Source: Streptomyces sp. WMMC500 (GTDB lineage: Bacteria; Actinomycetota; Actinomycetes; Streptomycetales; Streptomycetaceae). From it: DNA of 64,000 nucleotides. Under the pieces are notes generated by a model. That model saw only the letters and a list, made by a program, of their open reading frames with translations. It did no database searches and had not been told where the DNA came from. The stretch spans positions 4,165,001 through 4,229,000 of the forward strand of contig NZ_CP114905.1 in the NCBI RefSeq assembly GCF_027497195.1, written 5' to 3'. Shown one piece after another: positions 1 through 64,000 of the stretch. The translations under genes and the position numbers were made by a program. Each line of letters starts with the position of its first letter. Positions within the stretch are counted from its first letter, which is position 1.

Positions 1-21
1 ACCTCAGACGCGGGTCCACGG

Positions 22-139
22 TACGGTGGGGCGCGTGACAGTACCTACGCGCACCCAGCAGTGGTGGGCCGCCTGACGGCGGCCGACCTCGGGTGCGCGG
101 GTGCGCGCGACTTCAACGGCCGCCGGTTCGGCGGCCGTT
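22..139 (+). promoter_or_regulatory. Ribosome-mediated transcription attenuator of trpS
   Basis: A -10 box TACGGT (22-27) lies 7 nt before the GTG of a leader peptide (35-76), so the transcript probably starts at the leader codon. Four perfect complementary heptamers follow: segment 1 GGCCGCC (67-73), segment 2 GGCGGCC (78-84), segment 3 GGCCGCC (118-124) and segment 4 GGCGGCC (130-136). Segments 3 and 4 form a 10-bp stem, 115-124 with 130-139, around a 5-nt loop, which is the terminator. Segment 2 can pair with 1 or with 3. A ribosome stalled on the Trp codons at 62-67 covers segment 1, frees 2 to pair with 3, and so lets trpS be read. The run of U after the stem is weak, as usual in Streptomyces. 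Confidence 0.85.
35..76 (+). CDS. trpS leader peptide with tandem Trp codons
   Basis: A 13-codon open frame, GTG to TGA, encodes MTVPTRTQQWWAA. The two Trp codons are adjacent (62-67), next to the first arm of the attenuator. It is too short for ordinary ORF calling. The start lies 7 nt after a TACGGT -10 box, so it may be translated from a leaderless mRNA. Trp is the rarest residue, so two in a row immediately before a set of alternative hairpins is the signature of a tryptophan-sensing leader. The same mechanism is known for the auxiliary, indolmycin-resistant tryptophanyl-tRNA synthetase of S. coelicolor. Confidence 0.85.
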   Translation: MTVPTRTQQWWAA

Positions 140-205
140 TCGCGTGCTCTCTCGCTCGCCGGCCGTCGATGCGGCGGTCTCCGGCAGAGGACGAGAGGGA
201 CGACG

Positions 206-1267
206 ATGACGGCGTACGGATCGCGGGGCTCGCGGGTACGGATCTTCAGCGGGGTGAAGCCCACCGGGCATCTGACGCTCGGGAACTACCTGGGTGCCGT
301 GCGGCGCTGGGTCGAGGTGGATCAGCATCGGGCCGACGCGCTGTTCTGCGTCGTCGACCTGCACGCCATGACCGTGTCGTACGAGCCCGCGCGGCTGCGG
401 CGGCTGAGTCGGCAGGCCGCGCAACTGCTGCTGGCCGCGGGGCTCGATCCCGCGGTGTGCACCGTCTACGTGCAGAGTCACGTGGACGAGCATGCGCGGC
501 TGTCCTACCTGCTGGAGTGCACGGCCGCGGACGGCGAGATGCGGCGGATGATCCAGTACAAGGAGAAGGCGGCGCGCGAGCGGGCCAGGGGCGGGAGCGT
601 GCGGCTGTCGCTGCTGACGTACCCGGTGCTCATGGCCGCCGACATCCTCGCCTTCGGCTCCGACGAGGTGCCGGTCGGCGACGACCAGGCGCAGCACGTG
701 GAGCTGGCGCGGGATCTGGCGCAGCGGTTCAACCAGCGCTTCGGGCGGGTGTTCACCGTGCCGCGGGTCACCCGGCCGGCGGTCGCCGCGCGGGTCATGA
801 ACCTGCAGGACCCGGCGGCGAAGATGGGCAAGTCCGACGACGGCGCCGCGGCGCGGGCCGGGATCGTGCATCTCCTCGACGAGCCCGACACCGTGCGGCG
901 GAAGGTGATGCGGGCCGTGACGGACAGCCGGGCTGAGGTGACGTACGACCGGGAGGCGCAGCCGGGGGTGGCGAACCTGCTGGAGATCCTGGCCGGGTGC
1001 GGCGGGCGGAAGCCGGCGGAGCTGGCGGGTGAGTACACGTCGTACGGGCGGCTCAAGCGGGACACCGCCGAGGCGGTGGTGGAGATGCTGCGGCCGGTGC
1101 GAGAGCGGCATGCGGAGCTGAGTGCCGATCCGGCGTACGTCGAGGGCGTGCTGGCGCGCGGGGCGGAGCGTGCGCGGGGGATGGCGCGGCCGCGGGTGGA
1201 CGCGGCCTATGCCGCGGCCGGGTTGCTGCCCGCGTTCGGTGCGGTCAGCCCGTCGGGCGGATCGTGA
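206..1267 (+). CDS. trpS: Tryptophanyl-tRNA synthetase, probably the auxiliary TrpRS1 type
   Basis: This class I synthetase charges tRNA-Trp in the cytoplasm. The 353-residue protein has the usual length for a bacterial TrpRS. The HIGH-like motif is TGHLTLGN (20-27) and the KMSKS loop is KMGKS (206-210). The ATG at 206 is chosen because GAGGGA lies just upstream and the HIGH motif then falls at the normal position; the frame is open further upstream but has no homology there. Expression should respond to tryptophan through the attenuator at 22-139. Placing it with the indolmycin-resistant auxiliary isoform rests on the attenuator and on its position near proC and ilvD, not on diagnostic residues. 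The last 23 bases overlap the convergent lipoprotein gene. Confidence 0.95.
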   Translation: MTAYGSRGSRVRIFSGVKPTGHLTLGNYLGAVRRWVEVDQHRADALFCVVDLHAMTVSYEPARLRRLSRQAAQLLLAAGLDPAVCTVYVQSHVDEHARLSYLLECTAADGEMRRMIQYKEKAARERARGGSVRLSLLTYPVLMAADILAFGSDEVPVGDDQAQHVELARDLAQRFNQRFGRVFTVPRVTRPAVAARVMNLQDPAAKMGKSDDGAAARAGIVHLLDEPDTVRRKVMRAVTDSRAEVTYDREAQPGVANLLEILAGCGGRKPAELAGEYTSYGRLKRDTAEAVVEMLRPVRERHAELSADPAYVEGVLARGAERARGMARPRVDAAYAAAGLLPAFGAVSPSGGS

Positions 1268-2063
1268 CGCTGCCGTCCGCGGTGGTGGCCTTGATGCGGT
1301 GCGGGCTGGCGGGGTCGCGCGGGACGGTGACGTCGGTGCTGCCGTCGCGTACGTCGGTGCTGACCCGGTACGGCCCCTTCGGCACCTCCACCGTCACGCT
1401 GCCGTCGCGGGAGTCGGCGGTGACCTCGTCCGGGGTGGCGGCGAAGCCCAGGTGGAGGCTGCCGTCGCCGAGCGCGGCGGTGACGCGGGGGGCGGTGAGG
1501 TCCGTGGCGCGGACGGAGCCGTCGCGGGCGTCGAGGTCGACGGGGCCCGCCGCGCCCTCGATGCTGACGGAGCCGTCGCGGGCCTCGATGTTCAGGGGGC
1601 CGCCGGCGTCGGCTACCGCCACCGCGCCGTCGCCGCTGGTGATGTCGAGGCGGGTGTCGAAGCCGTTCGCCTCGATGCGGCCGTCGCTGCCGTCGATCTC
1701 GACGGCGAGGTGGCGCGGGATCTCGACGCGGTAGCGGGAGTCGCAGCTCACGACGACGCCGCTGCATGTGGTGCGGAAGTGCAGGGTGTCGCCGTCGGCC
1801 GACCACTCGGTGCCGACGTCGCCGTTCCACTTCTCCGCCTCGAACCAGCGGGTGACGTCGACCTCGCCGCCCTCGCGGTCGACCGGCACCAGTTCCACCG
1901 CGGTGTCGTCGGCGTCGATCGTGAGGGTGGTGGCGTCGTCGCCGATGCTGAAGGTGCGGTGCTCGGCCTTGCCGTCGCCGACCGCCTGGGTGCAGGCGGT
2001 CGCGGCGGCGGCGAGGGCCAGTGCGAGCGCGGGGGCGGCGAGGGCCGCGGGCTTCGGCTTCAT
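1245..2063 (-). CDS. DUF4097-type beta-repeat lipoprotein
   Basis: The 272-residue protein begins with a signal peptide that ends in a lipobox-like ATAC, so Cys24 is the likely lipid-modified residue. The rest is a series of short beta-strand repeats rich in DGS and DGSV steps (for example ARDGSVSIEG, SRDGSVTVEV), typical of the DUF4097/adhesin-like right-handed beta-helix. Proteins of this family are surface-exposed and often lie near envelope-stress regulators; no enzymatic function is known. The gene is convergent with trpS and has its own TAGCGT -10 box (2072-2077) 8 nt before the ATG, so it is probably leaderless. It reads the same way as the histidine kinase upstream, but an 88-bp gap and its own promoter argue against a simple operon. 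Confidence 0.8.
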   Translation of the reverse strand: MKPKPAALAAPALALALAAAATACTQAVGDGKAEHRTFSIGDDATTLTIDADDTAVELVPVDREGGEVDVTRWFEAEKWNGDVGTEWSADGDTLHFRTTCSGVVVSCDSRYRVEIPRHLAVEIDGSDGRIEANGFDTRLDITSGDGAVAVADAGGPLNIEARDGSVSIEGAAGPVDLDARDGSVRATDLTAPRVTAALGDGSLHLGFAATPDEVTADSRDGSVTVEVPKGPYRVSTDVRDGSTDVTVPRDPASPHRIKATTADGSVTIRPTG

Positions 2064-2151
2064 GTCGTACGACGCTACGGGCGCGGGCGTCCGCGCCCCA
2101 TCCTGCGGGCCACCGGGCGCGGGTGGGGGTAACCCCCGGGTGGGCGGCGGG

Positions 2152-4002
2152 CTACGGGTCGGCGTCGACCTTGTCCTTGTGGGAGAGGCGGCCGTCGGTG
2201 AAGCAGAGGCGGTAGGACGGGTCGAGGGTGAAGGGGGTGGTGCGGTAGATGAGGCAGTCGTCGGTGCCGGGCGGGTCGGCGGGGGCGGCCGGGGGGCGGG
2301 TGTTGACGTCGGCCTCGTAGGCGGGGAGGCGGCGTTCGACGGTGTCGCGGGACTGGCCTATGCGCAGCGTGTCGTAGGTGTCGGCGTCGAGGACGGAGCG
2401 GTGGGAGGTGTAGAGGTCGACGCCGAAGAGGAGCACGCCGAGGACGACGGTGCCGACGACCGGGATCCAGATCGCGTCGAGGATGCCGCGGCGCACACGG
2501 CGGCGCGCGGCGGCCAGTTCGCGCCGGGCGGCGTACTCGCGCGGTGGGGCGGGGGCGGCGCCGGGGGCGAGGGGGAGGCGGGCGGTGACGGCGAAGCCGC
2601 CGTCCACAGGCTGTGCACGGAGGGTGCCGCCGGCGAGGCGGACGCGCTCGTCGAGGCCGACGAGGCCGTAGCCGCCGGAGGTTTGCTGCGCTTTGGCCTC
2701 TTTCGCGTCTTTCAGTGTGGTCCGTGGCGGTGGGCCGTTGACGACGGTGACCTCGGCGTGGTCGGCGTCGTGGCGGAGGCGCACGGTCACCGGGGCGCCG
2801 GGGGCGTGCTTGGCGGCGTTGGTCAGGGCCTCCTGGACGACGCGGTGGATCGCCCGGTCGGCCGCCGGCGGGAGGGGGGTGGGGGCGGGTGCCGGTGTTG
2901 TCGGCGCCGGCGTTGCCGGGGCCGGGTCTCCCCGGCCGCCCGGGGGTTGGTCTTCGGCCGTGCGCGCGTCACGTTCCGCGTCGCGGGCGCGGTCCTCGTC
3001 CCGTACGAGCCGCACCCGCATGCCCGACGCCGCCGCCCGCCTGACCAGCTCCTCCACCCTGTCGTCCGCCGGGTGCACCGGCGCGCCCTCGTCGTCCTCG
3101 CGCAGCACGCCGATCACCTCCCGCAGCTTCTCGGTGGCCGTCGCCGCGGCCTCGCGCAGTTCGGCGGCCTCCTTGCGGGCGGCGGCGTCGAGGCCCGGGG
3201 CGACCTGGAGGGCTGCGGCGCGTACGGCGATGAGGGTCAGTTCGTGGCCGAGCGAGTCGTGCATGTCCCCGGCGATGCGGGAGCGCTCGCGCAGCCGGGT
3301 GCGGTCGGCGGTCAGCTCCTGCTCGCGCTCCAGCCGCTCGGCCAGCTCCCAGCCGGTGCCGACGAGCGCGGCGTGCTGGCGCGCGTACCGGCCGAGCAGC
3401 CACGGGAGCACCATCGCGAAGAGCACGGTGAGCACCAGCGTCGCCCAGCCGGAGAACGTCGCGCCGGGGACGGTGCGGGCGAGCACGAGGCCGGCCGCGG
3501 CGACCGCGCCGAAGAGCAGGAGTGCGCTGCGCGGGCGGTCCGTGCGGCGGCCGAGGAGGAAGGAGAGGGCGACCTGGGCGAGGACGAACTGGTTGGTGAA
3601 CAGCTCGGGCGTCGCGGACAGCGCCAGCGCGGCGGGGACCGCCGCGGCGAGCAGGGGGCGGTGGCGGCCGACGGCGACGGCCAGGGCGAGGAGGGGGACG
3701 GCGGCGGCGCGAATCCAGCTCAGGTCGAGGCCGGCCACCTGCTCGGCGCCGGGGAGACCGCCGGCGGTGACGACGGGGAGGGAGAGGACCAGCCAGAGGA
3801 GGAGGTCGGCGGCCCGTTCGCTGCGCAGGACGCGGCGGAGGGTCCCGGTCGTGGTGGGGCGACGCCGCCCGGGCGGTTCGCGGTCGTCGTGGGGGCGGTC
3901 GTCCGCGGGGCGGTCCTCGTCGGGGCGGTCGGGGCGGCCGGGGCGGAGCCGGTCGGGCAGGGTGCGACGCGGGGTGCCGGGCAGCCGGTCGGTGCCGGTC
4001 AT
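2152..4002 (-). CDS. NarL-type sensor histidine kinase with C-terminal extracytoplasmic domain
   Basis: The order in the 616 residues is: a charged, disordered N-terminus (1-60), about five or six membrane segments (65-205), a dimerisation/phosphoacceptor helix with DMHDSLGHE (H248), a Pro/Ala-rich linker, and a HATPase domain whose G-box is YGLVGLDERV. After the ATPase comes something unusual: one more membrane segment (about 511-530) and an outside domain of about 85 residues with two cysteines, resembling the BamE/SmpA fold (LRIGQSRDTVERRL, then YRLCFTDGRL). The ATG at 4002 lies 6 nt after TACCGT (4014-4009), so the mRNA is probably leaderless. It is divergent from dedA and shares its operator. 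The partner is probably the response regulator at 4861-5598. Confidence 0.85.
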   Translation of the reverse strand: MTGTDRLPGTPRRTLPDRLRPGRPDRPDEDRPADDRPHDDREPPGRRRPTTTGTLRRVLRSERAADLLLWLVLSLPVVTAGGLPGAEQVAGLDLSWIRAAAVPLLALAVAVGRHRPLLAAAVPAALALSATPELFTNQFVLAQVALSFLLGRRTDRPRSALLLFGAVAAAGLVLARTVPGATFSGWATLVLTVLFAMVLPWLLGRYARQHAALVGTGWELAERLEREQELTADRTRLRERSRIAGDMHDSLGHELTLIAVRAAALQVAPGLDAAARKEAAELREAAATATEKLREVIGVLREDDEGAPVHPADDRVEELVRRAAASGMRVRLVRDEDRARDAERDARTAEDQPPGGRGDPAPATPAPTTPAPAPTPLPPAADRAIHRVVQEALTNAAKHAPGAPVTVRLRHDADHAEVTVVNGPPPRTTLKDAKEAKAQQTSGGYGLVGLDERVRLAGGTLRAQPVDGGFAVTARLPLAPGAAPAPPREYAARRELAAARRRVRRGILDAIWIPVVGTVVLGVLLFGVDLYTSHRSVLDADTYDTLRIGQSRDTVERRLPAYEADVNTRPPAAPADPPGTDDCLIYRTTPFTLDPSYRLCFTDGRLSHKDKVDADP

Positions 4003-4008
4003 GCGGCC

Positions 4009-4104
4009 ACGGTACGGCGGGCGGGGGCGGCCGGGCACCTGACGAAAGTCAGGGGGAGGTGCTGACTTCCGTGCGCGGTGGCGCGCGGGCCGCGTTCCTA
4101 GCGT
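4009..4104. promoter_or_regulatory. Divergent promoter with CTGAC-N4-GTCAG operator
   Basis: A perfect inverted repeat CTGACGAAAGTCAG lies at 4039-4052, and a degenerate copy CTGACTTCCGTGCG follows at 4062-4075, exactly 23 bp further on. Leftward, TACCGT (4014-4009) is the -10 of the histidine kinase, 38 nt from the box. Rightward, TAGCGT (4099-4104) is the -10 of dedA, 37 nt from the degenerate box and 7 nt before its ATG. The same pair of boxes with the same 23-bp spacing precedes the PAP2 gene at 19721-19757. The position, just upstream of the -35 region, suits an activator such as a NarL-type response regulator. Confidence 0.8.
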
Positions 4105-4111
4105 GAGCGGC

Positions 4112-4927
4112 ATGAACGACGCGATCATTCACGCCGTCGAGGGCGTGGTCAGCACCCCGTGGGTGTACGTGGCGCTCTTCGGCATCGCCGCGCTGGACGG
4201 CTTCTTCCCGGTGGTGCCGAGCGAGACGCTGGTGATCACCCTGGGGGTGTTCGCCGCGGCCGACGGGCAGCCGGACGCGGTGGCGGTGGCGGTGGTGGCG
4301 GCCCTGGGGGCGCTGACCGGGGATCACCTCTCCTATCTCATCGGCCGCCGCGCCGGGCCGCGGGTCTTCGAGCGGCTGCGGCCGGGGAGCCGGGCGCAGC
4401 GGGCGTACGAGCGGGTGGGGCGGATGCTGGCGGAGCGGGGCGGGCTCGTGCTCGTCGTGGCGCGCTACATCCCGGGCGGCCGGACGGCGGCGACGCTCAC
4501 GACGGGGGCGACGGGCTTTCCGCGCCGGACGTTCACCCGGTACGCGGTCCTCGCGGCGGTGACCTGGGCGGCGTACGGGACGACGCTCGGCTACGCGGGC
4601 GGCGCGGCCTTCGAGGACGAGCCGCTGCGGGGGGTGGCGCTGGGGCTGGGGCTCGCGTTCGGGATCACGCTGCTGCACGAGGGCGTGCGGGCCCTGCGGC
4701 TCCGGCGCGCGCGTGGCGCCGGAGCGGCGCACCCGGCGGGTGGCGGACCGGGCGGTGCGGATGCGGCCTTCACGACGAGCGGGTCCGCGGACCGGTCGGA
4801 GGCTGCCGGGGGTCGGCCCGGAGCGGCGCGGGGACCGGAGGCGGTCGGCGCCGAGGGTGCCTACCGCGAGCCCTGTCCCGGAGCGGGCGACCCGTCCCCT
4901 CCGGCGTCCACCAAGCCCGCCTCGTAG
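4112..4927 (+). CDS. DedA-family membrane protein
   Basis: This is a 271-residue polytopic membrane protein of the DedA/SNARE-associated family. Visible family features are FFPVVPSE (31-38, re-entrant region), ALTGDHLSYLIGR (67-79, with the conserved GD) and ARYIPGGRT (117-125, with both essential Arg). DedA proteins translocate lipids; several, such as UptA, return undecaprenyl phosphate to the inner leaflet. The C-terminal 50 residues are a Gly/Ala/Pro tail without recognisable fold. The ATG at 4112 is preferred because TAGCGT lies 7 nt before it, giving a leaderless mRNA; a GTG at 4103 would overlap the -10 box. It is divergent from the histidine kinase, shares its operator, and overlaps the response regulator tail to tail by 67 bp. 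Confidence 0.9.
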   Translation: MNDAIIHAVEGVVSTPWVYVALFGIAALDGFFPVVPSETLVITLGVFAAADGQPDAVAVAVVAALGALTGDHLSYLIGRRAGPRVFERLRPGSRAQRAYERVGRMLAERGGLVLVVARYIPGGRTAATLTTGATGFPRRTFTRYAVLAAVTWAAYGTTLGYAGGAAFEDEPLRGVALGLGLAFGITLLHEGVRALRLRRARGAGAAHPAGGGPGGADAAFTTSGSADRSEAAGGRPGAARGPEAVGAEGAYREPCPGAGDPSPPASTKPAS

Positions 4928-5598
4928 GCGAGGATGGCGGCCTGGACCCGGTTCCTCAGCTCCAGGCGCGCCAGCACCTGGCTGACGTACGCCTTCACCG
5001 TGCCCTCCACCAGGTGCAGCCGCCCGGCTATCTCCGCGTTCGACAGTCCGGCGCCGACGAGCGCCAGCACCTCGCGCTCCCGCGGGGTGAGCGCCGCGGC
5101 GCGCTCGCGCGCCTCCTTCTCGCGGGTCAGCCGGCCGCCGCTGACCCGCTGGATGACGCGGCGGGCGACGTGGGGCGAGAGGTACGAGGCGCCGGAGGCG
5201 GCGGCGCGGACGGCGGCCATCAGCTCGTACGGATCACCGGACTTGAGCAGGAAGCCGGCGGCGCCGCTGTCGAGGGCGCCGGCGATGTACTCGTCCTCGG
5301 AGAACGTCGTGAGCATCACGACCGCCGTGCCCGGCGCGGCCCGGCGCAGCTCGGCGGCGGCGCCCAGGCCGTCGAGCACCGGCATGCGGATGTCGAGCAG
5401 GGCGACGTCGGGGCGGTGCCGCCGGGTCAGCTCGACGGCCTCGCGGCCGTCGCCGGCCTCGGCGACGACCTCGATGTCGGCCGCGGCGGCGAGGATGGCC
5501 CGGACGCCGCCGCGGACCATGGCCTCGTCGTCGGCGAGCAGGACCCGGATCGCGCCGGGCCCGGAAGCGGTCGGCCCGGGCGGCGGCTGCGCTGTCAT
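4861..5598 (-). CDS. NarL/FixJ-family response regulator
   Basis: A 245-residue two-domain DNA-binding regulator. The receiver domain (about 17-135) has the acidic pair D23-D24, the phosphoacceptor D69 in ALLDIRMP, a conserved Thr and LLKSG with the conserved Lys. The C-terminal LuxR-type HTH (about 175-235) contains LTPREREVLALVGAGLSNAE. It starts 12 bp after the proC stop, so it may be read from the proC transcript; its 3' end overlaps dedA. The only histidine kinase of the matching class in the window lies just beyond dedA, so the two are taken as a pair split by dedA. It is the obvious candidate to bind the CTGAC-N4-GTCAG boxes. That link is inferred. Confidence 0.9.
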   Translation of the reverse strand: MTAQPPPGPTASGPGAIRVLLADDEAMVRGGVRAILAAAADIEVVAEAGDGREAVELTRRHRPDVALLDIRMPVLDGLGAAAELRRAAPGTAVVMLTTFSEDEYIAGALDSGAAGFLLKSGDPYELMAAVRAAASGASYLSPHVARRVIQRVSGGRLTREKEARERAAALTPREREVLALVGAGLSNAEIAGRLHLVEGTVKAYVSQVLARLELRNRVQAAILAYEAGLVDAGGDGSPAPGQGSR

Positions 5599-5609
5599 CC
5601 CCGGCTCCC

Positions 5610-6437
5610 CTACGTGCGCTTGGCGCCGGCGGCCGGGCCCGTGCCCAGCTCTCTGCTGCGGTCGCGGGCCGCTTCGATCGCCGCGATCAGGGCCGCCCGC
5701 ACGCCGTGGTTCTCCAGCTCGCGGATCGCGTTGATCGTCGTCCCCGCCGGGGACGTGACCGCCTCGCGGAGCTTGACCGGGTGCTCGCCGCTGTCGCGCA
5801 GCATGACCGCCGCGCCGATGGCGGCCTGCACGATGAGGTCGTGGGCCTTCTCGCGCGGCAGGCCCAGGAGGATCCCGGCGTCGGTCATGGCCTCGACGAG
5901 GAAGTAGAAGTACGCCGGGCCGGAGCCGGACAGGGCCGTTGCGGCGTCCTGCTGCGCCTCGGGGACGCGCAGCGTCTTGCCGACGGGCTGGAAGATCTCC
6001 TCGGTCCTCACCAGGTGCTGCTCCGCGGCGTGCTTGCCCGCGGAGATGACGCACATGCCCTCGTCCACGAGCACCGGCGTGTTCGGCATGACGCGGACCA
6101 CCGGCACGCCCTCCGGCAGCCGCTCCTCGAAGAAGCCCGTGGGGATGCCGGCCGCGGCGGAGACGACCAGGCGGTCCGCCGGCATGTGCGGCGCGAGGTC
6201 GTCCAGCAGCGTGCCCATGTCCTGCGGCTTGACGGTGAGGATGAGGGTGTCGGCGCGCTTGGCGGCGTCGCCGTTGGAGACGGGCTCCACGCCGTAGCGA
6301 CCGCGGAGCTCCTCGGCGCGGTCGGGGCGGCGGGCGGTCACGAGCAGGTCGCCGGGCGACCAGCCGGCGCGGATCATGCCGGAGAGCAGCGCCTCGCCGA
6401 TCTTTCCGGCGCCGAGTACGGCGACTTTCTGGGTCAT
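5610..6437 (-). CDS. proC: Pyrroline-5-carboxylate reductase
   Basis: Catalyses the last step of proline synthesis, reducing 1-pyrroline-5-carboxylate with NAD(P)H. The 275 residues show the N-terminal nucleotide-binding turn GAGKIG (9-14), a Rossmann domain, and the C-terminal dimerisation helices with the family signature region (DSGEHPVKLREAVTSPAGTT). The ATG at 6437 is chosen over one at 6446 because GAGGA sits 8 nt before the former and would be too close to the latter. The response regulator follows after 11 bp in the same direction. Confidence 0.96.
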   Translation of the reverse strand: MTQKVAVLGAGKIGEALLSGMIRAGWSPGDLLVTARRPDRAEELRGRYGVEPVSNGDAAKRADTLILTVKPQDMGTLLDDLAPHMPADRLVVSAAAGIPTGFFEERLPEGVPVVRVMPNTPVLVDEGMCVISAGKHAAEQHLVRTEEIFQPVGKTLRVPEAQQDAATALSGSGPAYFYFLVEAMTDAGILLGLPREKAHDLIVQAAIGAAVMLRDSGEHPVKLREAVTSPAGTTINAIRELENHGVRAALIAAIEAARDRSRELGTGPAAGAKRT

Positions 6438-6476
6438 GCCGTCCATCCTCGCACCGCGCCCCGACAGCCCGCGAAG

Positions 6477-6485
6477 TTATCCACA
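6477..6485 (+). promoter_or_regulatory. Single DnaA-box match upstream of proC
   Basis: TTATCCACA is a perfect match to the classical DnaA box and lies in the 113-bp gap between the ABC permease stop and proC. One 9-mer can arise by chance in 64 kb, although AT-rich 9-mers are rare in this DNA. It may be a titration or regulatory site, or mean nothing. Confidence 0.3.
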
Positions 6486-6550
6486 GGCCGGACCGCCGGC
6501 GGTCGAGCGGCGGCGGGTCGAGCGGCGGCCGGTCCTGGCCCGGCGCCCGC

Positions 6551-7288
6551 TCACGCCGTACGCCGCCGGAGCGTCGCCGCGCCGAGGCCCAGCACCAGCA
6601 GCGCGCACCCGCCGACGACCGCGAGGTCGCGGAAGAAGTCGGCGGTGACCCCGTCGCTCCGCAGCACCTCGTTCATCGCGTCCACGGCGTACGACATCGG
6701 CAGCACGTCGGAGATCGCCTCCAGCACCGGCTGCATCGAGTCGCGCGGCGCGAACAGCCCGCACAGCAGCACCTGCGGGAAGATCACCGCGGGCAGGAAC
6801 TGCACCGCCTGGAACTCGGTCGCCGCGAACGCCGACACGAACAGCCCGAGCGCCGTGCCCAGCAGCGCGTCCAGCAGCGCGACGACGAGCAGCAGCCACG
6901 GCGACCCGGCGACGCCCAGGTCCAGGAACCACACCGCGAGCCCGGTGGCCAGCGCCGCCTGGACGGTGGCCAGGGCGCCGAAGGCGAGGGCGTAGCCGAG
7001 GATCATGTCGCCCTTGCCGAGGGGCATGGCCAGCAGCCGCTCCAGCGTGCCGGAGGTGCGTTCGCGCAGGGTGGCGATGGAGGTCACCAGGAACATGGTG
7101 ATCAGCGGGAAGATGCCGAGCAGCGAGGCGCCGATGGAGTCGAAGGTGCGCTCGTCGCCTTCGAAGACCCAGTGGAGCAGCGCCATCATGACCGGTGGCA
7201 CGCCCAGGATCAGGCCGATGGTGCGGCGGTCGTGGCCGAGCTGCCGCAGGACGCGGCGCGTGGTGGCGAGGGTGCGGGTGACGTTCAC
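6551..7288 (-). CDS. ABC-2 type transporter permease
   Basis: A 245-residue membrane protein with six predicted membrane segments and the ABC-2 family features: a cytoplasmic N-terminus (MNVTRTLATTRRVLRQL), a first segment near IGLILGVPPVMMALLHW, a conserved TLRERTSGTLERLLAMPL loop before the third segment, and an AVIFPQVLLCGLFAPRDSM stretch. It overlaps the upstream ATPase gene by 4 bp, so the two are translated together as one exporter. The substrate cannot be read from the sequence; the closest families are drug and lipid exporters. Confidence 0.9.
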   Translation of the reverse strand: MNVTRTLATTRRVLRQLGHDRRTIGLILGVPPVMMALLHWVFEGDERTFDSIGASLLGIFPLITMFLVTSIATLRERTSGTLERLLAMPLGKGDMILGYALAFGALATVQAALATGLAVWFLDLGVAGSPWLLLVVALLDALLGTALGLFVSAFAATEFQAVQFLPAVIFPQVLLCGLFAPRDSMQPVLEAISDVLPMSYAVDAMNEVLRSDGVTADFFRDLAVVGGCALLVLGLGAATLRRRTA

Positions 7289-8103
7289 GGCGCGGCCTCC
7301 TCGCGCTCGCCGTGCCGCCTCTCCCGCTGCTCCTCCCGCCGCCGTTCCTCCTCCTGCTCCTTCTGCCGCTCCGCGTCCACGAGCCGCAGGAACGCCTCCT
7401 CCACGCTGTCCCTTCCGACCCGCTCACGCAGCCCGTCGGGGGTGTCGTCGGCGAGGATCCGCCCGGCGCGCATGAGCATCAGCCGCTCGCAGCGCTCCGC
7501 CTCGTCCATCACGTGCGACGAGACGAGCAGCGTGGCGCCCCGCGCGGCGATCTCGTGGAACAGCCGCCACAGGTCGCGCCGCAGGACGGGGTCGAGGCCG
7601 ACGGTCGGCTCGTCGAGCACCAGCAGCTCCGGGCTGCCGAGGAGGGCGACGGCGAGGGAGACGCGGGAGAGCTGGCCGCCGGAGAGGCGGCCGGCGAGCC
7701 TGTCGCCGTGGTCGGTGAGGTCGACGTCGGCGAGGGCGCGCTCGACCTGGGCGCGGCGTTCGGCGTGGCCGGCGCGGGGTTCGAGGACGGCGGCGAAGTA
7801 GTCGAGGTTCTGCCGGGCGGTGAGGTCGCGGTAGACGGACGGCTCCTGGGTGAGGTAGCCGATGCGGTGGCGCAGGCCGGCGGCGCCGGCGGGTTCGCCG
7901 AGCACGTCGAGGGTGCCGGTGACGCGCGCCTGGGTGCCGACGACGGCGCGCATGAGGGTGGTCTTGCCGCAGCCGGAGGGGCCGAGGAGGCCGGTGACCT
8001 GGCCGCGCGGGACGTCGAAGTCGAGATCGTGGAGCACGGTGGTGCCGCCGCGGACCACGGTCAGCCCGCGGGCGTGGACGGCGCCAGGGCTCGTAGTGCT
8101 CAT
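7285..8103 (-). CDS. ABC transporter ATP-binding protein
   Basis: A 272-residue ATPase with Walker A GPSGCGKT (41-48), signature LSGGQLSR, Walker B LLVLDEPTVGLD and switch His in SSHVMDEAE. The last 35 residues are an almost purely charged Glu/Arg tail (EEERRREEQRERR), not part of the ABC fold. It pairs with the permease at 6551-7288. The ATG at 8103 is chosen since a consensus promoter places the transcription start at or next to it; the open frame extends far upstream only because of codon bias. Confidence 0.92.
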   Translation of the reverse strand: MSTTSPGAVHARGLTVVRGGTTVLHDLDFDVPRGQVTGLLGPSGCGKTTLMRAVVGTQARVTGTLDVLGEPAGAAGLRHRIGYLTQEPSVYRDLTARQNLDYFAAVLEPRAGHAERRAQVERALADVDLTDHGDRLAGRLSGGQLSRVSLAVALLGSPELLVLDEPTVGLDPVLRRDLWRLFHEIAARGATLLVSSHVMDEAERCERLMLMRAGRILADDTPDGLRERVGRDSVEEAFLRLVDAERQKEQEEERRREEQRERRHGEREEAAP

Positions 8104-8109
8104 CTGCTG

Positions 8110-8138
8110 AACATCCGGTGGGTCGGGAGCGCTGTCAA
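8110..8138 (-). promoter_or_regulatory. Promoter of the ABC transporter operon
   Basis: On the minus strand a perfect -35 TTGACA (8138-8133) is followed after 17 bp by GATGTT (8115-8110) and 6 nt later by the ATG of the ATPase gene. This fits a housekeeping-sigma promoter giving a leaderless mRNA, though the -10 lacks the first T. Confidence 0.6.
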
Positions 8139-8146
8139 GCGGGGCG

Positions 8147-8174
8147 GGGGGCGCCCGGTGGGCCGGGTGCCCCC
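8147..8174 (-). terminator. Hairpin terminator after the MMPL gene
   Basis: Arms of 12 bases at 8147-8158 and 8163-8174 pair with one G-U and a 4-base loop. It lies 25 bp after the MMPL stop codon and separates that gene from the ABC operon. There is no U-run, as is common in Streptomyces. Confidence 0.75.
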
Positions 8175-8198
8175 TGCTTCCCGTACGAACCGCGCCCT

Positions 8199-10331
8199 TC
8201 AGGCCCGTACGCGGTCCGCCTCCGGCAACGCGGCCTCCGCACCGCCCGGCGCCGCCGCCCGCCGCGTCTCCTGTCGGAACAGCGCGCCCGGCCACCACGT
8301 CCACCGTCCCAGGTCGAGCGCCAGCGCCGGCACCATGACCGTACGGACGAGGAACGTGTCCAGCAGCACGCCCACCCCGACCAGCACGCCCAACTGCGCC
8401 ATCGTCACCAGCGGCAGCCCGGCGAAGACCGAGAACGTCGCGGCCAGCACGATGCCCGCCGAGGTGATCACGCCGCCGGTCGACGTCAGGCCGGTGACGA
8501 CGCCCTGCGCGTGGCCGTGGCGCGCGACCTCCTCCCTGACCCGGGTGACGAGGAAGATGTTGTAGTCGATGCCGAGCGCGGTCAGGAACACGAAGCCCAT
8601 CAGGGGGATCGACCAGTCGACCGCGGCGAAGTCGAAGACGCGGTCGAAGAGCAGGTACGAGGCGCCCAGCGCGGCGACGTTCGACAGGACGGCGGTGGCG
8701 AGCAGCACCAGCGGGGCCACCAGCGCGCGGAGGAGCCCGATCAGCACCAGGAAGACCACCAGCAGCACGATCGGCACGACCACCCGCAGGTCGCGGCCGG
8801 CCGCCCGCTGGGTGTCGAGCGACTCCGCCGTCGTGCCGCCGACCAGCGCGTCCGCCCCCTCGACGGCGCCGACGGCGGCGCGCAGGGCGTCGACCGTGTC
8901 CTTGGCCGCGTCGGAGTCGGGTGCGTCGTCGAGGGTGACGCGCAGGGCGGCCAGGTCGCGGGTCGTCTCGCCGTCCGCCACCCCTGCCACGCCGTCGACC
9001 TTCGCGACCGCGGCCCGTACGGCGTCCTTCGCGGCGGCGTTCGTGACGATGTCGGCCGGGTCGGAGGCGCCGGAGGGGTAGTGCGCGGAGATGCGCTCCT
9101 GGGCGACGACCGACTCGGGCTTGTCCTGGAACAGCTCCGACTGCTTCAGCCCGAAGTCCATGCCCACGACGCCGAACGCGAGCAGAGCCGTCACGCCGAG
9201 CGACATCAGCCACGACCAGCGCGGCCGGCGCGCGACCGCGGCGCCGATCCGCGCCCACACCGTGCGGTGCCCGTGCGCGGGGGTGCCGTGGCGCGGCACG
9301 AACGGCCAGAAGACCCAGCGGCCGACGATCACCAGCAGCGCCGGCAGCACCGTGACCAGCGCGAGGAACGCGCACACCGCGCCGACCGCGCCGACCAGGC
9401 CGAGGGAGCGGGAGGAGCTGATGTCGGCGAAGTACAGGCAGGACAGGCCGACCGCGATGGTGGCGGCGGAGGCGAGGATCGCGGGGAAGCAGCGGCGCAG
9501 CGCCAGTTGCATGGCCTCGTGGCGGTCCTCGTGGCGGTGCAGCTCCTCGCGGTAGCGGGCGATGAGCAGCAGCGCGTAGTCCGTGCCGACGCCGAAGACG
9601 AGGACCATCAGGATCCCGGCGGCCTGCGGGTCGACCGGCAGGGAGGCGTGTTCGGCGAGGAGGTAGGTGCCGGCCTGGGTGAGGACGGCGGCGAAGCCGA
9701 CCGCCAGCACGGGGAAGAGCCACAGCAGGGGGCTGCGGTACGTCAGCAGCAGGAGGACGGTGACGACGGCGAGGGTCGCGAGCATCAGCGTCGCGTCGAG
9801 GGAGTCGAAGACGGCGACGGAGTCGGCGAGGGAGGCCGCGGGGCCGCCCACCCGCACGTCGACTCCCGGCGGTGCGCCCTCGGCGGCCACGTCGCGGACG
9901 GCGTCGACGGTGTCGCCGAGGTCCTCCTCGTCGGTGAGCGGCACGACGGTCATCAGCGCGCCGCCGTCGTCGGACGGGACCGGCGGGGTCACGCGCTCGC
10001 CTTCGGCGACGTACGGCGCGAACGCCCGCACGTCGGCCGCCGCCTCGTCCCTCCCGGCCGCCGTCATCGCGCCGTCCGGCACGCTGTAGACGGCGACGGC
10101 GGGCATGATCTCGTCGTCGGGATCGCCGCGGAACTTCTCCAGCGCCGTGTTCAGCTCGGCGGACTCGGCGCTGCGCGGCAGGAAGGCGTTGGGGCCGGTG
10201 TCCTCGACGTCGCCGAGCTTGCCGGCCAGCGGGCCGAGCGCGACGAGGAGGAGTATCCAGGCGGCCAGTACGAGCCATTTCGTGCGGCGTCCTCCGGGGG
10301 CAGCCACGAGCTGCTTGATCCGAGCGGACAT
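8199..10331 (-). CDS. MMPL/RND-type membrane transporter
   Basis: A 710-residue exporter of the MMPL family. Two halves each hold a large extracytoplasmic loop (about 60-180 and 390-510) followed by a bundle of membrane segments; the first bundle carries the expected GVGTDYALLLIARYREEL proton-relay region and the second ALGIDYNIFLVTRVREE. Members move lipids, siderophores or drugs across the membrane using the proton gradient. An AAGGAG site lies 8 nt before the ATG. It lies downstream of the ArsR-type regulator pair, but a strong hairpin at 10446-10481 separates them, so co-transcription would need read-through. Substrate unknown. Confidence 0.93.
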   Translation of the reverse strand: MSARIKQLVAAPGGRRTKWLVLAAWILLLVALGPLAGKLGDVEDTGPNAFLPRSAESAELNTALEKFRGDPDDEIMPAVAVYSVPDGAMTAAGRDEAAADVRAFAPYVAEGERVTPPVPSDDGGALMTVVPLTDEEDLGDTVDAVRDVAAEGAPPGVDVRVGGPAASLADSVAVFDSLDATLMLATLAVVTVLLLLTYRSPLLWLFPVLAVGFAAVLTQAGTYLLAEHASLPVDPQAAGILMVLVFGVGTDYALLLIARYREELHRHEDRHEAMQLALRRCFPAILASAATIAVGLSCLYFADISSSRSLGLVGAVGAVCAFLALVTVLPALLVIVGRWVFWPFVPRHGTPAHGHRTVWARIGAAVARRPRWSWLMSLGVTALLAFGVVGMDFGLKQSELFQDKPESVVAQERISAHYPSGASDPADIVTNAAAKDAVRAAVAKVDGVAGVADGETTRDLAALRVTLDDAPDSDAAKDTVDALRAAVGAVEGADALVGGTTAESLDTQRAAGRDLRVVVPIVLLVVFLVLIGLLRALVAPLVLLATAVLSNVAALGASYLLFDRVFDFAAVDWSIPLMGFVFLTALGIDYNIFLVTRVREEVARHGHAQGVVTGLTSTGGVITSAGIVLAATFSVFAGLPLVTMAQLGVLVGVGVLLDTFLVRTVMVPALALDLGRWTWWPGALFRQETRRAAAPGGAEAALPEADRVRA

Positions 10332-10445
10332 GGGATGGTCTCCTTCAACAGAAGTGAATCGGGCGCACGACGGGCCCGCACCGCGGCCGCTGTGGTTTGC
10401 CGACCAGGCCGTGGCGCGGGGGTGTGCCGGGGATTGCTTCGTCCT

Positions 10446-10481
10446 CGTACGGGCCGGAAGTTGCCGCTTCCGGCCCGTACG
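10446..10481 (-). terminator. Strong hairpin between the ArsR operon and MMPL
   Basis: Perfect 15-base arms (10446-10460 and 10467-10481) enclose the loop TTGCCG. The hairpin begins 10 bp after the stop codon of the small coiled-coil gene and most likely ends the ArsR-type operon; it could attenuate read-through into the MMPL gene. Confidence 0.85.
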
Positions 10482-10490
10482 CGTCGCTCG

Positions 10491-10784
10491 CTACTCGATC
10501 TCGCGCATCATCTTCTCCATCGAGCTGATGGAGCGCCGCGCCTCGGTCAGCTCGTCGATGCTGCGGCGGTGCAGTTCGAGGTTGTCCTCCAGCAACTGCT
10601 GGTACTTGACGACCAGTTGCCGGTACTGCTCCTCGCGGGCGGCGAGCATCTTGGCCCGCCAGGTGGCGGCGATCTGCCAGACCACCACGATCAGCAGCGC
10701 GAAGAACCCGGCCGCGCCGACCGCGCCGACCACGGCACCGACCGTATCGCCGCTGTCGGCGAGGTGCACCGTCTGCTCGTTCAT
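10491..10784 (-). CDS. Small membrane protein with coiled coil
   Basis: A 97-residue protein with one membrane segment (about 15-40, AVVGAVGAAGFFALLIVVVW) and a long, highly charged helix (45-97, EEQYRQLVVKYQQLLEDN and onward) likely to form a coiled coil in the cytoplasm. It overlaps the ArsR-type regulator by 4 bp, so it is translated with it. Small membrane proteins encoded beside regulators may act as sensors or anchors for them; that is only a suggestion. No named family is recognised. Confidence 0.75.
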   Translation of the reverse strand: MNEQTVHLADSGDTVGAVVGAVGAAGFFALLIVVVWQIAATWRAKMLAAREEQYRQLVVKYQQLLEDNLELHRRSIDELTEARRSISSMEKMMREIE

Positions 10785-11185
10785 CTGGTTTCTTCCTTCA
10801 CCGTCGGGGGCTTCCCGGTGCCGGTCTGGTCCTTCCCGGGCGGCGGGCCTTCCGGCTCACCGTCACCGTCGCCGAGGGTGCGGGCGGCCTCCCCGATCAG
10901 CCCGGGAGTCAGCTCGTACCGGAACGAGACCACCTCGTAGAACTTCATCGCCTTGCCGTCCTCGGACAGCTCCAGCGAGCCGGTGATCAGGCCCGCGGCC
11001 TCCAGCCGCTGCAGGTGCATGTGCAGCAGCGGGCGGCTCATGCCGATCTCGCGGGCCAGCCGGCTGACGTAGTTCCGGCCCTCGTGCAGCGCGGCGACGA
11101 TCCGCAGGCGGTGCGGATTGCCGAGCGCCGCGAAGACCTTGAGGAGTTCGTCCCCGGTGGGGGCCGGAGCGGGCGTCCGTGCCAT
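10781..11185 (-). CDS. ArsR-like winged-helix transcriptional regulator
   Basis: A 134-residue regulator with an ArsR/HTH_20-type winged helix (about 12-100): FAALGNPHRLRIVAALHEG, then a recognition helix in GMSRPLLHMHLQRLEAAGL and a wing ending near YEVVSFRYELTP. There is no metal-binding Cys motif in the usual alpha3 place, so a metal sensor is unlikely. The C-terminal tail is Pro/Gly/Lys-rich. It is the first gene of a two-gene unit with the small membrane protein and probably controls its own promoter through the repeats at 11210-11246; the MMPL exporter beyond is a plausible target. Confidence 0.88.
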   Translation of the reverse strand: MARTPAPAPTGDELLKVFAALGNPHRLRIVAALHEGRNYVSRLAREIGMSRPLLHMHLQRLEAAGLITGSLELSEDGKAMKFYEVVSFRYELTPGLIGEAARTLGDGDGEPEGPPPGKDQTGTGKPPTVKEETR

Positions 11186-11209
11186 CTGCGGCCCCTTCGT
11201 GCGTCGGTG

Positions 11210-11246
11210 TGTCAGTCAAAGCTGACAGGTGTCGCGCACACCTGTC
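11210..11246. promoter_or_regulatory. Nested inverted repeats upstream of the ArsR-like gene
   Basis: Two inverted repeats overlap here: TGTCAG-TCAAAG-CTGACA (11210-11227) and GACAGGTGT-CGCGC-ACACCTGTC (11224-11246, perfect 9-base arms). They start 25 bp before the regulator gene, so they are probable autoregulatory operators. Confidence 0.65.
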
Positions 11247-11297
11247 AAAGAAACCTGACACATGTCCGGGACCTCTGGGGGTGACCCCGGGCGGAGC

Positions 11298-12506
11298 TCA
11301 GGGTTTCCCCTGAGAAGCCCGGCGGGAGGCCAGGCCGAAGAGGGCGAGCGCCACGCCCTGCGCCGCCGCCGCGCCGGCCGGGAGCGCGCCGCTGCCGTAG
11401 GCGTCGAGGAGCACGCCGCCGACCGCGCCGCCGGCGGCGACGCCGAGGTAGACGGCGCTGCTGTTGAGCGCGAGGGCCTGCGCGCCGGCCGGGCCGGCGA
11501 GGCGGAGCAGCCGGGCGCTGGCGGCCGGGGGGATCCACCAGGCCGCCGCGGACCACAGCAGCAGCAGCGGCACGACCAGCACCAGCGGCGCGGGGCGCAG
11601 CGGCCAGCAGGCGAGGAGCCCGAGCATCACCAGTGCGAACGCCCCGCAGCCCATCAGCAGCGCGCGCTCCGCGCCCCATCTGTCGGCGGCAGGGCCACCG
11701 AGCTGGCTGCCCACGATGCCGGCGAGGCCGGCCAGCACGAAGACGACCCCGAGCCCCGTGGGGCCGATGCCGGCGAGGTCGCGGAGGTAGACGGCGAGGT
11801 AGGTGACCACCATCAGGTTGCCGAGGACGGCGACGGCGGTGGCGGCGAGGCCGACGAGCAGCGCGGGGCGGGCCAGCGGGGTCAGCCGGTCGGCCAGGCG
11901 CAGGGCCTGGCCGCGGGGCGGCTCGGGCAGGGTCGCGTACAGGGCGGCGAGGGAGGCGACGCCCAGGAGGCCGCCGAGCACGAACGCGCCCTGCCAGCCC
12001 GCGACCGCGCCGACCCAGGTGCCCAGCGGCACGCCGAGCAGCAGCGACGTGGTCAGTCCTGCGAAGACCGTGCCCATGTAGCGGCCCTGCCGCTCCGGCG
12101 GTGCGAGGGCCGCGGCGGCGCCGAGCGCGCCCGGGACCACGATGGCGGCGGCGAGCGCGGCGACCACGCGCAGCGCCATCAGGACGGGGAAGGAGGCGAC
12201 GAGCGGCATGGCGAAGTTCGCGGCGGCGAACACCGCGAGGGCGACGGTGAACAGGGGCCGGCGGGGCCAGGTCGCGGTGACCACGGAGGCGACCGGGGCG
12301 GCGAGCGCGAGTACCAGGGAGAAGACGGTGACGAGTTGCCCGACCGCGGCCTCGGAGACGTCCAGGTCGTCGGCGATGCCGGGGAGTACGCCCGCGACCA
12401 GGTAGTCGTCGGTGGAGAATGTGAAGGTCGTCAGCGTGAGCGCGATCAGCCAGCCCGGCAGGGAGCGGCGGAGGAGGGTGTGCTGCGGGGAGGGATTCTC
12501 GTCCAT
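11298..12506 (-). CDS. MFS drug/proton antiporter
   Basis: A 402-residue transporter with twelve predicted membrane segments of the DHA1 type (FSTDDYLVAGVLPGIADDLDV in helix 1 is the family start, and GVPLGTWVG is a motif C-like turn in helix 5). It is likely an efflux pump driven by proton entry. It is divergent from a TetR regulator. The -10 TACCTT (12518-12513) is 6 nt before the ATG and lies inside the palindrome at 12508-12537, so binding of the regulator there would block transcription directly. Confidence 0.92.
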   Translation of the reverse strand: MDENPSPQHTLLRRSLPGWLIALTLTTFTFSTDDYLVAGVLPGIADDLDVSEAAVGQLVTVFSLVLALAAPVASVVTATWPRRPLFTVALAVFAAANFAMPLVASFPVLMALRVVAALAAAIVVPGALGAAAALAPPERQGRYMGTVFAGLTTSLLLGVPLGTWVGAVAGWQGAFVLGGLLGVASLAALYATLPEPPRGQALRLADRLTPLARPALLVGLAATAVAVLGNLMVVTYLAVYLRDLAGIGPTGLGVVFVLAGLAGIVGSQLGGPAADRWGAERALLMGCGAFALVMLGLLACWPLRPAPLVLVVPLLLLWSAAAWWIPPAASARLLRLAGPAGAQALALNSSAVYLGVAAGGAVGGVLLDAYGSGALPAGAAAAQGVALALFGLASRRASQGKP

Positions 12507-12507
12507 G

Positions 12508-12537
12508 CCGTTAAGGTAACAGTCGTTACCCTAACGG
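12508..12537. promoter_or_regulatory. TetR operator between MFS and TetR genes
   Basis: Arms of 13 bases (12508-12520 and 12525-12537, GGTAAC facing GTTACC) match with one mismatch around the spacer AGTC. The site begins 2 bp from the MFS start and covers its -10 box. It is AT-rich against the background. Confidence 0.8.
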
Positions 12538-12624
12538 CGTCCACCGGTTTCCCCGCCCTGCGCGTACGTGCCTGCCCGGGCGCGTGCGTACGCGGACGGC
12601 CGGACGACCCGTACCAGGAGAGCC

Positions 12625-13224
12625 ATGCCCAGACCCGCCGACCCGGCCCGCAAGACCGCCCTGCTCGACTCGGTCGTCGACTACCTCGTGGACCACGGGC
12701 TCGCCACCCTCTCGATGCGGCCGCTGGCCAAGGAGCTGGGGCAGAGCACGCGCGTGCTCACGCACCACTTCGCCGACAAGGCCGACCTGCTGGCCGCCAC
12801 GCTGACGCGGCTGGACGAGCGGCAGCGGGAGTGGCTGGCCGGGCTGCCGGGCGCGGACGGCGCGATGGGCATGGGCGAGGTCGTCCGGGCCACGTGGGAG
12901 TACCACCTCACGCCGGAGCACCTGCCGCTCACCCGGCTCATCCACGAGATCGAGGGGCTCGCCGCCGGCGACCGGCTCGGCGGCGCGACGTCGCGGCTGC
13001 TGGCGGACCGGGTGGAGTTCGTCGCGGGCTGGTTCCGCGACCGGGGCGTGCCGGCGGAGGCGGCGACGGGCTACGCGACGCTGCTCAACGCGGCCTTCGC
13101 GGGGCTGCAGATCGACATGCTCAACACCGGCGACCGGTTGCGCACCACGGCGGCGGTGCACCGGCTGGCGGACCTGGCGGACGGGTGGGTGGCCGCGTAC
13201 GCGGGGGCGAGGGAGGGGGCGTAG
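12625..13224 (+). CDS. TetR-family regulator of the MFS pump
   Basis: A 199-residue regulator. The N-terminal helix-turn-helix (about 8-55) reads VVDYLVDHGLATLSMRPLAK, then STRVLTHHFADKADLL. The C-terminal domain is variable and should bind the ligand, perhaps the pump substrate. The ATG at 12625 has AGGAGA 4 nt upstream; the longer frame from 12568 is rejected. It is divergent from the MFS gene and probably represses both through the palindrome between them. Confidence 0.9.
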   Translation: MPRPADPARKTALLDSVVDYLVDHGLATLSMRPLAKELGQSTRVLTHHFADKADLLAATLTRLDERQREWLAGLPGADGAMGMGEVVRATWEYHLTPEHLPLTRLIHEIEGLAAGDRLGGATSRLLADRVEFVAGWFRDRGVPAEAATGYATLLNAAFAGLQIDMLNTGDRLRTTAAVHRLADLADGWVAAYAGAREGA

Positions 13225-13246
13225 AGCGCGGGCGCCGGTGCCGCGG

Positions 13247-13750
13247 TCAGCGGCGCTTCTTGCGCTTGCGCTTCGCCGGGTTGCCCGTACGGGACGAGCG
13301 CCGGCGCGCGTGCCGTTCCAGCCGGTCCTCGTAGTCCCTGCGCAGCATCCCCTCGCCCGGGGCCTCGACGAAGCTCCGCACCGTGTACGCCAGCAGCACG
13401 CCGACGAAGCCGATGACCCGGATCGGGCGGAACGAGCTGTCGGCAGGTCCCGCCTCGTGTGCGCGGCTGAAGCCGTTCAGGGTGCGGGTGAAGGCCAGCG
13501 AACTGCAGACCGCGAAGGCGACGAGCATCAGCAGTTGTATGAGGCCGCCGCTGTCGGCGAGCCGCAGTCCGTTGTACGACAGCGCCAGCACGAACGCGCC
13601 GCCGGCGGCCAGCGCGAGCGCCAGGACGGCGATGCCGACGCGGCGGGCCCAGTAGCCGCCCGAGCGGTCGACCCAGGTGGTGCCGAAGAACCGCAGGGGC
13701 TCGGGCAGGGGCGCGCCATCGGTGCTCTCGGGCTGCTGCTTGTCGGTCAC
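13247..13750 (-). CDS. Conserved membrane protein of unknown function
   Basis: A 167-residue protein with three probable membrane segments (about 36-60, 70-90, 115-130) and a very basic C-terminus (RRRSSRTGNPAKRKRKKRR) that should lie in the cytoplasm near nucleic acid or phospholipid head groups. No family is recognised. It lies downstream of ilvD, same strand, but the hairpin at 13834-13857 separates them. Confidence 0.75.
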   Translation of the reverse strand: MTDKQQPESTDGAPLPEPLRFFGTTWVDRSGGYWARRVGIAVLALALAAGGAFVLALSYNGLRLADSGGLIQLLMLVAFAVCSSLAFTRTLNGFSRAHEAGPADSSFRPIRVIGFVGVLLAYTVRSFVEAPGEGMLRRDYEDRLERHARRRSSRTGNPAKRKRKKRR

Positions 13751-13833
13751 GCACCCGATTATCGCGGAGCGTTCCGCGGCGCGTCTCCACCCCCCGTACC
13801 GAGGGCGGCGCGGGACGGACCGCGCGGCGCTAC

Positions 13834-13857
13834 GGGCCGGCAGCCGCGCTGCGGCCC
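13834..13857 (-). terminator. Possible terminator after ilvD
   Basis: GGGCCGGCAGC (13834-13844) pairs with GCTGCGGCCC (13848-13857) across a 3-base loop with one bulged G. It lies 35 bp after the ilvD stop. The region is extremely GC-rich, so confidence is moderate. Confidence 0.5.
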
Positions 13858-13892
13858 GGCCCGCCGCGCCGCGGACGGTGCCCGCGCCGCGC

Positions 13893-15746
13893 TCAGCCCT
13901 CCAGCTTGCTGACGTCCCGCACCGCGCCCTTGTCGGCGCTGGTCGCCATCGCCGCGTACGCCCGCAGGGCCGTGGACACCTTGCGCTCGCGGCTCTTCGG
14001 CACGTACCGCCCGCCGAGGGCCGCGCGGCGCTCGGCGAGCGTCTGCTCGTCGACCCGCAGCTCGATGCTGCGGTTCGGGATGTCGATACGGATCAGGTCA
14101 CCGTCCTCGACCAGCGCGATCGCGCCGCCCGCCGCCGCCTCCGGGGAGGCGTGGCCGATGGACAGCCCCGACGTCCCGCCGGAGAAGCGGCCGTCGGTGA
14201 CCAGCGCGCACGCCTTGCCCAGGCCGCGGCCCTTGAGGAACGACGTCGGGTACAGCATCTCCTGCATGCCGGGGCCGCCCTTGGGGCCCTCGTACCGGAT
14301 GACGACGACGTCGCCCTCCTTGACCTGCTTGCCGAGGATCTTGTCGCACGCCTCCTCCTGCGACTCGCAGACGACGGCCGGGCCCTCGAAGGTGAGGATG
14401 GAGGCGTCGACGCCCGCGGTCTTCACCACGGCGCCGTCCGCCGCGATGTTGCCCTTGAGCACCGCCAGCCCGCCCTCCTTGGTGTACGCGTGCTCCAGGG
14501 AGCGGATGCAGCCGCCCTCGGCGTCGGTGTCCAAGGACTCCCAGCGCTCGGACTGCGAGAACGCCGTCGCCGACCGCTCGCAGCCGGGCGCCGCGTGCCA
14601 CAGCTCGACGGCCTCGGGCGACGGGGAGCCGCCGCGGACGTCCCACCGCTTGAGCCAGTCCGCGAGCGAGTCAGCGTGCACGGCGTGCACGTCCTCGTTC
14701 AGCAGGCCGGCGCGGTACAGCTCGCCGAGGATGGCGGGGATGCCGCCGGCGCGGTGCACGTCCTCCATGTAGTACGTCCCGGAGGGCGCGACGTTCGGCG
14801 CCACCTTGGCCAGGCACGGCACCCGGCGGGAGACGGCGTCGATGTCCGCAAGACCGTAGTCGAGGCCGGCCTCCTGGGCGGCGGCCAGCAGGTGCAGGAT
14901 CGTGTTCGTCGAGCCGCCCATGGCGATGTCGAGGGCCATGGCGTTCTCGAAGGCGCTGCGGCTCGCGACGTTGCGCGGGAGGACCGTCTCGTCGTCCTGC
15001 TCGTAGTACCGCGTGGTCAGCTCGACGACCGTGCGGCCCGCGGCCTCGTACAGCGCCCGGCGGGCGGTGTGCGTGGCGAGCACCGAGCCGTTGCCCGGCA
15101 GGGAGAGGCCCATGGCCTCGGTCAGGCAGTTCATCGAGTTGGCGGTGAACATGCCGGAACACGAGCCGCAGGTGGGACAGGCGTTCTCCTCGATGCGCAG
15201 CACGTCGGCGTCGGAGACGCTGTCGTTCGCCGCGTCCACCATGGCGTCGATCAGGTCGAGCTTGCGGACCGTGCCGTCCACGAGGGTGGCGCGGCCGGCC
15301 TCCATGGGGCCGCCGGAGACGAAGACCGTCGGGATGTTCAGCCGGAGGGCGGCCATCAGCATCCCGGGGGTGATCTTGTCGCAGTTGGAGATGCAGACCA
15401 GGGCGTCGGCGCAGTGCGCCTCCACCATGTACTCCACGGAGTCGGCGATGAGGTCGCGCGAGGGCAGGCTGTAGAGCATCCCGCCGTGGCCCATGGCGAT
15501 GCCGTCGTCCACCGCGATCGTGTCGAACTCGCGCGGCACCGCGCCGGCGGCCTTGACCGCCTCGGAGACGATGCGGCCGACGGGCGCCAGGTGCGTGTGG
15601 CCGGGGACGAACTCGGTGAAGCTGTTGGCGACCGCGACGACCGGCTTCCCGATGTCCTCGTTCGCTACGCCCGAGGCGCGCATGAGGGCGCGGGCACCCG
15701 CCATGTTGCGACCGTGGGTGACGGTACGGGACCTCAGCGCGGGCAT
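13893..15746 (-). CDS. ilvD: Dihydroxy-acid dehydratase
   Basis: Converts 2,3-dihydroxy-isovalerate and -methylvalerate to the 2-keto acids of valine and isoleucine synthesis, using an Fe-S cluster and Mg. The 617-residue protein has the normal length. It shows the N-terminal [10 protein letters not shown] region, a cluster Cys in [11 protein letters not shown], the CPTCGSC motif with FTANSMNCL, and the C-terminal [21 protein letters not shown] signature. GGGAGGG lies 4 nt before the ATG. It is divergent from radA. No leader peptide rich in branched-chain codons was seen upstream. Confidence 0.97.
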
Positions 15747-15815
15747 GTTTCCCTCCCGGGGAGCGGCACATCTGAGCCTCCGAGCCTACGCCCCCGCGCC
15801 CACGTTCCGGACCGG

Positions 15816-15902
15816 TTGTCCACAGTCCGGGACGGGCCGGGGTGCGCGGGACCCCCGGCCGGAGGCCGTGCGGCGAGGGGCGGGCGGGCCGCCTGTGGAC
15901 AA
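15816..15902. promoter_or_regulatory. Two facing DnaA boxes between ilvD and radA
   Basis: TTGTCCACA (15816-15824) and its reverse complement TGTGGACAA (15894-15902) are both perfect matches to the Streptomyces DnaA-box consensus, 69 bp apart, in the 194-bp divergent spacer. The second box is 38 bp upstream of radA. They could tie radA (and disA beyond) to DnaA level, or act as titration sites. Confidence 0.5.
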
Positions 15903-15940
15903 CTCCCGGCGGTGTCAGTACGTCCCGCTACGTTAGGCGC

Positions 15941-17395
15941 ATGGCTTCCCGTAAGAGCGGCGGCAGGGACCGCCCCGCGTACCGCTGCGCCGAGTGCGGC
16001 TGGTCGACCGTGAAGTGGCTCGGCCGCTGCCCCGAGTGCCAGGCGTGGGGCACGATCGAGGAGGTCGGCGCACCCGCGGTCAAGACCACGGCGGCCGGCC
16101 GGGTCACGACGTCCGCGCTGCCCATCGCGCAGGTCGACGCCCGCCAGGTCGAGGCCCGCGGCACCGGCGTGCCGGAGCTGGACCGGGTGCTCGGCGGCGG
16201 GCTGGTGCCCGGCGCCGTGGTGCTGATGGCCGGCGAGCCCGGGGTGGGGAAGTCGACGCTGCTGCTCGACGTCGCCGCGAAGGCCGCGGTCGGCGGGGAG
16301 CGCACGCTGTACGTGACGGGGGAGGAGTCCGCCGGCCAGGTCCGGCTGCGCGCCGACCGCATCGGGGCGCTGAGCGACGGGCTGTATCTGGCCGCCGAGA
16401 CCGACCTCGCCGCGGTCCTCGCCCATCTCGACGAGGTCAAGCCCGCCCTGCTCGTGCTGGACTCCGTGCAGACCGTCGCCTCCGGCGAGATCGACGGGGC
16501 GCCCGGCGGCATGGCCCAGGTGCGGGAGGTCGCCGGCGCGCTGATCCGGGCCTCCAAGGAGCGCGGGATGGCCACCATCCTCGTCGGGCACGTGACCAAG
16601 GACGGCGCCATCGCCGGCCCCCGTCTGCTGGAGCACCTGGTGGACGTCGTGCTGCACATCGAGGGCGACCGGCACGCCCGCCTGCGGCTGGTCCGCGGCA
16701 TGAAGAACAGATACGGCGCGACCGACGAGGTCGGCTGCTTCGAGCTGCACGACGAGGGCATCATCGGCCTCGCCGACCCCAGCGGCCTGTTCCTGACCCG
16801 GCGGGACGACCCCGTGCCGGGCACCTGTCTGACGGTGACCCTGGAGGGGCGCCGGCCGCTGGTCGCGGAGGTGCAGGCGCTGACGGTCGACTCGCAGATC
16901 CCCTCCCCCCGGCGCACCACGTCCGGTCTGGAGACGTCCCGGGTCTCGATGATGCTGGCCGTGCTGGAGCAGCGCGGCGACATCCGCGCGCTGTCCAAGC
17001 GGGACATCTACAGCGCCACCGTCGGCGGGGTGAAGCTCTCCGAGCCGGCCGCCGACCTGGCCGTCGCGCTCGCGCTGGCCAGCGCCGCGAGCGACACCCC
17101 GCTGCCGAAGAACCTGGTCGCGATCGGGGAGGTCGGCCTGGCCGGCGAGGTGCGGCGGGTGACGGGGGTGGCCCGGCGGCTGGCGGAGGCGGCCCGGCTC
17201 GGGTTCACGCAGGCGCTCGTGCCGGCGGATCCGGGCAAGGTGCCCGCGGGCATGAAAGTACGGGAAGTCGGGGACATAGCGGACGCGTTGCGCGCGCTGC
17301 CGGCCGGCCGGCGGCGCGGGGGCGGCGGGTCCCGGGAGCCGGGTGGGGAGAGAGAGCCGAGGGAGTCCCGGCAGCCCGAGGAGGCTCGCCGGTAG
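15941..17395 (+). CDS. radA: DNA repair protein RadA
   Basis: RadA (Sms) is a RecA-like branch-migration helicase of recombinational repair. The 484 residues run: an N-terminal C4 zinc finger (CAEC and CPEC, about 14-31), a RecA-type ATPase with Walker A GEPGVGKST, the family-specific KNRYG motif, and a C-terminal Lon-protease-like domain with its catalytic-site-like SAASDTPLPKN region. The C-terminus adds an Arg/Glu-rich tail. The ATG lies 6 nt after TACGTT (15929-15934), so the mRNA is probably leaderless. disA follows after 108 bp on the same strand; RadA is known in Bacillus to inhibit DisA, so adjacency is functional. Confidence 0.96.
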   Translation: MASRKSGGRDRPAYRCAECGWSTVKWLGRCPECQAWGTIEEVGAPAVKTTAAGRVTTSALPIAQVDARQVEARGTGVPELDRVLGGGLVPGAVVLMAGEPGVGKSTLLLDVAAKAAVGGERTLYVTGEESAGQVRLRADRIGALSDGLYLAAETDLAAVLAHLDEVKPALLVLDSVQTVASGEIDGAPGGMAQVREVAGALIRASKERGMATILVGHVTKDGAIAGPRLLEHLVDVVLHIEGDRHARLRLVRGMKNRYGATDEVGCFELHDEGIIGLADPSGLFLTRRDDPVPGTCLTVTLEGRRPLVAEVQALTVDSQIPSPRRTTSGLETSRVSMMLAVLEQRGDIRALSKRDIYSATVGGVKLSEPAADLAVALALASAASDTPLPKNLVAIGEVGLAGEVRRVTGVARRLAEAARLGFTQALVPADPGKVPAGMKVREVGDIADALRALPAGRRRGGGGSREPGGEREPRESRQPEEARR

Positions 17396-17503
17396 ACTTT
17401 GCCCCGGTCTCTTCCGTGCGGGGGAGCGCAGGGGGCTCGTGCGTGCGCCGCCCGGCGCGCGTGGAGCACCGAAACGACGACCGGAGGACTCCGGAGGGTT
17501 CCA

Positions 17504-18628
17504 GTGGCAGCAGGCGACCGGGCGGGCGCCCCGGGCAGAGCCGGCGGCAGTTCCGGCTCCGATGCCGCGGTGAGGGCCGCGCTGAGCGCGGTCGCGCCCG
17601 GCACGGGGCTGCGCGACGGCCTGGAGCGGGTCCTGCGCGGCAACACCGGCGGGCTCATCGTGCTCGGCACGGACAAGATCATCGAGTCCATCTGCACCGG
17701 CGGCTTCGTGCTGGACGTCGAGTTCACCGCGACCCGGCTGCGTGAGCTGTGCAAGCTCGACGGCGCCGTGGTCCTCGACCGCGACATCACCCGCATCGAG
17801 CGCGCGGGCGTGCAGTTGCTGCCCGACGCCTCGATCCCCACCGAGGAGACGGGCACCCGCCACCGCACCGCGCAGCGGGTGTCGATCCAGAGCGGCTTCC
17901 CCGTCGTCTCCGTCAGCCAGTCGATGCGGCTCATCGCGCTGTACGTCGACGGCCAGCGGCGCGTGCTGGAGGACTCCGCCGCGATCCTCTCCCGGGCGAA
18001 CCAGGCGCTGGCCACCCTGGAGCGGTACAAGCTGCGGCTGGACGAGGTCGCCGGCACCCTCTCCGCACTTGAGATCGAGGACCTGGTGACGGTGCGGGAC
18101 GTCTCCGCCGTCGCGCAGCGGCTGGAGATGGTGCGCCGGATCGCCACCGAGATCGCGGAGTACGTGGTCGAGCTGGGCACGGACGGCAGGCTGCTGTCCC
18201 TCCAGCTCGACGAGCTGATCGCCGGCGTCGAGCCGGAACGCCAGCTCGTCGTCCGGGACTACGTCCCGGAGCGCACCGGCCGCCGTCCGTACACGGTGGA
18301 CCGCGCGCTCACCGAGCTGGACCGGCTCTCCCACGGCGAGCTGCTCGAACTGCCCATCGTGGCCCGCTCGCTGGGCTACACGGGAGTGCCCGAGACCCTG
18401 GACGCCGCGGTCTCGCCGCGCGGTTACCGGCTGCTGGCCAAGGTGCCGCGGATCCCCAGCGCCGTCATCGACCGGCTGGTCGAGCACTTCGGCGGCCTGC
18501 AGAAGCTGCTCGCGGCCAGCGTGGACGACCTGCAGACGGTCGACGGCGTCGGCGAGGCCCGGGCCCGGTCCGTGCGCGAGGGGCTGTCGCGGCTGGCGGA
18601 GTCGTCGATCCTGGAGCGCTACGTCTGA
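17504..18628 (+). CDS. disA: Diadenylate cyclase DisA (DNA integrity scanning protein)
   Basis: Makes c-di-AMP from two ATP while scanning DNA for branched structures. The 374 residues contain the DAC domain (about 25-160) with both catalytic motifs, DGA in KLDGAVVLD and RHRTA in GTRHRTAQR, a linker domain, and a C-terminal helix-hairpin-helix region (about 310-365; [20 protein letters not shown]). The GTG at 17504 has GGAGG 8 nt upstream and starts the homology; earlier starts are rejected. It is the only obvious c-di-AMP synthase in the window; no phosphodiesterase gene is seen. Confidence 0.96.
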
Positions 18629-18793
18629 CGCGGCGGGCGCGGGACGCGGAACACGGGATTCGTCAACGCCCGTACCCGAGCGCCCTCGTGGGACGTGCGG
18701 CCGTCAACGCCCCGCACCCCGGTGCCGCCGGAGAACACACGGCCGCCCACACCCGTACGCGGACGCCCGCGGGAGAGGCAGCCCGCCGGGCCG

Positions 18794-19666
18794 TTACGCC
18801 TTCTCCAGCACGAACGGCGCCGTGGCCGTCCCGAAGCCGTCCGCGCTGACCTCGGCCTCGTAGCTCCCCGCCCCGGCCGTCGACGCCTTCGGCGTCGCGC
18901 AGCCCGGCTCGCTCGCCCGCATGTCCCACTCGTACGTCCGTGAGACCTCGCTGCCCGCCGGCACCGCCAGCAGGATCGGGTCGGTCGTCCACGGGCAGTC
19001 GTCCGACGCCCACCAGCGGCTCTCGCCGCCGGACGCCGTCGAGATCGTGAGCACCGCCGAGGTCGGCGAGAAGTCCAGCTTGCAGTCCTCGCCGCCGGAG
19101 TTGACGGCGGTCAGCTCGAACACCGGCCGCTCCCCCGGCGCGTACGAGCGCTCCTCGCTGCGCAGCGTCAGCTCCACGTCGCCCGCGTCGCACGCGGCCA
19201 TGGAGGAGCCGGCCGGCACGCCGTCCGAGCCCACGCCGAAGCCGCCCGCGGAGCCGGAACCGCCGTCGGAGCCGCCACCGCCCGCGGAGCCGCCGTCCTC
19301 GCCGTCGCCGGAGCCGCCGCCGTCGGAGGTGCCGCCGTCGGAGCCGCCGGAGCCGTCCGAGCCCTCGGAGTCGCCCGTGCCGCCGCCGTTCTCGTCGTCG
19401 GAGCCGCCGGAGCCCGCGGAGCCGCCGCCGTCCTCGTCGCGACCCCCGGGCGGGTTGTCGATCACCGACGAGTCGTCCGTCGGTCCCGGAGTGATCGACT
19501 CCGCCGGGTTCTTGCCCTCGTCGGCGGTGTTCTCGCTACCGCCCCCGAGGTTGATGACCAGGACGGCGAAGATCGCGAGCACGGCGAGCAGGCCGAGCAG
19601 AACCGCCCGGCGCCGCCAGTAGATGGCGGACGGCAGCGGACCGACAGGTCGGCGGAAAGATCCCAC
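18794..19666 (-). CDS. Membrane-anchored secreted protein with BsuPI-like domain
   Basis: A 290-residue protein with one N-terminal membrane segment (21-40), a long Gly/Ser/Asp-rich linker (about 75-160, many GGSDGG steps) and a C-terminal domain of about 125 residues with beta-sandwich features: YAPGERPVFELTAVNSGG and an aromatic EWDM near the end, resembling the BsuPI/Ig-like fold, with four or five cysteines. The domain would lie outside the membrane. The GTG is 6 nt after TAAGGT (19678-19673), so the mRNA is probably leaderless. It is divergent from the PAP2 gene. Function unknown; BsuPI resemblance is by eye. Confidence 0.75.
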   Translation of the reverse strand: MGSFRRPVGPLPSAIYWRRRAVLLGLLAVLAIFAVLVINLGGGSENTADEGKNPAESITPGPTDDSSVIDNPPGGRDEDGGGSAGSGGSDDENGGGTGDSEGSDGSGGSDGGTSDGGGSGDGEDGGSAGGGGSDGGSGSAGGFGVGSDGVPAGSSMAACDAGDVELTLRSEERSYAPGERPVFELTAVNSGGEDCKLDFSPTSAVLTISTASGGESRWWASDDCPWTTDPILLAVPAGSEVSRTYEWDMRASEPGCATPKASTAGAGSYEAEVSADGFGTATAPFVLEKA

Positions 19667-19720
19667 GCGGAAACCTTACGAGACTTGGGGCGCCAGACGG
19701 TCCCGTACCCGCCGCGCAGT

Positions 19721-19787
19721 CTGACTTTCGTCAGGGGAGCGTACTGACTTTCGCCGGAAGTGGTGAACCGAACACGCTTCGTACCGT
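19721..19787 (+). promoter_or_regulatory. PAP2 promoter with CTGAC-N4-GTCAG boxes
   Basis: CTGACTTTCGTCAG (19721-19734, perfect inverted repeat) is followed 23 bp later by the near copy CTGACTTTCGCCGG (19744-19757). TACCGT (19782-19787) is the -10, 38 nt from the second box and 6 nt before the ATG. Box sequence, spacing and distance to the -10 match the histidine kinase/dedA control region at 4009-4104. Confidence 0.8.
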
Positions 19788-19793
19788 CCGGGC

Positions 19794-20372
19794 ATGAACG
19801 ACGAGTTGTACCGGGACGTCACTTCGCTCGCCCGCCGGACCCCCGAGTGGCTGCACGCACTCTTCGAGTTCGGCACGGACGCCGGGCTGCTGCTGCTGGC
19901 CGCGCTCTTCGCCGCCGCGTGGTGGGCGGCGCCGCGGCGCGCGCCGGTGGTCGCGGGGGCGGCGGGCACGGTGGCGGCGTACGGGATCAGCGAGTTGCTG
20001 AAGGTGTGGGTCGAGCGGGAGCGGCCGTGCCGGGCGGTGCGCGGCGCGGCGGCGCCGCTGGCGGACTGCCCGCCGCCGGGCGACTGGTCGTTCCCCAGCA
20101 ACCACGCGACGATCGCCGGCGCCGCGGCCGTCGCGCTGGCGGTGGCGTGGCCGCGGATCACGGCGTGGGTGCTGCCGTTCGGCGTACTGCTGGCGGTGTC
20201 GCGGGTCTTCGTCGGCGTGCACTACCCGCTCGACGTCGCGGCGGGTCTCGCCCTGGGCGCGGCGGTCGCGGGGGCCTGCGCGGGCTCTGCGCGGATACGG
20301 ACCGGGAGTGCCGGCGGACGCCCTCGACGGGCCGCGGTGACGGAGCCGCCCCAGACGTCCCCCATTGAGTGA
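19794..20372 (+). CDS. PAP2-family membrane phosphatase
   Basis: A 192-residue integral membrane phosphatase with the three PAP2 motifs: KVWVERERP (K-x6-RP), PSNH (the usual PSGH with Gly to Asn) and SRVFVGVHYPLD (SR-x5-H-x3-D). Such proteins dephosphorylate undecaprenyl pyrophosphate (UppP/BcrC) or phosphatidic acid at the outer face. Five or six membrane segments are visible. The mRNA is probably leaderless. The promoter carries the same box pair as the dedA promoter, which favours a role in undecaprenyl-phosphate recycling. The next gene begins 73 bp further on with its own promoter. Confidence 0.9.
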   Translation: MNDELYRDVTSLARRTPEWLHALFEFGTDAGLLLLAALFAAAWWAAPRRAPVVAGAAGTVAAYGISELLKVWVERERPCRAVRGAAAPLADCPPPGDWSFPSNHATIAGAAAVALAVAWPRITAWVLPFGVLLAVSRVFVGVHYPLDVAAGLALGAAVAGACAGSARIRTGSAGGRPRRAAVTEPPQTSPIE

Positions 20373-20445
20373 CAACGTCACCCGTCGGAGTGAGAAGCGC
20401 CGAACTACCCCGATCCGTACGCGACTATGCGCCTACGTTCGCGGG

Positions 20446-22272
20446 GTGACGAGCAGCCCCGACCCCGAACCCGCCCGGCAGCCGCCGCCACAGCACCCGC
20501 CCGAGCAGTACGAGCCCTATCTGGACGGCCTGTTCACCTACTGCATGTCGGTGCTGTGCGACCACGACGACGCCGTCGCCGCCCTCGGCGACGTGCTCGC
20601 GATCGCCGAACGCCAGCCGCGGCGGCGGCCCGCGACGCCCGCCGAGTGGCGGCCCTGGTTGTACTCGCTGGCCCGCTGGGCCTGTGTGCGCCGCCTGGAT
20701 CAGAAGCCGGCGCACAAGCAGGCGCAGAAGCCGGCCCAGCGACCGGCCCACCGGTCGGAGCGGTCCGCGCACCGCCTGACCCACCGGCCGGCCCTCCGGT
20801 CGGCGCAGCGGCGGCCCGCCGCCCCGGCCGAGGAGAAGCGATCCTCCGCCGTGGAACCCGTACCGGAGGCGGCGGCCCCGGAGTCCCTGGAAGCCGCGGA
20901 AGCCGCCGCCCGCCTGCACCGCCGCGAACTGACCGCGCTCGCCTGGCCCGAGGCCGCCGGCACGACGCCCGAGCAGCGCGAGGCCTTGGAGCTCGCCGTA
21001 CGCCACCGGCTGCCCGCCGACGAGGTCGCCACCGTGCTCGGCCGGCACCCGGACGCCGCCCGCGTGCTGCTGTCCACCGCCGCCGCCGAGGTCGAGAGGA
21101 CCCGGGCCGCGCTCGCCGTCGTCGACCAGCACGGCTGCCCCGCCATCGCCCGGCTCGCCGGCGACAGCCGGCTGTTCCTCAGCGCCGCCCTCAGCCGCGA
21201 GCTGGTCCGGCACGTGGACGACTGCGCCGAGTGCCGCCGCGCCGCCGAGCGCGCGGGCGCCGGCTGGGCCTGGCCGGGCACGCTGCGGGCCGCGCGGCCC
21301 GAGGGCCCGCTGCCGGTGCTCCGGGCGCCCCGCGCGGCTGCGTACACGGCGATGCTGCACGCCCAGCGCACCCGCTTCGCGCACCCGCCGAGCTTCGACC
21401 GCCGCGGCTACCCCCGCGACCCCCGGCACCGGGCCGCCCGCCGCGGCCGGCTGCGCTCCCGGGCCGTGACGTCGACCGTCGTGGCCACCGTCCTCGCGGC
21501 GCCGGTGCTGGCGCTGTGGGCCGCGAACCGGGGCGCGCAGGCGCCGGGCGAGGCGCAGTCCGGCTGGCCGCCGCCGAGCGCGGGCGCGGACGACCCGGAG
21601 AAGCTGGACGGCCGCCCGGTGGAGAAGGCCGGCAGCGCGCACGACGACGCGCCGCGGTCGTCCGATCGCCGCGGCAACCGCCCGGACGTGTCGGTGGAGG
21701 TCGTCGACCACGGCGGCCCGACCCCGGGCCGGCCGGGCATCGGGCCCGGCAGGCTGACGGTGGAGGCGTGGCCGGCCGGGGAGACCACCTATCTGCGGCT
21801 GCGGGCGTCCGGCGGTGCGCCGGTCGACTGGCGGATCGGCACGGACGGCGGGTGGCTGCGGTTCAGCGCGACCTACGGGACCCTGCGGCCCGGCGAGGCC
21901 ACGACGGTCGCGGTGACGGTGGCGAAGGCGAGCGAGCCGCGCGGTGCCTGGCAGGCGCGGGTGTACGTGTCCCCGGGCGGCGCGGCGATCCTGATCACCG
22001 GCTCGGGCGCGGGCCGTACGGGCCCGCAGTCGCCGGCCCGCCCGCCGGCGCCGGACCGGCCGCACTCCCCGTCACCGCCGGGGTCACCGGACCCGTCGGA
22101 CCCGGCGCCGTCGCCCTCCGACCCGGACCCCTCCCCGTCGGACCCGGATCCGTCGACGTCCGACCCCGGCCCGAGCCCCTCGGACCCCGGCCCCACGCCG
22201 ACGCCGTCCGCCCCGGACCCGAGCGCGCCGGGCTCGTCGTCCCCGGCGCGGGTGCCGTCGCGGGCGGGCTGA
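20446..22272 (+). CDS. Sigma-like/zinc-finger/BACON membrane protein
   Basis: The 608 residues combine parts rarely found together. Residues 15-85 resemble ECF sigma region 2 (YLDGLFTYCMSVLCDHDD; WLYSLARWACVRRL). After a Lys/Arg/Ala/Pro-rich linker comes a region-4-like helical part (about 165-235). H256-x3-C260-x2-C263 is the anti-sigma (ZAS) zinc motif. One membrane segment (about 338-358) follows, then a BACON-like beta domain outside (about 433-521) and a Pro/Ser/Asp tail with repeated PDPSPSD units. It reads like a sigma factor fused to its own membrane anti-sigma. The GTG at 20446 is 6 nt after TACGTT (20434-20439), so it is probably leaderless. Whether it still binds RNA polymerase is unknown. 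Confidence 0.75.
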   Translation: MTSSPDPEPARQPPPQHPPEQYEPYLDGLFTYCMSVLCDHDDAVAALGDVLAIAERQPRRRPATPAEWRPWLYSLARWACVRRLDQKPAHKQAQKPAQRPAHRSERSAHRLTHRPALRSAQRRPAAPAEEKRSSAVEPVPEAAAPESLEAAEAAARLHRRELTALAWPEAAGTTPEQREALELAVRHRLPADEVATVLGRHPDAARVLLSTAAAEVERTRAALAVVDQHGCPAIARLAGDSRLFLSAALSRELVRHVDDCAECRRAAERAGAGWAWPGTLRAARPEGPLPVLRAPRAAAYTAMLHAQRTRFAHPPSFDRRGYPRDPRHRAARRGRLRSRAVTSTVVATVLAAPVLALWAANRGAQAPGEAQSGWPPPSAGADDPEKLDGRPVEKAGSAHDDAPRSSDRRGNRPDVSVEVVDHGGPTPGRPGIGPGRLTVEAWPAGETTYLRLRASGGAPVDWRIGTDGGWLRFSATYGTLRPGEATTVAVTVAKASEPRGAWQARVYVSPGGAAILITGSGAGRTGPQSPARPPAPDRPHSPSPPGSPDPSDPAPSPSDPDPSPSDPDPSTSDPGPSPSDPGPTPTPSAPDPSAPGSSSPARVPSRAG

Positions 22273-22278
22273 GGGCCC

Positions 22279-23097
22279 TCAGTCCGCCGGGTGGGGCGCC
22301 GGCAGGGCCCCGTTCCGTGCCCCCTGCAGGCGCTCCTCGCAGAGGGCCGCCAGGCGGTCGTAGGCCCGCTCGCCCATCAGTTCCACCAGCTCCGGCCGGT
22401 ACGACACGTACACCGGCCGCCCGCCGCCGTGGGCCGAGGGGGCCGACGTGCACCACCAGTGGAGGTCGTGCCCGCCCGGACCCCAGCCGCGGCGGTCGTA
22501 CTCGCCGATCGAGATCATCAGGATCTTGGTGTCGTCGGGGCGCGTGATCCACTCGTAGGACCGGCGCACCGGCAACTGCCAGCACACGTCCGGCTTGGTC
22601 TCCAGCGGTTCGCGCCCCTCGCGGAGGGCCAGCAGGTGCAGGGCGCAGCCCGTGCCGCCGGAAAAGCCGGCGCGGTTGTGGAAGACGCAGGCGCCGTCCA
22701 CGCGGCGGGTCTTGCGTTCGCCGTCCTCGTCGGTCTCGATCCAGCCGTCCGGGCCCCGGCCCTCCGCGTGGTACTGCCACAGCTCGGGGGTGAGCCGCCG
22801 CACGTGGCCGGCGACCCGTTTCTCGTCGTCCTTGTCGGAGAAGTGCGCGCCCAGCGTGCAGCAGCCGTCGTCGGGTCCCGCGGCGTCGATGCCCTGGCAG
22901 CCGCGGCCGAAGATGCACGACCAGCGTGACGTCAGCCACGTCAGGTCGCAGCGGAAGACCTGTTCGTCGTCGGCGGGGTCCGGAAACTCCACCCACGCGC
23001 GGGCGAAGTCGAGCCCGACCTCCTCCGACCGCGCGGCATTCTCGCGTACGACGACCGAACCGGCTTGCGTTTTGCCCTGTTTCTTCCTCTTGCTCAC
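22279..23097 (-). CDS. Conserved Cys-rich protein of unknown function
   Basis: A 272-residue soluble protein with a basic start ([13 protein letters not shown]) and a group of cysteines in CIFGRGCQG and GCCTLGAHF, with further Cys and His downstream, suggesting a bound metal or Fe-S cluster as in the YkgJ-type families. No transmembrane segment. The GTG start lies 7 nt after TACGCT (23110-23105), a probable leaderless start, and is divergent from the Ppx gene by 46 bp. The function is not known. Confidence 0.75.
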
Positions 23098-23104
23098 GTG
23101 ACCC

Positions 23105-23135
23105 AGCGTACGTCCGCGGGGCAAGGCGCTAGCGT
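23105..23135. promoter_or_regulatory. Back-to-back -10 elements of the Cys-rich and Ppx genes
   Basis: TACGCT reads leftward (23110-23105), 7 nt before the GTG at 23097; TAGCGT reads rightward (23130-23135), 8 nt before the ATG at 23144. Both suggest leaderless or near-leaderless mRNAs from a spacer of only 46 bp. Confidence 0.55.
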
Positions 23136-23143
23136 TTCCCGTT

Positions 23144-24070
23144 ATGCGACTCGGCGTTCTGGATGTGGGCTCGAACACGGTGCACCTGCTGGTGGTGGAC
23201 GCGCACCCCGGTGCCCGCCCCCTGCCCGCGTACTCGCACAAGGCGGAACTGCGACTCGCCGAGCTTCTCGACGAGGAGGGCGCCATAAGCGACGACGGGG
23301 TCGAGCGGCTGATCGCCACGATCCATGAGGCGCTGCAGGTTTCGGAGGACAAGGGCGCAGAAGACGTGCTGCCGTTCGCCACCTCCGCGGTCCGCGAGGC
23401 GGCCAACGCCGAGTCCGTCCTCGCGCGGGTCGCCGACGAGACGGGCGTGAAGCTCACCGTGCTCACCGGCGAGGAGGAGGCGCGGCTGACGTTCCTGGCC
23501 GCGCGCCGCTGGTTCGGGTGGTCGGCCGGGAAGCTGCTGGTCCTGGACATCGGCGGCGGGTCGCTGGAGATCGCGTACGGGATCGACGAGGACCCCGACA
23601 AGGCCGTGTCGCTGCCGCTCGGCGCCGGCCGGCTGACCACCGCCTGGCTGCCGGGGGACCCGCCCGCCACCGATGACGTACGGGCGCTGCGGCGGTACGT
23701 GCGCGCGCAGATCGCGCGGGTCGTCAGCGAGTTCAGCCGGCTCGGTGAGCCGGATCACGTGGTGGCGACGTCGAAGACGTACCGGCAGCTCGCGCGGATC
23801 GCGGGCGCCGCACGGTCGGCGGAGGGGCTGTACGTGCACCGGGCGCTGACGGCGGCGTCGCTGGAGGAGTGGGTGCCGCGGCTGGCGGAGATGACCGCGG
23901 AGGCGCGGGCGGAGCTGCCCGGGGTGTCGGAGGGCAGGGCGCGGCAGTTGCTCGCGGGGGCGCTGGTGGCGGAGGGGGCGATGGATCTGTTCGGGGTGGA
24001 CACCGTGGAGATCTGCCCGTGGGCACTGCGCGAGGGCGTGATCCTCAAGCGGCTGGACCAATTGCCCTGA
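23144..24070 (+). CDS. Exopolyphosphatase / GppA-type phosphatase
   Basis: A 308-residue member of the Ppx/GppA branch of the actin-like ATPases, which cleave polyphosphate or pppGpp. Visible signatures are the N-terminal phosphate loop [15 protein letters not shown] (4-18), the second phosphate loop [14 protein letters not shown], and GEEEARLTF between them. It lacks the C-terminal HD-like domain of the long E. coli form, as is usual for actinobacterial short Ppx. The next gene starts 40 bp later with its own -10 box. Confidence 0.93.
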
Positions 24071-24110
24071 CGGGACGGGGGCGCGCACGAGGCCCGCGTA
24101 CGCTGTCTCC

Positions 24111-25061
24111 GTGGCTGGAGCTTCCCGTTACCGGACCGACGAGCAGGACGAAACCGGCGAGACCGACAAAACGGACGCGCGCGGCGGGGCCGGTGTGGCC
24201 GGGGCCGGGCGCGCGGACCGCGCCGGGGCCGAAAGCGCCGCCCGCGGTGTCTCGGTGCCCGACGCGCGGGTGACCCTGTCCACCGCCTCCGTCTACCCCG
24301 AGTCGACCGCCACCGCCTTCGAGACCGCCGCCCGCCTCGGCTACGACGGCGTGGAAGTCATGGTCTGGACCGACCCCGTCAGCCAGGACGTCGAGGCGCT
24401 GCGCCGCCTCTCCGACCACCACGGCGTGCCCGTGCTCGCCATCCACGCGCCGTGCCTGCTGATCACGCAGCGCGTCTGGTCGCGGGACCCGTGGGAGAAG
24501 CTGCGCCGCGCGCAGTCGGCCGCCGAGAAGCTGGGCGCCGAGACCGTCGTGGTGCACCCGCCGTTCCGCTGGCAGCGCTCGTACGCGCGCGAGTTCGTGC
24601 GCGGCGTCTGGCGCATGGCCGACGAGACGGCGGTGCAGTTCGCTGTGGAGAACATGTACCCGTGGCGCTACCGCGAGAAGGAGATGCTCGCGTACGCGCC
24701 CGACTGGGACGTCACCAACGAGGACTACCGCCACCACACCCTGGACCTCTCGCACACCGCCACCGCCCGCAACGACGCGCTGGAGATGGCCGACCGCATG
24801 GGCGACCGGCTGTGCCACGTGCACCTGGCCGACGGCTCCGGCTCCGGCAAGGACGAGCACCTGGTGCCCGGGCGCGGCAGCCAGCCGTGCGCGGAGATGC
24901 TGGAGCGGCTGGCGGCGCGCGGGTTCGGCGGGCAGGTGGTCGTGGAGATCAACACCCGGCGGGCGATGTCGGCGGCCGAGCGCGAGTCGGACCTCGCGGA
25001 GTCGCTGGCGTTCACCCGGCTCAACCTCGCGGCACCGGTCCCGCGGGGCACGCCGTCGTAA
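24111..25061 (+). CDS. Sugar phosphate isomerase/epimerase (AP endonuclease 2 family)
   Basis: A 316-residue TIM-barrel protein of the xylose-isomerase-like/AP_endonuc_2 family. The barrel begins near residue 55 ([10 protein letters not shown]) and shows the metal-site residues of the family: [37 protein letters not shown] and VVEINTR. The first 45 residues are a charged, disordered extension. The GTG at 24111 is 6 nt after TACGCT (24099-24104), so the long N-terminus is probably genuine and the mRNA leaderless. Substrate unknown; the Ppx neighbour gives no hint. A TetR gene follows after 38 bp. Confidence 0.85.
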
Positions 25062-25099
25062 GTCCGGGCACAGGTAAGACCGGGGAAAGGCACAACGTC

Positions 25100-25747
25100 G
25101 TGACGCACGAGAACACCGCCGACGCTCCGAAACGGGGCCGGGGCCGCCCCCGGCGCGGCGCCGCCGCCGACGGGCCCGGCACGAGAGACCGAATACTGGC
25201 GGCGGCCCGCTCGGAGTTCGCCGAGTGGGGCTACGAGAAGACGTCCATCCGCGGCATCGCGAAGACCGCGGACGTGGACCCGGCGCTGGTCCACCACTAC
25301 TACGGCACCAAGGAACACGTCTTCGAAGCGGCGCTGGAGAGCACCTTCGCGCCGACGGTGGCGGTGCACGACGCCGTCGTCGGCGGTCCGATCGACAGCG
25401 CGGGCGAGCGCGTGACCCGCTTCTTCTTCAGCGTCTGGGAGGACCCGCGCTCGCGCGAGCCGCTGCTCGCCGTCGTCCGCTCCGCCGTCAGCAACGAGAC
25501 GGCCGCCGCCATCTTCCGCGGCATCGTCACGCGCAACGTGCTGCACAGGATCGCGCCGATGATGCCGCAGCCGGACGGCGCGATGCACGCGGAGATGGCC
25601 GTGGCGCAGCTCGTGGGAACCGCGATGCTGCGCTACATCGTCCGGCTCGACCCGATGGCCTCGGCCGACCCGGAGGAGCTGATCGGCTGGCTGGCGCCGA
25701 TCGTGCAGTACCACCTGACGGGCGTGCCGCCGCCGCCCACCGTCTGA
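25100..25747 (+). CDS. TetR-family transcriptional regulator
   Basis: A 215-residue regulator. After a basic arm (APKRGRGRPRRG) the HTH (about 30-75) reads RILAAARSEFAEWGYEKTSI, then DPALVHHYYGTKEHVF. The effector domain is of the TetR_C type found in many actinobacterial proteins. The GTG at 25100 has a GGAAAGG site upstream. It is the last gene of a run with the same direction and is convergent with purC; its target is not evident. Confidence 0.88.
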   Translation: MTHENTADAPKRGRGRPRRGAAADGPGTRDRILAAARSEFAEWGYEKTSIRGIAKTADVDPALVHHYYGTKEHVFEAALESTFAPTVAVHDAVVGGPIDSAGERVTRFFFSVWEDPRSREPLLAVVRSAVSNETAAAIFRGIVTRNVLHRIAPMMPQPDGAMHAEMAVAQLVGTAMLRYIVRLDPMASADPEELIGWLAPIVQYHLTGVPPPPTV

Positions 25748-25755
25748 CGCCGCGG

Positions 25756-25790
25756 CCCGGCCGGGGCGGTGCCGCGCCGCCCCGGCCGGG
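25756..25790. terminator. Bidirectional terminator between TetR and purC
   Basis: Perfect 14-base arms (25756-25769 and 25777-25790) flank a 7-base loop in the gap between two convergent stop codons (25747 and 25791). It should serve both genes. Confidence 0.85.
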
Positions 25791-26708
25791 TCAGGAGTCC
25801 CAGCGCTCCCCCGTCAGCCGCTCGTACGCCTCCACGTACTTCTCGCGCGTACGCTCCACCACCTCCGCCGGCAGCTCCGGCGGCGGCTCCTCGCCGTGCC
25901 GGTCCCAGCCGGACTCGGCGGAGGTCAGCCAGTCGCGGACGTACTGCTTGTCGAAGGACGGCTGCGGCCGGCCCGGACGCCAGTCGTCGATGCCCCAGTA
26001 ACGCGAGGAGTCGGGAGTGAGCACCTCGTCGCCGAGGACCAGCTCGCCCTCGCCGACCGCGTCGCCGGTGTAGCCGAACTCGAACTTCGTGTCCGCCAGG
26101 ATCAGCCCCCGCTCGCGCGCGAGGTCCCGCCCGCGCCCGTACAACTCCAGCGTCACCCGCCGCAGCTCCGCCGCGACGAGCGGACCGACGCGGCGGACCA
26201 CGTCCTCGTACGTGACGTTCTCGTCGTGCTCCCCCACCTCCGCCTTCGTCGCCGGCGTGAAGACCGGCGCGGGCAGCGCGGAGGCGTCGGTCAGCCCCGG
26301 CGGCAGGTCGACCCCGCAGACGGCGCCGGTCTCGGCGTACTCCACGAGCCCCGAGCCCGTCAGATAGCCGCGGGCCACGCACTCCACCGGGACCATCCGC
26401 AGCGGGCGGCACACCAGGGCGCGCCCCGCCCAGTCGGCGGGGGCGCCCTCGGGCAGCTCCGTGGACAGCACGTGGTGCGGCACGATGTCGGCGATCCGCT
26501 CGAACCACCACAGCGACAGCCGGGTCAGCATCCGGCCCTTGTCGGGGATCTCGGTGGGGAGCACCCAGTCGTACGCGGAGATCCGGTCGCCGGCCACCAT
26601 CACCAGGCGGCCGTCGGCGTCCTCGTACAGGTCCCGGACCTTGCCGGTGTGCAGGTGCACGAGGCCGGGCACGTCTACGGGCTGGGGCTTCTCCACGAAA
26701 CCGGGCAC
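25791..26708 (-). CDS. purC: SAICAR synthase (phosphoribosylaminoimidazole-succinocarboxamide synthase)
   Basis: Joins CAIR and aspartate with ATP in purine synthesis. The 305 residues have the PurC start [33 protein letters not shown], the [16 protein letters not shown] signature, and [10 protein letters not shown]. The GTG at 26708 is chosen because GGAGGG stands 4 nt before it and the known homology starts there ([10 protein letters not shown]); an ATG at 26756 would add 16 residues without support. The other purine genes in the window, purD and purA, are far away. An OYE gene precedes it by 80 bp on the same strand. Confidence 0.96.
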
Positions 26709-26788
26709 GGATCCCTCCGGGGGCTCTGCCGATGCGACAGTCGAATTGTCTCGCATCGCCGCACCGGCACCCCGGCCAGGCGGCCCCC

Positions 26789-27904
26789 TCAGCCGGCGGC
26801 GGAGGCGGGGGCCGGGGCCAGGGGCGTGAGCGAGGGGTAGTCCGTGTACCCGCGGTGGTCGCCGCCGTAGTACGTCGCCTCGTCGGCCTCGTTGTACGGA
26901 CCGCCGGCCCGGGCCCGGTCGAGCAGGTCGGGGTTGGCCAGCCAGCGCGCCCCGAGGGCCACCAGGTCCGCGGTGCCCGCGGCGACCAGCTCCGCCGCGT
27001 CCGCGACCGGGTCGCCGCCGCCGTGGTGCGCGGAGTTCAGCATCAGCGGGCCCGCCCACCCGCGCCGTACCTGCTCGGTCACGCCGCGCAGCCCCGGGTG
27101 GGCCTCCAGGGTGTGCAGATAGGCCAGCGGGTACGGGGCCAGCGCCGCGAGCAGCGCCGCGTACAGCTCGGCCGTGTCGGTCTCGGCCACGCCGTTGGCC
27201 TCGTTGCCGGGCGAGATGCGCAGCGCGGTACGGTCCGCGCCGATGGCCTCGCTCACCGCCCGTACGGACTCGACGGCGAAGCGCACGCGGTTCTCCACCG
27301 GGCCGCCGTAGGCGTCGGTGCGGTGGTTGGAGTTGCCGGAGAGGAACTGGTGGATGAGGTAGCCGTTGGCGCCGTGCAGCTCAACGCCGTCGAAGCCCGC
27401 CTCGATCGCGTTGCGCGCGCCGGCCGCGAAGTCCCGGACGATCTCGCCGATGTCGTCGGCGGTCAGCTCGCGCGGCACGGGATGCGGCAGCATCCCCCGG
27501 TCGAGGGTGAACAGCGACTCCCCGGAGACGAGGGCCGACGGCGCCTCCGGCAGCCCGCCGTCCGGGTAGAGGTAGGGGTGGCCGACGCGGCCGGAGTGCA
27601 GGAGCTGGAGGAAGATCCGCCCGTCCGCGGCGTGCACCCGGTCGGTCACCTTCCGCCAGGCGTCGATCTGCGCGGCGGTGTGGATGCCGGGCGTCTGGAT
27701 ATAGCCCTGGGCGCGCACGCTGGGCTGGGTGCCCTCGCTGACGATCAGCGCCGCCGTGGCCCGCTGGGCGTAGTACTCGGCGGTCAGCTCGGACACCAGG
27801 CCGCCGTCCGCGGTGGCCCGGGAGCGGGTCATCGGGGCCATCGCGAGCCGGTTCGGGAGGTCGAGGCGGCCGATCCGTACGGGTGCGAAGATCTCGTTCA
27901 TCAT
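26789..27904 (-). CDS. Old Yellow Enzyme-family ene-reductase
   Basis: A 371-residue FMN-dependent alkene reductase (NemA/OYE group). Visible are the start [33 protein letters not shown], the catalytic/substrate-binding [13 protein letters not shown] segment, and the phosphate-binding [10 protein letters not shown] near the end. It reduces activated C=C bonds with NAD(P)H, often in response to electrophiles. TAGCGT (27917-27912) lies 7 nt before the ATG at 27904, suggesting a leaderless mRNA. The divergent LAL regulator is the probable controller. Confidence 0.93.
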
Positions 27905-28008
27905 GTCTTCGACGCTAGATACGGGGGAATGCCCGCCGGATCCGTAGCGCTTCGGTACTGGGATACGTGAACCGTGCCGCCGACCCGCCCCACGGAGAGT
28001 GTGACTGG

Positions 28009-30708
28009 ATGACTTTGTACGGGCGTCAGAAGGAGCTCGCCGCACTCGACACGCTGATCGGCGCCGCCGCGGACGGACGCGGGCAGAGCCTCGTGCTCCG
28101 CGGCGAGGCCGGCATCGGCAAGTCGTCGCTGCTCGCGTACGCCGAGGGCGAGGCCCACCGGCGCGGCTTCACCGTGCTGCGCGCGGTGGGCTGGGAGGCC
28201 GAGCGGGGGCTTGCGTTCGCGGCGCTGCACCAACTGCTGCGCCCCGTGCTCGACCGCGCCGCCGGGCTGCCGCAGCCGCAGGCCGACGCGCTGGGCGCCG
28301 CGGTCGGCACCGGCGCCGCCGACGGGCACGACCGGTTCCTCGTCGGGCTCGCGGTGCTGTCGCTGCTCGCCGAGGTCGCCGAGGACGCGCCGGTGCTGTG
28401 CCTGGTGGACGACGCCCAGTGGATCGACGAGCCGTCCGCCGACGCGCTGCTGTTCGCCGCCCGCCGGCTGGGCGTGGAGCGCGTCGCCCTGCTCTTCGCC
28501 GCCCGTGGTGCGCAGCCGGGCGAGGACGCCGGCTTCCCGGCCGCCGGGCTGCCGCAGTCGGCGCTCTCCCGCCTCGGCCGCGACGACGCGCTGGCCCTGC
28601 TCGCCGGGCTCGACGTGCCCGCGGCGGTACGGAACCGGGTGCTGGCCGAGTCCCTCGGCAACCCGCTCGCGCTGCGCGAGTTCGGCGCCTCGGGACCGGC
28701 CGCCGCCGGCCGCCCGCAGGCCGCCGGGCAGCCGTTGCCCGCCGCGGACCGGGTGCTCGCCGCGTACCGCGACCGGGTGCGGGAGCTGCCGGAGCCGACC
28801 CGGCTGATCCTGCTCATCGCCGCCGCCGACTCCCGCAGCACCCTGCGGTACGTGGTCGCCGCCGCCGAGCGCATGGGCGTCGGGCTCGCCGACCTGGCCG
28901 CGGCGGAGCAGCGGGACTTGGTGGCCGTGGTGGGTGAGTTCGTCGAGTTCCGCCACCCCCTGATCCGTACCGCCGCCTACACCGCCGCCCCGCTCGCCCG
29001 CCGACTCGCCGTGCACGAGGCGCTGGCCGCCGCCTCCGGCGACCCCGACTGCCGGGCCCGGCACATGGCGTCGGCCGCGACGGGGCCCGACGAGGAGGTC
29101 GCCGCCGAGCTGGAGGAGTGCGGGCGGCGGGCGCTGGCCCGCGGCGGCCCGGCGGCGGCGGCGGACACGTACGCGGAAGCCGCCCGCCTCACCCCGGACG
29201 CGGCGCCGCGCGTGCGGCGGCTGACGGCGGCGGCGTGGGCGGCGCAGCAGGCCGGGCACGCGGAGCAGGCGGCGGAGCTGGCGGAGGAGGCGTACAAGCA
29301 GACCCGGGACCCGGACCAGCGCGCGGAGCTGGCGTACGTGCGCTCGTTCTGGCTCTTCGAGAAGGACGCCGCGGCGGAGGCCGGCGCGCTGCTCCTCGCG
29401 CACGCGCGGGATTCGCGCACGTACGGGCGGGAGATGCTGCGTGCGGCGGCGACGTACGCGTGGTTCGGCGGGGACGTCGCGGCGCTGCACCGGGCGGCGG
29501 CCCTGCTGGAGGAGTACGGGGACGCGGCCGGCGCCGACGACCGGCGGGCGGACCGCGCGGTGCGGGGACTCGCGCACCTGGCGGCCGGCGACTTCGCGCG
29601 CGGGCTGCCGACGGTCACCGACCTGCTCGACGACGCCCCCGTGGGCACCCCGCCCCGCCTGCAGGCACTGTCGTCCGGCTCCCTGCTCCCCGACGACGTC
29701 CAACTGTCCGTGATCACCGAGGAGATCGACTTCGCCCGCGGCGACGGCCTCATCGGCCGGCTCCCCTACCTGCTGCACGTGCTGGCGCGCCAGCAGCTCT
29801 ACGCGGGCGACCACCGCGAGGCGGAGCGCACGGTGACCGAAGCCGCCGCCATCGCCCGCGACACCGGGCTCGCGGTGCGCATCGGGCGGCTGCACAACCT
29901 GCTGGCGCGCGTCCCGGCGATCGAGGGCGACGAGGAGCGCGTACGGACCCTCGTGACCCCCGGCATGAACGCGGGCGGCAACTACGGCATCACCGCCCTG
30001 GCCCTCCTCGACCTGGGCCTCGGCCGCTACGAGGCCGCGCTGACCCGGCTGGCCGAGGCCGGCGCGGGCGCGGCGCGGTACAGCGCGGCGCTGCTGTTCG
30101 CGACGGCGGACGAGGTGGAGGCGGCCGTCCGGCTCGGTGCCCCGGACCGGGCCGCGGCTCCGGCCCGCCGCTTCGACGCCTGGGCGGCGGCGAGCGGGCA
30201 GCCGTGGGCGCAGGCGGTGGCGCTGCGCAACGAGGCGCTGCTGGCCGCCGAGCCGGGCGCGGCGGAGACCGCGTACGCGGAGGCGGTACGCCTGCACGCG
30301 GAGCCGAGGGGCCGGCCCTTCGAACGGGCCCGCACGGAGCTGCTGTTCGGCGAGCACCTGCGCCGCGAACGCCGCCGCGGGGACGCCCGTACGCACCTGC
30401 GCACCGCGCTCGGGCTCTTCGACGGGCTGGCCGCCGCCCCCTGGTCGGACCGCGCACGCGCGGAGCTCCGCGCGGCGGGCGACGCCCAGGCGACGGCCCG
30501 CGCCACCGCCCCGGACCCGGCGGACCGCCTGACCCCGCAGGAACTCCAGGTCGTCCGCCTCGCGGCGGAGGGCACGAGCAGCCGCGACATCGCGGCCCGG
30601 CTCTTCCTCTCCCCGCGGACGGTGGAGTACCACCTGTACAAGGCGTATCCGAAGCTGGGCGTCACGTCCCGCCGCGAACTCCCCGCGGCCCTGGCGGCGA
30701 TGACGTAG
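28009..30708 (+). CDS. LAL-type LuxR-family regulator
   Basis: An 899-residue large ATP-binding regulator of the LuxR family. It begins with a Walker A P-loop GEAGIGKSS (32-40) and a Walker B-like LCLVDDAQW in a STAND-type ATPase, then a long TPR-like helical middle (about 380-820), and ends with a LuxR HTH (about 835-895; LTPQELQVVRLAAEGTSSRD). LALs usually activate nearby catabolic or pathway genes on binding a ligand and ATP. The ATG at 28009 has GGAGAG 8 nt before it; a GTG at 27967 has none. It is divergent from the OYE gene, its likely target, across 104 bp. Confidence 0.93.
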   Translation: MTLYGRQKELAALDTLIGAAADGRGQSLVLRGEAGIGKSSLLAYAEGEAHRRGFTVLRAVGWEAERGLAFAALHQLLRPVLDRAAGLPQPQADALGAAVGTGAADGHDRFLVGLAVLSLLAEVAEDAPVLCLVDDAQWIDEPSADALLFAARRLGVERVALLFAARGAQPGEDAGFPAAGLPQSALSRLGRDDALALLAGLDVPAAVRNRVLAESLGNPLALREFGASGPAAAGRPQAAGQPLPAADRVLAAYRDRVRELPEPTRLILLIAAADSRSTLRYVVAAAERMGVGLADLAAAEQRDLVAVVGEFVEFRHPLIRTAAYTAAPLARRLAVHEALAAASGDPDCRARHMASAATGPDEEVAAELEECGRRALARGGPAAAADTYAEAARLTPDAAPRVRRLTAAAWAAQQAGHAEQAAELAEEAYKQTRDPDQRAELAYVRSFWLFEKDAAAEAGALLLAHARDSRTYGREMLRAAATYAWFGGDVAALHRAAALLEEYGDAAGADDRRADRAVRGLAHLAAGDFARGLPTVTDLLDDAPVGTPPRLQALSSGSLLPDDVQLSVITEEIDFARGDGLIGRLPYLLHVLARQQLYAGDHREAERTVTEAAAIARDTGLAVRIGRLHNLLARVPAIEGDEERVRTLVTPGMNAGGNYGITALALLDLGLGRYEAALTRLAEAGAGAARYSAALLFATADEVEAAVRLGAPDRAAAPARRFDAWAAASGQPWAQAVALRNEALLAAEPGAAETAYAEAVRLHAEPRGRPFERARTELLFGEHLRRERRRGDARTHLRTALGLFDGLAAAPWSDRARAELRAAGDAQATARATAPDPADRLTPQELQVVRLAAEGTSSRDIAARLFLSPRTVEYHLYKAYPKLGVTSRRELPAALAAMT

Positions 30709-30756
30709 CGCCGAGAGCCGCGAACCGCGGCGGCATGACCGTCGGGCCCGGGCGCG

Positions 30757-32034
30757 CTACCGCTCGTACGCCTCGATCCGCAGCGCTTCCCCGCCGACCT
30801 CGGGCTCGGCCAGGACGTACAGCGTGCCGTCGTCGGGGCTGGTGGCCACCGCCTGGGGGGAGCCCGTGTCCTCGGGCAGCACGCCCTTCGTCGCCGGCTC
30901 GCCGCCCTTCCGCGCGTTCCACAGCGCCAGGTGCTCGGACAGGGCGTTCTCCTCCTCGATCACGCGGTCCTGGAGCCCGACCAGCTCCCCGTCCGGCCCG
31001 TTCCCGGCCGCCAGCGGGTGGGGAGGAGAGTCGAACTCCTGCTTCCACAGCTCCTTGCCCGTGGCCAGGTCGATGCCCACGTAGTCGTTGGTGGCGTCGT
31101 CGTAGGAGGTCACCAGCACCGACTCCTGGATGGTGAAGTCCCCCGGGTCGAGGTGCAGATACCCGTCGGGCCGGTCGAGCGGCAGGTCGGCCAGCGGCTT
31201 GCCGTCCTCGTCGAACGACACCAGCTTCTCCTGCGTCGCGACGGTCAGCGGCTCGTCGGCGAGGATCTCGACCCGGGCCGGCTGGTCCTCGTCGGTGAAG
31301 TCCGGCGCGTTCCACAGCTCTTCGCCGCTGCCGGAGTCGTACGCGGCTATGTAGTTCTCGGCGCCGGTCAGGTCGGGGCAGTCGACGACGGCGACCAGGT
31401 GCTCGGCGCTGTGCCGCCAGTCGACGTAGAAGTCGTCACACTCCTGTCCCACCGTCACCTCGGGGGTGGGCAGTTCCCCGCCGTCGATCGAGAAGCGGTG
31501 CAGGCCGTCCTCGAGCAACTCGACCGTGACCGACTCCTCGCCGATGCTGACGGGCATGACGTCGGCGGTGGGGTACGAGTCCTCGCCGGCGGTCAGATCC
31601 TTGCTCCACAGCAGATCGCCGCTGGCGGTGTCGACGACCCCCAGCACCGAGCAGGCGTCCCCGCCGCCCTGCGCACCGGCCGGGGCGAACAGGACGGCGC
31701 CGACGCCCTTGCCGTTGACGGTCGGCGAGGCGGCACACGGCGCGCCGGCGCCCTCCGGGGCGGGCAGTTCCCACGCGGCCTTGCCGGTGGCGGCGTCGTG
31801 GCCGGTGACCCCGCTGGTGGTGATGCTGACGACCACGTCACCGGCGACCCACATCGGCGGCAGCCACACGTCCTCCGGCCGGTGGTCCACGCTCTCGGTC
31901 CGCCACCGCTCCGCCAGCTCGGCCCCGCCGTCGGCGGCATCGCCGCCCTCGCCGCCGTCGTCGCCGCAGCCCGCGGCGGCCAACATCACGGCCGCCGTAC
32001 CCAGCAACGCCCAATTCCTTGCGCTCGCGCCCAT
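30757..32034 (-). CDS. PQQ-repeat beta-propeller lipoprotein
   Basis: A secreted protein of 425 residues. The signal peptide ends in LAAAGC, so Cys23 is the lipidated residue, followed by an acidic spacer. The body repeats ATGKAAWELPAP-like, ASGDLLWSKDLT, GSGEELWNAP and ATGKELWKQEF motifs, which are PQQ-type propeller blades (seven or eight). Such proteins act as scaffolds or ligand sensors at the cell surface; catalytic PQQ binding is unlikely. The start is ambiguous: ATG 32034 gives the better signal peptide, whereas a GTG at 32046 has a better-spaced site. Confidence 0.85.
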   Translation of the reverse strand: MGASARNWALLGTAAVMLAAAGCGDDGGEGGDAADGGAELAERWRTESVDHRPEDVWLPPMWVAGDVVVSITTSGVTGHDAATGKAAWELPAPEGAGAPCAASPTVNGKGVGAVLFAPAGAQGGGDACSVLGVVDTASGDLLWSKDLTAGEDSYPTADVMPVSIGEESVTVELLEDGLHRFSIDGGELPTPEVTVGQECDDFYVDWRHSAEHLVAVVDCPDLTGAENYIAAYDSGSGEELWNAPDFTDEDQPARVEILADEPLTVATQEKLVSFDEDGKPLADLPLDRPDGYLHLDPGDFTIQESVLVTSYDDATNDYVGIDLATGKELWKQEFDSPPHPLAAGNGPDGELVGLQDRVIEEENALSEHLALWNARKGGEPATKGVLPEDTGSPQAVATSPDDGTLYVLAEPEVGGEALRIEAYER

Positions 32035-32121
32035 ACCCTCGTCCACGTCCTTCTCGTCTGTGCAATGAACTCGGCTTCTTCGGACGCGAGTTCAGAGTGG
32101 ACGGTTCCGCCCCGGGCCGGC

Positions 32122-32709
32122 TCAGGGGGTGGCCGGCCCGCCGAACCCCCGCAGCAGGGTGTCGACGAGGCGCGTGGCGAGCGCGTCCACGGCGGCGTCG
32201 GTGGCCGGCGCCTCGGCCGCCGCCTCGTGGATGAGCGCGTAGTAGACACGTCGCGCCCAGCCCAGGTCGGTGTCCGGCCGGAGCAGGCCGGCGTCCCGGG
32301 CGCGGGCGAACAGCCGCTCGCACCCGGCAAGTACCTCGGCGTGGACGCGGGCGACCTCGGGGTCGTCGGTGGCGATGGCGCCCATGGCGAAGCCCCAGCC
32401 GATCTTCACGCGCAGCACGTTCGCGGTGACCTGGTAGAGCGCGACGGCGGGCGGGGCGGTCTCCGGCCGGGCGGCCTCCACCGCTTCCTGGAACCGCCGG
32501 GTCGCCCACGCGGCCAGCGCGGTGATCAGGGCGTCGCGCGAGGCGAACCGCCGGTGGACGGTGGTCCGCGCGACCCCGGCGGCCTCGGCGATCTGCTCCA
32601 TGGTCGCGGCCGGGTTCGCGGACAGCACCCGCTCGGCGGCTTCGAGGATCGCGCGTACGGTCCGCTCGGTGTCGGCGCGCAGCGGCTTGGCGGAGGCGGG
32701 GATCGCCAT
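32122..32709 (-). CDS. TetR-family regulator, divergent to SDR
   Basis: A 195-residue regulator with an N-terminal HTH (about 15-65): RAILEAAERVLSANPAATM, then ARTTVHRRFASRDALI, and a helical effector domain. Starts at ATG 32709; the frame continues to 32835 without homology. It shares a 143-bp AT-rich spacer with the divergent SDR gene and most likely represses it together with its own expression. Confidence 0.9.
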   Translation of the reverse strand: MAIPASAKPLRADTERTVRAILEAAERVLSANPAATMEQIAEAAGVARTTVHRRFASRDALITALAAWATRRFQEAVEAARPETAPPAVALYQVTANVLRVKIGWGFAMGAIATDDPEVARVHAEVLAGCERLFARARDAGLLRPDTDLGWARRVYYALIHEAAAEAPATDAAVDALATRLVDTLLRGFGGPATP

Positions 32710-32780
32710 GGGTCCGGGTTTCCTTCCAGCGGTGTTCGTTCCCCCTTGAGCGTACGCCCATGTGGCAGCTCCTCCATGAT

Positions 32781-32831
32781 TTGCAACATCGATGACGCAT
32801 GTTATAGCTTTGACGCATCGACACTGACGCA
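32781..32831. promoter_or_regulatory. Divergent TetR/SDR promoter with TGACGCA repeats
   Basis: Three direct copies of TGACGCA stand at 32793-32799, 32811-32817 and 32825-32831. A rightward promoter can be read as TTGCAA (32781-32786), 16 bp, TATAGC (32803-32808); a leftward -10 TATAAC (32806-32801) overlaps it. AACAT (32786-32790) faces ATGTT (32799-32803). The repeats are the probable operator. Confidence 0.5.
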
Positions 32832-32852
32832 CCAATGCAGCGGAGGATCTCC

Positions 32853-33635
32853 ATGGACCTGCACCTGAACGGCAAGACAGCCCTGGTCACGGGCGCCGGC
32901 CGGGGAATCGGACTGGCCGTCGTCCGAGCCCTGACCGCCGAGGGCGTCCGCGTCGTCGCGGCGGCCCGCACCCCCACCCCCGACCTGACGGCGACCGGAG
33001 CCGTGCCGGTCGCGGTCGACCTGTCAGACCCCGCCGGCGCCGGCCGCCTCGTCGACGAGGCCGTGGCCGAGCTGGGCGGCATCGACATCCTGGTGAACAA
33101 CGTCGGCGGCGGCGACGGCGACCTGACCGGCGGCTTCCTCGACCTGACCGACGAGCAGTGGGCGGAGGTGGCCGACCTCAACTTCTTCGCCACCGTCCGC
33201 GTCACCCGCGCCGCCCTCCCGGCTCTCCTGGCCGCGCGGGGCGCGATCGTCAACGTGTCCTCGATCGGCGCCCGCGTCCCGCACGGCGGACCCGTCCCGT
33301 ACACGACGGCCAAAGCCGCGCTCACCGCGTTCGGCAAGGCGCTCGTCCACGAATTCGGCCCGCGGGGGGTGCGGGTGAACACCGTCTCGCCCGGGCCGGT
33401 CCGTACGGCGATGTGGGAGAGCCCGACCGGCTACGGGGCGAAGCTGGCCGCGTCCATGGGGATCCCCCACGCCGACCTCGTGGCCGGGCTCCCCACCGCG
33501 ATGGGCATGCTCACCGACCGGCTCGTGGAGCCGGAGGAGGTCGCCACCCTGGTCACCTACCTCGCCTCCCCGCTGGCAGCCTCGACGACCGGCGCCGACC
33601 ACGTCATCGACGGCGGAGCGGTCAAGACCGCTTGA
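32853..33635 (+). CDS. Short-chain dehydrogenase/reductase
   Basis: A 260-residue classical SDR. It has the coenzyme motif TGAGRGIG (13-20), the NNVGGG variant of NNAG, the catalytic Ser in NVSSIG, and Y-x3-K in YTTAKAALTAFGK, followed by the PGPVRTAM region. Without an acidic residue at the end of beta 2 but with AARTP, NADP is the likely cofactor. GGAGGAT lies 5 nt before the ATG. The last 14 bases overlap the convergent nitroreductase-family gene. It is probably controlled by the divergent TetR. Confidence 0.93.
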   Translation: MDLHLNGKTALVTGAGRGIGLAVVRALTAEGVRVVAAARTPTPDLTATGAVPVAVDLSDPAGAGRLVDEAVAELGGIDILVNNVGGGDGDLTGGFLDLTDEQWAEVADLNFFATVRVTRAALPALLAARGAIVNVSSIGARVPHGGPVPYTTAKAALTAFGKALVHEFGPRGVRVNTVSPGPVRTAMWESPTGYGAKLAASMGIPHADLVAGLPTAMGMLTDRLVEPEEVATLVTYLASPLAASTTGADHVIDGGAVKTA

Positions 33636-34026
33636 CCGGAGGCTCGGGTTCGGCAGCCGTGAAGGTGGCGTAGTCGCGGACCCGGACCAGCGCCATGAGC
33701 GCACGCGCCCAGGGCGGCAGCAGCCGCCGCCCGGGGTCGCCGTGGACGCGCGCGGGCCGGGTGAGCGTGTACCGCCGGCCGCGGCGGACCAAATGGCCAC
33801 CGCCGGCCGCGAGCATGTTCTGGATCCAGTGGACGTCCGCGCCGTACGCCAGGGCGATGACCCAGCCGGTCTCCGTACGGAACGCCTGCACCGGCGTCTG
33901 GTACCGCTTCGCGCTGCGGCGCCCGACGTGTTCGACCACGGCGAGGGGCGGCATGCGGCGGGCGAGCGGGAGCACGGCGGGGTTGACAGTACGGCCGATC
34001 CGGCGGAAGGCGCGCGGCATGGTCAT
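33622..34026 (-). CDS. Deazaflavin (F420)-dependent nitroreductase-family protein
   Basis: A 134-residue member of the DDN/DUF385 family of split-barrel proteins that bind F420 or FMN. Typical features are VVEHVGRRSAKRYQTPVQAF near 32-50 and GWVIALAYGADVHWIQNMLAAGGG. Members reduce quinones, fatty acids or xenobiotics. GAGGAG lies 8 nt before the ATG. It is divergent from a TetR gene with two operator-like repeats between. Confidence 0.88.
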   Translation of the reverse strand: MTMPRAFRRIGRTVNPAVLPLARRMPPLAVVEHVGRRSAKRYQTPVQAFRTETGWVIALAYGADVHWIQNMLAAGGGHLVRRGRRYTLTRPARVHGDPGRRLLPPWARALMALVRVRDYATFTAAEPEPPVKRS

Positions 34027-34053
34027 GTCGGGATCTCCTCGTACACGTGCAAT

Positions 34054-34117
34054 AAGAAACTCGAAGTATCTTAAAGTCCGGCCACGGGCGAGCACAATAA
34101 GAAACCCGGCGAACCTT
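34054..34117. promoter_or_regulatory. Two TetR operator-like sites
   Basis: AAGAAACTCGAAGTATCTT (34054-34072) is a near-perfect 19-bp pseudo-palindrome. A related copy AAGAAACCCGGCGAACCTT lies at 34099-34117, exactly 45 bp further. Both are preceded by CAAT. They fill the 102-bp spacer between the divergent nitroreductase-family and TetR genes. Confidence 0.7.
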
Positions 34118-34128
34118 GAGGAGAGGGA

Positions 34129-34725
34129 ATGACCGAACCGCCGCCCGCGACCCGGCGTCGCGGCAAGGCGCTTGAGACGGCCCTCATGCAGGCGGTGTGG
34201 GAAGAACTCGCCGAGGTCGGCTACGCGGCCTTGACGGTGAAGGACGTGGCCGCCCGCGCCCGTACGAGCAAGGCCGTGCTCTACCGGCGCTGGCCCAGCC
34301 GCGCCGAACTCGTCTTCGCCGCGATCGTCCACGGAGTCCCGACCGCGGACGACCTGCCCGACACGGGCACCCTCCGGTCGGACACCGTCCAGTTGCTCCG
34401 GCAGATCGCCGGCAGATTCGCCGCCGTCGACACCGACGTGCTGTGGGGCCTGCTCGCCGAAAGCGCCCGCGACCCCGAACTCCTCGGCCTGATCCGCTCC
34501 GAACTCCTCAGCGACGTCCACCGCGGCCCCACGGCGACACTCGTCGCCCGCGCGGTGGCCCGCGGCGAGGTCGACCCGGCGCGGCTGACCGAACGACGGA
34601 TCGCCCTGCCGCTGGACCTCCTGCGCAACGAGATACTCGTACGGGGCTCGATCACCCCGGAGGCCATCGCCGAAATCGTCGACGAGGTCTTCCTCCCCCT
34701 GGTCCGCCCGGCCCCGGCAGACTGA
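34129..34725 (+). CDS. TetR-family regulator, divergent to the DDN-family gene
   Basis: A 198-residue regulator: HTH about 15-62 (AVWEELAEVGYAALTVKDV, then TSKAVLYRRWPSRAEL), followed by a TetR_C-type domain. GAGGAGAGGG is directly upstream of the ATG. The two AAGAAAC repeats upstream are its probable binding sites. The 3' neighbour starts 30 bp later in the same direction but looks unrelated. Confidence 0.9.
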   Translation: MTEPPPATRRRGKALETALMQAVWEELAEVGYAALTVKDVAARARTSKAVLYRRWPSRAELVFAAIVHGVPTADDLPDTGTLRSDTVQLLRQIAGRFAAVDTDVLWGLLAESARDPELLGLIRSELLSDVHRGPTATLVARAVARGEVDPARLTERRIALPLDLLRNEILVRGSITPEAIAEIVDEVFLPLVRPAPAD

Positions 34726-34754
34726 GAACCTGCCCGATCGACGGGAGGGTGGCG

Positions 34755-35180
34755 GTGGACGAGTACTACTGGGAACCGACGGGGCGGCCGGGAGACTTCG
34801 GCCCGCTCAGCCCGTGGACCCTGGAGCAGACCGAGTACCGGGCCTGCACGGATACGGCCGTTCGCTGCCTGCCGGTCGTCCTGGACGGCCGCGTGATCGG
34901 CTACGTGTGGGCCTCGGAGACCGAGGACGCCGCCGGCTACGTCGGCAGGGCCGGCACGGGAGCGGTCGGCTTCAAGGCCGGCGGACGGTGGTACCGGCGG
35001 TTGAGGGAAGCCCGGGACGCCGGGTTCACGGCCTGCGAGGCGCTGGAACTGTGGGTCGGCGAGCCGGAGGACCCGGTCGGGGGTGCGCTCCCCGCCGACG
35101 CCGAGGACCTGCACCTGCCGAACTCGGAAGCCGCCCGCGGTCTCGCCAGCCGCCCGGACGGCTACGAACGACGGGGATGA
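34755..35180 (+). CDS. Hypothetical protein
   Basis: A 141-residue soluble, acidic protein (start DEYYWEPTGRPGD) without recognised domains, signal or membrane segments. Start GTG 34755 has GGGAGGG 5 nt upstream. It stands at the edge of an accessory zone with damaged genes; it is short of homology cues, but its codon use and ribosome site suggest it is real. Confidence 0.6.
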   Translation: MDEYYWEPTGRPGDFGPLSPWTLEQTEYRACTDTAVRCLPVVLDGRVIGYVWASETEDAAGYVGRAGTGAVGFKAGGRWYRRLREARDAGFTACEALELWVGEPEDPVGGALPADAEDLHLPNSEAARGLASRPDGYERRG

Positions 35181-35202
35181 GAGGCGCTGCTGGAGGCCGG
35201 CG

Positions 35203-35374
35203 GTGGACCTGATCTCTCCCGCGCAGCGTGTCGAGTTGTTCAACAGCTTCGAGCGGGACGCGTTCCGCCTGGAGCTGATCGACGACTACGGATCTCCGAT
35301 CGAGAACACTCCGTACGCCCCGCTGGCAGCGCGGCGAGGCCGACGACTACGCGTGGCTGGTCCCGTGGATATAG
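35203..35374 (+). pseudogene. Truncated, frameshifted DUF6879-type gene
   Basis: Translation from GTG 35203 (GGAGG 9 nt upstream) gives VDLISPAQRVELFNSFERD, which looks like the start of DUF6879 proteins. Near 35320 the homology passes to the next frame: RWQRGEADDYAWLVPWI, which is the family's following segment, and then an amber codon at 35372. So one base is inserted (or two lost) at about 35318-35321 and the rest of the gene, normally about 170 residues, is missing. DUF6879 genes are usually found near whiJ-like and DUF397 genes. Confidence 0.65.
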
Positions 35375-35447
35375 ATGATCAGGCGGGCCACGGCTGAGGG
35401 AAGGCAGGTCCGCTGGGTCCGCGCTCTGGGTGTGGCCTGCGGTCCGG

Positions 35448-37976
35448 TCAGGGACGGGTGCGCTGCCAGGGCCATCGACGCCGTTGGGTACGCGCGGCTG
35501 CGGCCCGTATCTCCGCGAGGTTGTTGCGGATGGTGAGGGTGTGGGGGTGGTCCGGGCCCAGGAGGCGCTCGCAGTCGGTGAGGGTCTGCTGATGGAGCTC
35601 GGCGGCCTCCTGGTGACGGCCGAGCGCGTTCAGGGCGATGGCGAGGTTGTGGCGGCTGATGAGGGTGTCGGGGTGATCCGGGCCCAGAATGCGTTCGCGG
35701 TCGGTGAGGCTCTGCTGATGGAGCTCGGCGGCCTCCCGGTGACGGCCGAGCGCGTTCAGGACGGCGGCGAAATTGCTGCGGCTGATGAGGGTGTCGGGGT
35801 GATCCGGGCCCAGAATGCGTTCGGAGTCGGTGAGGCTCTGCTGGTGCAGGTCGGCGGCCTCCCGGTGACGGCCGAGCGCGTTCAGGGCGTTGGCGAGGTT
35901 GTGGCGGCTGGCGAGGGTGTCGGGGTGATCCGGGCCCAGGACGCGTTCGCGGTCGGTGAGGCTCTGCTGATGGAGCTCGGCGGCCTCCTGGTGACGGCCG
36001 AGCGCGTTCAGGGCGATGGCGAGGTTGTGGCGGCTGATGAGGGTGTCGGGGTGATCCGGGCCCAGGACGCGTTCGCGGTCGGTGAGGCTCTGCTGGTGCA
36101 GGTCGGCGGCCTCCTCGTAGCGGCCGAGCGCGTCCAGGGCGCTAGCGAGGCTGTTGCGGCCGCTGAGGGTGTCGGGGTGATCCGGGCCCTGGATGCGTTC
36201 GCGGTCGGTGAGGTTCTGCTGATGGAGGTCCGCGGCCTCCCGGTGACGGCCGAGCCTGCGCAGGGCGTTGGCGAGGTTGTGGCGGCTGGCGAGGATGTCG
36301 GGGTGATCCGGGCCGAGGTAGTGGGTCTCGGTGTCCAGGACGCACTGGTGCAGGAGGTGTTCCTCAGTTGCGGCACCCGCGTTGTGGAGGGTGTGGGCGA
36401 GGCTGTCGAGCAGGTGGCGGGTGGTGAAGTCGGCGTCTGATGTGCGGTGGAGGAGGGGTGGGAGGTGTGCGGCGAGGAGACGTGCGGTGGGCCACCCGGC
36501 GCGGCCCGCGCTGACGGTGTCGTGAACCGTTTGGGCGAGGTGAGTGTCGAGGGCGGTGTAGCAGGTGGTGCGGTCGGTGCCGGGGGGAGCGGTGAGCGCG
36601 ATGACGTCGTGTACCACGGGGTGCAGCACGACCTGCCCGACCGCCAGGGCTTCCCCGCCGCCGCCAGCGGACGGCAGCAGGTCCGGGGTGTTGATCAGGC
36701 CGAACTGGTGGAGCGCGGCGAGGGCGGCGTCGAGTTCGGCTGCGGTGGCGGTGCGTCCGGTGGCGTCGGTGAGCAGGGCGGGGGTGAGAAGAGCACGAGG
36801 AACGGGTGCGGGCGCCAGGAGCGCGAGGAGGAACAGGGTGGGGCGGGCGAGGGTAAAGCCGTCGGTGTGGAGTTGGGTGAGGGAGAGGTCGAAGGTGTGT
36901 CGCACCACTGTGCGGGCGACGTCCGCATCGGCGGCCTGCGGATGTTCCGCGCCGACGAGGTCACCGAACTCGGTGGCAAGGGCGTGCCGGTAGGCAGTGA
37001 AGGTGCGGTAGCGGCTGGTGGGGTTGGCCAGGTAGCGGCCCGCGGTCTCCAGAGCGAGGGGCAGCCCGCCGAGCCGTTGCCCGAGCGCGGCGGCCTCCTG
37101 CGCAGTGCCGGCGCCGGGTGCGGCGTCACGCAGCACCCGGCCCGAGGGGTCGTCGGCCAGGGGTTCGAGGGGGACCAGGCGGGCTCTCGGCCCCCAGGTC
37201 TCCCGCGCGCCGTCACGGGTGGTGACCAGCAGGAGTCCGCCGCCGTCGGGGCGCACCCACCCCCGGTAGGCACCGGGCAGCTCGCTGCCGGGGCCGAGGC
37301 TGCGGGGGGTGTCGACGTTGTCGATCACGATCATCCACCCCCGCACCGCCGCCAGGTGCTCCCACACCACGTCGACGAGCGCGGCCTGACCGCTCTGGGC
37401 CTCCTGAAGGCGGGAATCGGCGAGTCCCAGTTCCTTCACGACGCGGGTGAGGTCATGGGCAAGGCGGGCGGCATCATCCTGCCAGCGCACCCAGAACACC
37501 GCCCGCCCCTGCGCCTCGGCCTGCCGGGCGGCTTGGGCGGCAAGGGTGGTCTTGCCCAGCCCGCCCGTCCCGCAGACCACCACAAGCCCGCCGTTCCGGC
37601 CTGCCGCCAGACGCTCGATGTCGGCGAGTTGACTGTCACGGCCGCGGACGGGGGCCGGGACGGCAGGAGCGCGGCAGGAGGCGTGAGCGGCGGCCTCCCG
37701 CACCCAACGCCCACCCGCCCCACCGTCACCCGCAGCGGGTGGAAGGGCAGGAGCGGGAGAGCGCAGGGCGAGCAGCGAGACGGCGAGACCGAGCAGGCCG
37801 GCGACCCCGCCGATCACACTGGAAAGCTGATCCGCAGTCTCCAGCCCGACCCGTACGACCGCCCACGCAATCCCACCCGCCACAACCCCGCAGAACGGCA
37901 CCCACAGCAGCCGGGCACGCATCCACCGCCACCGACCCCGCCCCACATGCCCACCCACGCCCACAGCCCCATCCAC
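35448..37976 (-). CDS. STAND (NB-ARC) ATPase with TPR repeats
   Basis: An 842-residue protein with two N-terminal membrane segments (about 22-42 and 51-70), a P-loop GTGGLGKTT (136-144) with Walker B-like WMIVIDNVD, an NB-ARC helical part with GLPLALETAG, and a C-terminal block of six and a half kinesin-light-chain-like TPRs of 42 residues (LGPDHPDTL...TDRER). STAND ATPases assemble on ligand binding; related proteins serve in signalling and anti-phage defence. No effector domain is seen, so membrane insertion or a partner would have to supply output. The GTG start at 37976 is uncertain; other GTG codons lie just inside. Confidence 0.85.
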   Translation of the reverse strand: MDGAVGVGGHVGRGRWRWMRARLLWVPFCGVVAGGIAWAVVRVGLETADQLSSVIGGVAGLLGLAVSLLALRSPAPALPPAAGDGGAGGRWVREAAAHASCRAPAVPAPVRGRDSQLADIERLAAGRNGGLVVVCGTGGLGKTTLAAQAARQAEAQGRAVFWVRWQDDAARLAHDLTRVVKELGLADSRLQEAQSGQAALVDVVWEHLAAVRGWMIVIDNVDTPRSLGPGSELPGAYRGWVRPDGGGLLLVTTRDGARETWGPRARLVPLEPLADDPSGRVLRDAAPGAGTAQEAAALGQRLGGLPLALETAGRYLANPTSRYRTFTAYRHALATEFGDLVGAEHPQAADADVARTVVRHTFDLSLTQLHTDGFTLARPTLFLLALLAPAPVPRALLTPALLTDATGRTATAAELDAALAALHQFGLINTPDLLPSAGGGGEALAVGQVVLHPVVHDVIALTAPPGTDRTTCYTALDTHLAQTVHDTVSAGRAGWPTARLLAAHLPPLLHRTSDADFTTRHLLDSLAHTLHNAGAATEEHLLHQCVLDTETHYLGPDHPDILASRHNLANALRRLGRHREAADLHQQNLTDRERIQGPDHPDTLSGRNSLASALDALGRYEEAADLHQQSLTDRERVLGPDHPDTLISRHNLAIALNALGRHQEAAELHQQSLTDRERVLGPDHPDTLASRHNLANALNALGRHREAADLHQQSLTDSERILGPDHPDTLISRSNFAAVLNALGRHREAAELHQQSLTDRERILGPDHPDTLISRHNLAIALNALGRHQEAAELHQQTLTDCERLLGPDHPHTLTIRNNLAEIRAAAARTQRRRWPWQRTRP
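35503..36320 (-). repeat. Tandem 126-bp repeats encoding TPRs
   Basis: About six and a half head-to-tail units of 126 bp encode the 42-residue TPRs of the STAND protein. Stretches such as the one coding for GPDHPDTL are almost identical between units, so the array is young or kept uniform by gene conversion and may vary in copy number between strains. Confidence 0.85.
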
Positions 37977-38106
37977 CCCTCGCCCGTCCCGTACGCCGAG
38001 GATGCCCTCCGCCCAAGATCAGCGCGCATGACCGAGGGCTTCGGTACGCAGCCGTGACAGCACCACCCGCAGCACGCCGGCCCGGATGTCGGGGGAGAGT
38101 CGCCTG

Positions 38107-38352
38107 TTACGTCAGTAGGTGGTCGAACTCGCCGCACTTGGCGCCGTCGAGGAACGCGGCGAGTTCGGTGCGCGTGTACAGCAGCGGGGGGACGTCGGGG
38201 TTCTTGCTGTCCCGCAGGGCGATCCAGCCGTCGCCTGCCGGGGCGAGTTCGACGCAGGCGCCGTTCTCGCCGGATGCCGTCGCCTTTATCCACGTCAGGT
38301 CGTCGGAGTTCACGGCCGGGGGTGTGGGTCGGGTGGCTTGGGTCATGGTCAT
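38107..38352 (-). CDS. DUF397 protein (whiJ-like cassette, decayed copy)
   Basis: An 81-residue protein with the DUF397 features LTWIKATASGENGACVELA and IALRDSKNPDVPPLLYTRTE, AFL. DUF397 genes accompany whiJ-like regulators and are thought to modulate them. Its ATG directly abuts the stop codon of the truncated DUF5753 gene, so the original translation coupling remains although the regulator is broken. It may be a leftover. Confidence 0.85.
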   Translation of the reverse strand: MTMTQATRPTPPAVNSDDLTWIKATASGENGACVELAPAGDGWIALRDSKNPDVPPLLYTRTELAAFLDGAKCGEFDHLLT

Positions 38353-38691
38353 CTACTCCTTTGCGGCGAGTTCGGCCAGGAGCGCCGCGGAATCGCCGGG
38401 GTCGAGAGCACCCGCTCTCAAGCGGTCGAAGGTGTGGACAAGCATGCGAGTCTGCCTGTCGCGCTCCAGGAAGTTGTTCCCGGCAGGGGATTCGACGTAG
38501 CCCACGACCGGTTCGGAGTCGCCGAAGTTCAGCAGGGTGAACGCCCCCAGCATGCCCGCGTGCGCGTTTGCGTCCAAAGGGTGGATCTGCAGGGTGACGT
38601 TCGGCAACTCGACTCTGCTGAGCAGGTGGGCGAGCTGATCGCGCATGACCGCCCGGCCCCCTACGGGCCGTAGGCAGGGGGCGACAGGCAT
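38353..38691 (-). pseudogene. C-terminal remnant of an XRE/DUF5753 regulator
   Basis: Encodes about 110 residues matching the end of WhiJ-type regulators (RPVGGRAVMRDQLAHLLSRV, VTLQIHP, GYVESPAGNNFLE). Intact family members are about 280 residues with an N-terminal XRE helix-turn-helix; here that half and the middle are missing, and homology stops at the start of the divergent ATPase gene. A deletion that joined the two genes explains this. Compare the intact cassette at 55813-57540. Confidence 0.75.
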
Positions 38692-38693
38692 GG

Positions 38694-39131
38694 GTGGTGC
38701 TGCCGGGTCGCTCTCCGGGCACCCCCGCCTGTGCTCGGAGGATCATCCGGCCCTGGCTGGTCGCCTGGCAGATCCCGGCCTCGCGGGCGCAGGACACCCT
38801 CGTGGTCGCCAGTGAGCTGACGACCAACGCACTGGTCCACACGAACAGTTCGCAGATCATCGTGGCCGTACAGCTCACCGGCCGGGAGCTGCGGCGGCTG
38901 ACGGTCAGGGTGATCGACCAGGGTCCGTCCCGGGCGGGCTGGATCGATCGCCGGAGCGACCGGGAGGGCCGGAGTGACCCGGAGGGCCCGAGTGACGACC
39001 TCGCGCTCTCCGGCCGCGGGCTGGCCATGGTCGAGGCGCTCGCGGACCGGTGGGGCGCGGTGCGCAGACTCGCCGGCACCAGCGTGTGGGCGCAACTGGC
39101 CGTTCCCGCCTCCGGTACGTCGTTCGCGTAG
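38694..39131 (+). CDS. HATPase_c_2 anti-sigma-like protein (decayed whiJ-like cassette)
   Basis: A 145-residue single-domain ATPase of the anti-sigma/RsbW type: VVASELTTNALVHTNS holds the N-box, VIDQGPSRA the G1 box, and SGRGLAMVEALADRWG the G2 box. It lacks kinase dimerisation parts. In whiJ-like clusters such a gene lies divergent from the regulator. The GTG at 38694 is the first possible start; the true one may have been lost with the neighbouring deletion, since the spacer normally about 200 bp long is gone. Confidence 0.75.
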   Translation: MVLPGRSPGTPACARRIIRPWLVAWQIPASRAQDTLVVASELTTNALVHTNSSQIIVAVQLTGRELRRLTVRVIDQGPSRAGWIDRRSDREGRSDPEGPSDDLALSGRGLAMVEALADRWGAVRRLAGTSVWAQLAVPASGTSFA

Positions 39132-39164
39132 CCGGATCACACCCCCGAAGGGAACGAACGACGG

Positions 39165-40616
39165 TCAGTCCCGTTTGCAGATGCGGTCCAGGAGGTTCGC
39201 CGTCGCGCGCTGGATCACGCTGTTCACGTGGTCCGGCCGGTCCAGTGCCGGGGACCACGCGAACGTGCCCGCCGCGAACACCAGTCCGCCCGCCGGCGTC
39301 TCGTACAGCGACGTCTCCTGGTAGCGCCGCATGCCGCGGCCGTCCGTGTACGGGGAGTGGGCCAGCAGCTTGCGCGCGGTGTGCTTCGGGAGCGGGGCGC
39401 GCGGGAAGTAACGGTCCGCCTCGCCCGCGACCAGGCCGGGGAGTTCGTCGCCCTCGCGGGCGCCCGTCGCCTCCCAGAGCCAGTGGTCCGCGTTCCGTAC
39501 GACCAGCGGGCTCGGCTCCGGCACCCGGCCCACGTACTGGACGCCCAGCATCTCCTGCTCCGGCGCGCCCTGGTCGCGCCAGAGCGCCGGGCGGCCCGGG
39601 CCCTGGCGCTTCGTGCAGCGCAGCAGGCGGTCCGGCTCGCCGGCCGCGGAGGGGGCGAGGGCGACCTGCCAGTACATGGTGTTGGCGGAGAGGAACACCA
39701 GCGACGTGCCCGCGTCCCTGGCCCGTTCCGCGGCCCGGCGCATCTGCACCGACCAGTACTCGTCGTGGCCGGGGAAGACGATGCCGCGGTAGCGCGTCGG
39801 GTCGACCCGGCCCGCGTGCAGGTCGCGGGCGTCCGCGTACGCCAGGTCGTAGCCGTAGCGTTCGGCCCAGCGGATGAAGTCGTAGGCGTGGCCGGCGTGC
39901 AGCGGCAGGCCGGCGCCCGCGTAGGGGCGGTCGAAGGAGACCGTCGTCGCCGCCTCCGGCTCGCCGAGGAGGCGGCCCGCCCCGTCCCAGGCGTGGTAGA
40001 GGCTGGCGCCCGTACGGCCGTCCTCGGGGTAGAGGTTGTACGCCTGCCACGTGACGTCCGGCAGCAGCAGGAGCAGGTCGGCGGGTTCGGTGGAGCGTAC
40101 GGTGAACGGCGCGTGCGAACGGTGGCCGTCGGCGGTGGTGAGCACCGCGACGTACGCGCCCGGGGAGAAGTGCGACGGGATCTGCAGCCGCCAGGACAGC
40201 CACCAGTGGTGGCAGGAGACCGTGCGCCCGGCGGCCAGCGGCGGCGGCTGCACGATGCCCGCGAGCCGCGGGCTGCTCGTGATCTTCGCGGCGCCGTCGC
40301 CGGCGTAGTGGCCGATGCGGTAGACGTCGATGCCGAACTCCTGCGGCGGGTCGACGGAGACGCGGAAGTCGAGGGACTCGCCGGGCTCGGCGCACGAGGG
40401 CGCGGCGAAGCCCTTGATCTGCTGGAGTACGTCGTTCGCGAGGTGGACGCCGCCGTCGCCGGTGGTGGCGGCGTCGACGTACCAGGGGACGAGGCGGCCG
40501 TCCTCGAAGGACTCCTCCCCGGCGTGCAGCCACGGCAGCGGCCCCGCCGCGAACGGGTCGGAGACGGCGTGCGCGAGCGCCCCGGACTCCCACCGCCGGA
40601 TGCTGTCGTGAACCAC
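39165..40616 (-). CDS. N,N-dimethylformamidase beta-subunit-like protein
   Basis: A 483-residue protein resembling the large subunit C-terminal domain of dimethylformamidase: an N-terminal beta-rich part (FRVSVDPPQEFGIDVYRIGH), then YPEDGRTGASLYHAWDG, VFPGHDEYWSVQMRRAAE and LSANTMYWQV, the family's conserved core. The Fe-binding residues of true DMFase were not checked, so the activity is uncertain. The GTG at 40616 has GGGAGGG 9 nt upstream; the longer frame to 40703 has no homology. No small subunit gene is next to it. It is convergent with the ATPase gene. Confidence 0.75.
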   Translation of the reverse strand: MVHDSIRRWESGALAHAVSDPFAAGPLPWLHAGEESFEDGRLVPWYVDAATTGDGGVHLANDVLQQIKGFAAPSCAEPGESLDFRVSVDPPQEFGIDVYRIGHYAGDGAAKITSSPRLAGIVQPPPLAAGRTVSCHHWWLSWRLQIPSHFSPGAYVAVLTTADGHRSHAPFTVRSTEPADLLLLLPDVTWQAYNLYPEDGRTGASLYHAWDGAGRLLGEPEAATTVSFDRPYAGAGLPLHAGHAYDFIRWAERYGYDLAYADARDLHAGRVDPTRYRGIVFPGHDEYWSVQMRRAAERARDAGTSLVFLSANTMYWQVALAPSAAGEPDRLLRCTKRQGPGRPALWRDQGAPEQEMLGVQYVGRVPEPSPLVVRNADHWLWEATGAREGDELPGLVAGEADRYFPRAPLPKHTARKLLAHSPYTDGRGMRRYQETSLYETPAGGLVFAAGTFAWSPALDRPDHVNSVIQRATANLLDRICKRD

Positions 40617-40752
40617 GGGCCGATTCCCTCCCTCGCCCCCGCGCGGGTCGGCGAGTCCAGGGACATCACATAACGCGAACGGTCCCTCACGGAACGCCGA
40701 CATTCGTTCGACATGACGCCCGTACGAGGGCGGCGGTTCCCGAACGCCTACG

Positions 40753-42792
40753 TCAGACCAGCAGAACGGGCTTCTCGGCCCGTACCCCCGCGGTCGTCAG
40801 CCAGGAGCGCAACTGGCTGTCGTCGCGGGTCTCGACCAGGGTGCGGACCGCCGCCGCCGGGCTGCCGCCGCGGCGGGTGCGGAGCACGGGGCCGTCCAGC
40901 CAGTCGAGTCCGGGGGCGGCGCCCGCGGTGTCGACGGCGGCGCAGCAGACCATCGCGAGGACGTGGTCCACGAGGAGTTCGCGGCCCGTACGGGGCGGCG
41001 TCAGCGGCGCCGCGGCGCCGGCGGGGGCCTGCTGCGCGCGGGTGAGGGCGGCGCCGATCCGGTCGGTCTCGTCCGGGCCCGCGGTGAGCCGGTCCACGAC
41101 GCGGGCGAGCGTGCCGCGGTCGGGGCGGCCGGCGGGCTCCGGGCAGTCTTCGAGGCGGTCGAGCACGGCGTGCAGCCGGGCGGCCTCCAGCCGCCACTTG
41201 CGGTCCACGACCTCGTCGGGGTACTGCTCCCAGCTCACCCCCGCGAACCCCGCCGCCGGCTCGCCGCCGACCACGGCGCCGGCCGCCGCGCCGCCGGGGC
41301 CGCTGAACAGCTCGGCGGCCAGCAGCGACGCCGCCTCGTCCACCATGCCGGGCTCCTCCAGCAGGTCACAGGCCGGGCGCTCGCCGAGCCGGGTGGCGAA
41401 GCCCTCGGCGAGGCGGTCGCGGCGGGACAGCTCGGTGAGGGCGGAGACCACGCCGGCGTTGAGCCGGGAGGGCCAGCGGCCCATGCGCCAGGCGGGCAGC
41501 GCGACCCGGGTCAGCAGCCGGTCCCAGCCGGCGTACGCGAGCCCCACCTGCTCCTGCGCGACGATCCGCAGGCCGTAGTCCACGGCCTGGGCGCGCTCGG
41601 CCGCCGCGGCGGCGACGGCGCGCTCCATCTCGACGGGGTGGTCGCCGCAGGCGCGTAGCAGCAGCCGCGCGACGCCGCCGGTCAACCGCTGCCAGAGGCG
41701 GGCCGCGCGGGCGCGGCGGTCCGGGCGCGCGGGGCCGGGGGCCGGGGGCGAGTCGGTGGCGTACGGGCCGGGTGTGCCGGGTGTGCCGGGCAATCCGAGC
41801 GCCGCGCCCGGCCCCGTCCCGTACGGCCCCTGGCCCGCGTCGTACGTCCCGGCGCCCGTCGCGTACGGGCCCGACTCGGACGTCCCCGGGGTCTCGCCGC
41901 TTCCCGGCGCCGCGCGCGACGGCAGCGCCGCCGCCGCGTCCAGGGCCCGTACGAAGCGGCGCGCCGCGGCGATGTCCGGCTGGGCCGAGGCCGCCGTGCC
42001 GGCGACGACGGGGGCGAGGACCGCGCGCAGTTCGCCGACGCGCATCCACCACAGGAACGGCGAGCCGATGACGAGCACGGGGCCGTCCGGGTCGGCGGTG
42101 GCGCGCTCGACGACCTCGCGCCAGTTCGGCGCGTACGACGCCTCGGCCGACGCCTGCCGCCGGGCCGCCGCCGCGGCGGCGTGGCTCTCCGCGGCGGGCC
42201 CGCGCGCCGCGCCGTGCCCGTCGCCGGCACCCGCGCCGTACGCACCCGGCCCGCCCGCGCCCGTACCGGAACCGGCAGCGGCGCCGAAGCCCGAACCCGA
42301 GCCGCCCGCGCCGTCCCGCCCGCCGCGCCGCAGCGCCCGGCCCGCCCGCGCCGCCAGGCGCCGCAACCAGCTCCGCACCCCCGTCGGCGCGGGGCCGGGG
42401 TCCTCCAGCCAACTGTCGCAGTCCGGCGTCAGCGCCACCGCCGCCGGCACCGGCACGCCCAGCCGCTCCGCGAGGTCGCCGACGAGGCGGTACAGGTCGG
42501 GGGCGGCCCGGCGCGGGACGGGGACGGTCAGCGTGGCCGCGGGCTCCGCGCGGGAGATGGACCGCGCGACGGCGGCGGCCAGTGCGGGCACCAGGACGGC
42601 GAGCGCGACGACGGGCCACACCAGCGCCGCGAGCACCCCGTCCACCCGCCCCATCGCCGAGCCGGCCAGCAGCACGACGGCCGCAGCCGCCGGCAGCAGG
42701 ACGACGCCGAGGGCCGCTCCCCGCACGCGCAGGACCGCCAGAGCGCGGGAGCGGGCGGCATGCGCACCCGCCTCCGTACCGGTCGTGGACAC
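40753..42792 (-). CDS. M48-peptidase-like membrane protein lacking the active site
   Basis: A 679-residue protein. Two membrane segments (about 22-75) are followed by DLYRLVGDLAERLGVPVPAAVALTPD, the typical entry into an M48 (Ste24/HtpX) domain. But where the zinc motif HExxH should follow (family form ELRAVLAHELGH) the sequence is ELRAVLAPVVAG near residue 260, so the enzyme is dead. The middle holds Gly/Ala/Pro-rich low-complexity stretches with repeated GPYGTGP-like units. The GTG start has a GAGG site 8 nt upstream. It follows purD on the same strand after 274 bp of gene-free DNA. Confidence 0.75.
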   Translation of the reverse strand: MSTTGTEAGAHAARSRALAVLRVRGAALGVVLLPAAAAVVLLAGSAMGRVDGVLAALVWPVVALAVLVPALAAAVARSISRAEPAATLTVPVPRRAAPDLYRLVGDLAERLGVPVPAAVALTPDCDSWLEDPGPAPTGVRSWLRRLAARAGRALRRGGRDGAGGSGSGFGAAAGSGTGAGGPGAYGAGAGDGHGAARGPAAESHAAAAAARRQASAEASYAPNWREVVERATADPDGPVLVIGSPFLWWMRVGELRAVLAPVVAGTAASAQPDIAAARRFVRALDAAAALPSRAAPGSGETPGTSESGPYATGAGTYDAGQGPYGTGPGAALGLPGTPGTPGPYATDSPPAPGPARPDRRARAARLWQRLTGGVARLLLRACGDHPVEMERAVAAAAAERAQAVDYGLRIVAQEQVGLAYAGWDRLLTRVALPAWRMGRWPSRLNAGVVSALTELSRRDRLAEGFATRLGERPACDLLEEPGMVDEAASLLAAELFSGPGGAAAGAVVGGEPAAGFAGVSWEQYPDEVVDRKWRLEAARLHAVLDRLEDCPEPAGRPDRGTLARVVDRLTAGPDETDRIGAALTRAQQAPAGAAAPLTPPRTGRELLVDHVLAMVCCAAVDTAGAAPGLDWLDGPVLRTRRGGSPAAAVRTLVETRDDSQLRSWLTTAGVRAEKPVLLV

Positions 42793-43066
42793 GTCCGTAC
42801 CTCACCCCCTCAACCGCCGACGGGTAGGGCAACGGCCGCAACGAGGCGAAACGGCCGTACTCCACCACTGTCGCACCGGCCACCGCCAGTGCAATGCCGG
42901 TAGGCCAGTTGGCCCGCTCAGGCCCCCACCGCCCGGACGCGACCGACCGGACGGCCGGTACGTCGGGCAGGTGCACCATAGTTGCGGGGCGTGGCCACGT
43001 CAGCAGGACCGCGGCCCGGTCACCCGATGGTATGGCCCTGGGCAAAGGTCGGAATGCCCTGCAATT

Positions 43067-44338
43067 TCAGTCGGCGGCGGCCTCCGCGGCGCGCGCGGCG
43101 ATGTCTCCGCGGTAGTGCGAACCCTCCAGCCCGATCCGCCGAATCGCCTCGTAGGCGCGGTCGCGGGCGGCGGCGAGGTCCGCGCCGACGGCGGTGACGG
43201 ACAGCACCCGGCCGCCGGCGCTGAGAACGCGGCCGGAGTCATCGAGCTCGGTACCGGCGTGCAGCACGTAGGCGTCCGGGGCGTCCTGCGCCTCGACCGC
43301 GTCCAGACCCGTGATGACGTCGCCGGTACGCGGCTTCGCCGGGTAGTCCCGGGCGGCGAGGACGACCGTGACGGCCGCGTCGTCGCTCCACACCAGCGGC
43401 GGGAACGCGGCGAGCCGGCCCTGCGCGGCGGCGCGCAGCAGCCCGGCGAGCGGGGTGCGCAGCCGGGCGAGCACGGCCTGGGTCTCGGGGTCGCCGAAGC
43501 GGGCGTTGAACTCCACGACCCGTACCCCGCGCGAGGTCAGCGCGAGACCCGCGTACAGCAGGCCGGCGAAGGGCGTGCCGCGGCGGCGCATCTCGTCGAC
43601 GGTCGGCTGGAGGACGGTCTCGACGACCTCGTCGACGAGCTTCGGGTCGGCCCACGGCAGCGGCGTGTACGCGCCCATGCCGCCGGTGTTCGGGCCGGCG
43701 TCGCCGTCGTACGCGCGCTTGAAGTCCTGCGCGGGCGACAGCGGCACGACGCTCTCGCCGTCGGTGACCGCGAAGAGGGACACCTCGGGCCCGTCGAGGA
43801 ACTCCTCGATCACCACCTGCCCGGCGGCGGTGCAGGCGCGCGCGTGCGCGCGTGCCGCCTCGACGTCCTCGGTGACCACGACGCCCTTGCCGGCGGCGAG
43901 CCCGTCGTCCTTGACGACGTACGGCGGGCCGAAGGCGTCGAGCGCCGTGTCGGCCTCCTCGGCGGTGGTGCAGACGTAGGCGCGGGCGGTGGGCACGTCG
44001 GCCTCGGCCATCACGTCCTTCGCGAACGCCTTCGACCCCTCCAGCCGGGCCGCCTCGGCGCCCGGTCCGAAGCAGTCGATGCCCCGCGCCCGTACGGCGT
44101 CGGCGACACCGGCGACGAGGGGCGCCTCCGGGCCGACGACGACGAGGTCCGCGCCGAGGCCGGCGGCGAGCGCGGCGACGGCTTCGCCGTCGAGCACGTC
44201 GACGGCGTGCAGCCGGGCGACGGCGGCGATGCCGGCGTTGCCGGGCGCGCAGTGGAGCTCGCGGACGTCGGGATCGAGGGAGAGGGCGCGGCACAGGGCG
44301 TGTTCGCGGGCGCCGCCGCCGATGACGAGGACCTTCAC
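43067..44338 (-). CDS. purD: Phosphoribosylamine-glycine ligase
   Basis: Second enzyme of purine synthesis (GARS), joining phosphoribosylamine and glycine with ATP. The 423 residues show the N-terminal [15 protein letters not shown], an ATP-grasp domain with [29 protein letters not shown], and [11 protein letters not shown], plus [11 protein letters not shown] near the end. The GTG start lies 6 nt after TAGGCT (44350-44345), so the mRNA is probably leaderless. It is divergent from the SLATT gene. Confidence 0.97.
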
Positions 44339-44605
44339 GGGGTCAGCCTAGCGGTCGGCCGGGAGGCCACCGGTCCGGGTGACGGCGGTTCGCCCCCATA
44401 CCCGATCAACCACTCCTTACGAGGGTAAATAACGCGTTTTTCGGCTCGTGTCCCCTCGTTCGGCGGTAGGAAGGCCGCCGCGGGCGCACCATCCGATTGC
44501 CCAGTCATCACACGGCACATCCGCCCCACACGCCACACGGAACACGCAGGTCCCAGAGGTCAGAGAGCAGAAGAAGCAGGCGAGTTCGAGAACGAGGAGT
44601 CCCGT

Positions 44606-45328
44606 ATGAACCACTCGGAGGAGACCCGGACGACCGGCACCCTGGCGCAGCCCGGCGAGCTGCTCGCCCGGCCGTTCCCGCTCGGCGACTGGGGCGACCC
44701 GGCCAAGCGGCTGGACGAGCTGTACCTGTGGGCGGAGGAGGGCGCGCTGCACACCGCGCACGCGTACCTCGCCGCCCGCCGGGTCAAGCGCCGCGCGGCG
44801 CGGGCGCTGCGCGCCTCGGCGGCGGTGTGCGCGGCGGCGGGCGCGGCGCTTCCGGTGCTCGACCTGACGGAGACGCTGCCGGACCGGTTCGCCGGCTGGG
44901 CGTTCGTGGCGCTCTTCGCGGCGCTGGCGTGCCTGGCGGCCGACCGTTTCTTCGGGCTCACGGCGGGCTGGATGCGCGACGTGGCGACGGCGCAGGCGGT
45001 GCAGCGGCGGCTGGAGGCGCTGCAGTTCGACTGGGCGGCGGAGTCGGTACGGGAGGTGCTGGGCCCGACGGAGGGCACGGCGAGCGAGGCGGCGGAGCGG
45101 TGCCTGGTGGTGCTGCGGCGCTTCACGGAGGACGTGACCGAGCTGGTACGGGCCGAGACGGCGGACTGGATGGTGGCGTTCGGCGGAGGCCGCGCGGCGC
45201 TCGCCACGCAGTCGCTCGCCTGGGCCCGCTGCCCCGAGACCCAGCCCCAGGCCCGCGCCCCGCTCCCCCCGGCGGGCCTGCGCCCCACGATGCCCCGCCA
45301 ACGCCCCCCGGAACCCCCGGGCCGGTAG
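44606..45328 (+). CDS. SLATT-domain two-TM protein
   Basis: A 240-residue protein with an amphipathic N-terminal helix (about 30-65), two membrane segments (about 70-90 and 100-118) and a helical C-terminal part (about 125-200), which is the layout of SLATT proteins. These are predicted pore-forming effectors in nucleotide-signalled conflict systems, but stand-alone forms also occur as housekeeping-linked genes in Streptomyces. The tail is Pro/Arg-rich. It has its own 267-bp upstream region with an AT-rich patch near 44418-44440. No cyclic-nucleotide synthase or SLOG gene is beside it, so a defence role is unsupported here. Confidence 0.7.
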   Translation: MNHSEETRTTGTLAQPGELLARPFPLGDWGDPAKRLDELYLWAEEGALHTAHAYLAARRVKRRAARALRASAAVCAAAGAALPVLDLTETLPDRFAGWAFVALFAALACLAADRFFGLTAGWMRDVATAQAVQRRLEALQFDWAAESVREVLGPTEGTASEAAERCLVVLRRFTEDVTELVRAETADWMVAFGGGRAALATQSLAWARCPETQPQARAPLPPAGLRPTMPRQRPPEPPGR

Positions 45329-45375
45329 CCCGTCACCCGGCCACGGGGCCAGCCGGCCCCCGGCCACCCGGCCCG

Positions 45376-46026
45376 TCAACTGAAGACGATCATCGACCCC
45401 TGCGCCAGGCTCCGCGTCGCCGCCGCGTGCAGCCCCAGCCACACGTGCCGCTCCTGCGCGAACTCCCCGCCCTCCGCCGGCGCCGTCGCCGCCGGCTCCG
45501 ACAGCTCCGTCGGCCCCGGCGGCGGGGCCGGGGCGGGCGGCGGGTTGTCCGGGTCGATGCCGATCGCCGGGCCGACGGCGACGAGTTCGCGGACGAGCCC
45601 CTGCGCCGAGCCCAGCGGCCCGCCGCCCGCCAGCAGCTCCTCCGTCACCAGCGGATGCGGGAAGTCGACGGGGACGTACGCGCCGGCGTGGTCGTAGTGC
45701 CAGACCAGGTGCGACTGCTGCGCCGTGGACTCGAACATCTCCAGCAACTGCTCGTAGTCCCCGCCCAGCTCGCCGACCGGCGTGACCTCAAGACCGCACA
45801 ACTGCAGGAGATACGCGCGGCGCAGGAAGTGCAGCGCGTCGTAGTCGAAGCCGGCGACGGGGGCGACATCCCCGGAGAGACCCGGCATGTAGCTCTGCAC
45901 GGGCACCGGCGGCAGCCCCGCCTGCGCCAGCGCGGCGTCGTAGGCGGCGATCTCCTCGGCGAAGGGGTTGTCGGGGCTGTGGCACAGCACGTCGACGAGG
46001 GGCACCAGCCACAGGTCGCAGGCCAA
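45376..46026 (-). CDS. Conserved hypothetical protein with TTG start
   Basis: A 216-residue soluble acidic protein (ACDLWLVPLVDVLCHSPDNP at the start; LVWHYDHAGAYVPVDFPHPL in the middle) without recognised family. AAGGAG lies 8 nt before a TTG codon, and no ATG or GTG fits, so TTG is the start. A Pro-rich stretch (about 158-172) separates the main part from a short C-terminus. It is convergent with the SLATT gene. Confidence 0.7.
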   Translation of the reverse strand: MACDLWLVPLVDVLCHSPDNPFAEEIAAYDAALAQAGLPPVPVQSYMPGLSGDVAPVAGFDYDALHFLRRAYLLQLCGLEVTPVGELGGDYEQLLEMFESTAQQSHLVWHYDHAGAYVPVDFPHPLVTEELLAGGGPLGSAQGLVRELVAVGPAIGIDPDNPPPAPAPPPGPTELSEPAATAPAEGGEFAQERHVWLGLHAAATRSLAQGSMIVFS

Positions 46027-46154
46027 GCGGTACGCTCCTTAACTGCGCGGTCCGGCTCAGCGTAGCCGCTGACCGCGGCCCGGCAGCACCCCCCGAGCGG
46101 GTAGCGCGCCCGCCTCCGCCGGGTCTCGGCCACGGGCCGCGCGGGATCGGGCCG

Positions 46155-46835
46155 TCAGCCGCCCGCGAGCCGTTCGATGAGTTCGAGCGAGTGCCGGTTG
46201 TACGTGCGTACGAGCTCCTCCGCGGCGGCCAGGTCGCGCCGCTCGATGGCCTCGACGAGCTGCATGTGCCCCTGCCAGAACGTGCCGGGCACGGAGTTCT
46301 CGCTCTCCCCGCGCAGATACGGCACCGCGAAGACCCAGCAGTGGATCCGTACCCGCTCCAGGAACTCGGTGAGGTAGTCGTTGCCGATCAGGCTGGTGAT
46401 CTCGCGCCAGAAGCGCAGGTCGTAGTGGACGAGCACGTCGAGATCCCCGGCCTTCGCGGCCCGTTCGGCCTCCTCGCCGCGGCGGCGCATCGCGGTCAGC
46501 GCACGCGCCGGGGGGTCGACGGTGCGCGGCGGGCCGAGGCGGAAGACGCCCATCTCGACGACGGTGCGGGCGTCGGCCATGGCGCGGAAGTCGGCGAGGG
46601 TGAAGGCGTGCACGCGGTAGCCGCGGTGCTGCTCGACGTCGAGGAGCCCCTGGGCGGACAGGTCGACCAGGGCCTCGCGTACGGGGGTGGCGGAGACCCC
46701 GTACTGCTCCGCTATCTCGCCGACCGTGATGTGCTGCCCGGCCGCGAGCCGGCCGGCCAGGATCTCGTCGCGCAGGGCGTCGGCGATCTGCGCACGCAGC
46801 GTCTCGCGCCGGACCACGGCGCCTGCGGGGGTCAT
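46155..46835 (-). CDS. GntR/FadR-family regulator
   Basis: A 226-residue regulator with an N-terminal winged helix (about 10-75; LRDEILAGRLAAGQHITVGE, TPVREALVDLSAQGL) and a C-terminal all-helical FCD domain (about 85-215) whose Asp and His residues normally bind a metal and a carboxylate ligand (H-x-DLRFWREI, GHMQLVEAI). GGAAGG lies 8 nt before the ATG. Two GACAGC palindromes upstream are its probable operator. It is divergent from a MarR gene. Confidence 0.9.
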   Translation of the reverse strand: MTPAGAVVRRETLRAQIADALRDEILAGRLAAGQHITVGEIAEQYGVSATPVREALVDLSAQGLLDVEQHRGYRVHAFTLADFRAMADARTVVEMGVFRLGPPRTVDPPARALTAMRRRGEEAERAAKAGDLDVLVHYDLRFWREITSLIGNDYLTEFLERVRIHCWVFAVPYLRGESENSVPGTFWQGHMQLVEAIERRDLAAAEELVRTYNRHSLELIERLAGG

Positions 46836-46896
46836 GCGGTGGGCCTTCCTGATGGGGGATGCCCCCACACGATAAGCGCACCGGGCGACGGTGATC

Positions 46897-46929
46897 GACA
46901 GCACGCTGTCCTTTTGACAGCATGCTGTC
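46897..46929. promoter_or_regulatory. Tandem GACAGC palindromes between GntR and MarR genes
   Basis: GACAGCACGCTGTC (46897-46910, one mismatch) and GACAGCATGCTGTC (46916-46929, perfect) stand 19 bp apart start to start, about two helical turns. A TTGACA (46914-46919) overlaps the second. Spacing and symmetry suit a GntR dimer pair. Confidence 0.75.
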
Positions 46930-47024
46930 GCGGCGGCGGTGCGGGCGCCGGGCCCGCGGAAACCCTTCACCTGGCGGTCTGCGCGTAAGCGGCCGAAAAG
47001 CGACGGAGCGGAAGGCGGCGGACC

Positions 47025-47546
47025 ATGCGCGAGGGCACCGGCGGGGGCGTGGCGGACGAGGGCGACCCGGCCGGCCCCGGCGCCGCCGCGCTGCTCGACG
47101 CCGTCGCGACCGCGTCGTTCCGCGTCGGCGGCCAGTTCCTCGCGCGCGGGGACCGGCTGGCCGCCCCCGCCGGGCTGACCGCGGCGCGCTGGCAGGTGCT
47201 GTACGCGGTCCGCCACGAGCCGCTGTCCGTCGCCGGTGTCGCACGCGGCATGGGGGTGGCCAGGCAGAGCGTGCAGCGGATCGCGGACGTGCTGGTGGAG
47301 GGCGGGCTCGCGGCGTACGAACCAAACCCGGCGCACCGCCGCGCCAAGCTCCTGCGGCCCACGCCCGCGGGGCGGCGGGCGTTGGCGCGGCTGGGTCCTG
47401 CGCACGCGGAGTTCGCCGCGCGGCTGGCGCACCGGCTGGGCGGCCAGGAGCGGTTCGGGGAGACGCTGACGGCGCTGCGGCGGCTGTCGGCGGCGCTGGA
47501 GGCGCTGCGGGCGGAGGACGCGGAGGCGGCGGAGGAGCGGGCGTAG
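47025..47546 (+). CDS. MarR-family regulator
   Basis: A 173-residue regulator with a winged helix (about 45-120): LTAARWQVLYAVRHE, GVARQSVQRIADVLVEGG, then the wing RRAKLLRPTPAGR. GGAAGG lies close upstream of the ATG. Divergent from GntR; the repeats between may control both. Its target is not evident. A 12-bp minisatellite starts right after its stop. Confidence 0.88.
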   Translation: MREGTGGGVADEGDPAGPGAAALLDAVATASFRVGGQFLARGDRLAAPAGLTAARWQVLYAVRHEPLSVAGVARGMGVARQSVQRIADVLVEGGLAAYEPNPAHRRAKLLRPTPAGRRALARLGPAHAEFAARLAHRLGGQERFGETLTALRRLSAALEALRAEDAEAAEERA

Positions 47547-47555
47547 GCGGAGCCG

Positions 47556-47627
47556 CGCACCGCCCTGCGTGCCGCCCTACGCACCGCCCTACGCACCGCC
47601 CTGCGTGCCGCCCTGCGTGCCGCCGAT
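47556..47627. repeat. 12-bp minisatellite
   Basis: Six head-to-tail units of 12 bases, CGYRC-CGCCCTR, with the last one divergent. It lies between the MarR stop and the first kinase gene, about 130 bp before the kinase start. It is open in one frame but has no ribosome site. Confidence 0.75.
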
Positions 47628-47754
47628 CCGCCCCGCGCCGAGATCACCGCCCCACGACGATGGTGTGACAGCCCCGCAACGACAATCGCCGCCCCCCTCA
47701 TCCCCGTGCCCGGTCACCGCCTACGCTCTCGGGGTAGACCACGGGGGTAGGGGA

Positions 47755-50415
47755 ATGGAGAGCGTGGAACCGCTGGCGCCGCAGGATCCGCAGCAGATCG
47801 GCGCGTACCGGCTGCTCGGCAGGCTCGGCAGCGGCGGTATGGGCCGGGTCTACCTCGGCCGGACCGCGGGCGGCAGGACGGTGGCCGTCAAGCTGGTCAA
47901 GCCGGAGCTGGCCGCCGAGGAGGAGTTCCGCGCCCGCTTCCGTACCGAGGTGCGGGCCGCGGCGCGCGTCGGCGGCGAGTGGACGGCGCCCGTGCTCGAC
48001 GCCGACACCGAGGCACCGGTCCCGTGGGTGGCCACCGGGTACGTCGCGGGCCCGACGCTCCAAGAGGTCGTCGAACGGTACGGGCCGCTGCCGCCGGAGT
48101 CGCTGTTCACGCTCGCGTACGGGCTGGCCTCGGCGCTTCGCGACGTGCACGCCGCCGGGCTCGTGCACCGCGACCTCAAGCCGTCGAACGTGCTGGTCAC
48201 CATCGAGGGCCCGCGCGTCATCGACTTCGGCATCGCCCGCGCGCTGGACTCGCTGTCCGACGGCACGGTGACGCGCACCGGCATCGTCGTCGGCTCGCCG
48301 AGCTTCATGTCCCCGGAGCAGATCATCGGGGAGGACGTGTCGGCGGCGAGCGACGTGTTCTGCGTGGGCGGGCTGCTGGCGTACGCGGCGACCGGGCGGG
48401 CGCCGTTCGGATCGAGCTCGTCCGGGATGCACGCGGTGATGTTCCGCGTGGTCCAGGAGGAGCCGGATCTGGCGGGGGTGACGGACCCGGCGCTGCACGG
48501 CCTCATCTCCGGCTGCCTGGCCAAGCTCCCGGCGGAGCGCCACGGCACGGAGCAACTCGCCAGGCTGGCGGGCCCCCCGGCCCCGGAGGCGGCCTGGCTG
48601 CCGGCCCCTCTGATAGCCGAGCTGGGCCGCCAGGCGGTCCGCCTGCTCGACACGGACACGCCTCCGGCGGGCGACCGCGACACGAGCCCGCTACGGACGG
48701 TGCCCCCGGCGGACCAGGAGCCGCCGACGTGGGGCGGCGCGGCGCCGGGTGCGGGGGCGGCGGGCGCGGGCGCCGGGTTCGCGGGCGCCGGGTTCGCGGG
48801 CGCCGGGTTCGCGGGCGCCGGCCCGAACGGCGACGTCGCCGCGGGCGAACCGGCGGACCAGGAGCGCCGAGTTCGGGGTGCCGAGGCGACAGACGGTGCG
48901 GGCGTGCACGCGACGGAGACCGACTGGGCCCACGGGTCGGCGGCGGACAGGGAGTCCGGCGGGCAGCGCCGGGTTTCGGACGCCGGGACGACGAACGGGG
49001 CGGGCAGCTACGCGGCAGGGACCGCGGCGGCCCACGGGCCGACCGCGGGCCACGCGCCCGGCGCGGGCACCGGTGCGGCGGGCGGACCAACCCACGCCGC
49101 GCCCGGCGCAGGCGCCGCGGCGGGACGGGAATCCGGCGCCCGGCATCGGGCCCCGGACGCCCGGATGACAGACGGGGCCGGCAGCAACTCGGCAGGGACC
49201 GCGGCGGCCTACGGACCGACCGCAGGCCGCGCGCCCGGCGCGGAGCGGCCGGGCGCGGGTGGCGGCGCCGCTGCCGCCTCGGCCGGGGCGTGGCCCCGCG
49301 CCGCGGGAAGCGAGGATGCCACCGCCCGGCACACCGCCGCCGGCGCCCCGGCCGCGGTTCGGGGTCCCGGGGCGGAGCCCCGGGTTTCGGGAAGGGGCGG
49401 GGACGGGGAGAACTCCGGCTCCGGACCGCGGCTACGCACCGACCCCACCCGTCCGTACGAGACCTCCGCCGCCTACGGCTCCGCGACCGGCCCCGCCGAC
49501 GACACCCCCGCCGCGGCCACGGCGCCCCCCCGCCGCCGCCCCCGCCGGGCCCGGCTCCTCGCCGCCGTCGCCCTCCTCGTCGCCGTCGGCGTCGCCGTGC
49601 CCGTCGCCCTCGCCGCCCTGCGCGACGACGACACCGCCGCCGCCAGCGGCTCCGACGTCCCCGCCCGGTACCTCGGCACCTGGCACGGCACCCAGCTCCA
49701 CGACGGCGAACCCACCGACACCTACCGGCAGTTCACGATCCGCCCCGGCCGCAAGGGCGAGGTCGTGGCCACGAGCATCGTGCTCACCGGCAAGTCGCAG
49801 TGCACCAGCGAGGGCAAGCTGACGTCCGCCGGCAAGGCGCTGCGCTTCGACACCGCGGTCGTCGAGGCCGCCCCCGCCGGCGAGTGCACGGCGGTCGGCG
49901 GGCACACGCTCACGTACGCGGACGGCGCCCTACGCTGGCGCGCGGCCGACGGCCGCACCGCCGAGCTGACGGAGGTCGAGGCCCGCGACCGCCGCGTGCC
50001 GCGCGAGTTGCTGGGCCGCTGGCAGCGCCCCGCGGGCTCCGGTACGCAGGTGATGCGGGTCGTACAGGCCGCGCCGGGGCAGGCCGCCGTGCACTTCACG
50101 ACCCGTACCGACGACGGCAACACGTGCCAGGCCAGGGCCGACTTCGTCGGCGTCGACCAGCGCGACGACCGCGTGCTGCTCGGCCCCTCCGAGATCACCT
50201 CGGTCGCGGGCCCCGAGGACCCCGCGGACCCGGAAGACCCGGACGACCCCGCCGCCGGTGAGGGCCGGCTCGGCGGCCCCTGCGTGCCCGGGTACTCCTC
50301 CGCGGTGCAGGCCACCGCCGACGGCTCCGTACTGGACCGCCAGTTCCTCGGCGGCGAGCAGCGCACCCGGCACTACACGCGGGCGGACGGCTCGCCCGCC
50401 GACCCGACACAATAG
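47755..50415 (+). CDS. Eukaryotic-type Ser/Thr protein kinase, membrane-bound
   Basis: An 886-residue kinase. The N-terminal kinase domain (about 18-280) has the Gly loop GRLGSGGMGRVYLG, the Lys in VAVKLVK, HRDLKPSNV, DFGIA and SPEQ. A 300-residue low-complexity linker follows with repeated GFAGA units and two imperfect copies of an AAAHGPTAGHAPGAG-like block. One membrane segment lies near 597-620, and about 260 residues lie outside, with a paired beta-domain repeat (YLGTWHGTQ; LLGRWQRPA). GGGGGTAGGGG precedes the ATG at 47755. The second kinase starts 29 bp later; its -10 TAGGCT (50413-50418) overlaps this stop. Confidence 0.92.
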   Translation: MESVEPLAPQDPQQIGAYRLLGRLGSGGMGRVYLGRTAGGRTVAVKLVKPELAAEEEFRARFRTEVRAAARVGGEWTAPVLDADTEAPVPWVATGYVAGPTLQEVVERYGPLPPESLFTLAYGLASALRDVHAAGLVHRDLKPSNVLVTIEGPRVIDFGIARALDSLSDGTVTRTGIVVGSPSFMSPEQIIGEDVSAASDVFCVGGLLAYAATGRAPFGSSSSGMHAVMFRVVQEEPDLAGVTDPALHGLISGCLAKLPAERHGTEQLARLAGPPAPEAAWLPAPLIAELGRQAVRLLDTDTPPAGDRDTSPLRTVPPADQEPPTWGGAAPGAGAAGAGAGFAGAGFAGAGFAGAGPNGDVAAGEPADQERRVRGAEATDGAGVHATETDWAHGSAADRESGGQRRVSDAGTTNGAGSYAAGTAAAHGPTAGHAPGAGTGAAGGPTHAAPGAGAAAGRESGARHRAPDARMTDGAGSNSAGTAAAYGPTAGRAPGAERPGAGGGAAAASAGAWPRAAGSEDATARHTAAGAPAAVRGPGAEPRVSGRGGDGENSGSGPRLRTDPTRPYETSAAYGSATGPADDTPAAATAPPRRRPRRARLLAAVALLVAVGVAVPVALAALRDDDTAAASGSDVPARYLGTWHGTQLHDGEPTDTYRQFTIRPGRKGEVVATSIVLTGKSQCTSEGKLTSAGKALRFDTAVVEAAPAGECTAVGGHTLTYADGALRWRAADGRTAELTEVEARDRRVPRELLGRWQRPAGSGTQVMRVVQAAPGQAAVHFTTRTDDGNTCQARADFVGVDQRDDRVLLGPSEITSVAGPEDPADPEDPDDPAAGEGRLGGPCVPGYSSAVQATADGSVLDRQFLGGEQRTRHYTRADGSPADPTQ

Positions 50416-50444
50416 GCTCGCCCGACGAGGGGGAAGGGGGCAGC

Positions 50445-52313
50445 ATGGACAGCCTCGGACCGGACGATCCGCGCCGCGTCGGCTCGTACCAACTGCTCGG
50501 ACGGCTCGGCGAGGGCGGCATGGGACGCGTCTATCTCGCCCGTTCCGAGCGCGGCAGGACCGCCGCGGTGAAGCTGGTCAGGGCCGAGTTGGCCCGCGCG
50601 CCGGAGTTTCGGCGCCGTTTCACTCAGGAGATCACCGCCGCGCGCCGGGTCGGCGGCGAGTGGACCGCGCCCGTGCTCGACGCCGACACGCACGCCGCGA
50701 CGCCGTGGGTCGCCACCGGGTACGTCGCAGGACCCTCGCTGCACGAGGTCGTCGCCAGGGACCACGGCCCGCTGCCCGACGCCTCCGTGCGCGCGCTCGC
50801 CGGCGGGCTGGCGCGCGCGTTGCAGGCGATCCACGCCGCCGGGCTCGTGCACCGCGACCTCAAGCCGTCCAACATCCTGGTCACCATCGACGGGCCGCGC
50901 GTCATCGACTTCGGCATCGCCCGCGCGCTGGACTCGGTCACCGCGGCCGGCGACGGGCTCACCCGTACCGGCGCGGTCATAGGCTCGCCCGGCTTCATGT
51001 CGCCGGAGCAGGTGCGCGGCGAGCGGGTCACGGCGGCGAGCGACGTGTTCTGCCTGGGCACGGTGCTGGCGTTCGCGGCGACCGGGCGGATGCCGTTCGG
51101 TACGGACGACAGCGGCGCGCACGCGCTGATGTTCCGGATCGCCGCGGAGGAGCCGGACCTGTCGGGCATCGGCGGGGAGCTGCGCACGCTGATCGAGCGC
51201 TGTCTCACCAAGGAGCCGGACGCGCGGCCGCAGGTCGGGGAGCTGGTGGCGCTGACGGAGCAGGCGGCGCAGCTCAAGCCGTGGCTGCCGGGGGCGCTGC
51301 TGGAGCTGCTGGCGCGGCGGGCGGTGGAGCTGCTGGACGCGGAGACGCCGCAGACCGCGACCGGCGGGCCCGGGGGCGCCCCGGCGTACGGGCCGCCGCC
51401 CACGGGCGCCGCCCCCGGCCCGTACGGGCAGACCGGCCTGCAGCCCCGGCCGCACCAGCCGTACGGCACCCCGCCCCAGGCGCACCCGCAGCACACCCCG
51501 CCGCAGCAGCACACGCCACCCCAGCAGCACACGCCACCCCAGCAGCACCGCCCCGCCTACGGCACCGCGCCCACCGCGCACCCGGCGCCCTACCGCGCTC
51601 CCGCTCCCCCCTACGGCCAGACCGGCTGGCAGACCCCGCACCCGCCGCTGCCGGGCCGCCCGCGCGCGGTGCGGCCCCTCGCGACGGCGCTCCAGGTGCT
51701 GCTCGGCGTGTACGCGGCGTACGTCTGCCTCCAGGTCATCAAGGAGATCAACCTCCTGGTCCTGTTCAGCGAGGACGGCGCCAGCACCTGGTACATGGCA
51801 GGCCACCTCGACCAGATGGAGAACTTCACCGCCGGCAACTTCCTCCTCTTCGCGGTCTGCGCCGTGCTGTGGTCGGTCTGGTTCTACCGGCTGCGGACGA
51901 ACGCCGAGGCGTTCGCGCCCGGCCAGGTGCGCTACTCCTCCGGGCTGGCCATCGGCTCCTGGTTCATCCCGATCGCGCAGTTCTGGTTCCCCATGCAGAT
52001 CGTCAACGACCTGTTCCGCGTCAGCAGCCCGTTCCCGCAGCACGGGCGCCCGCCCGTCGGCTACGGCCCGCGGCCCGTGTCGTACGGGAAGGGCGTGCTG
52101 AACTTCTGGTGGGCCTGCTGGGTCGCCACCATGGTGCTCGCCGTCGCCACCGCGGAGGACTGGGAGGTCGGCATGGCGATCGGCTCGGCGGTCCGGATCG
52201 TGCTGTTCGACCTGCTGTTCTCGTTCGTGCTGATCGTGACGAGCATCATGGCGCTGCTCGCGGTGCAGCAACTGACGACGCTCCAGGACCAGCGCCTCAA
52301 GGGAACGGTCTGA
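50445..52313 (+). CDS. Ser/Thr protein kinase fused to DUF4328 membrane domain
   Basis: A 622-residue protein with a kinase domain very similar to its neighbour (GRLGEGGMGRVYLA; HRDLKPSNI; DFGIA; SPEQ). The linker (about 305-405) has PPQQHT repeats and Tyr/Pro-rich stretches. The C-terminal 200 residues are not an outside sensor but a DUF4328 membrane domain of about five segments (FYRLRTNAEAFAPG; GWFIPIAQFWFP-like core). Loss of the outside domain suggests it senses something in or near the membrane. GGGGGAAGGGGG lies upstream of the ATG. It is convergent with purA. Confidence 0.92.
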   Translation: MDSLGPDDPRRVGSYQLLGRLGEGGMGRVYLARSERGRTAAVKLVRAELARAPEFRRRFTQEITAARRVGGEWTAPVLDADTHAATPWVATGYVAGPSLHEVVARDHGPLPDASVRALAGGLARALQAIHAAGLVHRDLKPSNILVTIDGPRVIDFGIARALDSVTAAGDGLTRTGAVIGSPGFMSPEQVRGERVTAASDVFCLGTVLAFAATGRMPFGTDDSGAHALMFRIAAEEPDLSGIGGELRTLIERCLTKEPDARPQVGELVALTEQAAQLKPWLPGALLELLARRAVELLDAETPQTATGGPGGAPAYGPPPTGAAPGPYGQTGLQPRPHQPYGTPPQAHPQHTPPQQHTPPQQHTPPQQHRPAYGTAPTAHPAPYRAPAPPYGQTGWQTPHPPLPGRPRAVRPLATALQVLLGVYAAYVCLQVIKEINLLVLFSEDGASTWYMAGHLDQMENFTAGNFLLFAVCAVLWSVWFYRLRTNAEAFAPGQVRYSSGLAIGSWFIPIAQFWFPMQIVNDLFRVSSPFPQHGRPPVGYGPRPVSYGKGVLNFWWACWVATMVLAVATAEDWEVGMAIGSAVRIVLFDLLFSFVLIVTSIMALLAVQQLTTLQDQRLKGTV

Positions 52314-52343
52314 CGGCTGACCGGCTTACGCGGACGAAGAGGC

Positions 52344-53627
52344 TCAGAGGAACGAGTTGATCTGGATCGTCTCGTCCCGCCCCGGACCGACGCCGATCGC
52401 CGAGACCGGCGCGCCCGACATCTCCTCCAGCGCCTTGACGTAGCCCTGCGCGTTCTTCGGCAGCTCCTCGAAGGTCGTGGCCTTCGAGATGTCCTCGGAC
52501 CAGCCGGGCAGCATCTCGTACACGGGTGTGGCGTGGTGGAAGTCCGTCTGGCTGTACGGCAGTTCCGTGACGCGCCGGCCGTCGATGTCGTACGCGACGC
52601 AGACCGGGATGCGCTCCCAGCCGGTGAGCACGTCGAGCTTGGTGAGGAAGAAGTCCGTCAGGCCGTTGACGCGGGTCGCGTAGCGGGCGATCACGGCGTC
52701 GAACCAGCCGCAGCGCCGGTCCCGGCCGGTCGTCACGCCGCGCTCGCCGCCGACGGTGCGCAGCCGGTCGCCGTCCTCGTCGAGCAGTTCGGTCGGGAAC
52801 GGTCCGGCGCCGACGCGCGTTGTGTACGCCTTGAGGATGCCGATGACCCGGCTGATCCGCGTGGGGCCGACGCCGGCTCCCGTGCAGGCGCCCCCCGCGG
52901 TCGGGTTGGACGAGGTGACGAAGGGGTACGTGCCGTGGTCGACGTCGAGGAGCGTGCCCTGCCCGCCCTCGAAGAGGACGACCTTCCCGGCGTCGATGGC
53001 GTCGTTGAGCAGGAGGGTGGTGTCGGCGACGTACGGGCGCAACTGCCCGGCGTAGCCGAGGAGCTGCTCGACGACGGCGTCGGGGCGGATGGCGCGGCGG
53101 TTGTAGAGCTTGGCGAGGATCTGGTTCTTCTGGTCCAGCGCCGCGTCGACCTTCTGCCGCAGGATCGACTCGTCGAAGAGGTCCTGCACCCGGATCCCGA
53201 CGCGGTTGATCTTGTCGGCGTAGGCCGGGCCGATGCCGCGGCCGGTGGTGCCGATCTTGCGCGTGCCGAGGAACCGTTCCGTCACCTTGTCGAGGTCGGT
53301 GTGGTACGGGGTGATGAGGTGCGCGTTGCCGCTGAGCAGCAGCTTCGACGTGTCCACGCCCCGCGCCTGCAGCGCGCTCAGCTCCCCGAGCAGCACCTCG
53401 GGGTCCACGACCACGCCGTTGCCGATCACCGGCGTGCAGCCCGGCGACAGGATGCCCGACGGCAGCAGGTGCAGCGCGTACTTCTGGTCGCCGACCACCA
53501 CCGTGTGCCCGGCGTTGTTCCCGCCCTGGAAGCGCACCACGTAGTCCACCGAGCCGCCGAGCAGATCGGTGGCCTTCCCCTTGCCTTCGTCACCCCACTG
53601 AGCACCGAGCAGCACAAGTGCGGGCAC
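52344..53627 (-). CDS. purA: Adenylosuccinate synthetase
   Basis: Converts IMP and aspartate to adenylosuccinate with GTP, the first step to AMP. The 427 residues show the start [20 protein letters not shown], the [11 protein letters not shown] motif, [14 protein letters not shown], the catalytic His in the first motif and GTR-like [14 protein letters not shown]. The GTG at 53627 is where homology begins, with GGAAGGGG 9 nt upstream. The divergent DAGK-like gene lies 142 bp away, with a hairpin between. Confidence 0.97.
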
Positions 53628-53710
53628 AGGCGTACACCCCTTCCGGGCGGGGCATGTCCAACGTGCGGTGCGCCGTGCACCGGGGATCGGACCGGGCCCC
53701 GGATAGACGA

Positions 53711-53738
53711 AGCCCCTGGCACAAGTGCGACAGGGGCT
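53711..53738. other. Hairpin in the purA divergent spacer
   Basis: AGCCCCTG (53711-53718) pairs with CAGGGGCT (53731-53738). The 12-base loop contains GCAC and GTGC, which can pair too, giving a long stem with an internal bulge. It lies 32 bp before the DAGK-like gene and 84 bp before purA, so it would be in a 5' leader, not after a gene. It could be a regulatory leader or an operator. Confidence 0.5.
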
Positions 53739-53769
53739 CTTGCACCGAGAGATTACCTGAGGAAGGACC

Positions 53770-55032
53770 GTGGTGTCGGCTCCAGACCCCACCGGGCGCT
53801 CACTGCTCGTGCTCATCGACCCCGCTGCACGGCGGGCGGACGGGGAAGCCGTAAGGATCGCGAGGGACGTGCTCTCCGCGGCGGCGGCCACGAAGATCTG
53901 CCTGCCGGAGAGCGCGCCGGAACTGGCCCGCGCCCTGGCCCGCCGGGGCGCCCGGCGGCCGGTGGTCATCGGTGACGACCGGGCGTTCCTGAGGGTGGTG
54001 GGCGAGCTGCGCCGCCAGGAGACGCTGGCGGACGCCCCGTTGGCGCTGGTCCCGGTCGGCACCGCGCGGACGCTGGCGGCGACGCTGGGGGTGCCGACGG
54101 GCACGGTGGACGCGGCCCGGACGGTGCTGGACGGCGAGGAGCGGCGGCTGGGGCTGCTCGTGGACGACCGCGGCGGGGTGGTGCTCGACGCGTTGCGCCT
54201 GCCGGCGCAGGGCCTGCCGGCGGAGGAGGCGGCCCCGGGCGGCCCGGGTGGCCCGGGCGCGCCCGAACCCGCGGGCGCACCGGGACCGGCGGATGCCCAC
54301 AGGCCGGCGGACGACCACCGGACAGGACCCGGCCCCCGGACGCCGGGCGGTGCCGGACTGCCGGAAGGCGCCGGTACGCCGGGCGGGGCACCGGGCGGCA
54401 CCCCGCTCGGCGGCCTCGCGGGGCTGACGCAGCGGGTGGGCCCGGCGGCGGGCGGCGGCGCCCGCAAGTGGACCCCGGCGGCGGGCCTGCGCGCGCTCGC
54501 GGCGCGGGCCGTGGCGGCGCGGGCGGCGGGCCAGCGGAACGAGGGCGTGCGCGAGCCGGCCCCGCCGCCGGTGGTCACCCAGTGGGGCGCGGAGGACGCG
54601 ACGGGCGGCTGGGAGTCGGGCGGCGCGGACGGAACGGCGCGGACGCCGCCGGGCGGTCACGGCACGGAGGAGGCCGACGGCGCGGGGTGGGCGCCGGCCC
54701 CGTACGACGAGGACACCGCGGAGGACGAAGCCGACCCGGCCCCGGAGAACGGCTTCCGCCTGCGCGTCGAGGCGGACGGTGTGCTGCTGGCGGACCTGGA
54801 CGGCCGGGCGGCGCAGGTCAGGGTCGTCACCGACCCGACGAGCGGGCTGGCCCGGGTGGTGATCCGCCCCCGCGGCCCCGGCGACCCGCTGCACACGGAG
54901 GCCCGGAGCGTACGGGTCTGGGGCAGCGACTTCCGCTACCGCGCCGACGCCCTCCTCAGCCCCCCGGTCCGCCAGCGCACCTGGACCGCCCACCCCAACG
55001 CCTGGAGCCTGATCACCGCCCCGACCCGGTGA
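53770..55032 (+). CDS. Diacylglycerol-kinase-like protein
   Basis: A 420-residue protein. The first 130 residues resemble the catalytic domain of diacylglycerol kinases ([48 protein letters not shown]), but the family's GGDGT is replaced by a GDDRA turn and GTGND by GTART, so catalysis is doubtful. A disordered, Gly/Ala/Pro-rich middle (about 155-325) follows, then a C-terminal beta domain like the second DAGK domain ([16 protein letters not shown]). GGAAGGA lies 2 nt before the GTG. A position next to purA is common in Streptomyces. Confidence 0.75.
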
Positions 55033-55053
55033 CCACGGAAGCACTCCGCAGGC

Positions 55054-55082
55054 TTGACATCCTGAATACCAAAGTATATATC
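55054..55082 (+). promoter_or_regulatory. vapBC promoter and operator
   Basis: TTGACA (55054-55059), 17 bp, TATATC (55077-55082) is the best consensus promoter in the window. ATAC-CAAA-GTAT (55066-55077) is an inverted repeat touching the -10 and is the likely VapB operator. Confidence 0.75.
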
Positions 55083-55104
55083 CCGCACGCGGAGGGTGAC
55101 GCCC

Positions 55105-55350
55105 ATGACTCGGACCGTGATCGACGTCGATGACGAGGCCCTTACCGAGGCCGCGCGTTACCTGGGAACGAGCACGAAGAAGGACACCGTCAACGCCGCA
55201 CTTCGGGAGATCAACGACCGGCGGCGGCGTGCCGCAGCGATCGAACGCATGCGGCAGATGGTCGCTGACGGCAGGGTCGACCTCGACCTCATCGACGAGA
55301 ACGCCACCACCTCGGACCCGACTGGTCAGGACCCGGCGGACGCAGCGTGA
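55105..55350 (+). CDS. vapB: VapB-type antitoxin
   Basis: An 81-residue antitoxin. The N-terminus TRTVIDVDDEALTEAARYLG followed by STKKDTVNAALREI is a ribbon-helix-helix domain that should bind the operator upstream. The C-terminal part is acidic, as expected for the toxin-binding tail. ATG 55105 has GGAGGG about 9 nt upstream. It overlaps vapC by 4 bp. Confidence 0.88.
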   Translation: MTRTVIDVDDEALTEAARYLGTSTKKDTVNAALREINDRRRRAAAIERMRQMVADGRVDLDLIDENATTSDPTGQDPADAA

Positions 55351-55748
55351 GGGAGGGGTTCCTCGCCGACACGTCCGCACTCGTCCGCTTCTACCGTCGC
55401 CAGACCTCGCCCGGGTGGGACGAGACGGTCACGGCGGGGCTGGTCGGCTTGTGCGAGCCGGTTCGCCAGGAGTATCTGCGCGCTGTCGGTGGCCGACCCG
55501 ACTTCTACGACGCCGACGCTGTGCTGCACGAGACCTTTCCCTACTACAGCGTGCCCGACGACGCCTGGCAGCAGTCCGCCCGGGTACAGCGGCACCTGGC
55601 CGATCGCGGTTGGCACCAGTCGGCCAGCCCGGTGGACCTGATCGTGGCGGTGACCGCCGCACACCACACACTCACCGTTCTGCACGCCGACCGCGACGTC
55701 GAGTGCATCATCCGCATCATCGGCCAGACTGCCCGCCGAATCGACTGA
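55347..55748 (+). CDS. vapC: VapC-type PIN-domain toxin ribonuclease
   Basis: A 133-residue PIN-domain RNase. The acidic metal-binding residues are visible: D8 in FLADTSA, E42 in RQEYL, D97 in PVDLIVA and D115 in HADRD. VapC toxins cut tRNA or rRNA when VapB is degraded. The GTG start overlaps the vapB stop (GTGA), so the pair is translated together. It seems intact. Confidence 0.9.
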   Translation: MREGFLADTSALVRFYRRQTSPGWDETVTAGLVGLCEPVRQEYLRAVGGRPDFYDADAVLHETFPYYSVPDDAWQQSARVQRHLADRGWHQSASPVDLIVAVTAAHHTLTVLHADRDVECIIRIIGQTARRID

Positions 55749-55812
55749 CCGCCCACAGTGCCGTCCCCCACTTCCCGCGGGGGACGGCGATATCAGGGGT
55801 GGTGCGGCGGTG

Positions 55813-56052
55813 TCAGATGTCGAACCGGCCGTCCCGCAGGTCGGCGACGAAGGAGGCGAACGCCTCCGGCGTGAACAGCAGCGCCGGGCCGTCGGGGTCC
55901 TTGGAGTCCCGGACGGCGACGCCGTTGTGGAGGGTCCGGGTCAGGTCGGCGGCCTCGACGCAGTTGGTGCCGTTGTCGCTGTAGGAGGACTTGACCCAGA
56001 CGGCAACCCCGGCGAGTACAGGTGCGGTCATGTTGGGCATGTCTTCGCTCAT
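55813..56052 (-). CDS. DUF397 protein (intact whiJ-like cassette)
   Basis: A 79-residue DUF397 protein: VWVKSSYSDNGTNCVEAAD, VAVRDSKDPDGPALLFTPEAF, ASFVADLRDG. Its ATG overlaps the stop of the XRE/DUF5753 gene by 4 bp. In whiJ-type clusters the small protein works with the regulator; the exact mechanism is not settled. Confidence 0.92.
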   Translation of the reverse strand: MSEDMPNMTAPVLAGVAVWVKSSYSDNGTNCVEAADLTRTLHNGVAVRDSKDPDGPALLFTPEAFASFVADLRDGRFDI

Positions 56053-56921
56053 TCCGTGATCTCTCGTGATAGTCGGTGCAGGAACTTCGGGGTGTCCTCC
56101 GGAGGCAGCGCAGATCGTGACAGCGCCTCGAACTGCCTTGAGAACCGCCCGACTTCTCGGCGCTTGTCTGAGATGGACGATGTCCCGAATGCGGTGTCCA
56201 CCTGGACCGTCGTCGGCAGGTTGTCACCGAGGAGCAGAATGCTGAAGTCGTGCACGAACAAATGGCCCTGCATGGTCTGAGGCAGCACCTGCACGGTTAC
56301 GTTGTCGAGTGCCCCCAGTTTGGCGATCTCGTCGTACTGCTCTCGCATCACGTCGCTGTCGCCGACGATGTGGCGAAGTGCAGGTTCGTACATGATCGCC
56401 CACAGCCTCAGCGGATCCTCATCCCGAACCAGAGCCTCCTTCCGCCTCATTCGCACGCGCACGCTCTCATCGACGAACTCACTCGTGGTCTCATCCGTCA
56501 CCTTGGCGCTCTCATGCCGCGTGCGCGCGTACGCCTCTGTCTGCAACAGCCCCAGGACAATGGTCGGGTGGTAGCCGCGGATCTCGTGGGCCGCTGCCTC
56601 GATCCCCAGAAACCGCGGCATACCCGCGCTCATGTTCGCGGCGCTCGGTGTCCACCACTCCCGGCTGGCGGCGTCCCGCTGAGTCGCGACCAGTCGATCG
56701 ACTTCCTCCTCGTCGGTGACGCCGTATCGGTCGAGGAGTTTGCGCAGGTCGCCCGCGCTTCGTAGGTCTTGCAGTCCGGTCTCGACCCGTTGCAGCTTGG
56801 TGTCGCTGAACGACATCCCCTGCACGGCCTCTTCGATGCTGAGCCGAGCCGCCTTCCGCAGCTCGCGCAGTTCATGACCGAGCGCGATCCGGCGGGCTGT
56901 TGGTCTGTGGGGGGCTGCCAT
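56049..56921 (-). CDS. XRE/DUF5753 WhiJ-like regulator
   Basis: A 290-residue regulator. The N-terminal XRE helix-turn-helix (about 12-75) reads LGHELRELRKAARLSIEEAV, FSDTKLQRVETG; the rest is the DUF5753 domain (GLLQTEAYARTRH, REQYDEIAKLG, VTVQVLP). The ATG at 56921 has AAAGG 7 nt upstream. The divergent ATPase gene and the coupled DUF397 gene complete the cassette. Relatives control the start of sporulation or antibiotic production in S. coelicolor. The decayed copy at 38107-39131 has the same order. Confidence 0.93.
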   Translation of the reverse strand: MAAPHRPTARRIALGHELRELRKAARLSIEEAVQGMSFSDTKLQRVETGLQDLRSAGDLRKLLDRYGVTDEEEVDRLVATQRDAASREWWTPSAANMSAGMPRFLGIEAAAHEIRGYHPTIVLGLLQTEAYARTRHESAKVTDETTSEFVDESVRVRMRRKEALVRDEDPLRLWAIMYEPALRHIVGDSDVMREQYDEIAKLGALDNVTVQVLPQTMQGHLFVHDFSILLLGDNLPTTVQVDTAFGTSSISDKRREVGRFSRQFEALSRSALPPEDTPKFLHRLSREITE

Positions 56922-57123
56922 GTGCTTGCCTTTCTGGCGCAACTGTTCGCGCTTTACGGCGATTTGGGCAGCATGACACACCAACCACCCTCCGCACCAG
57001 CAGATGCGTCTGACATGGCATGTGCCACTTCCTACGCAACGAGTGACCCGGTGCAGATTCTCTTGCGTGTTCGATAAACCCACCGGCACGGTGATGCCAA
57101 GCCTGAGACCGGAGGCATTGGCG

Positions 57124-57540
57124 ATGACCGCGAGCACCACAAGTCCCACCCGGCACCCGAGATTCACCCGGACGCTGCCCCGAGCCGCCGAGAGTGCGAA
57201 GGCGGCCCGGGGGCTGATCTGTGCGGCACTGGCGGCGTGGGCCATAGACGATCTCGCCGAGGACGCCGCGCTGGTCGTCTCGGAGCTGGTCGGCAACGCC
57301 GTGGAGCACACCGCCTGCCACCTGATCAAGGTCACGGTCACGCGTACCAGCCCGGAAACCGTGAGGGTGGCCGTGGTGGACAAGTCCCGTACGACGCCGG
57401 CCCGCCGGACACCGGGCGACGACGAGGTGGGCGGGCGCGGCCTCCTCGTCGTGGACGCGCTGACCACGCGCTGGGGAACCGATCCGCTGAACTTCGGCAA
57501 ACGAGTCTGGGGCGACCTCACCCGGCAGCCCGCCGGGTAA
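57124..57540 (+). CDS. HATPase_c_2 anti-sigma-like protein (intact whiJ-like cassette)
   Basis: A 138-residue stand-alone ATPase domain of the RsbW type: ALVVSELVGNAVEHT (N-box), VAVVDKSRT (G1, with DxS in place of DxG), GGRGLLVVDALTTRWG (G2). It should bind and inhibit a sigma factor or phosphorylate an antagonist. ATG 57124 has GGAGG 8 nt upstream; earlier starts (57004, 57094) are less likely. It is divergent from the WhiJ-like gene. Confidence 0.88.
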   Translation: MTASTTSPTRHPRFTRTLPRAAESAKAARGLICAALAAWAIDDLAEDAALVVSELVGNAVEHTACHLIKVTVTRTSPETVRVAVVDKSRTTPARRTPGDDEVGGRGLLVVDALTTRWGTDPLNFGKRVWGDLTRQPAG

Positions 57541-57731
57541 CCGCACGCGCATCGGCCCCGGCCTCGGGCCGACTCCGCAGCCGGGCTGGAGCCGTCAGCT
57601 GTTTCGGCCGCCCGGCTGGTCCTGCCGAGAATCCGACTGGCTTGCGACCAGCCATCAAATGAAATTCCACTTGCCTCAAGAGGCGATAGCGGGCTGGAAA
57701 TCGACGGTGGTGCCCCAGCGCCCACACTCGA

Positions 57732-57737
57732 TAGCGT
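57732..57737 (+). promoter_or_regulatory. -10 box of the secreted-protein locus
   Basis: TAGCGT lies 40 nt before the GTG of the first lipoprotein gene, inside CGATAGCG, which also occurs 45 bp upstream (57684-57691). This is the only promoter-like element in the 237-bp gap; the rest shows nothing. Confidence 0.4.
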
Positions 57738-57777
57738 CAGATCACAAGCATCTTCCCTTCACCACCCGGAGTTGACT

Positions 57778-58509
57778 GTGACTGGCCGCCCTCTCTCCCC
57801 CGCCACGGCGACCGTTGCCGGTACCGAGCCCACCCCCGGTTGCGGGAGACGAGCGCGATCCGGGGCAGTGCCCCGACGCAGGGCATCCACCGGTGCACTC
57901 GCCATCGCGGCGCTGCTGCTGCTCACGGCATGCGGCGGAAGCGACAACGAGGACGGCGACGACAAGATCACCGGATCGAAGCCGTCGTCCACACCCTCCG
58001 AGCCACCGACAGAGGCGGAGGCTTCAGGCCGGCCGGAGATCAAGCTGCCGGACGACGCGAAAAACGTCTTCGAGGACACCGAGACCGGGGACCCGAAGAA
58101 GGACGCGGTCCTCGCGGACAACGCGGAGCGGATCAACTCGATCGACGATGCCATCTTCCAGGGGAAGGAGGAGACCGAGGGACTCAGGTTCTACAGCAGC
58201 GGGGTAGCCCTGGCGTCCGCTGCGGAGTTCATCAGGGGATGGGTTGAGGTGGGCGACACGTGGGTGGGAGTGACCCGGTACTTCGATCGTGAAGTTACAT
58301 TCCGGGATGACGGTGCCGCTGCTGTGCTCTATTGCGCAGACGAAAGCGAGGCGTTCGTAAAGGACGGTAAGACCGGCGAGGTTGACCGCTCGCCTGCTAC
58401 CAAGGATGCCTACGTGTTCTATAACACAAGACTCGAGAAAAATGACAAAGGCGTCTGGCAGACTGTAAACGTGCTCTCGGAGCGGGGGGCACAGCAATGC
58501 CAGCCTTAA
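57778..58509 (+). CDS. Lipoprotein, first gene of secreted-protein locus
   Basis: A 243-residue lipoprotein. A long N-region with many Arg precedes the hydrophobic stretch LAIAALLLLTAC, so Cys52 should be lipidated. An acidic linker (SDNEDGDDK) follows, then a mixed alpha/beta domain (GVALASAAEFIRGWVEVGDT; VTRYFDREVTFRDDGAAAVL). No known family. The GTG at 57778 has CGGAG 6 nt upstream. The end overlaps the next gene by 13 bp, indicating coupling. GC content falls in its last third. Confidence 0.8.
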   Translation: MTGRPLSPATATVAGTEPTPGCGRRARSGAVPRRRASTGALAIAALLLLTACGGSDNEDGDDKITGSKPSSTPSEPPTEAEASGRPEIKLPDDAKNVFEDTETGDPKKDAVLADNAERINSIDDAIFQGKEETEGLRFYSSGVALASAAEFIRGWVEVGDTWVGVTRYFDREVTFRDDGAAAVLYCADESEAFVKDGKTGEVDRSPATKDAYVFYNTRLEKNDKGVWQTVNVLSERGAQQCQP

Positions 58510-59543
58510 GGCGGCAACTCGGCGCGTTAGCCGTTGTTTCAGCAATCGCCACATTAGCACTCTTACCAAACGTGGCCCACGCCGAGAAGGGCAAACACAG
58601 CACTGAATCGTCGGTCACGGAGGAGGCCAAATCCGGAAATGGTCAGATCTCCGCAACGGCCGGTGCCGAGGTTACCTACGCGCACTCTGTTGGTAGCGGT
58701 GGAGAGGGCTCAGGTTCGCTAGCTCCGACGGGAGATTGGGCGCCTCCCGCATGCTGGTACGCGCCAAAATGGACGGCGGAGGAAGCTGCGCAGACTCGAC
58801 TCGACGGCATGGTCGATATGAGTCCGCAGCACGATGCAACAAACGCGGAGTCGATGAAGGATAAGTACGTAAACGGAAAGCACGGAGCTTTCAACGTCGA
58901 GAAGAGCGACGAAGGTTACTGGTGGGGTGCGTACAAGAACCCTGCCCGAGCGAGCGATCCAGCCGCCGCAGATTGCGGCGAGATGCCGTTCTGGGTTGAC
59001 ACCGGTGACGATCCCCCGGCCGAGATCGAGAACACCATCACGCCCGAGATCCTGGCCCAACTCGCCTACGACGAAATCCAGATCCCCGAGGGCACCGCAA
59101 CCCTCCAGCCCGCCGACGACAAGCAAGTCGTGAACCTGCCCACCTGGGTCTCGCTGGACGAAGCGACGTTCCACCCGGTGTCGGCGACCGCCTCCGTCGA
59201 CGTGCTGGGCATCTCCGCCACCACCACCGCCCGGCCCACCGGCGTACACATCGATCCTGGCACTGACGACGCGATCACCTACCCGGAGTCAGGCGAGTGT
59301 CCCCTCGGCGACGACGGCGGCATCGGCCAGAAGCGTCCCGCCGGGGCCGAGGGTCCGCCCCCGTGCGGTGTGGAGTACCTGCGCTCCTCCGAGGCCACCG
59401 GTCCGTACCCCTTCCGGGCCACCGTCACCTGGGGGGTCAGTTGGACCGGGACCAACCACCCCGACCCCACCGAACTCCCCTCAGGGACGTTCGGCACGCC
59501 GCAGGACGTCACCGTCAACGAGATCCAGTCCGTCGTCCGCTGA
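58497..59543 (+). CDS. Secreted protein with four TTA codons in the signal peptide
   Basis: A 348-residue protein with a Sec signal peptide cut after NVAHA (residue 29). Four Leu codons of the first 23 are TTA (58506, 58527, 58554, 58563), the codon read only by the bldA tRNA. The mature part has a WYAPKWTAEEAAQT segment, several Trp/Tyr and four Cys, and beta-rich ends (ATVTWGVSWTGT). No family recognised. It overlaps the lipoprotein gene. Base composition is low in GC up to about 58950 and normal after, which suggests the gene is a mosaic. Confidence 0.85.
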   Translation: MPALRRQLGALAVVSAIATLALLPNVAHAEKGKHSTESSVTEEAKSGNGQISATAGAEVTYAHSVGSGGEGSGSLAPTGDWAPPACWYAPKWTAEEAAQTRLDGMVDMSPQHDATNAESMKDKYVNGKHGAFNVEKSDEGYWWGAYKNPARASDPAAADCGEMPFWVDTGDDPPAEIENTITPEILAQLAYDEIQIPEGTATLQPADDKQVVNLPTWVSLDEATFHPVSATASVDVLGISATTTARPTGVHIDPGTDDAITYPESGECPLGDDGGIGQKRPAGAEGPPPCGVEYLRSSEATGPYPFRATVTWGVSWTGTNHPDPTELPSGTFGTPQDVTVNEIQSVVR

Positions 59544-59616
59544 CCGCGGCACGGGCACCGGTCCTGACCAGCCCGCACAAACCACAGCGGCTGGACCAGG
59601 CCGCGGGAGGAAAACC

Positions 59617-59931
59617 ATGGGTGACTTATACGTCGACGGCGAGATGCTCGATCGCACCCGGCACGACCTCATGCACATCGTGAAGGTGCTGAAGAAGCCC
59701 GGCGAGGAGATGGAGCAGCTCGACGGCTCGGACATGGGGGTGGAGAAGCTCGCCTCGCGGATGGACGACTTCGGTGACGAGTGGTCCTACGGCATCAAGC
59801 AGCTCACCAAGTTCTCCGACCGAGCGGCCGACGCACTGCTGGAGATCAAAAAGTCCTTCGCCGGCCTGGACGAAGACCTCGCCCAGGCGCTGCGCGAAGG
59901 CGGCAAGTCCGGGGGGTCGAAGTCCGCATGA
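59617..59931 (+). CDS. WXG100-like small protein
   Basis: A 104-residue all-helical protein, two long helices around W56-S-Y-G59, close to the WXG turn of type VII secretion substrates (a WxxG variant). GGGAGGA lies 5 nt before the ATG. It overlaps the next gene by 4 bp (ATGA), as expected for partners that pair before export. No C-terminal YxxxD signal is seen. Confidence 0.8.
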   Translation: MGDLYVDGEMLDRTRHDLMHIVKVLKKPGEEMEQLDGSDMGVEKLASRMDDFGDEWSYGIKQLTKFSDRAADALLEIKKSFAGLDEDLAQALREGGKSGGSKSA

Positions 59932-61322
59932 CGTCGTGGCACCAGCTCGGCCCCGGACACACGGAAGAGGCCAGGGCCCGCTTTCCCGCGATCGGGTTCG
60001 ACCCGTGCCCCGGCGACCAGCGTGCCGCCGAACACGTCGCGGGCGTCGTCCGTCGCGCGGCCCGCTCGCTGGACGAGATATCGCAGGTGCTCAACGGCCG
60101 CGGCGACGGCGAGTGGCGGGGCAAGGCCGCGGAGGAGTTCCGCCGCCAGTTCAACGACGACTTCAGACCGAAGATCGACAAAGCCCGCGACTCGTTCGCC
60201 CGGTCGGCCGCCGCGCTGGAGGAATGGGCCGCGTACATGCCGCCCCAGCAGTTGCAGGCCCGCGCACTCGAAGACGAGGCGGGCGCGGCGAAGTCCCGGG
60301 CTGAGAACGCGAAGACCCACCTGGCGGGACTGCCTCCCGAACCCGAGTGGCACGACGTCCCCACGAACGACCGCGAGGAGCGCGAGGCCAAGCAGGACGC
60401 GAAGGATCGCTCCCGGGCGGAGACTGCCGTCAGCAACGCGGAGAGCGCCCTCGAACAGATCCGGGAACGCGCCGCAAGGCTGGCCGACCGCTACCGGTCA
60501 CAGGGCGAGGACATCGCCGAACGCCTGAAACGAGCCATGGACATCGCCCCGAACGAACCGGGCCTCTTCGACAAGATCGGGGAAGCAATAGGCGCGGCGG
60601 TCGGCTCGCTGACCGAGCTGGTGGACGGCGTCCTTGAAGATATCACCGCGATGCTGGAAGAACTCGCGCCATTGCTCTCGTTCATCTCCACACTCGCCGG
60701 AATCACAGGCACGCTTCTCGGTTTGCTCTCGCTGATCCCTGGGCTGCAGTTCCTCGCCGCACCTGCTCTCATACTCGGAGGTGTTGCGCTGCTGACTTCA
60801 TACCTGGCCGCGGTAGGGACTACGGGCAGCTTCCTCCAGGCCCTCAAAGATCCCACCGTGATCATCAACGCTGTCACACTTGCGCTGGGCCTCGGGGCAT
60901 TCGGTGCCGGCCTGAAATTGATGAGAGTTGCCGGCGTTTCCAAGTCATATTCACAACTCATCGCGAACGCATCGAGAATCAAGCCTGGATTGCCTTCCTA
61001 CCCGAGCTATTTCAGGCTTGTGCTTGCAGGAGGTAGAACCAGGTCCCTCACCGAGTTTGGCTGGCAGATGACACGCTTCACCACCACATGGCAAAGCAAC
61101 GCCATGGGGCTCTTCCCAGGGGGGACATTCGAGGCGTTCACGGACACCAGGGATTGGCTTCTCTATGGCGGAGACCGTCCGACTCAATTTTTCCCCGACA
61201 AGGATGTGAGGCGGTCTGCAGATGCACTGCAAGAAGGCGTGGGGACGGCCATGGAAGAGGCGACGGAGGTGAGTAACCCACTAGTGCAGCCTCTGCGGAG
61301 ACCGCCTATTGGAATGGAGTGA
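59928..61322 (+). CDS. Large WXG-domain protein, putative secreted effector
   Basis: A 464-residue protein. The N-terminal helical hairpin has a canonical W63-R-G65 turn (GEWRGKAAEEFRRQF). A charged coiled coil follows (about 85-200), then a hydrophobic zone of three or four membrane-like helices (about 230-335; GLLSLIPGLQFLAAPALILGG), then a C-terminal part of 130 residues without known toxin signature. Layout resembles polymorphic WXG/LXG effectors with a translocation region. The C-terminal half is coded by lower-GC DNA, a sign of domain exchange. No EccC/EccD secretion gene lies in the window. Confidence 0.8.
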   Translation: MTSWHQLGPGHTEEARARFPAIGFDPCPGDQRAAEHVAGVVRRAARSLDEISQVLNGRGDGEWRGKAAEEFRRQFNDDFRPKIDKARDSFARSAAALEEWAAYMPPQQLQARALEDEAGAAKSRAENAKTHLAGLPPEPEWHDVPTNDREEREAKQDAKDRSRAETAVSNAESALEQIRERAARLADRYRSQGEDIAERLKRAMDIAPNEPGLFDKIGEAIGAAVGSLTELVDGVLEDITAMLEELAPLLSFISTLAGITGTLLGLLSLIPGLQFLAAPALILGGVALLTSYLAAVGTTGSFLQALKDPTVIINAVTLALGLGAFGAGLKLMRVAGVSKSYSQLIANASRIKPGLPSYPSYFRLVLAGGRTRSLTEFGWQMTRFTTTWQSNAMGLFPGGTFEAFTDTRDWLLYGGDRPTQFFPDKDVRRSADALQEGVGTAMEEATEVSNPLVQPLRRPPIGME

Positions 61323-61325
61323 ACG

Positions 61326-62030
61326 ATGCGGGATTATGCCCACTACGGCGAACAAGTTGACGGGTCAGGTCGAGTCGCTCTTTATGTACCGCAGGATTGG
61401 TTCGACCTCCTCGCAGATGGGGGAGATCCTGAGACCGTTGAGCGTCGCTTCCGAGAACTGATCGACAGCAGCTACCCGCACGAGAACAGCCAGGTGCGAA
61501 GAGATTTCATCGAAGCGCTGCTGTACTGGCGCACATCGATGCTTCACCGAGGAATGATCTCGCAGGGCATCATAACTGTTCCTGAAGATGTTGAGAATGG
61601 ACCCGCCACGTGGCAGATCAGCACTGGTGTTGTTGAAGTGCCCCCAACTTCTGCGGACATAAACCTCACCGCGCTGATGGAACGGCAATTGGGCAGTCGG
61701 CTGCACGATCGGGAGGTCTTTCTGGAATCTTTCCCAACTGAGATGGGGCTGGGATTCGGTGTCATCTCACAGCCCGAGTTCTCGCGCAACGGGCGATTTG
61801 ATGCATTCCCACCGCTGCGAGATCCCTCCACCCTCGCAACCCATAAGTCCGAGCAAGTGCGTATCGGCCTAGCAGTCGTTTTGGCGACGCCGCCGGAGGG
61901 TGGCCTCGGTCTCCTCGTGATGGGATACTTTCTCGACCCAGAGCAGGTACTTCCGCTGGCAGCGGTCGTCGCGACCATCGGGGGAAATTCGTACTTCGTG
62001 GAGGGACTCGATCCCGACGAGAAGATGTGA
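61326..62030 (+). CDS. Hypothetical protein, possible partner of the WXG effector
   Basis: A 234-residue soluble, acidic protein (YGEQVDGSGRVALYVPQDWF; LASP-type beta strands ending VGL-free, ATIGGNSYFVEGL). No family recognised. GGAGTGA lies just upstream of the ATG, 3 bp after the effector stop, and it overlaps the next gene by 4 bp. Position and size would suit an immunity or chaperone protein; nothing in the sequence proves it. GC content is clearly below that of the window. Confidence 0.75.
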   Translation: MRDYAHYGEQVDGSGRVALYVPQDWFDLLADGGDPETVERRFRELIDSSYPHENSQVRRDFIEALLYWRTSMLHRGMISQGIITVPEDVENGPATWQISTGVVEVPPTSADINLTALMERQLGSRLHDREVFLESFPTEMGLGFGVISQPEFSRNGRFDAFPPLRDPSTLATHKSEQVRIGLAVVLATPPEGGLGLLVMGYFLDPEQVLPLAAVVATIGGNSYFVEGLDPDEKM

Positions 62031-62782
62031 GGCAGACCGTGTCTTCAGATGCCTACACTCCAGAGCGTAGTTGGCCCTACCGGATCGATCAGTTCGAGCA
62101 GACGGCTTCCAAGGGCCGTGTATTGTTGACTGCCGTCGCACTCGGCCTGCTCATATGCGGCCTGTTCGCGCTACTCGTCTTCGGTGGAATCACTACGGAA
62201 GACTGGCTTGCATACGCGGTCGGCGGCCCTCTGCTTGCGCTTCTGTGTTTCGGCGTGTGGCGTCTCAATCATTTTGTTCGTAACGGCCTCCTTGTCTTAC
62301 TTCTGGTCCTCCCTGCCCTGGCCCTTCTATTGCTCTTCACCGGGGCGAGCGAGGCCCTCGTGCTGCACCAAAGGGGGTACAGGACACACGCCATCGTGAC
62401 CGAGGTGGAGAAGCACGCCCGGAATTTTCCCACCTGCAGGCTTGAGGAACCCGACGGAGATCCCGTCCTCGGCTCCATTCGCTGCGGTGATCTCAGGGTG
62501 GGTGACCAGGTAACCGTAACCGCCGACCCTCTTGGGCGGATCACCCCTAAGCAAGGCTTCCTGCGGTGGGCGGTGGTCACCGTGGGCTTCGCCGTCTGCG
62601 CTTGCCTCATCATGCTCTCCACCGTGCTCGGTGCCGCGATGGGCATCCGCAAGCGCGGGACCGTTCGCCGGTGGTGGCCTCCTGCCGCGCCTCCGCGCAA
62701 CTATGGGCAGCCCTCGTCCCCGTTTCCGCCGCCTCCGCCTCCTCCACCGCCCGTCTGGCCGCCGCGAGGGCCGGAAGGGTAG
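62027..62782 (+). CDS. Membrane protein with one TTA codon
   Basis: A 251-residue protein: two or three N-terminal membrane segments (about 32-55, 60-80, 87-108), an outside or inside loop domain with two Cys (HARNFPTCRLEE; SIRCGDLRVGDQVTVTADPLG, a DUF-like small beta barrel), a further segment (about 182-205) and a Pro-rich tail. The GTG overlaps the previous stop (GTGA). One Leu codon is TTA (62297), so it too would depend on bldA. Function unknown. Confidence 0.8.
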   Translation: MRQTVSSDAYTPERSWPYRIDQFEQTASKGRVLLTAVALGLLICGLFALLVFGGITTEDWLAYAVGGPLLALLCFGVWRLNHFVRNGLLVLLLVLPALALLLLFTGASEALVLHQRGYRTHAIVTEVEKHARNFPTCRLEEPDGDPVLGSIRCGDLRVGDQVTVTADPLGRITPKQGFLRWAVVTVGFAVCACLIMLSTVLGAAMGIRKRGTVRRWWPPAAPPRNYGQPSSPFPPPPPPPPPVWPPRGPEG

Positions 62783-62995
62783 TGCGTGCCGGGCTCGGTC
62801 CGGTCGCCGTTGTGAGTGGGTTCAATCCGCCCGGCCGTCGTGCAGTTTCGGCCCGTCGAGGTGGCTACCGGGGTATTGCCGGCCGCGACGCTGTTCGGGC
62901 GGCGCTGCCTTCGAGGGCCGGCGTGCGGGAGGACGCCGGGGCCGCTCCCGGCTCGCCTGTCGACCGGTGTCCCCGCGGGTGACCGGCCGGACCCG

Positions 62996-63559
62996 TCACT
63001 CCCCCGCCGCTCTTGCCTCGTCGCGGCGTTTGACGTAGTCCCACCAGCGCTGTTCCAGGCGGCCGTTCTCCTCCCGGAGGAACGCGAAGAACTCCGTCGT
63101 CTCCTCGATCCGCCGGCCCGCCGGGGTTTCCGGGCCCAGGATGCCGACGCCCGTGTCCAGGGTCTGTTCGAAGCGCCTGATCATGTGCTCCCGCTGGGCG
63201 AAGATCTGGTACCAGCGGTCGCTCTCCATCCGGTACCGCTCGCGCCGCGAGCCCGGTTCGCGTTCGCGGGTGATGAGGCCGACCGCCGCGAGGTAGCGCA
63301 CCGCGCCCGAGACCGCCGCCGGGCTCACGTGCAGGCGCTCGCCCACCTCCGCGGCGGTGAGGGCGCCCGAGTCGTCCGCCAGGAGGCACGCGAAGACCCG
63401 CGAGGCCATGCGCTGCATGCCCATCTCGGTGAGCTCGCCGGCCACTCGTTCCACGTATCTCAGCACGGCCGACTCGTCGCGGGACGCGCGATCCGTGCGC
63501 TCCGCACCGTCGCCGCGCTCTGCGCGCCCACCGCGCTCGTCACGCTGCTGATCTGCCAC
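62996..63559 (-). CDS. GbsR/MarR-family regulator
   Basis: A 187-residue regulator: a charged N-terminus, then a winged helix (about 45-110; [50 protein letters not shown] wing) and a C-terminal helical part with an [13 protein letters not shown] end. Such proteins usually stand next to ABC-2 multidrug exporters in actinobacteria. The GTG at 63559 is divergent from the ABC gene by 93 bp, with two palindromes between. Confidence 0.9.
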
Positions 63560-63615
63560 GTTTCTACGTTCTCCCGGTCCGGCACCGTCATGGTCGACCC
63601 TAACGGTTTCTTAAC

Positions 63616-63650
63616 TTCACAAATTTGTGAATGTTCGTGTAGCTTACACG
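63616..63650. promoter_or_regulatory. Two palindromes and -10 upstream of the ABC gene
   Basis: TTCACAAATTTGTGAA (63616-63631) is a perfect 16-bp palindrome, and CGTGTA-GCT-TACACG (63636-63650) a second one. TAGCTT (63640-63645), 7 nt before the ATG, lies within the second and would make a leaderless mRNA. Binding of the GbsR-type protein here would block it. Confidence 0.8.
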
Positions 63651-63652
63651 GT

Positions 63653-64000
63653 ATGACCAAGGCAATCACCGTCTCCGGCCTGACCAAGACATTCGGCCGG
63701 ACCCGTGCGCTCGACGGCCTCGACCTCGACGTGACGACGGGCGAGGTGCACGGCTTCCTCGGCCCCAACGGCGCCGGCAAGTCCACCACCATCCGCGTGC
63801 TGCTCGGCCTGCTGCGCGCCGACACGGGCACCGCCCAGGTGCTCGGCGGCGACCCCTGGGCCGACGCCGTCACGCTGCACCGCAGACTCGCGTACGTACC
63901 GGGGGACGTCGAGCTGTGGCCCAACCTCACCGGCGGTGAGGCCATCGACCTGCTCGCACGGCTCCGCGGCGGCATCGACAAGAAGCGCCGCGACGACCTC
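63653..64000 (+). CDS. ABC transporter ATP-binding protein (partial)
   Basis: The first 116 residues of an ABC ATPase, cut by the window end. [20 protein letters not shown] is the usual start, GPNGAGKST the Walker A and the Q-loop region follows near [17 protein letters not shown], which lacks the usual Gln (VPGD instead of Q), a form typical of actinobacterial drug exporters of the TnrB type. A permease gene is expected just outside. It is controlled by the divergent GbsR-type gene. Confidence 0.92.

Follow-up and report, generated by a model that had tools for sequence, protein, structure and literature searches.

Among described signalling systems, those closest to the one considered here are VraSR and LiaSR of the Firmicutes, VraR being a cell-wall-stress regulator. 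In Streptomyces, envelope stress signalling is served by CseBC-SigE, VanRS and MacRS; CseB and VanR are OmpR-type regulators, and the boxes and targets of these Streptomyces circuits are other than those reported below. A PAP2 phosphatase gene tied to a two-component pair is found at S. coelicolor SCO6353-6357, where, according to the accessible part of one report, Lpp-gamma lies in an operon with a histidine kinase (HK) and a response regulator (RR) and is reportedly not conserved outside S. coelicolor and S. avermitilis (PMC3599759); the available part of a second lists this RR in the OmpR family (PMC9739842). The portion at hand of a further study records that bacitracin induces many S. coelicolor two-component genes, and that the bacitracin resistance mechanism of this organism may be novel (PMC3123327). 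As for the lipid carrier itself, its flippases were named only recently, going by extracts of PMC11474028, which cites 2023 work, and it has been suggested that their redundancy reflects a specialisation in regulation (PMC10127716, in the passages available).

Here we analyze a two-component pair encoded in a 64,000-nucleotide stretch of Streptomyces sp. WMMC500 DNA (the window; Table 1), whose promoter box recurs before a dedA gene and a distant PAP2 gene. Like VraSR/LiaSR it combines a NarL-type RR, for which VraR is the best PDB sequence match (E 2.2e-41), with a HisKA_3 kinase and envelope-linked targets, and shares with them self-regulation, implied here by the box before the HK gene. In contrast to those systems, the Streptomyces HK has an extra C-terminal domain after the ATPase domain and does not reach the cut-off of the NCBIfam LiaS model (21 bits vs 450), and the output consists of lipid-carrier genes. 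Of the 8 window proteins scanned none was recognized as a LiaF/VraT partner; the gene after the HK encodes a DUF4097 protein. The MacS model gave a weak match, and that only for the relative L142. The link of a PAP2 gene to a two-component pair is common to this system and SCO6353-6357, the RR being OmpR-type there and NarL-type here. The original prediction knew of no described system of this make-up, and this agrees with open-access PMC full text, a body of literature that leaves most subscription papers outside its coverage, in which we found no such description.

Table 1. Features of the kinase-dedA region and the PAP2 region, in window coordinates
Feature	Position	Strand	Remarks
Sensor histidine kinase, 616 aa	2152..4002	-	HisKA_3, HATPase_c; N-terminal helices taken as membrane spans
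HK C-terminal module, residues about 495-616	2155..2520	-	Long helix and alpha-alpha-beta-beta-beta domain
Predicted minus 10 TACCGT, HK gene	4009..4014	-	38 nt from box start; 6 nt to ATG 4002
Operator box CTGACTTTCGTCAG	4039..4052	-	Proximal for HK promoter, distal for dedA promoter
Second box CTGACTTCCGTGCG	4062..4075	+	Proximal for dedA; 23 bp from first box
Predicted minus 10 TAGCGT, dedA	4099..4104	+	37 nt from box start; 7 nt to ATG 4112
DedA-family membrane protein (VTT_dom)	4112..4927	+	Invariant D29, E38, R118, R124
NarL/LuxR-type response regulator	4861..5598	-	Response_reg and GerE domains; 11 nt after proC
Distal box CTGACTTTCGTCAG, PAP2 promoter	19721..19734	+	
Proximal box CTGACTTTCGCCGG, PAP2 promoter	19744..19757	+	
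Predicted minus 10 TACCGT, PAP2	19782..19787	+	38 nt from box start; 6 nt to ATG 19794
PAP2-family lipid phosphatase, 192 aa	19794..20372	+	Catalytic motifs intact; beside disA

On the minus strand the genes run in the order proC, RR, HK, and dedA lies on the plus strand between the latter two; it has a promoter region in common with the HK and overlaps the RR gene at the latter's end. The C-terminal domain of the HK, which is preceded by a helix after HATPase_c and is taken as extracytoplasmic, contains two invariant cysteines and is predicted to adopt a BLIP/BamE-like fold. This domain is the natural candidate for the sensor. By the C-terminal part, the nearest kinases include those of S. 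aculeolatus and of a MAR4 isolate. The DUF4097 "toastrack" protein (1245-2063, minus strand) is encoded 88 nt after the HK on the same strand, and is also present in the relative G195 (91% identical). As toastrack domains have a connection with envelope stress of the LiaF/Psp kind, this protein may belong to the circuit.

Direct reading of the sequence, checked by script, bore out the predicted geometry: there are two boxes 23 bp apart both at 4009-4104 and at 19721-19757, and the distances from box to minus 10 at the three promoters are those originally given (Table 1). The short gaps between the minus 10 elements and the start codons are likewise compatible with the leaderless mRNAs that had been proposed for HK, dedA and PAP2. 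The offset seen at the HK promoter is also found in relatives. The box is centered near -43, immediately ahead of the minus 35 region, and by eye the minus 35 regions have no evident consensus. Since it lies upstream of the minus 10, the box is not transcribed from these promoters. No box with up to one mismatch precedes RR or proC in the window, so that the RR gene probably follows proC. Divergent from PAP2 is a gene for a Ser/Gly-rich hypothetical protein (18794-19666, minus strand), which stands beside disA in many Streptomyces loci; its likely minus 10 is 56 nt from the nearer box by hand count, which is not the activator distance.

The exact 14-mer CTGACTTTCGTCAG occurs at just two places in the 8.61-Mb genome, both in the window (between HK and dedA, and before PAP2), against a chance expectation of about 0.01 per genome (composition estimate by hand); random scatter through the genome, which the original prediction had named as evidence against itself, is thus not the behavior of this 14-mer. 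The genome-wide search for the paired pattern that it had proposed returned only the HK-dedA and PAP2 sites at zero mismatches, and with two mismatches two further places (control: one match). The loose form CTGAC-N4-GTCAG was set aside as evidence, as its 12 genome places are near the control (6 for the reversed pattern); in the window, allowing one mismatch, it has 5 matches vs 2.55 expected, a number reached by 13 of 100 shuffles. Also rejected as a conserved element was the strict pair GTCAG-N9-CTGACTTNCG, present in 4 of 150 family genomes (own included) with 10 reversed-control matches. Judged from sequence, the conserved element is one box together with its distance to the minus 10, rather than the strict pair. 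Allowing one mismatch, the single box has 54 matches in the own genome vs 11 for the reversed control, and 30 of the 54 come with a locus; among 31 matches checked (these 30 and one other), a TANNNT 37-38 nt away was seen at the HK site alone.

Across 246 genomes of the genus the exact 14-mer was recovered at 17 places in 15 genomes (2 reversed-control matches), and 12 of the 17, the two own places counted, adjoin either PAP2 genes (7) or homologues of the HK (5). The other five (L074, L076, L078, L082 and L083) adjoin neither and are possibly chance occurrences or sites of other regulators. At L072 (G308, 1058-1071) an exact box separates an HK homologue from a divergent gene for an ABC transporter ATPase, which is possibly a further output of a related system.

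A matrix was built from 30 genus HK boxes. In the genus and class set, 25 of 56 PAP2 upstream regions passed with this matrix vs none of 31 disA controls. HK upstream regions passed in 58 of 90 cases with the training boxes included, a count that, like the genus spacing count, is partly circular because those boxes were picked under the spacing constraint; in 16 of the 32 HK genes without a strong box, the RR gene directly precedes the HK. With regard to spacing, the distance between box start and the first T of TANNNT is 37 or 38 nt in 78 of 198 distinct contexts, in which 19 further TANNNT are spread over 45 other offsets, nine of them at 60, the distal-box position. Loci outside Streptomyces and Kitasatospora provided out-of-sample tests of HK upstream regions and of TANNNT spacing. 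There, 21 of 42 HK upstream regions reached the 99th percentile of 1632 control windows, as did 3 of 8 for PAP2 and 2 of 9 for DedA (windows partly misplaced), and 51 contexts gave 14 TANNNT at 37/38 nt and 15 over 54 other offsets (8 at the distal-box position, 60/61, and 7 elsewhere). Many relatives have one clear box at the HK promoter; PAP2 and dedA promoters have two.

To describe the gene contexts within the genus we used 60 loci (L125-L184) from the RR search list, picked by RR similarity regardless of neighbors; the rates in L085-L124 are biased, since these were chosen partly for an RR beside PAP2. PAP2 lies within 1.5 kb of the RR in 31 of the 60, and PAP2, DedA or MurJ within 6 kb in 36, leaving 24 with no such neighbor. 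RR orthologues (about 70-77% identity) are often convergent to the PAP2 gene beside disA, with the HK behind, and many Streptomyces PAP2 orthologues have a box pair, often CTGTCTTTCGTCAG followed 23 bp on by GACGATCGC. PAP2-RR-HK next to disA is taken as the ancestral module. In G000, G195 (window clade), G196, G184, G153 and G163 the PAP2 box is retained while RR and HK are elsewhere; among genomes with a non-adjacent RR, 6 of 7 PAP2 promoters score at least 15.8, the exception being G171. When the promoters of the 30 best PAP2 matches are compared, 15 score at least 13.8 by the matrix, and these are found in 12 of 17 genomes with the RR vs 3 of 13 without (Fisher p 0.013); the median scores are 19.4 and 6.4 respectively (Mann-Whitney p 0.002), the p-values serving as a guide only because the genomes are related. 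An RR was counted as present at E<=1e-76, together with that of G159 (1.4e-74, beside PAP2), and that of G186 (2.4e-72) as absent. The promoters above threshold without a detected RR are those of G206 (20.3), G151 (14.4) and G198 (an 82% complete assembly).

Two further arrangements were also noted. G464 contains a decayed locus (L126, 4412-6934) with an RR, a dedA (72% like that of the window) and only the C-terminal end of the HK, and retains a PAP2-RR-HK module as well (L127). A second, divergent PAP2-RR-HK family (L101-L111 except L104, and L177-L184), mostly away from disA, has variant boxes such as CCGACGTTCGTCGG at 37-38 nt spacing, those before PAP2 being mostly missed by the matrix.

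A scan with an RR alignment, of which the best 80 named loci among the matches listed were examined, extended these associations to other actinomycetes. In Planobispora, Streptosporangium and Planotetraspora, dedA and HK-RR are divergent. Downstream of HK-RR lie PAP2 and dedA (three Actinomadura loci), PAP2 (Catenuloplanes, Microtetraspora, Saccharopolyspora, Nocardia and a fourth Actinomadura) or dedA (three Kribbella loci). In these Kribbella loci (L219, L239 and L245) dedA lacks its own box, is 2.5-4 kb from the RR and apparently comes after other genes. Among these best 80 loci, PAP2 and/or dedA occur within 6 kb of RRs scoring at least 230 bits in 14 of 46 loci outside Streptomyces/Kitasatospora and 11 of 19 inside, vs none of the 15 loci with lower-scoring RRs (2 outside, 13 inside), the 230-bit split having been chosen after the scores were seen. 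Of nine loci tested for a box before dedA, six have one (L210, L212, L214, L236, L237 and L251; matrix scores 11.4-22.6), accompanied by eye by a weaker second box 23 bp on; no recognizable box precedes dedA in the remaining three, those of Kribbella, nor PAP2 in the four Actinomadura loci tested or in L246. Leaderless dedA transcripts are not universal, as the dedA promoters of Planobispora and Streptosporangium lie well upstream (by eye). The proposed link between HK, dedA and PAP2 is thereby extended, relatives of the RR-HK pair adjoining PAP2, dedA or both in many actinomycetes with the position of the box kept.

The predicted activities of the output genes point to the lipid carrier. The R118 and R124 residues of the DedA protein, six apart, are invariant in 10 of 10 aligned DedA sequences, and this spacing, together with the VTT domain, is common to it and the UptA-type DedA flippases. 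In the parts available of the relevant studies, the arginine pair in the second re-entrant helix of carrier flippases is given as R112 and R118 in UptA and R130 and R136 in YghB (PMC10127716; PMC11474028); our match to UptA is by spacing rather than alignment. In YghB the first re-entrant helix has two acidic residues, Glu39 and Asp51; in the window protein D29 and E38 are invariant too, but 9 apart and in the opposite order, as judged without alignment to YghB. UptA is among the NCBIfam matches of the DedA protein, at 33 bits vs a cut-off of 250 (second UptA model: 19 vs 300), and we consider it a candidate undecaprenyl-phosphate flippase. PAP2 enzymes are marked by the motifs K-x6-RP, PSNH and SR-x5-H-x3-D. 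In the window protein (Pfam PAP2, 5.1e-20) the full motif set is present, K70, R77P78, P101-H104, R137, H143 and D147 being invariant in 9 of 9 sequences; its best NCBIfam model is the SepP undecaprenyl-diphosphatase (56 bits vs a cut-off of 250), which makes it a candidate undecaprenyl-diphosphate phosphatase. Hence the curated cut-offs for UptA and undecaprenyl-diphosphatase are reached by neither protein. The lipid-carrier theme proposed for DedA and PAP2 gains a third member in MurJ (2 genomes). In G171 (L116, 4956-6644) a murJ gene lies antisense between RR and HK, in the slot of the window dedA, with a promoter that by eye consists of CTGGCTTTCGCCCC, 24 nt and TACCGT, and paired boxes 23 bp apart; the arrangement in G439 (L148, 5339-7006) is the same, with a weaker box on the MurJ side. 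The L116 protein passes the TIGR01695 cut-off (329 bits vs 235.55), and the L148 protein is 90% identical to it.

A box with no role in regulation, arising as a palindrome by chance or serving as an RNA hairpin, would fit the loose CTGAC-N4-GTCAG count, which is just about twice the control; the position of the box outside the transcripts and the recurrence of its spacing and gene association across families contradict this, leaving it exceedingly improbable. The box could instead be owned by another, unlinked regulator, e.g. a NarL-type paralogue, with the linked RR just a neighbor: the genome contains 18 NarL-type RR genes at E<=1e-50 (RR itself counted; 23 scored), the PAP2 box is still present in 3 of 13 genomes without the RR, and there are exact boxes with other HK or RR genes nearby (e.g. 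L072 and L076). We think this improbable given that, across families, the box precedes the HK gene that is paired with this RR, that the PAP2 box is rarer where the RR is missing, and that the 15 lower-scoring RR loci lack the PAP2/dedA neighborhood.

Were the RR a repressor switching off HK, dedA and PAP2, the geometry would also be compatible, as binding beside the minus 35 can repress. A box centered near -43 is, however, usual for activators of the NarL-type family, and the lack of an evident minus 35 consensus also speaks against repression, to which we give little credence. A real regulon might alternatively serve phospholipid or general envelope stress, the PAP2 protein being a phosphatidate or PGP phosphatase and DedA acting on another lipid. 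Both families are broad, with other lipids also as substrates, the curated undecaprenyl cut-offs are not reached, and Streptomyces Lpp PAP2 enzymes act on phosphatidate, according to the accessible text of PMC3599759. Against this stand SepP as best model for PAP2 and UptA among the DedA matches, the retained arginine pair of carrier flippases, and the occurrence in the same slot of MurJ, of the lipid II flippase family; we regard the phospholipid reading as unlikely, if deserving of serious thought.

The comparisons strongly support the two-component pair, dedA and PAP2 as one predicted regulon; what they bring out across genomes is an operator of conserved spacing that is linked to the RR-HK family and to PAP2, DedA and MurJ (the last in two genomes). 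We consider it probable that this VraR/NarL-type system activates its own kinase together with lipid-carrier genes, namely those of a putative undecaprenyl-PP phosphatase, an undecaprenyl-P flippase and sometimes a lipid II flippase. RR binding, activation as against repression, the enzyme activities, and the signal, with sensing of the carrier, are parts that we infer. Upon activation of the kinase, the phosphorylated RR would bind as dimers to one or two boxes and, placed near -43, touch the polymerase, thereby activating leaderless transcription of the kinase itself, of dedA and of the PAP2 gene 15 kb away; self-activation of the HK would constitute positive feedback. The PAP2 enzyme would convert undecaprenyl-PP to undecaprenyl-P outside the membrane and DedA would return the latter to the inside, which suggests that the system raises recycling of the lipid carrier when the cell-wall lipid cycle is disturbed. 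More PAP2 and DedA would mean faster return of the carrier, and more MurJ faster export of lipid II. It is a tentative extension, which we rate at somewhat below even chances, that actinomycetes possess a dedicated undecaprenyl-carrier homeostasis system with a class of kinases that would monitor the lipid cycle by means of the BLIP/BamE-like extracytoplasmic C-terminal domain, a VraR-like RR and an output slot filled interchangeably by PAP2, DedA or MurJ.

The pool of undecaprenyl phosphate is small, and how bacteria sense and adjust it is poorly understood. In the arrangement described here, a kinase is connected with genes for a predicted phosphatase, a predicted flippase and at times a lipid II flippase through a single operator of constant promoter geometry, and this link spans several actinomycete families, antibiotic producers among them. 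Its target genes, operator and sensor domain are each predicted and testable, so that a dedicated lipid-carrier circuit can be tested directly; such a circuit could explain intrinsic responses to carrier-binding antibiotics.
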